Assembly: GCF_937951745.1 (NCBI RefSeq)
Contig: NZ_CALFBQ010000035.1
Coordinates: 1 to 34,172, forward strand
Length of the DNA: 34,172 nt
Source: an uncultured Chloroflexus sp.
GTDB taxonomy: Bacteria; Chloroflexota; Chloroflexia; Chloroflexales; Chloroflexaceae
Direction: 5' to 3'
The notes under the pieces were generated by a model, which saw only the letters and a list, made by a program, of their open reading frames with translations, did no database searches and was not told the DNA's origin. The position numbers and the translations under genes were made by a program. This document shows, one piece after another, positions 1 through 34,172 of this stretch; position 1 is the first letter of the stretch; each line of letters opens with the position of its first letter.

Positions 1-228
1 ACTGTCGTCCACGATCATGACGCCTTCTTCGCTTTCCCTCTCACGAACGTGCGGCTTGACAACCCGCTACAAATCGGCTGATGTTTGTGCTTCGCTCGTC
101 AGAAAGCGTTGGACTTGATCATGACTGACTTCTCCGTTCAAGAGAGAAGACAAGCCAGTCGCGGTAGTTTGCCCGAAGGCGCTAATCAGATAATCGCTGT
201 ACAGGTCAAGGAGTTTACTGTTTTTCAT
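1..228 (-). pseudogene. DDE transposase (IS4/IS701-like), 5' fragment with in-frame stop
   Basis: The reading frame starts at an ATG (228-226) and encodes MKNSKLLDLYSDYLISAFGQ followed by a segment ending in a VSHDQVQRFLTSEAQTSADL stretch. It then hits an amber TAG at 69-67 where the family usually has a Trp; a single TGG to TAG change would explain it. Beyond the stop the same frame stays open to the window edge (22 more codons) and ends in MIVDDS, which fits the first catalytic Asp region of IS4/IS701-like DDE transposases. The rest of the element lies outside the window. The assignment to transposases rests on this N-terminal pattern only, and the exact IS family is uncertain. It is probably an inactive copy unless the stop is a sequencing error. 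Confidence 0.65.
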
Positions 229-431
229 GCTTCAAGTTTACTCAAAACTGCGTAAGGTGAGTACCTAACCAAAGATCGTGATGTATACACTATTAGACAT
301 TCTGGTAATACTGTGGTAATGGGGTGAGGTAAAATGAAAACTATCGGTGTGTTTTTTTCAGGGCGAGTAGTAGCGTTAAACCAAACGGTGTTCGCTGCGG
401 TCTTTTGTAACAAGCTTGTGGAGGTGAAACT

Positions 432-956
432 ATGGATCCGGTACTTACTGCGTTTCTAAAGACAGATACTACACCTGATCAGATAGAGCAAGCGCTCTAT
501 CCACTTAAGGATCAATTGTCTATTAATGATAAAGAAAAAATGGATCTGGGTTTTAGCTTGTTTTTGATGGTTATCGATGTTGACGAGCTTAACTATGACC
601 AATTCGATAGTCTTAGACCTCTTCAAGCAACTCTGGCCAAATTCATAAAAGACAAAGCTGTAGTTGCAATGGCAGCTTATGCTGCGTTCGTGTTGATGCA
701 TGAGGAAGCTTTAGAGAAGGAACTCACTGAATTGCCTGTCAGCCCTGTTCTCGAACCATTCCGTGACTTCTTCCGCTCAAGCACTGTTCATCACTTACGT
801 AACGCTATCAGAACTGGCTCGTTTCGGATTATTGGGAATGAGCTTCTGTTTAAAGATGGTGACTGGTCTGTTTCTATGGAGATCAACCAGTTTTTAAGAT
901 TGTGCAATCGCATCCGCCGATTTTACGAAAGAGTATGGAAATTAACGGTTTCATAG
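432..956 (+). CDS. Hypothetical protein, helical, weak HEPN-like C-terminal pattern
   Basis: I do not recognise this 174-residue protein. It starts at an ATG preceded by a very good ribosome binding site (GGAGGTG, about 6 bases upstream), which supports real expression. The composition is helix-rich with no signal peptide or membrane segment. The C-terminal third contains HLRNAIRTGSF, then a short beta-like stretch ending in FKDGDWSVSMEINQF, then a long helix. This resembles the end of HEPN-type domains (R-N-x-x-x-H motif, then a hydrophobic strand and helix), but the His of the RxxxxH motif is replaced by Thr, so a nuclease role cannot be claimed. The gene is visibly more AT-rich than its neighbours and sits beside a transposase remnant, which suggests horizontal acquisition. 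Confidence 0.75.
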   Translation: MDPVLTAFLKTDTTPDQIEQALYPLKDQLSINDKEKMDLGFSLFLMVIDVDELNYDQFDSLRPLQATLAKFIKDKAVVAMAAYAAFVLMHEEALEKELTELPVSPVLEPFRDFFRSSTVHHLRNAIRTGSFRIIGNELLFKDGDWSVSMEINQFLRLCNRIRRFYERVWKLTVS

Positions 957-1018
957 TAGTGCGCGATCTTATCCACTGATCCTACGGGGAGTGTAGGGTT
1001 ATATTGACGTACCTCCAC

Positions 1019-1040
1019 GCGGCTATGAGTGCATAGCCGC
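1019..1040. other. Perfect 9-bp inverted repeat (hairpin)
   Basis: GCGGCTATG, a 4-base loop AGTG, and CATAGCCGC form a perfect stem between the unknown ORF and the repeat protein gene. There is no T-run on either side, so it is either a U-tract-less terminator of the upstream gene or a structure in the 5' leader of the downstream gene. Confidence 0.6.
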
Positions 1041-1095
1041 ATCGCTGTGCGTCAGCAGTTGCCGGCTACTGTACATGATCACAGGAGTCATCACC

Positions 1096-2333
1096 ATGCC
1101 AACCTTCTTTCGTTATGTCACACTGCTCACCATTTTGACGCTGGTATTGGCCGGCGCGGTTGTCGCGACGCCGGCTGCGATGCCGGTCGCTGCCGCCATG
1201 CTGCCGGTGGCGCCGTTACTGACTGCTGATGGCACGCTGCGCACCGATGGCCTCGCCGCCGGCGCGCTTGACCTCAGGGGGTGGGATGTGAACCTTGACC
1301 CGACCCGCGGGCCACTGTTCCGTCCGGCGACGCAGGCGAGCTCGGCGGAGTGGGAGCATTTGGGGCAGCGGACGATAGCGGCGATTTCATCGGTTGTGAC
1401 GTCGATTGTCTTTGACGGGAATGGCAATCTCTATATCGGCGGCACGTTTCAGAATGCAGCCGGCATTCCTGCCGCTGACTATCTGGTGATGTGGAATCCG
1501 GTGACGCAGCAATGGTCGGCGCTGGGCAGTGATAGCGCCTTGAACGGCTATGTTGAAGCGCTTTACATTGATGAGAATGGTCACTTGTATGTAGGGGGCC
1601 GGTTTACAAATGCAGCCGGTATCGCCGAAGCTGATTATATCGCACGTTGGGATGGAACCAACTGGTCGGCGTTGGGCAGTAGTAGCGCTTTGAACGATTA
1701 TGTTGGAGAGCTTTACATTGATGAGAATGGTCACTTGTATGTAGGGGGGGGTTTACAAATGCAGCCGGTATCGCCGAAGCTGATTATATCGCACGTTGGG
1801 ATGGAACCAACTGGTCGGCGCTGGGCAGCAATGGCAGCGGCGATGGCGCGCTCAATGGCGCGGTGAATGCAATTGTGGCGCAGGGAAGCTATCTGTACAT
1901 TGGCGGCAATTTTACGGATGCAGCCGGTATCGCCGAAGCTGATCATATCGCACGTTGGGATGGAACCAACTGGTCGGCGCTGGGCAGCAATGGCAGCGGC
2001 GATGGCGCAGTGGTCTCTTTTGTGCATACGGTGCTCGCTACCGCTGATAAAGTCTACGTGGGCGGAATGTTTACTGATGTTGCCGGAATCAATACCGCTG
2101 ATTATGTGGCGGTGTGGAACCCGGCGACGGGGCAGTGGAGCGGGCTGGGCAGCAATGGCAGCGGCGATGGCGCGCTGAATGATAGTGTCCTCGCACTGGC
2201 TGTTGCTCCCGATGGCGAGGTGTATGTGGGCGGCGGATTTACCAATGCCGGTAACAATCCGCTGGCCAGTTATGTGGCCTCATATCGGATTGCAAGTGTG
2301 TTCCGGGTGTTTGTGCCGGCAATCAACCGGTAA
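1096..2333 (+). pseudogene. Secreted beta-propeller-like repeat protein, frameshifted at a G8 run
   Basis: The start is placed at ATG 1096 rather than the in-frame ATG 1075 because AGGAG lies 8 bases upstream and the product then begins with a typical signal peptide (MPTFFRYVTLLTILTLVLAG...). About six repeats of roughly 50 residues follow, each with the pattern LYVGGxFTNAAGIxxADYIARWDGTxWSALGS, similar to Rax2/kelch-like surface beta-propellers with one blade per repeat. The protein ends in VFRVFVPAINR. The frame breaks at 1744-1751: the previous repeat has GTAGGGGGCCGGTTTAC, while here eight Gs give one base fewer. Translation in the original frame runs on to 1866; correct repeat coding resumes one frame over and continues to 2333. 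Ligand and function are unknown. The broken state could be decay, a phase-variable tract or a sequencing error. Confidence 0.75.
1612..1988 (+). repeat. Near-identical 69-bp coding repeats in the propeller gene
   Basis: Three nearly identical 69-base blocks start at 1612, 1761 and 1920, each beginning GCAGCCGGTATCGCCGAAGC and coding the AGIAEADYIARWDG/NW part of a blade. A second repeated block (TTGATGAGAATGGTCACTTG) occurs near 1567 and 1717. The near-identity at DNA level indicates recent duplication or gene conversion between blades rather than ancient repeats. Confidence 0.85.
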
Positions 2334-2381
2334 CTGATGAACCAGCGGCGCGGTACTCGGCCGCGCCGCTGTCCTATGCAC

Positions 2382-4058
2382 TTACGACCCCACAATTACG
2401 GTTGTCCGCGCAACACCGGCCCGCTGCGAACGAGCAGTGACGGTGATGCTGCTCCCCGCTGGGGCGCGGATCGTCCACGTTAGGCGTCGCAGGTGATCGG
2501 TGGGGAAACTACCTCCCCACAAGACGCGCTTGTTCGCCCGCCCTTCGAGCTGACCGATTTCTTGCCGTTGTTCGCCGCTGATAATCGCGCCACCCTCCGG
2601 TAGGCTCACTTCGACCTCGATCGGTTGCACAGCTTTGACTTCTTGCGCTTTTCGGCTGCCATACGTTGGTAGGTAGCCGCTGTTGGCGACCACTGCTTGC
2701 AAGCGATAGAGGTCGTCGCCGAGCGGTTCGGCCTGCACGTGGCGTAGCTCGAGGCGCGGCCCGGTTTGAGCAAGGGCCAACACGAAGCGCGTGTTCGGTT
2801 CGAGGGTGCGCAGCAAGAACTTCTCTGGCGGGTTGCCAAAGGTGCGTCGTTCGATCCAACCTCCAATCTCGACTGGCCCGAGTTGAGGGTGCTCAAAGGG
2901 CCGCCAGTTGACAAAGCCGGTCCCACCGAGTTGCTCGTCGTTCCAGCGCAGTAGTTTCAGATCGTCCTCTTCGGGATGGTCGCGGAACCACTCAATAAAG
3001 TCGCGCTCTTTGATGCCCGCCTCGCCGATCATGTCCCACAATTCTACCGTAAAGGCGTAGATACCGAGCTGTTCGTAGGCCCAGTCGTCAAATGCGCCGC
3101 GCATGACCTCACGCGGGTGGTAACGGAAGCCGTGATAGACTGAAACATACTTATAGCCAGTGATCTCCTCGCCGCGCCGGCCTAGCTCTTTGTAGGTCCA
3201 AAGATCGTCAATCGGCATCTGATCGTCAGGTTTATCAGAGTAGGGCCGCAAAATAGCACCCGAATAGGTATGGTACGAGATGGCGGTACTGACATTGAGG
3301 TGCGACGTGAGAAACTCGACCGCTGCTCGAATCTCTGGTTCGGAGGTTGGGTAGGGGCCGGCGCCGCGCTGTACTCCCTCCGGCGCCCAGATGTACGGAA
3401 AGTTGCGGTTGAAGTCAAGCCCTTGAGTTGGCGGGGCAATCTTGACTTCGTAGCCGTTGTAGTTGCGAATATACCCCTCGGTGTAAACCCGGTAGTACGT
3501 ACCACCACGCTCATCAGGCGCGCGCGGACGCAGCAGGCGCGGATCGCGCTCGCTTACTTTCCAGCCGCCGTCAGGGTCAACTATGCGCATTTGCAAGATC
3601 AAGCCGTCGCCGTCGATGTCGGCAGGGTACAACCCGTCACGATCGTCGGTGAAAGGATAGCGGCGGGTACCTGACCGCACATAGACCGGTGAAGTCAGCG
3701 CTTGTTCCATGCCGTCGGGATTGAGGCAGGGTACAATGTAGAGCGCGCGCTCGTCGAGCAGCACGGTAAGGTTGGGATCGCGTCCGTATTGCTCCAACGC
3801 GGTCTGGATGACGTGCAACGCTCCCATACAGCCGGTGACTTCGGTCGCGTGGATGTTGGCATCAAGCCAGAATGCTGGCTTCTCGTGATCGGGGCCGGTA
3901 GCTTGATTGGTGAGGATCATTAACCAGATTGGACGGCCTTCATAGCTCGTACCAATGCTGCGCAGCGCACAGAGCTGCGGGTATGCTTCGGCCCATGCTT
4001 TCAATGCGGCTTCGACTTCGTGTGGGCGGTAGTAGCGGGTGAAATCGATCGTTGGCAT
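2382..4058 (-). CDS. M14-family zinc carboxypeptidase
   Basis: This 558-residue protein has the metallocarboxypeptidase signature in order. HATE at 70-73 gives zinc ligands His70 and Glu73, NPDG is at 113-116, FNRNFP at 216-221 gives the substrate-carboxylate Asn/Arg pair, SYHTYSG gives zinc ligand His263, and FTVELW gives the catalytic Glu339. A C-terminal extension of roughly 150 residues after the catalytic domain looks beta-rich and may be an accessory domain. No signal peptide is seen, so it is probably cytoplasmic or exported by an unusual route. The family removes C-terminal residues from peptides; the specificity here cannot be read from sequence. The gene stands alone, divergent from the PP2C gene and convergent with the propeller gene. 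Confidence 0.9.
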   Translation of the reverse strand: MPTIDFTRYYRPHEVEAALKAWAEAYPQLCALRSIGTSYEGRPIWLMILTNQATGPDHEKPAFWLDANIHATEVTGCMGALHVIQTALEQYGRDPNLTVLLDERALYIVPCLNPDGMEQALTSPVYVRSGTRRYPFTDDRDGLYPADIDGDGLILQMRIVDPDGGWKVSERDPRLLRPRAPDERGGTYYRVYTEGYIRNYNGYEVKIAPPTQGLDFNRNFPYIWAPEGVQRGAGPYPTSEPEIRAAVEFLTSHLNVSTAISYHTYSGAILRPYSDKPDDQMPIDDLWTYKELGRRGEEITGYKYVSVYHGFRYHPREVMRGAFDDWAYEQLGIYAFTVELWDMIGEAGIKERDFIEWFRDHPEEDDLKLLRWNDEQLGGTGFVNWRPFEHPQLGPVEIGGWIERRTFGNPPEKFLLRTLEPNTRFVLALAQTGPRLELRHVQAEPLGDDLYRLQAVVANSGYLPTYGSRKAQEVKAVQPIEVEVSLPEGGAIISGEQRQEIGQLEGRANKRVLWGGSFPTDHLRRLTWTIRAPAGSSITVTARSQRAGVARTTVIVGS

Positions 4059-4248
4059 CGCACAAATCCTTGCTTAATCAAGCATTCGGTCTTGTAATGG
4101 TACCATAAATTCTTACACCGATCCACCGAGGGTGTAGAGGGGGTAGGTGTTGGGTGGCCTGCCGGGCGTCTCCAACGCCGGGCGCTCGGTTGGGCGCCCC
4201 TCCAACGTTCATCTGCTTTGCGCCTCTGCGTCTTACAGGTTCGCGTTA

Positions 4249-4257
4249 TGGTATACT
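4249..4257 (+). promoter_or_regulatory. Extended -10 promoter element for the PP2C-mutL pair
   Basis: TGGTATACT is an extended -10 (TGn-TATACT) about 36 bases before the phosphatase start codon. No good -35 is visible, which is normal for extended -10 promoters. Confidence 0.45.
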
Positions 4258-4292
4258 GCTGACAATTCGACAAACAGGCAACAGGATCGCCT

Positions 4293-5255
4293 ATGCGCGT
4301 GCGGTACAGTGCCCGGACAGATACCGGCAAGCGGCGCGAGATTAATCAGGATGCGTATGGCAGCGCGGAGGTGGGGCAGGGAACGCTGCTTGTCGTTTGT
4401 GATGGAATGGGTGGACACCTAGCTGGCGAAGTCGCGAGCAAGCTGGCGGTCGAGACGATCATCACTACCTTCCAACCCGGCGATGATCCAGCGGCAGGCT
4501 TGCGTCACGCCTTTGTTACCGCTAACCAGCGCGTGTACGACGAAGGGCGTGGCAGTATGGGCACCACCGCTGTCGCTGCCTTCTTTTGGCACAATACGCT
4601 CTATGTAGCTAACGTCGGCGACAGCCGGGCCTACCTCGTGCGTGAAGGCCAGATCCGTCAAATTACCCAAGATCACTCATTGATCGGCGATCAGGTAGCT
4701 GCTGGCCTTCTGACCGCTGAAGAGGCTCGTGCTTCCACCATCCGCAACATTATCACCCGCGCCATCGGCCATCTGGGGCACGTTGAGGTCGATCTCTTCC
4801 GTGAGCCGCTCTTGCCCGGCGATACCATTGTGCTCTCAACCGATGGGATGCATGGCTTACTGACCGATGACGAAATCGCCGCGATCGCCAGCATGCATCC
4901 GCTCGATGTGGCGACGCGCCGGTTGGTAGATGAAGCGAATGCGCGCGGCGGGCCGGATAATATTACCGTGGTGATCGCGCAGGTTGATGGCCTCGACCCA
5001 ACTGTCAGAGAGAGCGCTCCTGTCGCAGTCGCGGCCTCACCAGCGCCAACCGTGGCTGCGCCGCCGGCAGCCAAGCCGCTGTCACGGGTTGGTCTGACCC
5101 TGTCGATCCTTATGCTCGTAATGTTAATTGGCTTGAGCTTGTTTGTTACGCTGACCGATCGGCGTACCCCGCCGCCGTTGTTGAGTTCGCCGACGATTGT
5201 GGTGACCGCAACGGTGGTGAATACGGCGACGCCATTGCCAACGAGTACGCCATGA
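4293..5255 (+). CDS. PP2C-family serine/threonine phosphatase with C-terminal membrane anchor
   Basis: The 320-residue product dephosphorylates Ser/Thr residues, typically opposing Hanks-type kinases. PP2C motifs appear in order: NQD (18-20), DGMGGH (37-42) with the metal-binding Asp, a GTT motif near 90, VGDSRAY near 108, the DG before MHGLL near 180, and GGPDN near 220. After a Ala/Pro-rich linker comes one hydrophobic segment (about 265-285: LTLSILMLVMLIGLSLFV) and a short Thr/Pro-rich tail, so the catalytic domain is likely tethered to the inner face of the membrane. The ATG has AGGA about 8 bases upstream. It lies 7 bases ahead of mutL and is probably co-transcribed with it. No kinase gene is adjacent. 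Confidence 0.93.
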   Translation: MRVRYSARTDTGKRREINQDAYGSAEVGQGTLLVVCDGMGGHLAGEVASKLAVETIITTFQPGDDPAAGLRHAFVTANQRVYDEGRGSMGTTAVAAFFWHNTLYVANVGDSRAYLVREGQIRQITQDHSLIGDQVAAGLLTAEEARASTIRNIITRAIGHLGHVEVDLFREPLLPGDTIVLSTDGMHGLLTDDEIAAIASMHPLDVATRRLVDEANARGGPDNITVVIAQVDGLDPTVRESAPVAVAASPAPTVAAPPAAKPLSRVGLTLSILMLVMLIGLSLFVTLTDRRTPPPLLSSPTIVVTATVVNTATPLPTSTP

Positions 5256-5262
5256 CGGGGCG

Positions 5263-7131
5263 ATGCCTATGCCCATCCGTTTGCTCGATGAAACCATTGC
5301 TGCTCAAATCGCCGCCGGCGAAGTGGTCGAACGCCCGGCGTCGGTGGTGAAGGAGCTGGTCGAGAACGCGCTCGATGCCGGCGCGCGCCGGATCGTGGTT
5401 GAGGTGCGCGGTGGTGGGTTGCGTGAGATTCGAGTGCAAGATGACGGCTGCGGCATTCCGGCCGATGAAGTGGAGTTGGCGTTTGCCCGCCATGCCACCA
5501 GTAAGCTCCAATCTGCCGAGGATTTGTGGGCGATTCGCACGCTGGGTTTTCGCGGCGAAGCCTTGCCCAGCATCGCCAGCGTGGCACAGGTGATCTGCAT
5601 CACCCGCGTGGCCGAGGCCGAGGTGGGAGTTGAGCTGCGCATTGCCGGCGGTGAGGTGCAATCGCGTTTGCCCTGCGGTTGTCCGGTGGGCACGACGATC
5701 ACGGTGCGCAATCTCTTTTACAACACCCCCGTGCGCCGCGAGTACCTCCGTTCTGAGGCGACCGAAACTGGCGCGATTAGCGCGATTGTTCAGCAGTACG
5801 CCCTTGCCTACCCTGAAGTGAGCTTTAGCCTCGTGGTTGATGGCCGGGTGATGTTCCAAACCGCCGGTGATGGCGATCTGCGCGCAGTAGCAGTGGAGTT
5901 GTACGGTCTTGAAGTGGGACGATCTTTGCTGCCGGTGCAGGCTGAAGCCGGTGCCGATGAGTTGTGGGTGTCAGTGCGTGGCTTGATCTCGCCGCCCGAA
6001 CTGACCCGTAGTTCGCGCAGTTATCTCGCGCTCTTCGCCAACCGGCGTGCGTTGCAGCCGCGTGGCGCACTGGCGGCTGTGGTCGAGAATGCCTACCATA
6101 CGATGTTGATGAAGGGACGTTTTCCTATTGCAATTATCGACCTGCGCGTGCATCCAGCCGCGATTGACGTGAATGTTCATCCCACGAAAAGTGAGGTAAA
6201 GTTTCGCTATGCCGCTCATGTTCACAGCGTACTGGGCCGCGCTATCCGCGATGCGTTGATCAGCGGGGCCGATGTTCCGGTCTGGGATGCGCCCGATCCG
6301 GCGACGGCCCAGCGCCGGTTCGAGTTGCGCCGGCTCGGCCAAGAGCCGCCGTTGCCGCCACCATCGGCGTGGGGAGTGGGTGCAGCGGCGTGGGATCGCG
6401 CTCGTTCGCGCTGGGATGCCGGTTCGCCGGCGGCACATCTGACGACGCCATTGCCGCTGCCGCCGTCCGATACGCCGGTTGCGCCTGAATCGTCTGTGCC
6501 GATTGCGCCGCCAACGGCTGAGCCTGCCCCAGTACCAGCCCCCTCACCCTCATCGCTGCCGCCGCTGCGGGTGGTGGGGCAGGTTGGCTTGACCTATATC
6601 GTCGCTGAAGCGCCGGAAGGGATGTATCTGATTGACCAGCACGCCGCCCACGAGCGGATTACTTATGAGAAGCTGATGAACCAATACGCCCAGCGGGCAG
6701 TCGAGTCGCAGCAGTTACTGATGCCACAGGCGGTTGAGTTAAGCCCGGAAGCTAGCGCACTGCTGTTGGGCAATGCCGAGAAGCTGACCGAGTGGGGATT
6801 CGTGCTTGAGTCATGGGGCACTGGCGTGCTGGTGCGCGCGATGCCGGCCACCCTCCCGCTCGACGAATTGGCGCAGGCGTTGCACGAGATGGCTGAGCGG
6901 CTGGCCGGACGCGGCGGCAGCAGTCCACTCGAGTGGCGCGAGGCAATGCTGATCACGCTCGCCTGCCATACCTCGGTGCGCGCCGGTCAGCCGCTCTCAC
7001 ACGAGGAGATGCGCCAACTGATCCGCCAGCTCGAACAGTGCGTTAGCCCGCGTACCTGCCCTCACGGCCGCCCGACCATGATCCTGATGACACCATCGCA
7101 GCTCGAACGACAATTTGGCCGCCGCGGGTAA
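5263..7131 (+). CDS. mutL: DNA mismatch repair protein MutL
   Basis: MutL couples mismatch recognition by MutS to strand incision. The N-terminal GHKL ATPase is clear: ELVENALDAGA (Asn35), DDGCGI near 59-64, RGEALPS, and GTTITVRNLFYNTPVR. A Pro/Ala-rich linker covers about residues 360-440. The C-terminal domain carries DQHAAHERITYE starting at residue 458, which matches the endonuclease motif DQHA(X)2E(X)4E, plus ACHTS and CPHGRP motifs that complete the metal site. This MutL is therefore predicted to be the nicking type used by organisms without MutH. There are two possible starts (5263 or 5269); MPIRLLDETIAAQIAAGE, the usual family N-terminus, begins at 5269. Confidence 0.97.
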   Translation: MPMPIRLLDETIAAQIAAGEVVERPASVVKELVENALDAGARRIVVEVRGGGLREIRVQDDGCGIPADEVELAFARHATSKLQSAEDLWAIRTLGFRGEALPSIASVAQVICITRVAEAEVGVELRIAGGEVQSRLPCGCPVGTTITVRNLFYNTPVRREYLRSEATETGAISAIVQQYALAYPEVSFSLVVDGRVMFQTAGDGDLRAVAVELYGLEVGRSLLPVQAEAGADELWVSVRGLISPPELTRSSRSYLALFANRRALQPRGALAAVVENAYHTMLMKGRFPIAIIDLRVHPAAIDVNVHPTKSEVKFRYAAHVHSVLGRAIRDALISGADVPVWDAPDPATAQRRFELRRLGQEPPLPPPSAWGVGAAAWDRARSRWDAGSPAAHLTTPLPLPPSDTPVAPESSVPIAPPTAEPAPVPAPSPSSLPPLRVVGQVGLTYIVAEAPEGMYLIDQHAAHERITYEKLMNQYAQRAVESQQLLMPQAVELSPEASALLLGNAEKLTEWGFVLESWGTGVLVRAMPATLPLDELAQALHEMAERLAGRGGSSPLEWREAMLITLACHTSVRAGQPLSHEEMRQLIRQLEQCVSPRTCPHGRPTMILMTPSQLERQFGRRG

Positions 7132-7160
7132 TGTAGAGATGGACGGCTGTCCGTTTTCAT

Positions 7161-7390
7161 AAACGCAAAGGCGCAATGATCGCAGAGGACGCAAAGGTTT
7201 TTTATGTGGGAAGTGTTACGATGTTTGGTGTCGTTTCTGAATGTCCACCGCGTTCTTCGTATCTTTGCATTAAACAAAAGATGTGAATAGGCCTAAAACT
7301 GCAAAGAACGCAAAGAAAACTTGGTCACAACCTCAACCCTACTCATACCCCATCCAAAAATCTCTGCGTCCTTCGCGCCTTTGCGTTAAA
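7161..7390. repeat. Inverted copies of a dispersed AACGCAAAGG / CCTTTGCGTT repeat
   Basis: The intergenic region between convergent mutL and the C45 gene contains four degenerate copies of a motif built on CTTTGCGTCCTTTGCGCCTTTGCG. Two read as the complement (7161-7197 and 7301-7316) and two read forward (7250-7274 and 7361-7390), so the outer pair and the inner pair can each fold back on one another. Related pieces occur at 4214-4232, 15364-15468 and 27580-27625. No protein-coding gene is seen in 7132-7412. Confidence 0.7.
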
Positions 7391-7412
7391 ACCCTCTGCC
7401 CCCGCTGCGCTT

Positions 7413-8579
7413 TTAGATTGGTACCGGCACGAACGGCGTTGTACACGGCACATGCGCCGCGACGTGCATCGTCTGCGCCGCCAGATCGATAATCACGCCA
7501 CACACACTCTCGGTGCGGTCAACCGCCGCAATTCGCGGATCGGGATGGCGGCAGATACAGCGCGGCGCACCCTCGTGGTCGCGCAGAATGTTCTCTAACA
7601 CCGTGCGATCTATCTGACCAGCCGCAGCCTGTAGCAGTTCCCATGCCCGTCCATATCGCTCGCGACTTGTAGACGTTGGCTCTAAGGCGCACTCGCCAGC
7701 CGCTGTACCGGCATCGAGACAGTGATTGGCATGGGCCAGTAGCCCTGCGCGTGCCAGTATCTCAGCGACTCCCTCTGGGGTGATTTCCAGCGCCAACAGT
7801 TCGCCGCCGGCGCCGGCCAGTGTAATGCACGACGAACCGCTAGCCGGAATGTGCTCGGCTAGTTGGCGGGCCGCCGCGACACTGGTCGTTTGCAACATCT
7901 GGCGCAACAACACATGCACTGGCATCCCCTGCCGCTGGCCGTCGGCCCGCGAACGCAACAGATTCAAGCCCACCGCAACGCCGGCTCCATTCAACCCGAT
8001 CTTCGCCACCATCCCTGCTTCGGTCAAGGTCAAGATCGGCGGCTGATCGGGGCTGATGATTCGCAACAGTATGCACGCCGCCCGCTGATCACCCTGCCAA
8101 TCCCACGTCTGTGCCAGCCATACCCCGCCGTTCGCAGTAGCCGGCGGTGCAGCAGCGGCAGTCGTACATTCGCCGTCATCCCCGGCTGCGTCGCGTGTCA
8201 TCGCCGGTTGTTCAATGTGTTGCGGCACGCCAGCAGCCCGATTACGGGCGAGTGCTGCTGCCGCAGCAGGATGATGCACCCCGACCCCCACCCCGGCCAG
8301 CAACTCGGTGCGTACATTGAGGGCAATAATTTCAGCGAGGGTACGCCCGGCACCGACGGCAATGCCGCGCATCTCGTCGAGCAGATCAGGGGCATGCTCG
8401 CGCAGAAGTGGTTCGTAAGCCAACGCCTCACTTTGGGCCGCCTCCCAATCTAACCCGCGACGGTAGGCAAACAGGCGGGCATAGCTGGCAATGCTATGCC
8501 GAATCTGTGCAGCAGTGACAGCGCCGTACTGCCGACCACGCTCAAACGGCTCGCCGGTGATGGTGATGGATGGGAACAC
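7413..8579 (-). CDS. C45-family autoproteolytic acyltransferase/hydrolase
   Basis: This 388-residue protein resembles the isopenicillin N acyltransferase / peptidase C45 group of Ntn hydrolases, which cleave themselves before an active Cys and then act on amide bonds. The N-terminal pro-region contains GEPFERGRQYG and LNVRTELL. The likely nucleophile is Cys138 in GECTT, followed by VWLAQTWDWQ, typical of the new beta-subunit start. An Ala-rich stretch (about 101-135) before the Cys looks like an insertion. The start codon is a GTG with AAGGAAGG about 6 bases upstream. It follows the PIN-like gene by 18 bases and is probably last in that transcript. The substrate is unknown. Confidence 0.85.
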   Translation of the reverse strand: MFPSITITGEPFERGRQYGAVTAAQIRHSIASYARLFAYRRGLDWEAAQSEALAYEPLLREHAPDLLDEMRGIAVGAGRTLAEIIALNVRTELLAGVGVGVHHPAAAAALARNRAAGVPQHIEQPAMTRDAAGDDGECTTAAAAPPATANGGVWLAQTWDWQGDQRAACILLRIISPDQPPILTLTEAGMVAKIGLNGAGVAVGLNLLRSRADGQRQGMPVHVLLRQMLQTTSVAAARQLAEHIPASGSSCITLAGAGGELLALEITPEGVAEILARAGLLAHANHCLDAGTAAGECALEPTSTSRERYGRAWELLQAAAGQIDRTVLENILRDHEGAPRCICRHPDPRIAAVDRTESVCGVIIDLAAQTMHVAAHVPCTTPFVPVPI

Positions 8580-8597
8580 GTTAATCCTTCCTTTGCC

Positions 8598-9101
8598 TCA
8601 GACATCGGCAGCAAATTGTTGCCCGTTGCAAATATTCTCGATTGTTACGTGATGGGTAGCAAGCGCTGCTTGATACCTTACCCAGTCACTATCTACTGCA
8701 TTGATTATCGGTGGATGATCGGGATGCGCAATAGCTACTGCCACATACTTGTGATCTGACCGATCAAATTGGGCAAGATCCGGGTCATCGGGGAATTCGG
8801 CGAATTCGCGACCGTTATTGCTCGGTGTGATCGAAACGATGGTGCATATCTCAGGGTTGAAAGCGTTACTCCAAAGCCACTTAAAAAAGGCGTCGCCGAC
8901 ACCGGGCTGACCTCTCGCCGACAGGTGCCTGCGATATTCTTGCAATATGGACTGTAACGTATCAAGGGCAACCCGCTGTTTTGCTTGAATGAGCCGTAAT
9001 CTGGTAATACAAGCCAATTGGCACGCTTGACTTGCCTGTGCAGCCCTGCCGTTTGCTGTGATGGCAACGTTCACATCAACAATGACAGTTTGCTGTCTCA
9101 T
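8598..9101 (-). CDS. PIN-like domain nuclease, partner of the adjacent AAA ATPase
   Basis: The 167-residue protein has a PIN-fold acidic pattern: Asp9 in VIVDVNVAITANG, Glu55 in SILQEYRRHL, Asp113/Asp116 in FDRSDHKYVAVAIAH, and Asp137/Asp139 in INAVDSDWV. These would bind metal for RNA or DNA cleavage, as in VapC-like and other PIN nucleases. It starts inside the stop of the ATPase gene (ATGA overlap at 9098-9101), which strongly suggests translational coupling and a shared complex. There is no antitoxin-like gene next to it, so a classical VapBC pair is unlikely. The gene shares the lower GC look of the ATPase gene. The PIN call rests on motif spacing, not on a search. Confidence 0.75.
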   Translation of the reverse strand: MRQQTVIVDVNVAITANGRAAQASQACQLACITRLRLIQAKQRVALDTLQSILQEYRRHLSARGQPGVGDAFFKWLWSNAFNPEICTIVSITPSNNGREFAEFPDDPDLAQFDRSDHKYVAVAIAHPDHPPIINAVDSDWVRYQAALATHHVTIENICNGQQFAADV

Positions 9102-10447
9102 GCACTACCTAGTTGTCGTGTCAGCATAGCTTCCTGCATTGCCGCAATGTCGCCAAACTCATCGCCAAAAAAGTTTTCCGGCCAGTTGGTGATGTTTCCG
9201 TACTGGTCAAGCTGCAACGGTTGCAACTGTGAGATACCTGACTTATCGGTGGTACAGAAATAGAGCGCTGCCTCACTTGAGTCTAATGTTCCCTCAGCAA
9301 TTCGGCGCTGAAGACGGCGCAAGAGATGTTCACTGTGGCTTTCGAGAATGATCTGAATCTGACGAGTACGAATGGCATCAATTAAGACATCGGCTAATCC
9401 CGCTTGCACACTGGGGTGCAGATGCGTTTCAGGCTGTTCAAGAATGATGGTTGCACCTTTCGGTGCGTAGTAGCATAACACGATCACCGGTAGAATCTGC
9501 GAAATACCAAAACCGACATCAGTTATCAGAACATCGGGGCTGCCCGGTGTTAGTTTGACTGATACTTCATACATCTCGTTGCGAGGATAGGGGAAAGGAT
9601 GGATTGAAAAATGATGTGCGAGACCTAGCTCTTTTAGCCATTGTGCTACCTTTTCTTCAAGACTTTCGCCTGAATAATGCTCCGCCTTACTCTTCCGAGC
9701 TGCAAGCAATGCGGCAATAGCTAATTCGCCACGCTGACCAACATCTTGTGGCCGTTGACCACTCCATACGTAAGTGCGCTTGGGGTACTCGCGTAGTGGG
9801 CCAAGGTACCAGATATGTTGGCCCAACTTCTCAAATGCAAGCACGAACTCTTTTAGAAAGTTGGCATTCTGATAGGACGCAAACACCTCACTGGGAAAGC
9901 CATAACATTTTATCGGGGCAGGAAAGGTAGTAGAACGGTTGTGAATAGGCTTGAGATCGTATCCTTTAATAAGCAGGTTGTACTTTTGCTCTGCTTCTTG
10001 CTCCATGCCAAACTGGTACTGGTGCGATCCAATAGAGAATGAATATGTAAACCGCTTAACAGTAATGCTGTCTCTTAGGTCTTGTATAGTAGTTGAAAAG
10101 TTCAATTTTTTGATCGAGCGCTGTGGATGGGATGTTTGATCGGGTTCTGGGATGTACACCTCTTGGATCGGGTGCCATTCGATAGATATTGTGATTCCGC
10201 TAGATATACGATGTGCGTGAATGATATCGAAAAATGTACCTAGATTGACATAGGTGTGTTCATGACCTGTTTGCAATACCTGTTGTTGATCGGAGGATTC
10301 GACTGTCTGTTTGAGGAGCAGCAAGAGCTGAAGGATCGCTGTCTTGCCAGAACTGTTGGGGCCGAACAGACCGGTGATCGGTGCCATTCGGATTGGCCCA
10401 GTATCCCGCCAAGATTTGAAATTCTCAGCCGCTACCTCTGTGATCAT
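9098..10447 (-). CDS. AAA-family ATPase with C-terminal DUF3696 domain
   Basis: The start is set at ATG 10447, where GGAGG lies about 8 bases upstream, instead of a longer frame opening at 10501. The 449-residue product is an ABC/SMC-type ATPase of the OLD-like group: Walker A GPNSSGKT (29-36), signature-like VGFGISQ (311-317), Walker B IILEQPETHLHP (334-345) and a switch His in ESHSEHLL (369-376). The end carries the DUF3696 hallmark YGNITNWPENFF (about 416-427). Such ATPases are often found with nucleases in defence loci; here the partner is the overlapping PIN-like gene. The coding sequence is less GC-rich than the cysteine desulfurase upstream, which suggests transfer. The mechanism is not established. 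Confidence 0.9.
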   Translation of the reverse strand: MITEVAAENFKSWRDTGPIRMAPITGLFGPNSSGKTAILQLLLLLKQTVESSDQQQVLQTGHEHTYVNLGTFFDIIHAHRISSGITISIEWHPIQEVYIPEPDQTSHPQRSIKKLNFSTTIQDLRDSITVKRFTYSFSIGSHQYQFGMEQEAEQKYNLLIKGYDLKPIHNRSTTFPAPIKCYGFPSEVFASYQNANFLKEFVLAFEKLGQHIWYLGPLREYPKRTYVWSGQRPQDVGQRGELAIAALLAARKSKAEHYSGESLEEKVAQWLKELGLAHHFSIHPFPYPRNEMYEVSVKLTPGSPDVLITDVGFGISQILPVIVLCYYAPKGATIILEQPETHLHPSVQAGLADVLIDAIRTRQIQIILESHSEHLLRRLQRRIAEGTLDSSEAALYFCTTDKSGISQLQPLQLDQYGNITNWPENFFGDEFGDIAAMQEAMLTRQLGSA

Positions 10448-10491
10448 CGCTGCACCTCCGACGTAGCAGTGTACCAGTCCCCCCTCCAATG

Positions 10492-11658
10492 TCACCCACA
10501 CGGCGTCAACGTCCGCAGTTGACCGACCAGATCGGGCAGAACGTCAAGCAGCGTATCGATCTGCGCCTCGGTTGTCTGTCGTCCAAGCGAAAAGCGGATC
10601 GAGCCGTTGGCTTCGTGAGGTGCGAGGCCCATGGCAAGCAAGACGTGTGATGGTTCGAGCGAGCCGGAGGTGCAGGCGCTGCCTGAACTGGCGCAGATGC
10701 CGCGCTGGTCGAGCAAGAGCAGCAGGCTTTCGGTTTCGATGCCAGCAAAGCCAAGATTAACGATGCTCGGCAGGCGGTACACCCGGTCGCCGTTGAGCCA
10801 CGAGTGGGGAATTCGGGTTAGCACGCCGTCGATCAAGCGGTCGCTGAGTGCGCGCAGCCGCGTGAAATAATCTCCACGCTCGCATTCAGCGATCTCGAGC
10901 GCCTTTGCCAATCCAACGATCCCAGCAACGTTTTCAGTGCCGGCGCGCCGCCGTCGCTCTTGGGCGCCGCCGTTGATCTGTGGTACCAACGGTGTGCCGC
11001 GGCGCAGGTACAATACACCGACACCTTGCGGCCCGTAAAACTTGTGCGCCGTGAGACTAAGCAAATCGACCCCGAGCGCTTGCACGTCAAGCGGTAATTG
11101 ACCGGGTGCTTGCACTGCATCGGTATGGAATAGCACTCCTCGTTCGCGGCAGATAGCGGCTAGCTCGGCAATTGGCTGGATAATGCCGGTTTCGTTGTTG
11201 GCATACATCACCGAAACGAGCGCCGTTTCAGGTCGGATTGCCGTTGCGAGATCGGCGGGATTCACCCGTCCGCTACGATCAACTGGTAGTAACGTGACGG
11301 TAAATCCTTCGTACTCGACCAGATAATCAAGCGCGTGTAGTACGGCGTGATGCTCAATTGCACTGCCGATCAGGTGCGTTTTTCCTTGCGCCCGCAACGC
11401 CATTGCCACACCCTTGATCGCGAGATTGATACTCTCGCTGCCGCCGCTGGTAAAGACAATCTCTTTCGGCTGACACCCAAGCACTTGCGCCACCTGTTCA
11501 CGCGCATCATCAAGCGCTTGGAGCGCTGCACGTCCGACATAGTGAATGCTCGATGCGTTGCCGCTCATACCGGTCAGGAAGGGCATCATCGCCGCTAGCA
11601 CTCGCTGATCGAGTGGTGTCGTGGCGGCGTGATCGAGATAGATCAGGCGATCAATCAT
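10492..11658 (-). CDS. Cysteine desulfurase (NifS/IscS type)
   Basis: This PLP enzyme takes sulfur from cysteine, giving alanine and a persulfide for Fe-S cluster or thio-modification pathways. The 388-residue product shows YLDHAATTP near the N-terminus, EHHA (102-105) with the PLP-stacking His103, the PLP lysine Lys206 in SLTAHKFYGPQG, and the persulfide-forming Cys329 in SSGSACTSGSLEPSH. Length and motifs match the IscS/NifS class rather than SufS. It follows the csx15-like gene by 10 bases and precedes the ATPase gene by 44 bases, all on one strand. DndA/SspA of phosphorothioation systems are also in this family, but no dnd/ssp partner genes are visible, so housekeeping use is the default reading. 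Confidence 0.93.
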   Translation of the reverse strand: MIDRLIYLDHAATTPLDQRVLAAMMPFLTGMSGNASSIHYVGRAALQALDDAREQVAQVLGCQPKEIVFTSGGSESINLAIKGVAMALRAQGKTHLIGSAIEHHAVLHALDYLVEYEGFTVTLLPVDRSGRVNPADLATAIRPETALVSVMYANNETGIIQPIAELAAICRERGVLFHTDAVQAPGQLPLDVQALGVDLLSLTAHKFYGPQGVGVLYLRRGTPLVPQINGGAQERRRRAGTENVAGIVGLAKALEIAECERGDYFTRLRALSDRLIDGVLTRIPHSWLNGDRVYRLPSIVNLGFAGIETESLLLLLDQRGICASSGSACTSGSLEPSHVLLAMGLAPHEANGSIRFSLGRQTTEAQIDTLLDVLPDLVGQLRTLTPCG

Positions 11659-11668
11659 ACGTAGTGCT

Positions 11669-12055
11669 CTACTGAGCGCGGCGAGTGCGGGCTTCGTCGC
11701 GCAATACTTGTAGATTAAGGATTTCAGCTACTTCATACCGCGGCGGCAGAGCGCCAGCTACGGGCCGTAAGCGCAGCACCGGCGGAAAATAGCCCATCCG
11801 TCCGTGGAGTTCTGCCAAGAGAGCGGCGGCGCTAAAATTCAGCGCCGGCAAATTGACGAGGATGGCTTCGCTTTGCCACTGCGCGGCTGATAAGCCGGCC
11901 GCATCGGCGAGCGCGACGATCTGTGGGCCGAGTGGTTGTTGTTGGTCGATTTGGCTGTTAATATCGATGACTCGTTCGATGGCTTGTCCGGTTAGGGCCA
12001 CAATCTGTTCGCGTTGAGTTTCGAGAATGGGGTGGGAATAGTTCAAAATGATCAT
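11669..12055 (-). CDS. Csx15-like protein (CRISPR-accessory family, orphan)
   Basis: The 128-residue protein reads [18 protein letters not shown]..., has a central [20 protein letters not shown] motif and a conserved end [21 protein letters not shown] recall this pattern from proteins annotated as CRISPR-associated Csx15, a small family proposed to act around cyclic-oligoadenylate signalling of type III systems. No cas gene or CRISPR array is in this window, so the gene is an orphan here and may have another role tied to the cysteine desulfurase that follows 10 bases later. GGAAAGG lies about 10 bases before the ATG. The family name comes from memory of the motif and needs a profile search. 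Confidence 0.6.
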
Positions 12056-12203
12056 ACAAGCGCAACCTTTCCTTCGTCGGTAATCCGTCTATATTGTAAC
12101 GCAGAGTGCATCGGCGCGGCGCTGGGGTATGCCGGAACTTTCTTACACTGAATACCGTCTTCTTTGCGGTATGAAGGCCCTATTGCAATAAGGAATGATA
12201 CGT

Positions 12204-12614
12204 ATGATGTTCATCCGTGCCATCATTGTTCTGCTCGTTGCGTTTCTGTTCGTTGCCTGTAGCAGTGCTGCTCCATCAGCTCTGATCAATCGCCAATGGC
12301 AACTGATCGAGATCCTTGGCCAACCACCGATCGCTGCTGGTCAGTCAGTAACGATCCAGTTTAACCCAACCGATCGGGTCAGTGGTTTTGCCGGCTGTAA
12401 TGGCTTTAGCGGTCAGTACCGCGTTGCCGGTGCCACTATCACGGTGAGCAAGGTGACCAGCACGATGATGGCATGCGCCGATGATGCCGTCACTGCCCAA
12501 GAAATGGCCTTCCACCAAGCATTGTCGGACGCAACTCGGTATGAACTAACCGCTGGAATTCTTTCCCTTCTTGATAGGAATGGCGTCGTTGTGTTACGGT
12601 TTCAAGCCGCATAA
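12204..12614 (+). CDS. META-domain lipoprotein (HslJ-like)
   Basis: The start is set at ATG 12204 because AAGGA lies 9 bases upstream; an in-frame ATG at 12195 overlaps that site. The 136-residue product opens with a lipoprotein signal peptide ending in LFVAC, so it is probably exported and lipid-anchored. The rest is one META domain: NRQWQLIEILGQ, then GFAGCNGFSGQYRVAG, TSTMMACADD, MAFHQAL and LSLLDRNGVVVLRF, the usual order in HslJ-like proteins. The family has no firm biochemical role; E. coli HslJ is linked to heat and novobiocin resistance. It is a single gene with a hairpin just after it. Confidence 0.88.
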   Translation: MMFIRAIIVLLVAFLFVACSSAAPSALINRQWQLIEILGQPPIAAGQSVTIQFNPTDRVSGFAGCNGFSGQYRVAGATITVSKVTSTMMACADDAVTAQEMAFHQALSDATRYELTAGILSLLDRNGVVVLRFQAA

Positions 12615-12622
12615 GCGTGACC

Positions 12623-12652
12623 GATGCAATCACCTTCAAAGGTGATTGCATC
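12623..12652. terminator. Perfect hairpin between convergent genes
   Basis: GATGCAATCACCTT and AAGGTGATTGCATC are perfect 14-base arms separated by only two bases, so the real stem is about 12 pairs with a TTCAAA loop. It sits between the META lipoprotein and the THI5-like gene, which converge, and could end both transcripts. There is no T-run on either strand, so rho-independent termination is not certain. Confidence 0.6.
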
Positions 12653-12668
12653 GTACCATTCAGCAGTA

Positions 12669-13619
12669 TTACCCTATGAGTAACTCATTCGTAAACAGTT
12701 CACGGTAGGTATCTGGCGCCAACGGTATCGGTTGTCCTCGCCGATCAACTACCATCCCTCGTCGCTCGATCCACTCCACAAAAGCCCACCAGCGCTGACT
12801 CTTCATCACCCCCCACCGTCCATCGTCAGTCAGCAGCGCGGGCGCCAGTTCGTGCCAACTCTCGGCGACGAACGCCGGATCCGACAGATCAGGATGGTTG
12901 GCCGTCGCGATCAGCAGCTCCACTGCCTCGGTGGGATGTTCGACCGCAAAACGGTACCCTTCAGCAGTTGCAGCAAGGAACGCGCGCAAGCTATCGGCGT
13001 ATTTCCGCACTGCTAGCGGGTGGGCCAGCAGCACCGGTGTGTACCCGTAAGGAATGCCGTAGTCGTCGAGGCGAAAGGCATTGAGTGTAATGCCGGCCCG
13101 CCGTGCTTGTACCCCTTCCCACGGCAAAAACACCCACGTCGCATCAGCATTGCCGGTGAGCAGGGTGTTCCAAATGCCGAGTTTGGGCGGGAAGATTTCG
13201 TCAAATTCGCCCTTGCCGCCATCGTTGCGGATCATCTGTGCCACGATCGCGCGCTCGAAACGGGCATTGTACGAAGCGTACCGGCGGCCATCCAACTTCG
13301 CCGGTCGGTCGATACCACTGCTCGCCAAAGTCACTATCGCACTAGTGTCACGCTGCGCAAGCGCTGCAATCGCCACTAGCGACGGCTTCGTTGGGTGCAG
13401 GTAATAGCTCAACGCACTTTCAGACGGCGCAATTGCCAGCATGGCTGTGCCTTGCACCACCTTTGCCGCTGGCGTTGTCTGGTAGTTGTCTTCTTCCGGC
13501 GAACGTAGAACAACTTCAAGACCGGCAGCCTGATACCATCCCTTGCCGATAGCAACGTAAAAGCCAATATGGTTGGTATTTGGTGTCCAATCTAACGCCA
13601 GTGTTATCTGCTGTGTCAT
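12669..13619 (-). CDS. THI5/NMT1-family (ABC substrate-binding-like) protein without signal peptide
   Basis: The 316-residue protein begins ITLALDWTPNTNHIGFYVAI and continues GKGWYQAAGLEV, the N-terminus of the NMT1/THI5 family, which includes ThiY pyrimidine-binding proteins and yeast HMP-P synthase. Unlike ThiY-type binding proteins it has no signal peptide or lipobox, since the domain starts at residue 5. It also lacks the CCCFC cysteine motif of yeast THI5; the aligned place reads YGIPYGYTPVL. It is therefore neither a clear transporter subunit nor a clear HMP-P synthase. No ABC permease or ATPase gene is adjacent. AGGAAAGG precedes the ATG. It is 18 bases after a small membrane protein gene, likely one transcript. 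Substrate unknown. Confidence 0.8.
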   Translation of the reverse strand: MTQQITLALDWTPNTNHIGFYVAIGKGWYQAAGLEVVLRSPEEDNYQTTPAAKVVQGTAMLAIAPSESALSYYLHPTKPSLVAIAALAQRDTSAIVTLASSGIDRPAKLDGRRYASYNARFERAIVAQMIRNDGGKGEFDEIFPPKLGIWNTLLTGNADATWVFLPWEGVQARRAGITLNAFRLDDYGIPYGYTPVLLAHPLAVRKYADSLRAFLAATAEGYRFAVEHPTEAVELLIATANHPDLSDPAFVAESWHELAPALLTDDGRWGVMKSQRWWAFVEWIERRGMVVDRRGQPIPLAPDTYRELFTNELLIG

Positions 13620-13637
13620 ACGCCTTTCCTGTCAACG

Positions 13638-14018
13638 TTACGACTCTTCGAGCACTGTTTTCCCTAATCCGCTCAAACGGGCAATCAGCCAGCCGATGGT
13701 AAAGACCGGGATCGGCTGGGTGAACGGGATCAGCGCCTCAACGACAGCCTTGTTACGCAACCCGCGCAATCCTAACCGGTCGAGGAGTACCCAACTGATC
13801 GGAGCGGCCAGTACATCCAACCCTAGGTCGAGCAGGTCGAGTGCGATTGGTAATGCGATCGGTAGATAATGCATCGTCTCGAAAAAGCCGGCATCAGGGG
13901 GGACATTCAGGCTGCGGATGCGCTGCCAGATGAGCCAGAGCGTGATCGCTGCCAGCGTAACGCCAATCAGCATGAAGAAGATAAGCCAAGAGAGTATGGT
14001 TAGGAGTTGGTCGGTCAC
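13638..14018 (-). CDS. Small multi-pass membrane protein, unknown function
   Basis: I set the start at GTG 14018, overlapping the stop of the upstream gene as GTGA, with AAGGAG 8 bases upstream; a longer frame without a binding site extends to 14183. The 126-residue product begins VTDQLLTILSWLIFFMLIGV and has two clear hydrophobic segments (about 5-30 and 45-68) and a weaker third near 100-112. The middle contains a Leu/Asp-rich segment (LDLLDLGLDVLAAPISWVLLDRLGLRGLRNK). I do not recognise the family. It is translationally coupled to the YggT-like protein, suggesting the two work together in the membrane. Confidence 0.8.
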   Translation of the reverse strand: MTDQLLTILSWLIFFMLIGVTLAAITLWLIWQRIRSLNVPPDAGFFETMHYLPIALPIALDLLDLGLDVLAAPISWVLLDRLGLRGLRNKAVVEALIPFTQPIPVFTIGWLIARLSGLGKTVLEES

Positions 14019-14311
14019 GGTTGCCGTCTCCTTCCCAACCAGACCCAACTCAGTGCGGTGACGCTGATCACCACAATCAGAGTGGCTACCGTCGCGAACT
14101 CTACCACGGCGCCAAAGCGCGGTTGATCGCGGTCGATTATTGCCAGCGGCGTAACCAACGGTGCAGTCAGGGTGTAGAGCCACGAAACTGTAGGGCTATC
14201 AGGTCGCGCCGCCAGCACCTTGAGCACGAGCCGCGCGATGAGCAACCCGCTGATCGCACCACCAAGGAGGGCGATGCCGTTGCGCAATCTAGCTACGTTC
14301 CAAACCTGCAT
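14015..14311 (-). CDS. YggT-like membrane protein
   Basis: The start is set at ATG 14311, with AAGGAG about 6 bases upstream; the open frame runs further without a binding site. The 98-residue protein has two hydrophobic segments (about 12-34 and 69-91). Between them is the pattern RLVLKVLAARPDSPTVSWLY followed by TAPLVTPLAI, close to the YggT family signature (arginine after helix one, then a Ser-Pro-loop and a T-x-P-L-x-x-P motif). YggT proteins are small membrane proteins of unclear role, linked in some bacteria to division or osmotic stress. It is first in a run with the next membrane protein and the THI5-like gene. Confidence 0.75.
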   Translation of the reverse strand: MQVWNVARLRNGIALLGGAISGLLIARLVLKVLAARPDSPTVSWLYTLTAPLVTPLAIIDRDQPRFGAVVEFATVATLIVVISVTALSWVWLGRRRQP

Positions 14312-14603
14312 GGTCACTCCTTGAAACTTTTTGCCGAACCTGTTCGTCTGTTGTATGTAAGCGTAATGTAAATGCAATGTGGTGTCTCGCCGTGTTTATC
14401 TGCGCTTGCAGCGTTTCTCAGTGGTAGGGTGATTTGGCTCCTGCGGCCGACAACTTCTCAGATACGTTGATATTTCTCAGCGAAATATGACCAGCGACCT
14501 ATGGCATTGGTAACAGTAGTTTGCTAAACTACCAATACCTACGCTCTCTTCTTCATCGCAGCCACTGGTGACAATTTGGCAGCAACTACGTTGGAGAATT
14601 GGT

Positions 14604-15047
14604 ATGATCAAGCCGATGGTGTCGGTTAGCGCAGAGCAGCGTATCACAATCAAGCGGTTTCTCGGCACACAGCGGTTCAACCTCTTTCTGTTGATGGTTG
14701 GCATCGAGCTGTGTTTGCTCGTTAGCGTGCTAGGTTGGTTGCTGAGTGCTGCGCCATCACGCACCCCGTTGGCTGCCACACCAGATTTAACGCCGCTAAC
14801 CCATGAAATCAAGGGCCGGCTCAGTGGTGCGATCCTCGACCCGTTGATTGAAATAAAGCCGGGTGTAGCAATCCGGGCTAGCAACATCCGCGGTTTTCGC
14901 TACGAGGGTAGCATCTACTACTATTACGTTGAAGGTGCTGCAAACTACGATCCCCTCTCACGCGGTATTGTCCGGCCCGATCAAGTCGAAATCATGCTGC
15001 GCGATGAAAGCGGCGCACAGACGATCGTGCTGTATCGCGTGCATTGA
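14604..15047 (+). CDS. Single-pass membrane protein, unknown function
   Basis: ATG 14604 is chosen because GGAG lies 7 bases upstream; an in-frame ATG at 14568 has none. The 147-residue product has a basic N-terminus (about 28 residues), one membrane segment (FNLFLLMVGIELCLLVSVLG then WLLSA), and an outside domain of about 90 residues with GVAIRASNIRGFRYEGSIYY and a C-terminal VEIMLRDESGAQTIVLYRVH. The outer part is likely beta-rich. I do not recognise the family. It converges with the small gene at 15050-15313, with 2 bases between the stops. Confidence 0.75.
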   Translation: MIKPMVSVSAEQRITIKRFLGTQRFNLFLLMVGIELCLLVSVLGWLLSAAPSRTPLAATPDLTPLTHEIKGRLSGAILDPLIEIKPGVAIRASNIRGFRYEGSIYYYYVEGAANYDPLSRGIVRPDQVEIMLRDESGAQTIVLYRVH

Positions 15048-15049
15048 GA

Positions 15050-15313
15050 TTAGCGGCGACGACCTTCTTGCCAATCACCCCAATCGCGTTCTTCAGCCGC
15101 CCGGATCGCGCGCCGCTTCAATGCCCGCCGCGATATCGGGATGACATCGTTGAAGATAGCCCAGAGCTGTTCTTCAAGGTGCGGCTGTTTCGCCAAGGCC
15201 GCCTCAATTGCGCTCATATCAAGCCCTCGCGCGTGTAATTCGCGGGCAATGGTCTTCGCCCGCTCCTTGTCATCGTTCGCTAAGGCCGCGATCAATTCTT
15301 CTTCCGGAGTCAT
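15050..15313 (-). CDS. Small helical protein, unknown function
   Basis: The ATG at 15313 has GAGGAG about 5 bases upstream, so I reject the longer frame to 15355. The 87-residue protein is hydrophilic and helical: MTPEEELIAALANDDKERAK, then LHARGLDMSAIEAALAKQPHLEEQLWAIF, ending in a basic and Trp-rich tail (RRALKRRAIRAAEERDWGDW). The short repeated helix pattern could be a protein-interaction or ankyrin-like pair of helices, but no family is recognised. It follows methionine aminopeptidase on the same strand after a 165-base gap holding the dispersed repeat. Confidence 0.65.
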   Translation of the reverse strand: MTPEEELIAALANDDKERAKTIARELHARGLDMSAIEAALAKQPHLEEQLWAIFNDVIPISRRALKRRAIRAAEERDWGDWQEGRRR

Positions 15314-15363
15314 ATTCGCTCCTCTGGTAGAGATGCAACGTGAGCAAAGCTGCAAAGGTTGGT

Positions 15364-15468
15364 GAACGCAAAGCCGCCAAGGATGTTTGGAAACGATCCA
15401 AAGCGGTCTTCTACCCCGCCGACAAGATCCTTTGCGTGCTCTGCGACCGTCGTGCCTTTACGTTGAAC
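15364..15468. repeat. Inverted pair of the dispersed AACGCAAAGG repeat
   Basis: GAACGCAAAGCCGCCAAGGAT (15364-15384, one base shown beyond the core) faces a complementary-type copy at 15429-15468 beginning CCTTTGCGTGCTCTGCG and ending CCTTTACGTTGAAC. The two copies can fold into an imperfect stem, as in the mutL-C45 gap. It lies between the aminopeptidase stop and the small helical protein gene. Confidence 0.55.
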
Positions 15469-15478
15469 ATCCCTTAGG

Positions 15479-16255
15479 CTACGCGGTGAGAATGATTGGC
15501 CCCTCGTCAGAGATTGCCAACGTATGCTCAAACTGGGCCGAACGCTTGCCATCGGCGGTGCGTACCGTCCAGCCGTCCCGATCGATCTTGGTCGTTGCTG
15601 TACCGGCATTAATCATCGGCTCGATGGTAAAGACCATTCCTGCGACAATCTTCCGCGTCTGGTTGGGATCATCGTAATGCAAAATCGTCGGCTCTTCGTG
15701 CAAATTACGGCCCAACCCGTGCCCGGTATACTCGCGCACGACTGAAAAACCATTGGCTTCAGCGTAACGCTGGATCGCCGCTCCAATCGCGCGCAGCGGA
15801 TTACCTACTCGTGCCTGCTCGATACCTAGTTCGAGACAGCGGCGCGTGACATCGAGTAACCGCTGCGTCTCGTCATCGACCTCGCCGACGGCAAAGGTTT
15901 CGCAGGCGTCGCCGATCCAGCCGTTTAGGCGCAGGCCAATGTCAATTCCGACAATGTCGCCTTGGCGTAAGCGGTCGCGCTTGCTGGGAATGCCGTGGCA
16001 GATCACATCGTTAATCGAGGCGCAGATCGTGCCGGGGAAGGGTGGGATATAGTTACGCCGTCCGGCAGGGACGTACCCTTTGTACACCGGCTCAGCCCCG
16101 TGAGAACGGATAAACTCTTCAGCAATCGCATCGAGTTCAGCCGTGGTCACGCCGGGTCGGATATGCTCACGCAATACGTTGAACGTCTGCCGCACCAGTT
16201 GGCCGGCGGCACGCAAGAGTTCTATCTGCGCTGGAGATTTGAGAATGATAGCCAT
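15479..16255 (-). CDS. map: Methionine aminopeptidase, type I
   Basis: This cytoplasmic metalloenzyme removes the initiator Met from new proteins. The 258-residue product has the full set of active-site residues: His87 (ICHGIP), Asp105 (GIDIG), Asp116 (GDACETF), His179 (GHGLG), Glu212 (FTIEPM) and Glu243 (QFEHT). There is no N-terminal zinc-finger extension, the usual bacterial form. It begins MAIILKSPAQIELLRAAG, as in the family. It lies 60 bases after metF, separated by a perfect hairpin, so it may be partly independent of the SAM riboswitch operon. Confidence 0.96.
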   Translation of the reverse strand: MAIILKSPAQIELLRAAGQLVRQTFNVLREHIRPGVTTAELDAIAEEFIRSHGAEPVYKGYVPAGRRNYIPPFPGTICASINDVICHGIPSKRDRLRQGDIVGIDIGLRLNGWIGDACETFAVGEVDDETQRLLDVTRRCLELGIEQARVGNPLRAIGAAIQRYAEANGFSVVREYTGHGLGRNLHEEPTILHYDDPNQTRKIVAGMVFTIEPMINAGTATTKIDRDGWTVRTADGKRSAQFEHTLAISDEGPIILTA

Positions 16256-16284
16256 TGATTTGCTCGCTTATCTTCAGACACTAA

Positions 16285-16305
16285 GGACGATGCAACGCAT
16301 CGTCC
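16285..16305. terminator. Perfect 9-bp hairpin between metF and map
   Basis: GGACGATGC, loop AAC, GCATCGTCC. It has no T-run, so it may be an attenuator, a processing or stability structure, or a weak terminator that separates the riboswitch-controlled genes from map. Confidence 0.5.
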
Positions 16306-16315
16306 CTCCCATATG

Positions 16316-17239
16316 TTATAGCACATTCTCTGCAATCGCCGGCGCCGGCGGCCGCGGCAACAAACCGGCCTGCTCGACCACCCGTGGGATTGCTCGAGTC
16401 CAATCAACCGACATAATATGGACACCAGCCACCCCTTCGATACTCAGTAATTCATTGACCAGTTCGGCCGCTAGTGCAATGCCTTCAGCTTCGCTGTCAG
16501 TGGCGCGCTGCATCCGCTCGATCACTGTATCGGGCATGAGTGTACCGGGCAAGTTATCGCGCAAATAGACTGCCGACTGCGGACGGCGCAAGATCATCAC
16601 TCCGGCTAGGATGTACGCCTGCTGATGCAGACCAGCGGCGCGCACATCGGCCATCCAGTGTCGAAACCGTGCTACATCAAAGATTAACTGGGTCTGAACA
16701 AATTCAGCGCCGGCTTCAATCTTCTTCTCTAGTCGTGCTGCTCGCTCGACGTTAGGGTTAGCGACGCTGCCGATAAAAAAGTGGGGGGCTTCTTTGAGTG
16801 GTGTACCCGATTGAAACGTAGCCTGATCGCGCAGGGTCCGCAGCATACGGATCAGTTGAAACGAATTCAGGTCGAGCACATTCTTGGCGTCGGGATGGTC
16901 ACCGATGCGCGGATGATCGCCGGTCATTGCTAACAGGTTCCGCACCCCAAGCGCCGAAGCGCTCAAGGCATCAGCTTGTAATGCAATCCGGTTGCGGTGC
17001 TGGCAGGTCATCTGCATGATCGGCTCAATGCCGAGCTGCTGTAAGATCACGCTGCCCCCCAACGACGACATGCGGGCAATGCCACGCTGGTTGTCGGTCA
17101 GATTGACCGCATCAACATAATCGCGAATGTTCGTGGCGAGGGTCTCAAGGTGCGCGCGGGCCGCCCCCTTGGGCGGCGCAATCTCGCCGGTGACCACAAT
17201 CTGGCCGGCGGCTAGCCGGCGTTGCAGGGTGGAGTGCAT
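16316..17239 (-). CDS. metF: Methylenetetrahydrofolate reductase
   Basis: The enzyme makes 5-methyl-tetrahydrofolate, the methyl donor for methionine. The 307-residue product is a single TIM-barrel of usual length, with the N-terminal GEIAPPKG holding the conserved catalytic-type Glu19, then TCQHRNRIALQADALSASALG, LLAMTGDHPRIGDHP (FAD/folate region) and ERAARLEKKIEAGAEFVQTQ. It starts 3 bases after the trans-sulfuration gene, so both are under the same SAM-I riboswitch, which fits a methionine role. It is closer in look to the short MetF forms of Chloroflexota and acetogens than to E. coli MetF; the electron donor is not predictable. Confidence 0.92.
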   Translation of the reverse strand: MHSTLQRRLAAGQIVVTGEIAPPKGAARAHLETLATNIRDYVDAVNLTDNQRGIARMSSLGGSVILQQLGIEPIMQMTCQHRNRIALQADALSASALGVRNLLAMTGDHPRIGDHPDAKNVLDLNSFQLIRMLRTLRDQATFQSGTPLKEAPHFFIGSVANPNVERAARLEKKIEAGAEFVQTQLIFDVARFRHWMADVRAAGLHQQAYILAGVMILRRPQSAVYLRDNLPGTLMPDTVIERMQRATDSEAEGIALAAELVNELLSIEGVAGVHIMSVDWTRAIPRVVEQAGLLPRPPAPAIAENVL

Positions 17240-17242
17240 AAG

Positions 17243-18439
17243 CTATTCGTCGGCAAGGGCTTGTTGCAGATCGGCGATCAGGTCGCTCGCATCTTCGATC
17301 CCGCACGAGAGCCGGATCAGATTGTCGCGGATGCCCACCGCCAGCCGTTCTTCACTACTCAATTCATAGTAACTCATAAGCGCCGGTTGTTCAACCAGAC
17401 TTTCCACACCGCCAAAGCTTGGGGCAATGTAAGGCAAGCGCAATCGGTCAACGACCGTCATTGCACTGTGCAGATCGCCGACCACCTCGAATGAGACCAC
17501 GCCGCCAAACCCGCGCATTTGGGCGCGAGCAATGGCGTGATCGGGGTGATCGGGCAAGCCGGGATAATGCACTTTGGTCACGCGCGGGTGGCGGGCGAGA
17601 AATTCGGCCACCGCCTGCCCATTCTGATTGTGCCGCTCCATCCGTAAGGCGAGCGTTTTCAGGCCGCGGCCCAGCAAATAGGCCGCGTGTGGATCGCAGA
17701 TTCCACCGAGAATGCCTTGCGTCTCGCGCAAGGCGCTGATGATCGACGGACGGCCAATGATAACGCCGGCGAGCAGATCGTTATGACCGGCAAGATATTT
17801 GCTACAGCTATGTACGACGAGATCGATGCCGTATGCGAGGGGGTGCATGTTGTAGGGGGTGGCGAAGGTCGCATCGATCACCGTCTTGATCCGGTGTTCG
17901 CGGGCAATTGCCGCCACTGCGGCCAGATCGATCACCCGCAGATAGGGGTTGGTCGGCGCTTCGGTAACGATCAAGCGCGTGCGGCCCGGCTCAATCGCGG
18001 CGGCGATGGCTGCCGGATCGGCTGCTGCCACCACCGTATGCCTTACCCCGAGGCGGGCTAACATCGTGCTGATAAACTGACGAGTACGGCGATAGCCGTC
18101 GTCAGTCAAGATGACATGGCTGCCAGCAGGGAGCATCGCCAACATCACGGTGGTCAACGCATTCATCCCGGAAGCGCAGAGCAATGCTGCTGCCGGAGCA
18201 TCCGGTGACTCGAGCGCTGCGAGGCGAGCTTCAACGGCGCGCACGGTCGGGTTGCTATACCGGCCATACTCGTCGCGCTCTCGTTCACCCGCCTGAAAGG
18301 CGATCAACTCGGCGCTATCGCGGAAGGTATAGGTGGCACTCTGCACAATAGGTGGCGTGATCGCGTCGAACGCGCGCTGACGCGGTTCGCCAGCGTGGAC
18401 GGCGGCCGTACTGAGGCCGGGAGACTGGTTAGTGGGCAT
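17243..18439 (-). CDS. Trans-sulfuration PLP enzyme (cystathionine gamma-synthase / methionine gamma-lyase family)
   Basis: The start is set at ATG 18439 (MPTNQSPGLSTAAVHAGEP), just after the riboswitch terminator; an in-frame ATG at 18454 lies inside that hairpin. The 398-residue product has the Cys/Met metabolism fold: TPPIVQSATYTF, YGRYSNPTVRAVEARLAALE, EAPTNPYLRVIDL with the PLP-binding Asp in VIDATFATP, and the PLP lysine Lys214 in HSCSKYLAGHND. Family members make cystathionine or homocysteine or cleave methionine. Exact chemistry cannot be told from motifs; control by a SAM riboswitch favours a biosynthetic role. It is first in an operon with metF. Confidence 0.93.
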   Translation of the reverse strand: MPTNQSPGLSTAAVHAGEPRQRAFDAITPPIVQSATYTFRDSAELIAFQAGERERDEYGRYSNPTVRAVEARLAALESPDAPAAALLCASGMNALTTVMLAMLPAGSHVILTDDGYRRTRQFISTMLARLGVRHTVVAAADPAAIAAAIEPGRTRLIVTEAPTNPYLRVIDLAAVAAIAREHRIKTVIDATFATPYNMHPLAYGIDLVVHSCSKYLAGHNDLLAGVIIGRPSIISALRETQGILGGICDPHAAYLLGRGLKTLALRMERHNQNGQAVAEFLARHPRVTKVHYPGLPDHPDHAIARAQMRGFGGVVSFEVVGDLHSAMTVVDRLRLPYIAPSFGGVESLVEQPALMSYYELSSEERLAVGIRDNLIRLSCGIEDASDLIADLQQALADE

Positions 18440-18468
18440 AAAAAAACCTCTCATCGGGGCGACGAGAG
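18440..18468 (-). terminator. Riboswitch terminator hairpin with T7 run
   Basis: On the minus strand CTCTCGTC pairs with GATGAGAG across a GCCCC loop and is followed by GTTTTTTT, ending directly at the ATG. This is a standard intrinsic terminator. Its 3' arm also holds GAGAGG, the only ribosome binding site for the gene, so forming the hairpin would block translation as well. Confidence 0.88.
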
Positions 18469-18514
18469 ATCAGATGACGCGCTTCTGCCGAGGGCGAGAA
18501 GACGCCGCTCTCCT

Positions 18515-18617
18515 CTCATCTGCCAGCTTCGTGCTGCCGGAGTTGCCACCCGTCAGGCGTTGATCCGCCGGGTTGGCGCGGTTTCATCGGGCCGGTCCCT
18601 CCACCGCTCTGGATGAG
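18515..18617 (-). promoter_or_regulatory. SAM-I (S-box) riboswitch aptamer
   Basis: The minus strand shows all main S-box blocks in order: P1 CTCATC, CAGAGCGGTGGAGGGACC, GGCCCGATGAAACC, a P3 region, ACGGGTGGCAACTCCGGCAGC, and the closing P1 strand GATGAG. SAM binding stabilises P1 and lets the terminator at 18440-18468 form. Without SAM, the P1 strand GATGAGAG (18520-18513) can pair with CTCTCGTC (18468-18461) and prevent it. The riboswitch turns off the trans-sulfuration gene and metF when SAM is plentiful. Confidence 0.95.
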
Positions 18618-18640
18618 TGCAGCGTTCTGCAATTGAAGCA

Positions 18641-18670
18641 AGTATAGCAGGAAAGAATGCGGGTTGTCAA
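18641..18670 (-). promoter_or_regulatory. Sigma70-type promoter of the SAM riboswitch operon
   Basis: TTGACA (18670-18665), an 18-base spacer, and TATACT (18646-18641) on the minus strand. The start of transcription would fall near 18634, just before the aptamer. The match to consensus is close. Confidence 0.82.
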
Positions 18671-18698
18671 TTCACAGGAGTGGGATACCGTCCCGCTC

Positions 18699-19459
18699 TT
18701 AGCGCGTGCAATAGTAAATCTCGCCGCTCTCGGCGGTCAACCCCATCCGCAGCGCCGCCTCGTGATCGGGAACCATATCAGTTACTGTTGTGACCGATAC
18801 GGTAAACCCGGCTTCGCGTAACCGATCGATATAATCGCGGCCATACTTACGCACATGATCTTCTTGCCCAAACGCAATCAGTCGTTCCTTTGGTTCAACG
18901 ATCGTGGGATCTTCAAAGGTTGTTTCAGCCATAATCGGTACCAACAAGATCGCCCAACCGGTTGGCTTGAGTGTGCGCCAAAACTCGCGTATTGCTTTGC
19001 GATCATCAGGCACGTGTTCGAGCACATGGCTGCATAAAATAACATCAAAATATTCATCAGGATATTGAATATTGGTAATATCCATTTTGACCATGACGTG
19101 GGGATCGAGTAAATCCGCAGTGAGGTAGCCTGCGCCTAACCGGCGCCGGAAGATCGGCTCAAAGCATGGTTCAGGAGCGACATGCAGAACGTTCTTGGGT
19201 TGTGCGTCAAAAAGATTGGTTCGTTTGGTGAGGTATAACCATAATAAGCGGTGGCGTTCTAACGAACCGCAATAAATGCACATCGCGCCTTTGCGCTTCG
19301 ATCTTCCGTAAGGAGCAAATGCACGCGACTCGCGTTGGCAAACGGGGCAGAAGCGACCTGTGCCACGATAACGAGGTTTCTAATCTGCTGGACTCGATTG
19401 CGCACACTGCGTAGCGGTCGCTTGATTTCTTCGGGGAGATGGCGTAGCGGGTTCGGCAT
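18699..19459 (-). CDS. Class I SAM-dependent methyltransferase with N-terminal zinc ribbon, apparent frameshift
   Basis: The methyltransferase part is intact from ATG 19283: VLHVAPEPCFEPIF (motif I region), KMDITNIQYPDEYFDVILCS, HVLEHVPDDRKAIREFWRTL and an end in SGEIYYCTR. Upstream in the same frame the sequence still codes for FCPVCQRESRAFAPYGR and MCIYCGSLERHR, a CxxC...CxxC zinc ribbon, until a TAG near 19382. The natural N-terminus MPNPLRHLPEEIKRPLRSVR (ATG 19459) lies in another frame. One extra base near 19374-19380 (AGAAACCTCG reading as AGAAACCCTCG) would join them. The full protein would be about 250 residues. The substrate is unknown; such genes often sit near glycan or glycolipid loci. 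It may be a real frameshift, with a short form still made, or an error. Confidence 0.78.
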
Positions 19460-19524
19460 AACGTATTTCAAGAATATATTGATTGGGGCGAGACGTGATA
19501 GAGTCCCGCCCCCTTATATCACTA

Positions 19525-20073
19525 TCACACGCGCAGGAAGGCTGACATAATCACCACATCATGCAACTCGCCGTTGCGATCAATAGCGTGGCGTGCCAAT
19601 TGCCCTTCGACAGCGAACCCTAAGCGTGAAAAGATTGCTTGCCCAGCCTTCAGAGCGGCTAGCATTGCTACTGTTACCTTCTGAGCACCTAATTCACGCG
19701 CCGCTTCCACAATGGCTTGCGCCATCTGCGTTCCCAACCCGCTCCGACGCCACCCCGGTTTCACGATCAGGCGTAATTCGGCAACGTGGTTTGACCAACC
19801 GGGCACACGCCGTGCTGAGGTGTAGGCCACGATCGAACCATCATCGGCCAGTGCAATGATTTGCCGCCAATTCTCGGCGTGCGAGGCGTTAGCCAAGCGA
19901 GCAATAATTTCGGGATTGGTGAAATCTTCTTCGAGGTAGAGGAGATCGTCTTTGGGTAAACTTACCCCAAAATCGGCGAGTGCCGCTCGATCGCTTTCGA
20001 CTAACGGGCGAATTGTCACCTGCCGACCATCTTTTAGTGCTGCATTGCTTATCGCTTCGCTGCGTAGGGCCAT
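19525..20073 (-). CDS. GNAT-family N-acetyltransferase
   Basis: The 182-residue protein transfers an acetyl group from acetyl-CoA to an amine; the acceptor is unknown. The GNAT core is seen as VTIRPLVESDRAALADF (strand 1 and helix 1), VAELRLIVKPGWRRSGLGTQ with the acetyl-CoA loop RRSGLG (about 115-120), and ALKAGQAIFSRLGFAVEGQL. The end HAIDRNGELHDVVIMSAFLRV matches acetyltransferases that act on small molecules or proteins. AGGAGG precedes the ATG. It is divergent from phaA. Confidence 0.9.
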   Translation of the reverse strand: MALRSEAISNAALKDGRQVTIRPLVESDRAALADFGVSLPKDDLLYLEEDFTNPEIIARLANASHAENWRQIIALADDGSIVAYTSARRVPGWSNHVAELRLIVKPGWRRSGLGTQMAQAIVEAARELGAQKVTVAMLAALKAGQAIFSRLGFAVEGQLARHAIDRNGELHDVVIMSAFLRV

Positions 20074-20215
20074 GCCCAGCCTCCTGCTGTGTGCTGATAA
20101 GGGACAGTTTCATATCGAAGTGCGTGAAATATACCACATGAAGTTACAGCCGGGTTACGCCATGCAACATCTCTTTGAAATGGTCAATTCTTTTCCCTGA
20201 TTGTGTTATCGAAAC

Positions 20216-20224
20216 TGGTATAAT
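20216..20224 (+). promoter_or_regulatory. Extended -10 promoter element for phaA-phaB
   Basis: TGGTATAAT, a near-perfect extended -10, lies about 68 bases before the phaA start in the divergent gap to the GNAT gene. A -35 is weak. Confidence 0.55.
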
Positions 20225-20291
20225 TGTAGCTGTTCCTTGGATTAGTAGCAACCGGCGGAGTCGCCCGGCGATCCGTCGCAAGGAGGTCGTC

Positions 20292-21479
20292 ATGAGCGAA
20301 AAGCGCGAGGTCGTTGTGCTCAGTGGCGTGCGCACGGCCATTGGCACATTCGGCGGCAGTCTCAAAGACCATCCCCCGACTGAATTGGCGGCGTTGGTAA
20401 CTCGCGAGGCAGTGGCGCGGGCTGGCGTACAGCCTGAGGAAATTGGGCATGTTGTCTTTGGCCACGTGATTAATACCGAGCCGCACGATATGTATATGGC
20501 TCGCTATGCAGCGGTACGCGGTGGTTTACCGGTCGAAGTGCCGGCGCTGACTCTCAATCGGCTGTGCGGAAGCGGTCTGCAAGCGATTGTTTCGGCGGCG
20601 CAGTATATTTTGCTCGGCGATATTGATGCAGCCGTTGCCGGTGGTTCCGAGTGTATGAGTCGCAGTCCGTATAGCCTGCCGGCGATGCGCTTCGGCGCCC
20701 GAATGAACGACGCGAAGGCTGTCGATATGATGGTCGGCGCGCTGAACGATCCGTTCGATGATTGCCATATGGGAGTGACTGCCGAGAATGTGGCAGCGAA
20801 GTGGGGCATTAGTCGCGAAGATCAAGATCAATTGGCCTACGAGAGTCATATGCGCGCGGCCCGCGCGATCGAAGAGGGGCGCTTTACTGAGCAGATCGTG
20901 CCGGTCGAGGTTAAGGTCAAAGGCGGTACTGCGCAGTTCACTATTGATGAAGGCGTGCGCCGCGATACCAGTCTCGATAAGTTAGCCAAGCTGCGCCCAG
21001 TGTTCCTCAAGGATGGCACAGTTACCGCTGGCAATGCCTCTAGCATTAATGATGCCGCTGCCGCCGTGGTGTTGATGGATCGGGCCACCGCCGAACAGCG
21101 TGGCTATAAGCCAATGGCACGCTTGGTGGGCTACAGCAACGTCGCGGTTGATCCGAAGTATATGGGGATTGGCCCGGTGCCGGCGGTGCGCCGTCTGCTC
21201 GAGCGGACTGGTCTGCGGATTGATGATATCGATGTCTTTGAGGTGAACGAAGCCTTCGCCGCCCAAGCCTTGGCCGTGATTCGCGATCTGGGTCTGCCTA
21301 TGGATCGTACCAATCCTAACGGGAGTGGTATCTCGTTGGGCCATCCGATCGGCGCGACCGGCTGTATCCTGACGGTGAAAGCCATCTATGAGTTGCATCG
21401 TGTCGGTGGACGCTATGCGTTGGTGACGATGTGTATCGGTGGTGGACAGGGGATTGCGGCGATCTTCGAGCGTATGTAA
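20292..21479 (+). CDS. phaA: Acetyl-CoA acetyltransferase (thiolase)
   Basis: The start is set at ATG 20292 with AAGGAGG about 5 bases upstream; the open frame begins further upstream without a site. The 395-residue enzyme condenses two acetyl-CoA to acetoacetyl-CoA. The catalytic residues are present: Cys92 in NRLCGSG, the NEAF motif, His351 in GHPIGATG and Cys381 in CIGGGQG. It lies 94 bases ahead of an acetoacetyl-CoA reductase, the standard first two steps to (R)-3-hydroxybutyryl-CoA for polyhydroxybutyrate. The gene symbol is by context; atoB-type use in fatty-acid or butanoate metabolism is also possible. No PHA synthase gene is in the window. Confidence 0.92.
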   Translation: MSEKREVVVLSGVRTAIGTFGGSLKDHPPTELAALVTREAVARAGVQPEEIGHVVFGHVINTEPHDMYMARYAAVRGGLPVEVPALTLNRLCGSGLQAIVSAAQYILLGDIDAAVAGGSECMSRSPYSLPAMRFGARMNDAKAVDMMVGALNDPFDDCHMGVTAENVAAKWGISREDQDQLAYESHMRAARAIEEGRFTEQIVPVEVKVKGGTAQFTIDEGVRRDTSLDKLAKLRPVFLKDGTVTAGNASSINDAAAAVVLMDRATAEQRGYKPMARLVGYSNVAVDPKYMGIGPVPAVRRLLERTGLRIDDIDVFEVNEAFAAQALAVIRDLGLPMDRTNPNGSGISLGHPIGATGCILTVKAIYELHRVGGRYALVTMCIGGGQGIAAIFERM

Positions 21480-21503
21480 CTGCGTTACAATTAGGTGCGT
21501 TGC

Positions 21504-21539
21504 GAGCAGACGCCATAGTGTGGGCCGTGGCGTCTGCTC
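21504..21539. other. Perfect 12-bp inverted repeat between phaA and phaB
   Basis: GAGCAGACGCCA and TGGCGTCTGCTC flank a 12-base loop (TAGTGTGGGCCG). It sits between two genes that are probably co-transcribed and has no T-run, so it may stabilise or attenuate the message rather than end it. Confidence 0.65.
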
Positions 21540-21573
21540 AAGGAACAAAGTGTAAGGTTGGTAGGAGAGAACA

Positions 21574-22317
21574 ATGGGCAAGTTAGCTGGCCGGGTCGCG
21601 ATTGTGACCGGCGCTTCGCGCGGGATTGGGCGGGCTATTGCGCTGGCATTGGCCGCCGAGGGCGCTAAGGTGGCGGTTAATTACAATAGTAGCGCTGCCG
21701 CAGCGCAGGAAGTGGTGGATACGATTCGATCATCTGGTGGTGACGCGATGCCGGTGCAGGCTAATGTGAGCCGAGCTGATGAGGCGCGTATGATGGTGCA
21801 GCAGGTGCTCGATCAGTGGGGCCACGTTGATATTTTAGTCAATAATGCCGGTATCACTCGCGACCGCACCTTACGCAAGCTCACCGATGAGGATTGGAGC
21901 ACCGTGATCCAGAATAACCTCAATAGTGTGTACTACTGCACCACCGCCGTGATGCCGCACATGATCGAGCGCAAATACGGGCGGATCATTAATATCAGCT
22001 CGTTTGTCGGGCAAGCCGGTAATTTCGGCCAAGCCAACTACGCCGCGTCAAAGGGCGGTATTATTGCCTTCACCAAGACCGCAGCACTTGAATTAGCGAA
22101 ACATAATATTACGGTCAACGCGCTGGCACCCGGCTTTACCATCACTGATATGCTGGCCAAAGTGCCCGAACAGGTGCAAGAACAGATCAAAGCCCGCATT
22201 CCAATGGGGCGCTTTGGCTTGCCCGAAGAGATTGCTAAGGCCGTCGTGTTCTTGGCTGCCGATGGCGACTACATCACCGGCCAGCAGATTAACGTTAACG
22301 GCGGTGTGTATATGTAG
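21574..22317 (+). CDS. phaB: 3-oxoacyl/acetoacetyl-CoA reductase (SDR family)
   Basis: The 247-residue short-chain dehydrogenase reduces acetoacetyl-CoA (PhaB) or 3-oxoacyl-ACP (FabG) with NADPH. The motifs are TGASRGIG (12-19), NNAG (90-93), catalytic Ser142/Ser143 in INISS, Tyr156 and Lys160 in YAASK, and a C-terminal ITGQQINVNGGVYM. The phaA neighbour and typical length favour PhaB; FabG activity cannot be excluded. AGGAG sits about 8 bases before the ATG. Confidence 0.9.
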   Translation: MGKLAGRVAIVTGASRGIGRAIALALAAEGAKVAVNYNSSAAAAQEVVDTIRSSGGDAMPVQANVSRADEARMMVQQVLDQWGHVDILVNNAGITRDRTLRKLTDEDWSTVIQNNLNSVYYCTTAVMPHMIERKYGRIINISSFVGQAGNFGQANYAASKGGIIAFTKTAALELAKHNITVNALAPGFTITDMLAKVPEQVQEQIKARIPMGRFGLPEEIAKAVVFLAADGDYITGQQINVNGGVYM

Positions 22318-22325
22318 CCATCACC

Positions 22326-22349
22326 TGCGCAAGAACTACGATTTGCGCA
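22326..22349. terminator. Hairpin between phaB and the phasin-like gene
   Basis: TGCGCAA and TTGCGCA form a 7-bp stem with a 10-base loop. It overlaps the end of the convergent phasin-like gene and could end phaB transcripts. No T-run follows. Confidence 0.4.
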
Positions 22350-22635
22350 TGCGTTCGATGATCGATTGAATGTCGCCGACGTAGCCCTGCCACGCCTGCA
22401 TCATCTCTTGACTCAAGCGTTGTTGGGTGCGAATTGCGTCGGCGACTGCTTGCTCGGTCGAATGGCGCAAACTACGACTGTAGTCCCAGTTTTTCAAGAC
22501 GATGTCGAAGGCCATGTCTGTACTGGCGGCGAGGAGTTCGTTCCACGCTCGCAACGACTGGAACATTGGATCGGTCAAATCCGGCAGCATTGGCTGGTTG
22601 GACGTGGGTTGCTCGCGTTCTTCGTTCGTTGGCAT
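22336..22635 (-). CDS. Phasin-like / PHA-granule-associated small protein
   Basis: The ATG at 22635 (MPTNEEREQPTSNQ) is used; a longer frame begins with TTG. The 99-residue protein has a disordered start followed by helices: MFQSLRAWNELLAASTDMAF, DIVLKNWDYSRSLRHSTEQA, and VADAIRTQQRLSQEMMQAW. A Phe/Trp-spaced amphipathic helix set of this kind is common in phasins and PhaE-like subunits. Its place next to phaA and phaB supports a granule-linked role. The family call is by context and helix pattern, not by a clear signature. Confidence 0.5.
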   Translation of the reverse strand: MPTNEEREQPTSNQPMLPDLTDPMFQSLRAWNELLAASTDMAFDIVLKNWDYSRSLRHSTEQAVADAIRTQQRLSQEMMQAWQGYVGDIQSIIERMRKS

Positions 22636-22738
22636 TGTATCTGGCCCTGTGTACAATAGGCAATGTTGAATCTGTCGGTTATGGAAGTGGCAATGCTGTC
22701 CATTGCCTAATGATGATCACGGCAATGCAAGGCATTGC
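22631..22738. promoter_or_regulatory. Cluster of GGCAATG / CATTGCC palindromes (putative operators)
   Basis: The gap between the phasin-like gene and the large regulator holds at least six copies of GGCAATG/GGCATTG. They form two clean dyads: GGCAATG-CTGTC-CATTGCC (22689-22707) and GCAATGC-AAG-GCATTGC (22722-22738). Such repetition in a divergent promoter region is typical of a binding site for a regulator. The binding protein is unknown; the divergent BTAD regulator is one candidate. Confidence 0.6.
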
Positions 22739-22760
22739 ACTAACGATCCCTGCCATCCTC

Positions 22761-25700
22761 ATGGTATCACCAGCGGTTACAGATGAGTATAACGAATACC
22801 TGTTACGGCCTCGGCTCCTGCCGCCGCCAGCCCCGTTGTACCGTGTCCGTCGGGTACGGGTTGAGCAGCGGCTGGCGGTAGCCCTTGATGCGCCGTTGAC
22901 TATTGTGGTTGCGCCGCCCGGCAGTGGCAAGACGGTCGCGCTAGCGGCACTCGCTGTTCACGGTGGCTGGCCAGCAGCGTGGTGCCGTGCCGATGCCGCT
23001 GATGATCCTCCGCGCCTTTTGCGCCATCTCGCGGCAGCCCTAAGTCGTGTGACTCCCCTTGATACTCAGCGCTCGCCGACAACAATCGATGCGTTGATTA
23101 ATGCCTTGACTAGCGATCTCGATGATGAAACCTTGCTGATTATCGATGATGCGCATCTGATCGATGAACACCCTGATTTGCGTGCGCTGATCGAACGCTT
23201 GATCGTTGCCCAACCGCCACGGTTGCATCTTGTCTTGGCCGGACGGCGTGAACCCGATTCGCCTCTGATCGCCACCGCTCGTCTCCGTGGTGAGGCGGTG
23301 CTCGTCGAGCCAGATGCATTGGCATTTACGTCTGATGAGGCTGCTGCCCTCTGGCAACAGGCTGGACGGACGCTGCCAGCCGATTTCGATGAGTTGCTTG
23401 CATTTAGTGCTGGCTGGGCGCTGGCACTACGGATTGCGCTCGATGCTACTGATTGGCGCAGTTCGTTGGGTTTGCGCGAACACGTCACGCCAGCACTTGA
23501 CGAATATCTGGAACGTGAGGTGTTGGCGCCGCTGCCCGCACCGTTGCGCCGCTGCCTCCAACGTAGCGCCGGTCTGCGTTGGCTCGAACCCGGTATTTGC
23601 TCGGCGCTTGATCCAGCGCTCAATGCCCCAGCCTTGATTGCTGAATTGCGCCGACGCCGGCTTTTTGTCGAACCTTTCGGCGATCATGGGGTGCGCTTTC
23701 AACCAATTATTGCCGCTTGGCTGGCTCGCCGCGCCGCGGCTGATCCGGAGTGGCCTACGCTGCACCGGCAAGCGGCAGCCTATTTTCAACGCACTGGCGA
23801 TCGAGAGAGTGCGCTGTACCATCAGATTGCTGCCGGTGATCCGGCTGCTGTGTCCACGTTCCTCCCTCTTGCGCGGACATTGCTCGCCGAGCGGCGGGCG
23901 GAGGCGGTGTTGGATTGGATGCGCCGGCTTGCGCTGTCGAGCGATGAAGCGCCGGAATTGGTTGAGATACAGGCCGCTGCGCTCCATCAACTTAACCGCC
24001 TCGAGGCGGCGCTCGCCGCCTATCGGCGCGCGGAACGCGCCTTTGCCGCCCAGAACGATCGTCTTGGCCAATCACGCTGTCTGCGTGGCCAAGCGTCGAT
24101 CTACCTCGATACCGTCCAACCCGCGCCGGCGACCGATTTGCTCCGCCGCGCGCTTAAACTGCTTCCCCGCCATTGCGGTGAAGAACGGATCGAGCTGCTG
24201 TTGATGCAGGCCGAGAATTGGGCGAATCGTGGTCGAGCTGATATTGGGCTGCGGCTTGAACAGACGGCGCGTAAGCTGGCAATGGCGCATGGTCTGGAGC
24301 ATCTGTACGCTGCGCACGCTGAAACGTTGCGGCCACGCCTGTTGCTGCGCGCTGGCCGGTTGCGGGAAGCGCGCCAATTGCTCGAAGAACGGCTCTGGTC
24401 AGAACACCCGTTTACCCGCGCTACCGCTCATCGTGAACCGCTCTTATTGCTGGCGCTGATCAATGCGATGCTTGGCGTCGGCCCGCAGGCGCTAGCATTC
24501 GCCCACCGTATGTTGCTCGAAGCTCAGCAGAGCAGCAACCTTGTGACCGAAGCGCTAGCAGAACTGCGCCTTGGCCATGCCTATCAATTGATCGCTCGCG
24601 GCGACGATAACGCTGCGCGCCAACATTACAGCCGCGGCTTGCGTTTGCTGCAACAGGTGACAGTGCCTCGCACCCGCGCTGAAGGCTACCTTGGCTTGAC
24701 CTTGCTCCACGGCCATGCCGGCGATTTGGCGCGGGCCGAAGCCGATGCTCGCGAAGGATTGTTACTGGCCGCTTCATCGGGCGATGAATGGGTGGCGGCG
24801 TTGATGCTGCTTGCGTTGGGGAGTGTGACGCTGGTTGCAGATGATCCGCGCGGTTACGAATGGCTTGATCAGGCCGAGCAACGCTTTCAAGCCGGCCACG
24901 ATACCTTCGGTCTGTTCCTCGTCCATCTGTGGCGTGCGTTGGCTGCGTTGCGCGCTGGCCGGGGTGCGAGCGTTGATCCGCTGATAGATCAGGTGATGCG
25001 CGAGGCGGTGGAACATGGGTATGAGAATGTGTTGATCGGCCCGAGTCTGTTTGGCCCGCGTGATATTGCTGCATTGGTGCCGTTGCTGTTGCGCGCGCGT
25101 ACAATGCCGGCTCATCGCGAGACTGCAATGCGCTTGCTCCGGCAGGGTTTCCCCTCAATCGCCGCCGATGATACGGTTGATGATTATCATCCCGGCTTTA
25201 CCCTGCGCGTGCAGATGCTGGGTGCGTTTCGGGTGTGGCGCGGTAATCAAGAGATTCAAGCCCGCGAGTGGCAACGCGAAAAGGCCCGCCAGCTCTTTCA
25301 GTTACTGTTGACGATGCGTGGGAATTGGGTGCAGCGTGAGCAGATTTGCGCATGGCTGTGGCCTGATGCCGATCTCGAAGCCGCTGAGCGCCAGTTTAAA
25401 GTGACGCTGAATACGCTCAATGCGGCCCTCGAACCCCATCGCCCGCCGCGGGTGCCGCCGTTCTTCATTCGCCGGCAAGGGTTGGCCTATAGCTTTGCCC
25501 CCTCGTTCGGTGCATGGATCGATGTTGATGAGTTTGAATTGCGCGCCAGCGGCGCCCAAACCACAACCGATCCCGATTTTGCTCGCCGCAGCGCACAGGC
25601 TGCGCTTCAACTCTACCGTGGCGATTACCTTGCCGAATCGCTTTACGATTCGTGGACGATTGAAGAGCGTGAGCGCTTGTTGGCGCGTTATTTGGCGACG

Positions 25701-25964
25701 GCTGTTTCCTACGCCGAACAACTGAGCGCCGAAGGTCGCCACAACGAGGCGATCCAGATTGCCGAGCAGGTGTTGCGCCGCGACCGTTGCTACGAAGAGG
25801 CTTACCAGTTGCTGATGCGTGCTCACGCCCGCGCCGGTAGCCGTTCGCAGGCGATGCGTTCGTATACCCGCTGTGTGCAGGCGTTGCGCGAAGAGTTGGG
25901 GATAGAACCGCTGCCCGAAACTGAGGCCCTCTACCGCCGCATTCGTCAGAATGAGCCGATTTGA
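22761..25964 (+). CDS. STAND ATPase transcriptional regulator with C-terminal BTAD domain (MalT/AfsR-like)
   Basis: A large signalling ATPase of 1067 residues from ATG 22761; the in-frame ATGs at 22710 and 22713 and the frame further upstream are less likely, because they lie in the palindrome cluster, though no strong binding site marks any start. The N-terminal part is MalT-like: Walker A APPGSGKT (51-58), Walker B LLIIDDAH near 128, and an LVLAGRREPDSPL region. A long helical repeat (TPR-like, about 400-800) follows. The C-terminal part holds an OmpR-like winged helix (QREKARQLFQLLLTMRGNWV) and a BTAD domain (YRGDYLAESLYDSWTIEERE to LREELGIEPLPETEALYRRI). The order with DNA-binding and BTAD at the end is the reverse of AfsR/SARP. 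It probably senses a ligand and controls nearby genes, perhaps PHA-related. Confidence 0.88.
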   Translation: MVSPAVTDEYNEYLLRPRLLPPPAPLYRVRRVRVEQRLAVALDAPLTIVVAPPGSGKTVALAALAVHGGWPAAWCRADAADDPPRLLRHLAAALSRVTPLDTQRSPTTIDALINALTSDLDDETLLIIDDAHLIDEHPDLRALIERLIVAQPPRLHLVLAGRREPDSPLIATARLRGEAVLVEPDALAFTSDEAAALWQQAGRTLPADFDELLAFSAGWALALRIALDATDWRSSLGLREHVTPALDEYLEREVLAPLPAPLRRCLQRSAGLRWLEPGICSALDPALNAPALIAELRRRRLFVEPFGDHGVRFQPIIAAWLARRAAADPEWPTLHRQAAAYFQRTGDRESALYHQIAAGDPAAVSTFLPLARTLLAERRAEAVLDWMRRLALSSDEAPELVEIQAAALHQLNRLEAALAAYRRAERAFAAQNDRLGQSRCLRGQASIYLDTVQPAPATDLLRRALKLLPRHCGEERIELLLMQAENWANRGRADIGLRLEQTARKLAMAHGLEHLYAAHAETLRPRLLLRAGRLREARQLLEERLWSEHPFTRATAHREPLLLLALINAMLGVGPQALAFAHRMLLEAQQSSNLVTEALAELRLGHAYQLIARGDDNAARQHYSRGLRLLQQVTVPRTRAEGYLGLTLLHGHAGDLARAEADAREGLLLAASSGDEWVAALMLLALGSVTLVADDPRGYEWLDQAEQRFQAGHDTFGLFLVHLWRALAALRAGRGASVDPLIDQVMREAVEHGYENVLIGPSLFGPRDIAALVPLLLRARTMPAHRETAMRLLRQGFPSIAADDTVDDYHPGFTLRVQMLGAFRVWRGNQEIQAREWQREKARQLFQLLLTMRGNWVQREQICAWLWPDADLEAAERQFKVTLNTLNAALEPHRPPRVPPFFIRRQGLAYSFAPSFGAWIDVDEFELRASGAQTTTDPDFARRSAQAALQLYRGDYLAESLYDSWTIEERERLLARYLATAVSYAEQLSAEGRHNEAIQIAEQVLRRDRCYEEAYQLLMRAHARAGSRSQAMRSYTRCVQALREELGIEPLPETEALYRRIRQNEPI

Positions 25965-26091
25965 CAGCTCTTGTGAAAATTTGTACGATGAACGTAGTGA
26001 ACCAAGGTGTTCAGTTCTTAGCAGCGGATTGTGCCGCTGCGCTGGTTGGTTTGTCGTGGCTATCGCTGTTTAATGATAAGGGAGCCGCATC

Positions 26092-26490
26092 ATGGATCCA
26101 ATCTTCATTACAATTCGTAACGTTCACGCTATCTTTGGCCGTGAGGTGTTGTCGGTCTTGATCGTTGCTGCTGCCTTCTACCTTGCCTTTACCTACCGGC
26201 CTAACGCGCCGCGTAGCCCGGTGGCGCGGATCTTTCCCGTCTTGATCGACATCCAAGCCACGCTAGGGTTAATCTATTGGCTTGTTGGTATCTTTACCGG
26301 TATCTCGTATTTTCTCAGCTTTCCATTTATCTTGCATCCATTCCTTGGGCTGGTGACAGCCGTAGTGACACACCTTCTCTTCGGAGCACGTAATCCCTTT
26401 GCTCGCCTCAATCGCTGGGCAGGGCCGGCTGCATCGGCTGTCGTGTTAGTGCTGGTGCTGAGCAATGCAATGATTGCGATAATGGCGTGA
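26092..26490 (+). CDS. Four-helix integral membrane protein, unknown function
   Basis: ATG 26092 has AAGGGAG about 8 bases upstream. The 132-residue protein has four membrane segments: about 18-34, 48-72, 78-95 and 108-130. Histidines lie at or near the helices (NVHAIFG, FILHPFLG, VVTHLLFG), a pattern sometimes seen in haem-binding or quinone-linked small membrane proteins, but no signature is present and this is only a hint. It follows the regulator after 127 bases of DNA with no recognised element. Confidence 0.75.
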   Translation: MDPIFITIRNVHAIFGREVLSVLIVAAAFYLAFTYRPNAPRSPVARIFPVLIDIQATLGLIYWLVGIFTGISYFLSFPFILHPFLGLVTAVVTHLLFGARNPFARLNRWAGPAASAVVLVLVLSNAMIAIMA

Positions 26491-26495
26491 CCGGT

Positions 26496-27482
26496 CTACC
26501 CGATTGCGCCGGCTTGGGCCAACAGCTCGCCGCTCTCGTCATCCTCCGGGCCGGTGGCAAGCCATGCCGCCTGCTCGGCTAGCGCCGCGTGTGCTGTTGC
26601 TAGATCAGTGGCAACAAATGCGAGCCGGTCGCCGGGCAAGAGTTGGGCCGCTAGTGGCAGATCGGCCCCGATCACGACGGCAATCACCGGGTAGCCGCCA
26701 GTGGTTTGGGCGTCAGCCAGCAACAGAATCGGCTGGCCATCGGGCGGTATTTGGATCGCACCCGGTACGACGCCAAACGACGGTAGCGAGAGCTGATGAG
26801 TGGGCAACGTTGCCCCGGCCAAGCGATACCCCTGCCGGCTGGCCGCCTGATCGACCTGAAACGTCGTCTTCAGCAACTGTTCCCATGCCTCCGGCAGCAT
26901 GGTATGCTGCGGGACGGGTAAGACGCGCAAGTGCGGCTGCGCGCAGTATGCTGGTCTGCGTTCGACTGGCCACCACCGCATGCCATCGGCGGCGGTGAAT
27001 GAGCGAGGCTCCACGGTAATCCGGTCGCCGGCTCGCAATGCGCGCCCCTGATAACCGCCGAAACCGCCGGCCAGACATGTGCCCGCGCCGCCAACTGCCC
27101 ATTCTGCTGTTAATTCGCCAGCGATCGCCAGATACGTCCGCCCGCCCCAATTGTCCCGTCGTCCGTGCAGCCGTAACACACTGCCTGCCGGCGCGATCGC
27201 GCTGCACCACGGGGCGAGCGGCGCATCATCGAGATAAGCTTGGAGATCGGCACCGGCTAGCCCGATCAGCATTGGCGCGCCAAACCGGATCTGCACGCCG
27301 CCGGCTGTTAGTTCCAGCGCCGGCGCGTCTGGTCGGTTCCCCGCCAAACGGTTGGCCACCGCTAGCGCAAACCGATCCATCGCTCCTCCCGCTGGCACCC
27401 CGTACCGCCGCGCGGCAGGCCGGCCTCCGTCTTGAATGGTCATGAGTGGCCCGGGGGCAATGATGTCGAGAAAGGTAGCCAC
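26496..27482 (-). CDS. pxpC: 5-oxoprolinase subunit PxpC (KipA-like carboxyltransferase domain)
   Basis: PxpC works with PxpA and PxpB to open 5-oxoproline to glutamate with ATP. The 328-residue protein shows QDGGRPAARRYGVPAGGAMD and FALAVANRLAGNRPDAPALE, then ELTAGGVQIRF, the opening signature of biotin-dependent carboxyltransferase-like KipA/PxpC. Later it has GGYQGRALRAGD, LPSFGVVPGAIQIPPDGQP and LADAQTTGGYPVIAVVIG. The start is a GTG at 27482. It is last in the pxp operon, separated from pxpB by 116 bases that carry the dispersed repeat. Confidence 0.93.
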   Translation of the reverse strand: MATFLDIIAPGPLMTIQDGGRPAARRYGVPAGGAMDRFALAVANRLAGNRPDAPALELTAGGVQIRFGAPMLIGLAGADLQAYLDDAPLAPWCSAIAPAGSVLRLHGRRDNWGGRTYLAIAGELTAEWAVGGAGTCLAGGFGGYQGRALRAGDRITVEPRSFTAADGMRWWPVERRPAYCAQPHLRVLPVPQHTMLPEAWEQLLKTTFQVDQAASRQGYRLAGATLPTHQLSLPSFGVVPGAIQIPPDGQPILLLADAQTTGGYPVIAVVIGADLPLAAQLLPGDRLAFVATDLATAHAALAEQAAWLATGPEDDESGELLAQAGAIG

Positions 27483-27579
27483 ATGAGTGTCCGGTTCGGA
27501 TAAAACGTATCAACACAGGTTGAGACGGAATGTTCGCAGATCAGAAACATCTATATCTATCCGCTCCCCCAAATTTGGC

Positions 27580-27625
27580 GCCCTTTGCGCCGTTGTATTT
27601 ATCGCCGTTGCGTCTCTGCGTTCAC
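27580..27625. repeat. Dispersed CCTTTGCG / GTCTCTGCGTT repeat at the 3' end of pxpB
   Basis: GCCCTTTGCGCCGTTG, then GTTGCGTCTCTGCGTTCAC, matches the motif in the mutL-C45 and map-downstream gaps. It spans the end of pxpB and encodes its last residues (NAETQRR). Confidence 0.65.
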
Positions 27626-28255
27626 AAACCGCACCCGATCACCCGGCTGCAACAAGGCTGGCGGATCTGCCGCCGGATCAAACAGTGTAACGTCGGTGCG
27701 ACCGATCACATGCCAGCCGCCGGGCAAGGTTGTTGGGTAGATACCGGTCATCCCGGCGGCAATTGCCACCGAACCGGCCGGTACTGCGACTCGTGGTGTG
27801 GCCCGGCGAGGAAGGTGTAGCACCAGCGGTAACCAGCCAAGATACGGGAAGCCCGGCGCAAAGCCGATCATCAACACCTGCTGCTCAGTTGCGGTGTGAA
27901 GGTCAATCACTTCCTGCGGCGACAGCCCAACCTGTGCGGCCACTTCATCCAAATCGGGACCATCGATACCGCCGTAATGCACCGAGATCACCAATTCGCG
28001 TCCTGTTGGCAATGCAGTGAGTGGTGGATGCGTTGCAAGCGTATGTAAACGATCCGTGAGCTGGGTGCGATCGATTGTGAGCGGATCAAAACACACCAGC
28101 AGCGAATCGATCGCCGGCACTAGATCGATTACCCCCGGCAGCGGATCGCGTTGCAGGTCAGTCATTGCCGCTAGTGGTGCGCCTGCCGCAGCTAGCTCTG
28201 CCGGCCAGCGCACCAGCAGCGCCGCTTCGCCCATCAAGTCAATCCGCCCGCTCAT
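27599..28255 (-). CDS. pxpB: 5-oxoprolinase subunit PxpB (KipI-like)
   Basis: The start is set at ATG 28255, which overlaps the pxpA stop as ATGA; a longer frame to 28351 runs inside pxpA. The 218-residue protein has GEAALLVRW at the start, [20 protein letters not shown], and the hallmark [14 protein letters not shown] followed by [17 protein letters not shown] and [16 protein letters not shown]. PxpB is the ATP-dependent partner of PxpC. The last residues, FVNAETQRR, are encoded by the dispersed repeat, so the natural C-terminus may have been replaced. Confidence 0.94.
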
Positions 28256-29013
28256 CGCTCCGGCGCCCGCACCGTAATTCCTGCCGCTGCCAATCCTTGT
28301 CGCAACACTGCCGCTCGCGTTGCCGCTCCCGGCGTATCGCCGTGGATACAAATGGTGTCAGCGCGTAACCGAACCGGCGTGCCATCGACCGCGAGCACGA
28401 TACCATCGCGGACAATCCTGAGGGTCTGGGCCACACACGCTGCCGGATCGACGATCAGCGCATCGGGGTGTCGCCGGTCACGCAGTTGGCCATCAGCTTC
28501 GTAGGCTCGATCGGCAAAGGCTTCGGCCAGTACTGGCAGCCCAGCCTCAACCCCAGCTGCGATCAGTGCCGATCCGGCTAAGCCCACCAGCGCCACCTCG
28601 CGGCTAAACGCGGCGACAGCGCGGGCAATGGCCGCGGCGACGGCGTGATCACGCACGGCGACATTATAGAGCGCGCCATGTGGTTTGACATGGCGCAATT
28701 CGACCCCCTCGGCGCGGGCAATCGCGGCCAGCGCGCCGATTTGAGCTAGTATCCAATCCTCGATTTCGTCTGGCGATAGCGGTAATACGCGTCGGCCAAA
28801 CCCGTACAGATCGGGATAGCTAGGGTGTGCGCCGACTGCTACTCCCAACTCGCGACAGCGCCGCACTGTGTGGCGCATCACGACGGGATCGCCAGCATGT
28901 CCGCCGCACGCCACGTTTGCCGAACTGACAAAGGGCAGAATCCCTTCGTCATCACCCACCTGAAACGCGCCGTAACTCTCGCCGCAATCGCAATTTAGAT
29001 CGATGGCAATCAT
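28252..29013 (-). CDS. pxpA: 5-oxoprolinase subunit PxpA (LamB/YcsF family)
   Basis: The 253-residue protein has the LamB/YcsF pattern: [79 protein letters not shown], and [11 protein letters not shown] near the end. It forms 5-oxoprolinase with PxpB and PxpC. Gene order here is pxpA-pxpB-pxpC; the MFS transporter gene ends 52 bases upstream and may be part of the same transcript. Confidence 0.95.
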
Positions 29014-29065
29014 GGTCTTGACACTGTTCGTGAGGCGCCCATCTGTGCGCCGCTCCCCTATGCCA

Positions 29066-30223
29066 TCAGGCCGGCGATTTGGCCATCGCTGGCGGACGGC
29101 TCATCCCATGCCGGGCCACCACCAACATGACCACCATCAACGTCGCGTCAATCACGACCAGCAGCGCCCCGACCGGCGGGCCAAACCAGCCGATCAGCAA
29201 CCCAAACAGCGCCGGCAGAAACAAACCACCACCGGTGCCGATCGTCAACGCTACGCTCAACGCTGCACCGCTCCGTCCGGCTGCTCGCGTGATCATTAAC
29301 ATGGTGGTCGGGAAGATGGGACCGCAGGCCATACCCATGAGCGCCACTGCTGCCAGTGCTAGCTCAGGTTGGGCTGTGCCAATGAACAACAATGCACCAC
29401 CCAGCCCCAGCCCGCTCAAGCAGAGCAAAAGCAAGCGCAATGGCCCCAACCGGTCGCCCCAAATCGTCGCCACCAAGCGGCCACCGGTCAACATGCCCCA
29501 AAACAGGCTAGTGCTCAATGCCGCGATTGGTGCTGCTAAGCCGGCACCACGCTCGAGGATCAACGCGATCCAACCGCCGATCCCGATCTCGGTGCCGATA
29601 TAGGTAAACATCAGGATACCAAACATCACTGCCGCCAACCAACGGGGGGCGCCATTCATCTGCGCTGCCGGCGCTTGCGTTGGTTCTTGCAGCGACAACG
29701 CGGGCCATACCAACACACCCATCAACAACGCCCCGATCCAGATCGCCGCTTGTGGTCGGTCAAAGAAGGTAATCATTGCCGCCACAATCAACGGCCCGCC
29801 GATTGAGCCAACGCTGAAAAAGAGGTTCAGCGCATTGAGTGCGCTAGCGCCGCCTTGGTACAAGCGGGCAACCAGCAGGTTGCCCCCGGCCAGCATCCCG
29901 CCATACCCGAAACCGGCAATCAGCGTGCCGGCGAGCATCCCAAACAGGAATGGGCTTAATCCGGCAATGAGCATTCCGCCGCTCATACAGGCTGCGCCCA
30001 ACGCAATCACTGCGCGCATGCCCCACCGCCCGATAGCCGCTCCTACGCCAACTGACGCCAGCACGCCACCGAGCGAAAAGGCGGTAAACACCGCTCCAAG
30101 ATCGGTCACTGCCCGTCCAACTTGTGTTGCCAAGCCGGGTAGACTCGGTCCAATTGCCGACAAGATCCACCCGACACCCAAGTAGAGCAGACCGACAATG
30201 ATCAATGCCCGTGTTCGATTCAC
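29066..30223 (-). CDS. MFS transporter
   Basis: The 385-residue integral membrane protein has the usual twelve hydrophobic segments, an opening [20 protein letters not shown], a GxLxxxxG-like loop ([20 protein letters not shown]) after helix two, and a second half beginning [20 protein letters not shown]. The pattern is like sugar or drug-exporter MFS proteins (FucP/YfkF-like), but the substrate cannot be read. The start is a GTG at 30223, overlapping the glycosyltransferase stop as GTGA, so the two are coupled. Given the downstream pxp genes it could move pyroglutamate, but its coupling to the glycosyltransferase suggests otherwise. Confidence 0.87.
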
Positions 30224-31500
30224 GATACTCGCACCAATCGCTGAGCCGACCAGATCGCCGCATGTGCCAGCATCAGCTCATCGTAGAGCGCAGTAATACG
30301 CCGAGCAATTGTCGGCCAGCCATACTCAGCCGCGCGTTGCACCGCCGCCGCACGTAGTTGCGCGGCCAATGCTGAGTCCGTTAAGATGCGCTCGATCTGT
30401 GCGGCTAGTGCCGCATCATCATCAGGTGGTACCAGTAAGCCGCTGCGTCGATCCTCGATCGTGAGCGCCAACCCGCCGACATTGGAGGCGACTACTGCCG
30501 CACCGCAAGCTAGCGCTTCCAGTGCTGCTAGCCCAAACGACTCGTAGTGTGAAGGGGCGGCCACCACATCAGCAGCGGCATAGTACAACGGCAACTGCTC
30601 TTGTGGTTGCGCGCCGACAAAGCGCACCTGCCTCACTATGCCCAGCTCGCGGCGCAAGGCATCAAGCCGGCGCTGTTCACTGTTCCAACGTTCTGTTTGC
30701 GTCTCGCTATCGCCGCCCACCAACACCACCTGCAAGCGCTCGCGCCAGTCGGGATGGCGGGTACTCAACCGAGCTGCTGCTCGGATGAGTGCATCCATAC
30801 CTTTCAATGGCTCCATCCTTCCGACACAAACCAGTATGATTGCGTCGTGGGCCATCCCCAGCTCGGTGCGCGCCGTTGTGCGGTCGCCCGGTTGGAACCG
30901 ACGTAGATCTACACCGCACGGAATCACTCGGATTCGGCTTGCATCGGCGCCATAATGCCACACCATCTGCGCTCGATCAAGCGGGGTAGCGGCGACCACT
31001 GCATCGACTTCTCGCAGCAACCGACGCTCGATCGCGATCCGCCGGTTCGTTTCAACCTCTTCATCCGAGCGGGCTACCCGGTTCTTCATTGCACCTAGCG
31101 TATGGAACATCTGGACCACTGGTGCGCGCCAGACCCGCCGTAAGCGGAGCGCTGCTTCCCCTGACAACCAATAGTGACTATGGATCAGATCGTAGCTTAG
31201 ATCTTCACCATCGGCAAAACACCGCACGCGGTTGACGAACTCTGGTAAGTAGGTCAAGAGCAGATTCTTGTCGTAAGGCGCTGCTGGGCCGGCGTGTAGA
31301 CTAATCACGCGCACTCCTCGGCCGATCGGCGTAACGGTTGGCATCGTGTGATCTTGGCTGCGGGTAAAGATATCGACAAATATCCCGCGTTGGCCCAGTT
31401 CACGGGCCAATTCACGCACATACACATTCATCCCGCCCGCCTCTTTGCCGCCCAATCGGGCCAGCGGGCTACTATGGACACTCAGCATCGCAACTCGCAT
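30220..31500 (-). CDS. GT4 glycosyltransferase (MshA / sucrose-phosphate-synthase-like)
   Basis: The start is set at ATG 31500, close behind GAGGAG; the open frame runs on to 31611 without a site. The 426-residue protein starts MRVAMLSVHSSPLARLGGKE and has GGKEAGGMNVYV (17-28), the sugar-nucleotide loop of MshA- and SPS-like enzymes. The C-terminal domain holds IRVIPCGVDLRRFQPGD, VGRMEPLKGMDALIRA, and the donor-binding SFGLAALEALACGAAVVASN with the E-x7-E pattern. It transfers a sugar from an activated donor; the acceptor is unknown. The group fits surface glycolipid or sucrose-type synthesis. Confidence 0.92.
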   Translation of the reverse strand: MRVAMLSVHSSPLARLGGKEAGGMNVYVRELARELGQRGIFVDIFTRSQDHTMPTVTPIGRGVRVISLHAGPAAPYDKNLLLTYLPEFVNRVRCFADGEDLSYDLIHSHYWLSGEAALRLRRVWRAPVVQMFHTLGAMKNRVARSDEEVETNRRIAIERRLLREVDAVVAATPLDRAQMVWHYGADASRIRVIPCGVDLRRFQPGDRTTARTELGMAHDAIILVCVGRMEPLKGMDALIRAAARLSTRHPDWRERLQVVLVGGDSETQTERWNSEQRRLDALRRELGIVRQVRFVGAQPQEQLPLYYAAADVVAAPSHYESFGLAALEALACGAAVVASNVGGLALTIEDRRSGLLVPPDDDAALAAQIERILTDSALAAQLRAAAVQRAAEYGWPTIARRITALYDELMLAHAAIWSAQRLVRVS

Positions 31501-31666
31501 GCGCTCCTCGTGGCGAACGAAAAGCGAGCGTGCCGGGAACTTCCCGCGCCGCCCGCCCCTCCGCGGAATGGCAGCAGGCCCAACGCCTGCCTTCTCTGAG
31601 TGTTGTATCACAAATTATCTGATTGCACAAGTATTACCGCAGTGATGACCCAATGTCGCCTGCTGC

Positions 31667-32359
31667 TCAAGCCCACAACCGATATTTCAACAGGGCAAAG
31701 ATGGCGTAAAACCCTTGAATCGGCTTCATTTTCTTGCCTTCTTCGTAAGTGCGGCCCAGATAACTCACCGGCACTTCGTAAATCCGGTAGCCGCGCCGCA
31801 ACACCTTGGCGGCAATTTCCGGCTCGATGCGAAAATCGTTGCTCTCAAGCCGTAAATCACGCAAAATGTCGGTGCGCACCACCTTATAGCAGGTCTCCAT
31901 GTCAGAGATCCAGCAGTTGAAGAGAAAATTCGTCAAAAAGGTGAGGAACTTGTTGCCGATCGCATTCCAAAAATACATTCCGGTGTGGCGGCCAAGAAAT
32001 CGGCTGCCGAAGACGACATCAACGCGCCGGTTCGCGATCGGTTTCACCAGTTCGTAGTAGTCTTGCGGGTCATATTCCAGATCGGCATCCTGAATAATCG
32101 TAATCTCGCCGCGGGCATGGGCTAAGCCGCTGCGTACCGCTGCCCCCTTGCCACGGTTCTGTGGGTGGCGAATGACCGTGAGGTATGGACGGTTGCGGGC
32201 TAGCTCAGCAAGGATCGTTGGCGTGTCATCGGTCGAATGGTCATCGACCACAATAATCTCTTTGTCGAGTTCAACGGCTTCGACTTGGGCCAGAATGGCT
32301 GGCAGCGTGGCAGCTTCGTTATAACAGGGAATGATAACGGAAATGAGCGGTTGTTTCAT
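31667..32359 (-). CDS. GT2 glycosyltransferase (dolichyl-phosphate mannosyltransferase-like)
   Basis: The 230-residue protein has a GT-A fold: ISVIIPCYNEAATLPAIL at the start, EIIVVDDHSTDD, GKGAAVRSGLAHARGEI, and the metal-binding IIQDADLEYDPQDY. The C-terminal part has FLGRHTGMYFWNAIGNKFL and TNFLFNCWISDMETCYKVVR, as in DPM1-like enzymes that charge polyprenyl phosphate with a sugar. There is no clear membrane anchor domain at the end. It follows the Wzz-like gene by 74 bases and precedes the GT4 gene after a 166-base gap. Confidence 0.93.
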   Translation of the reverse strand: MKQPLISVIIPCYNEAATLPAILAQVEAVELDKEIIVVDDHSTDDTPTILAELARNRPYLTVIRHPQNRGKGAAVRSGLAHARGEITIIQDADLEYDPQDYYELVKPIANRRVDVVFGSRFLGRHTGMYFWNAIGNKFLTFLTNFLFNCWISDMETCYKVVRTDILRDLRLESNDFRIEPEIAAKVLRRGYRIYEVPVSYLGRTYEEGKKMKPIQGFYAIFALLKYRLWA

Positions 32360-32433
32360 CAGAAGATACTATTCGTTACATTCGTTACGTCGCAGCACGA
32401 TTGCTGGTTGGCTCGCTTCAGCGTACCGTGTGC

Positions 32434-33753
32434 TTAATCACCGGTGGGTTTCAGTTGCGGAGATTTCTCACGCCGAGCCAGTGCCATCGCTTCCATTGCC
32501 ACAATGACCGCCGCCGCCAGCACCACTCCGGCCAGCGCGGCAACTGCGGCTTGGGTCAGTGCTTGCCGGCCAATTGTCACTCCCGGATTGGTGATGGTAC
32601 CTAGATAACGTACCGTCACTTGCGGTGCGGCATCGGCAACCCGTAGCTCGTCAATCCGCCGCATTAAAATTTCGACCAGATTGAACGCCTGATCACGCGT
32701 ACGGGTCAATTCACGTTGGCGAGCGGCCAATTGCTCATAACGGGCCTGTGCCGCATTGAACCGTTCGATGAGGAGTTTGCTTGCGGCTGGACTGAGTTCT
32801 TCAAGTGCTACCTTGCTCAAGCGTTCTGCTTCAAGCCGTACAGCACGTTGTTCCGCTTCAAGCGCAGCAATCAACCGGTCAAGCTCTAGTGCCGTCACGG
32901 TCGTGTTGTTCGTCAGCGAACTATCGAGTTGTAAGATTGGTCGGTCACCGCTCCGATCACTCAAATTACGAATTCTCAGTAACAGTGCGGCGATAGCATC
33001 AGCAGTATCGGCTTCATCACCCGCTTGCCCGTTCAGTCGTTCGCGCAGCAAGCGGGCATCACGCAGGATCTGCTCTAAATCATTGCTCCGCCGTAAATAC
33101 TCGGCAAACCGATTGGTCCCTGCCGAGCGAGTGCTATTGACCAAATCACTCAGTCGCCGTACTTCTTGATCGGCTGTGGTGATCTCGCCTTGGGCAATAA
33201 ATGCTTCCAGCGCTGCTTGGGCCGCTTGATACCGCATCTGTGCTTCGGCTAACTGCTGTTCAACCAGCGCGAGCGATGCTGTATCACGGGTGTACGTTTC
33301 GGTAACCAGTCGGGCGTATTCTTTTGCCCATGCCGTTGCCAACCGCTCCGCTTCGGCGCTCGTCTCAGCGCGAGCTGTGATCCGCACCAGATCACCGTTC
33401 GTATCAATCGCGATTCGGTTCACTAACTCGCCGGGTCGATAGTCAATCGCCAACGTGGTTGCTACCTGTTCTTCAAGGGTTGCATCACGCGTCAGAGCGA
33501 GCAACGCTTCACGCTGGTTCACCGTGGTGGTAAACAGCATTGAGTCGTGGCTGGTAAAACGAGAATCAAGCGTCACTTGCGCGCTGGCCGGCACAATCAA
33601 CAGTGAGGAGCTAGCGGTATAGGGATAGGGCGGTTTCCGCAGAATTGCCGTTACAGCCACAATGATCGCTAACCCCACTGCTACGCCGATAATGATCCAC
33701 CAACGGCGTCAAAGCGCTCGTAGATATGGTTTCAGATCGATTTCGTCTTCCAT
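32434..33753 (-). CDS. Wzz-type polysaccharide chain-length protein with in-frame TGA at codon 15
   Basis: The natural start is probably ATG 33753: MEDEIDLKPYLRAL, then a TGA (33711-33709), then RRWWIIIGVAVGLAIIVAVT in the same frame. The Wzz N-terminus usually reads ...LRALxRRWW, so a one-base CGA to TGA change would explain the stop. From GTG 33678 the rest of the protein is open to 32434. The two membrane segments frame a long periplasmic part with coiled coil (about 110-330, e.g. LVEQQLAEAQMRYQAAQAAL), and the end has the Pro-Gly loop (TNPGVTIG) before the second membrane helix. It would set the length of surface polysaccharide. If the TGA is real, only a shortened form starting near 33678 could be made. 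Confidence 0.85.
33709..33711 (-). other. Premature TGA in the Wzz-type gene
   Basis: The codon before RRWW of the conserved cytoplasmic tail reads TGA. No frameshift is needed; the same frame continues on both sides. Confidence 0.85.
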
Positions 33754-33790
33754 CGAGTCGCCTGTTGAACTTGCTTGAGATACCAAAGTG

Positions 33791-33820
33791 ATTGTAGCAG
33801 ACAGTGACTTTATTCGTCAA
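33791..33820 (-). promoter_or_regulatory. Sigma70-type promoter for the Wzz/glycosyltransferase run
   Basis: TTGACG (33820-33815), an 18-base spacer, and TACAAT (33796-33791) on the minus strand; transcription would start near 33784. The -35 overlaps the stop codon of the upstream membrane protein gene (AAT TGA). This supports expression of the genes below despite the early TGA. Confidence 0.72.
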
Positions 33821-34172
33821 TTGTAGTAGAAGAATATGATCGCAATCAGCGCCGCTCCATCGCAGATAGCCACAATGGCCAGCAAGATATAGGGCGTGTA
33901 TGGGCGCCACCGTTCCGGCCAGAGCTGTTGCCATCCTAACCCGACCAACCAGATGGTTGGTACGATCGCCCAATACAAGTACCGACCACGCGGAATATGC
34001 GGCCGGCCTTCTATCGGTAACGGATGCAACCGGCCAAACAGCGCCACCCATGCCACGATGACGGCGATGAGACAGAGCCACATCCAGCGCTGTTGCCAGC
34101 GTGATAGGGTTGCCGGCCACGTACACGCGCCGCGCAGCAGGCCAATGATGGCTGCAATGCTCAAGCCGGCAA
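33817..34172 (-). CDS. Polytopic membrane protein, C-terminal part (cut by window edge)
   Basis: The frame is open to the window edge, so the N-terminus is missing. The visible 117 residues hold three hydrophobic segments: AGLSIAAIIGLLRG, MWLCLIAVIVAWVALFG, WAIVPTIWLVGLGWQQL, and the end YILLAIVAICDGAALIAIIF. The GRYLYWAIVPTIWLVG stretch, an Arg-Tyr-Leu before a late helix, is common in GT-C glycosyltransferases and DUF2142-like proteins. The type cannot be fixed from the end alone. It stands just upstream of the Wzz gene, which suggests surface polysaccharide work. Confidence 0.65.
   Translation of the reverse strand, partial: AGLSIAAIIGLLRGACTWPATLSRWQQRWMWLCLIAVIVAWVALFGRLHPLPIEGRPHIPRGRYLYWAIVPTIWLVGLGWQQLWPERWRPYTPYILLAIVAICDGAALIAIIFFYYN

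Follow-up and report, generated by a model that had tools for sequence, protein, structure and literature searches.

The window is a stretch of 34,172 nucleotides from an uncultured Chloroflexus sp. and represents a complete contig of a 4.25-Mb genome (94 contigs; 99.39% complete). Between two housekeeping genes, encoding a cysteine desulfurase and a C45-type protein, it carries a pair of overlapping genes on the minus strand:

10492 to 11658, minus strand: cysteine desulfurase, upstream flank outside the module (Aminotran_5, 6.9e-87)
9098 to 10447, minus strand: HEC-03B, a predicted DUF3696 ABC-type (OLD/Rad50-like) ATPase (PADLOC HEC-03B, 8.1e-139; Pfam; AlphaFold2 [AF2]; fold comparison)
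9098 to 9101, minus strand: 4-base stop/start overlap (ATGA) of HEC-03B and HEC-03A (sequence)
8598 to 9101, minus strand: HEC-03A, a predicted PIN-fold nuclease (PADLOC HEC-03A, 2e-41; AF2; VapC11/VapC21, Z 10.4; invariant residues)
7413 to 8579, minus strand: AAT/C45-type gene, downstream flank outside the module (PF03417, 5.5e-18)

Counted from its ATG, the ATPase has 449 amino acids (aa; an upstream GTG alternative extends it to position 10501 and 467 aa), and the small protein has 167 aa. Positions 9098 to 9101 read TCAT on the plus strand and hence ATGA on the coding strand, common to the ATPase stop and the PIN gene start. The original prediction, made from the sequence, had noticed this overlap and also the low GC content of the pair, and both are borne out. 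GC/GC3 values are 0.472/0.469 for the ATPase gene and 0.496/0.476 for the PIN gene, compared with 0.590/0.635 for the desulfurase gene and 0.630/0.648 for the C45 gene. Low GC is weak evidence by itself, since two of the 14 other window open reading frames (ORFs) are also low (0.492 and 0.524; the remainder range from 0.558 to 0.635). An ORF with low GC (0.492; GC3, 0.518) lies at 18699 to 19283.

The ATPase carries an OLD family ABC ATPase domain according to Pfam, sequence profile, and fold. Its Pfam matches are AAA_15 (1.1e-23), AAA_21 (1.2e-21), and DUF3696 (1.3e-10), in agreement with the original reading as a DUF3696 ABC ATPase. No TOPRIM family matched the ATPase in Pfam up to an E value of 1; its C-terminal residues 389 to 435 correspond to DUF3696. 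In a sequence-profile comparison, the best relative in the PDB was an OLD nuclease (6p74_A, 2.1e-11), and retron PtuA matched at 5.9e-5. The AF2 model (pLDDT 92.4, pTM 0.91) is nearest to the heads of SMC and Rad50 among solved folds (5h68_A; Z 20.9, rmsd 3.9, 297 residues aligned), and PtuA of retron and Septu complexes is also near (9vhl_D; Z 19.7, rmsd 4.0, 308 aligned). Across 52 sequences, K35 in the P-loop, E337-Q338-P339-E340, H342-L343-H344-P345, and E369-S370-H371-S372 are invariant or at least 90% conserved.

Pfam found no family in the 167-aa protein itself. PIN_3 matched 20 of 59 homologues (best, 7.6e-5), with the window protein not among them. These 59 sequences (the window protein, 57 of the best 80 relatives, and one row from a viral contig) also formed the alignment in which we looked at conservation. 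D9, N11, E55, D116, and D137 are invariant and D113 is nearly so, which upholds the PIN-type acidic pattern first read from the sequence. In the AF2 model (pLDDT 95.4, pTM 0.90), D9 follows strand 5-8, E55 lies in helix 51-59, D116 lies in helix 114-125, and D137 precedes helix 138-142. By this pattern, we assign D9, E55, D113, D116, and D137 as the putative PIN acidic active-site residues, with a predicted catalytic role. A Foldseek search of the model against the PDB gave no match at an E value of ≤0.001; the list begins at 6e-3, with PIN proteins at its head. The VIA structure comparison is led by VapC11 (6a7v_A; Z 10.4, rmsd 2.9, 123 aligned) and VapC21 (5sv2; Z 10.4, rmsd 2.8, 123 aligned), and VapC or VapBC is named in 17 of the 50 rows listed. 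Two rows at Z 8.1 to 8.2 are called cyclodehydratase RohQ. The structure prediction proposed earlier as a check thus returned a PIN fold, and HEC-03A is a predicted PIN nuclease by its modeled fold and conserved PIN-type acidic residues.

Some further features of the small protein were recorded. The first PIN motif is DVN in the window protein; its second position is T in 69 of 81 rows and V in 5. Four cysteines (C27, C31, C86, and C158) are kept in 73 to 76 of 81 aligned rows (three rows are mis-started and gapped) and could possibly form a metal site or disulfides. In two Roseiflexus-type proteins, the match is confined to residues 6 to 110 and then diverges, as if the C terminus had been lost. 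The PIN profile matched only a designed TIM barrel among PDB sequences (3.3e-5), a match dismissed as chance because it consists of four repeats of one short match.

Both proteins match models of PADLOC-DB v2.0.0 nearly end to end: PDLC04148 (HEC-03B) matches the ATPase at 8.1e-139 (residues 1-446 on 1-453 of 458), and PDLC04147 (HEC-03A) matches the small protein at 2e-41 (residues 6-160 on 3-153 of 159). The two genes are adjacent and co-oriented, as in HEC-03. These profile matches place the window pair in the already catalogued candidate family HEC-03, as a new member that stands alone. The next PADLOC models for the ATPase were NsnB (2.6e-62) and PDC-M55A (1.2e-55); the MAD3 model matched at 1.2e-11 (44.5 bits, under the model cut-off of 420). 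These three are related ATPases from models of other systems.

The name HEC stands for Hma-embedded candidate in the text available from two papers (PMC12988326, PMC10855318). HEC-06 is named among the HECs with activity, and HEC-03 is absent from the portion of that text covered (PMC12988326); in the available part of a study of rumen genomes, HEC-03 is listed as a subtype (PMC13356809). The main text of the 2022 PADLOC web-server paper has no mention of HEC (PMC9252829). In the literature searched, mention of DUF3696 was limited to a systemic sclerosis paper, PIN plus AAA15 gave nothing, and the matches listed for MAD3/MAD4 were unrelated. The original prediction knew of no described DUF3696-PIN pair. 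The pair is already described, given the PADLOC models HEC-03A and HEC-03B and the pairs of OLD-type ABC ATPases with PIN-endoRNases reported in the accessible text of a 2026 survey of BREX and BREX-related systems (PMC12839542). That text treats such pairs as likely backup suicidal effectors and names DUF499-centered (Hma) systems as one group that carries such nucleases. They share the plan of the window pair, an ABC ATPase of the OLD kind plus a PIN protein, and we infer that they are identical with HEC-03; DUF3696, HEC, and RNA ligase do not occur in the main text of the survey.

We scanned genome contigs with two patterns. Of 158 pattern matches, 147 were confirmed relatives, and the best 80 of these 147 were kept; together with one IMG/VR contig, they form a set of 81 loci picked by HEC-03A similarity. 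In all 81 loci, the gene immediately upstream, in the same orientation, encodes an HEC-03B-like ATPase; this count holds for close relatives because the loci are the best 80 by HEC-03A similarity. A 4-base overlap of the two genes is seen in 58 of 80 loci (the start is wrongly assigned in three of these 80 rows; locus L092 was left out). The adjacency of ATPase and PIN genes is more than chance. A search from the ATPase side in the family found matches at an E value of ≤0.001 in 38 of 41 genomes, mostly weak and to related ATPases. The match falls below 1e-130 in six genomes, and in G038 it comes in pieces (3.4e-43). Six of these seven genomes with HEC-03B also have HEC-03A. The exception, G036, has HEC-03B without HEC-03A on a contig that also has HmaC (L162, 1501-3146). 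The ORF in the place of HEC-03A there is presumably nucleotidyltransferase-like, and the ORF before it carries what we take to be an intein-like C-terminal motif.

The distribution of HEC-03A is patchy. The family has it in 6 of 41 genomes and the order in 11 of 82; it was found in 14 of 400 genomes in the phylum sample (the window genome is counted in each of these three sets) and in 15 of 398 genomes in the phylum sample around the gammaproteobacterial genome G082, the center included. It was found on 12 of 72,556 plasmid records, 10 of which are predicted to be conjugative or mobilizable. No relative was found at an E value of 1e-5 in a phage collection of 50,697 records, and IMG/VR gave one relative among 54 pattern matches.

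Within the genus of the window, the same site is found both empty and filled. In three congeners without HEC-03A (G006, G008, and G012), the desulfurase and C45 genes adjoin, with approximately 100 to 160 bases between the matches, and in G000, G010, and G011 the pair fills the gap. (G007 and G009 have the two flanking genes far apart.) Within this genus, the pair represents an insertion. Between G000 and G010 or G011, the flank proteins are 88 to 91% identical and the pair is 61 to 67% identical; therefore, the pair must evolve rapidly or the site has been filled on more than one occasion. The PIN tree groups the copies of G000, G010, and G011 (support 99/93), and the nearest named row to the window copy is Chloroflexus sp. 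SKYG63. For both genes, dN/dS against two congeners is 0.13 to 0.19, a rough value with dS near saturation. We consider it rather likely that the window pair is a stand-alone, horizontally acquired HEC-03 copy.

These data bear on whether the pair is a housekeeping RNA- or DNA-processing unit with no role in defense. The neighbors in the window and in Poribacteria are housekeeping genes, as such a unit would lead one to expect, and Cran1, an archaeal OLD-family ATPase, has a cell-cycle role and is apparently not a defense protein according to the available text (PMC12796447). Against this, the pair is present in only 6 of 41 family genomes and 14 of 400 in the phylum sample, congeners have empty sites, its GC is low, and it occurs on plasmids and in an Hma operon. 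A purely housekeeping role is therefore very improbable, and the outcome that would have spoken against the original prediction, homologues found only as core genes of close relatives, did not appear.

In ten poribacterial loci, the pair repeatedly lies near citrate synthase/isocitrate dehydrogenase and NIPSNAP/MutS genes (one representative per cluster was identified). The recurrence of the same housekeeping neighbors suggests long vertical keeping in Poribacteria. A restriction operon around these copies was rejected, as Pfam identified the genes as citrate synthase, isocitrate dehydrogenase, NIPSNAP, and MutS.

Defense genes adjoin the pair in some relatives. Congener G007 carries, on one strand, HmaA, HmaB, HEC-03B, HEC-03A, and HmaC (HmaA at 1.4e-148 over the part visible; HmaB and HmaC at E 0). 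When the neighbors of the 80 loci were clustered locally, an HmaB-like cluster appeared in 10 loci and an HmaC-like cluster (HEPN_Swt1 plus DUF499) in 6, one of them via a short ORF; for each cluster, one representative was identified, and the numbers are plain counts. HmaC had no match in the window genome and is present in 26 of 41 family genomes. The window copy thus differs from the HEC-03 name in being stand-alone, and embedding in an Hma locus is seen in congener G007. We take "Hma-embedded" to record how the family was discovered and not to define every copy. An Acinetobacter plasmid has genes for a helicase-related protein and an N-6 DNA methylase ahead of the pair. The defense role proposed originally is plausible in light of the HEC-03 match and the Hma neighbors of some relatives, and we infer such a role for the pair. 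A PIN nuclease, of a family other than that of HEC-03A, is among the domains newly validated in defense in the available text of a further study (PMC13092281).

Two observations on neighboring genes are recorded here. The insert in the HmaB gene of G007 was considered as an intein and rejected: it looked low-complexity, and no splice-like motif matched. AbiEii and GTPase-associated (GAAD and GASH) genes lie around an Aeromonas locus with the pair and a ligase gene (L112, 6412-14254) and form a small group of conflict genes.

In VapBC systems, the toxin is a PIN protein, and the window protein shares the fold of VapC toxins (Z 10.4, rmsd 2.8 to 2.9, 123 aligned). The pair could accordingly be imagined as a toxin-antitoxin-like addiction module, with the ATPase as antitoxin to a PIN toxin, selfish upkeep on plasmids and islands, and phage defense secondary or absent. 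The overlap of the genes and the 12 plasmid records, 10 of them predicted to be conjugative or mobilizable, would fit such a module. VapB antitoxins, however, are small DNA-binding proteins. The partner of the window PIN protein is a 449-aa ATPase, and the neighbors of the PIN gene (ATPase upstream and C45 downstream) include no VapB-type gene. An antitoxin would not need a conserved ATPase of approximately 450 aa whose P-loop and H-loop residues are invariant, and the repeated nesting beside Hma genes also argues against addiction, which we consider quite unlikely.

A third gene was found beside the pair in other lineages. In four of five plasmid loci inspected (on Tistrella, Azotobacter, Aeromonas, and Rhodococcus plasmids), HEC-03A is followed by a gene that carries an RNA ligase annotation, and three plasmid ligases tested matched PF09414 at 2.2e-33 to 1.3e-32. 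By coordinates, a ligase lies beside the pair in 9 of the 12 plasmid records, six of the 9 being closely related Aeromonas plasmids. Across 105 loci, an RNA ligase gene is directly downstream of the PIN gene in 18, is missing in 83 with at least 600 downstream bases, and could not be scored in 4 that are too short. Between the stop of the PIN gene and the first ligase codon in the alignment, the distance is -11 to 71 bases, and motif I (EEKxDG) is present in each of the 18 ligases. The ligase is present in 10 of 14 noncenter HEC-03A genomes in the phylum sample of G082 and in 0 of 27 Chloroflexota loci of the 105-locus set (22 assigned by title and 5 taken from the phylum sample). In the window genome, no PF09414 ligase was matched (4 of 41 family genomes have one). 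With neither this ligase nor HmaC there, both the RNA ligase clue and the Hma clue lie outside the window genome.

We then mapped the ligase label on a PIN tree of 104 rows (2 of 106 possible rows were dropped; the bootstrap was not settled, and five rows sit on long branches). The label changes 9 times, with at least 6 changes forced by well-supported branches, and shuffled labels gave a mean of 16.9 changes (0 of 500 shuffles were as low as 9). The association is thus clustered yet repeated. One ligase tested (L112) had no match among PADLOC models at an E value of ≤1e-10. The association of HEC-03 with a ligase was found neither in the literature searched nor in the main text of PMC12839542, and in the available text of PMC10855318 "RNA ligase" appears in a cited title only. 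As far as could be checked, the association is new.

The ligase gene following the PIN gene in 18 of 105 loci, with at least 6 label changes, points to RNA cleavage, and this argument for an RNA substrate is independent of the PIN name. The same evidence weighs against a defense pair of the same plan whose PIN protein is a DNase acting on phage or host DNA, the ligase serving a different purpose, for example, mending damage done by phage enzymes. The ATPase fold, closest to Rad50/SMC heads and PtuA, would suit a DNase; so would a VIA row from a Cas9-PcrIIC1 complex (8wmm_G, Z 9.0) and the HNH gene that takes the usual ligase position in the Acinetobacter locus. The best PIN fold rows, on the other hand, are VapC toxins, which are RNases, and the third gene, whose association recurs, encodes an RNA ligase that has motif I in all 18 cases. 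We regard a DNase as unlikely.

Our best explanation, which we hold to be reasonably likely, is that HEC-03 is a candidate anti-phage system in which the ATPase gates an RNA-cutting PIN protein, with resealing by the ligase in relatives. It builds on computed features, namely, family membership, the PIN fold and acidic residues, the near-obligate pairing, presence and absence at one site in the genus, Hma embedding in a congener, and the recurrent ligase. HEC-03B would serve as sensor and gate and keep HEC-03A inactive in a complex. Upon a phage trigger and ATP turnover, it would release or activate HEC-03A, which would cut RNA, most likely tRNA or another structured host RNA, and growth would stop before the phage matures. 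Where the third gene is present, the RNA ligase may reseal the ends, and the cell could tolerate leakage or recover. Counted against this explanation are the window genome lacking both the ligase and HmaC, the housekeeping surroundings of the window and poribacterial copies, the 83 of 105 loci without a ligase, a plasmid with an interrupted ligase, HEC-03B without HEC-03A in G036, the Foldseek result and the RohQ rows for the PIN model, and the cell-cycle role of Cran1.

The proposed mechanism resembles known ATPase-nuclease systems, a likeness to Septu and PARIS that the original prediction had rightly seen. PtuA-containing retron complexes are among the nearest folds of the ATPase, and the AriA model of PARIS matches it at 3.1e-26. 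The partners differ. PtuB is an HNH nuclease (the title of structure 9n69 names an HNH nuclease) and the effector AriB is a TOPRIM protein, whereas the window partner is a predicted PIN protein; the window ATPase also carries DUF3696. In PARIS, the sensing of a phage protein by AriA switches on a nuclease that cuts tRNA, as summarized in the accessible text of the BREX survey (PMC12839542). HEC-03 is probably an RNase gated by an ATPase on the PARIS/Septu plan, and some lineages would add repair.

As the pair itself is already a catalogued candidate, its value comes from three additions made by the comparison. HEC-03A is assigned as a PIN protein, with named residues; a single genus offers a natural experiment, its members having no copy, a stand-alone copy, or an Hma-embedded one; and an RNA ligase recurs as a partner, which opens the question of substrate to direct testing. 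Should the ligase mend the cut made by the PIN protein, one system holds both damage and cure. We tentatively propose, as a possibility that falls somewhat short of likely, that HEC-03 is an RNA-cutting suicide or dormancy system in which a Rad50/PtuA-like ATPase gates a PIN RNase and which in many lineages has its own repair ligase, gained or lost repeatedly. HEC-03 would then be a reversible abortive-infection module, and ligase-less lineages, that of the window included, would have an irreversible form or rely on another repair enzyme.

IS256 copies interrupt the ligase gene on a plasmid of Aeromonas caviae, whose ATPase and PIN proteins have the same accessions as in an intact locus. The ligase is thus not an obligatory antidote, since this plasmid keeps the pair. 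Three other plasmids that we looked at have less similar ligases beside or near AAA family ATPases.
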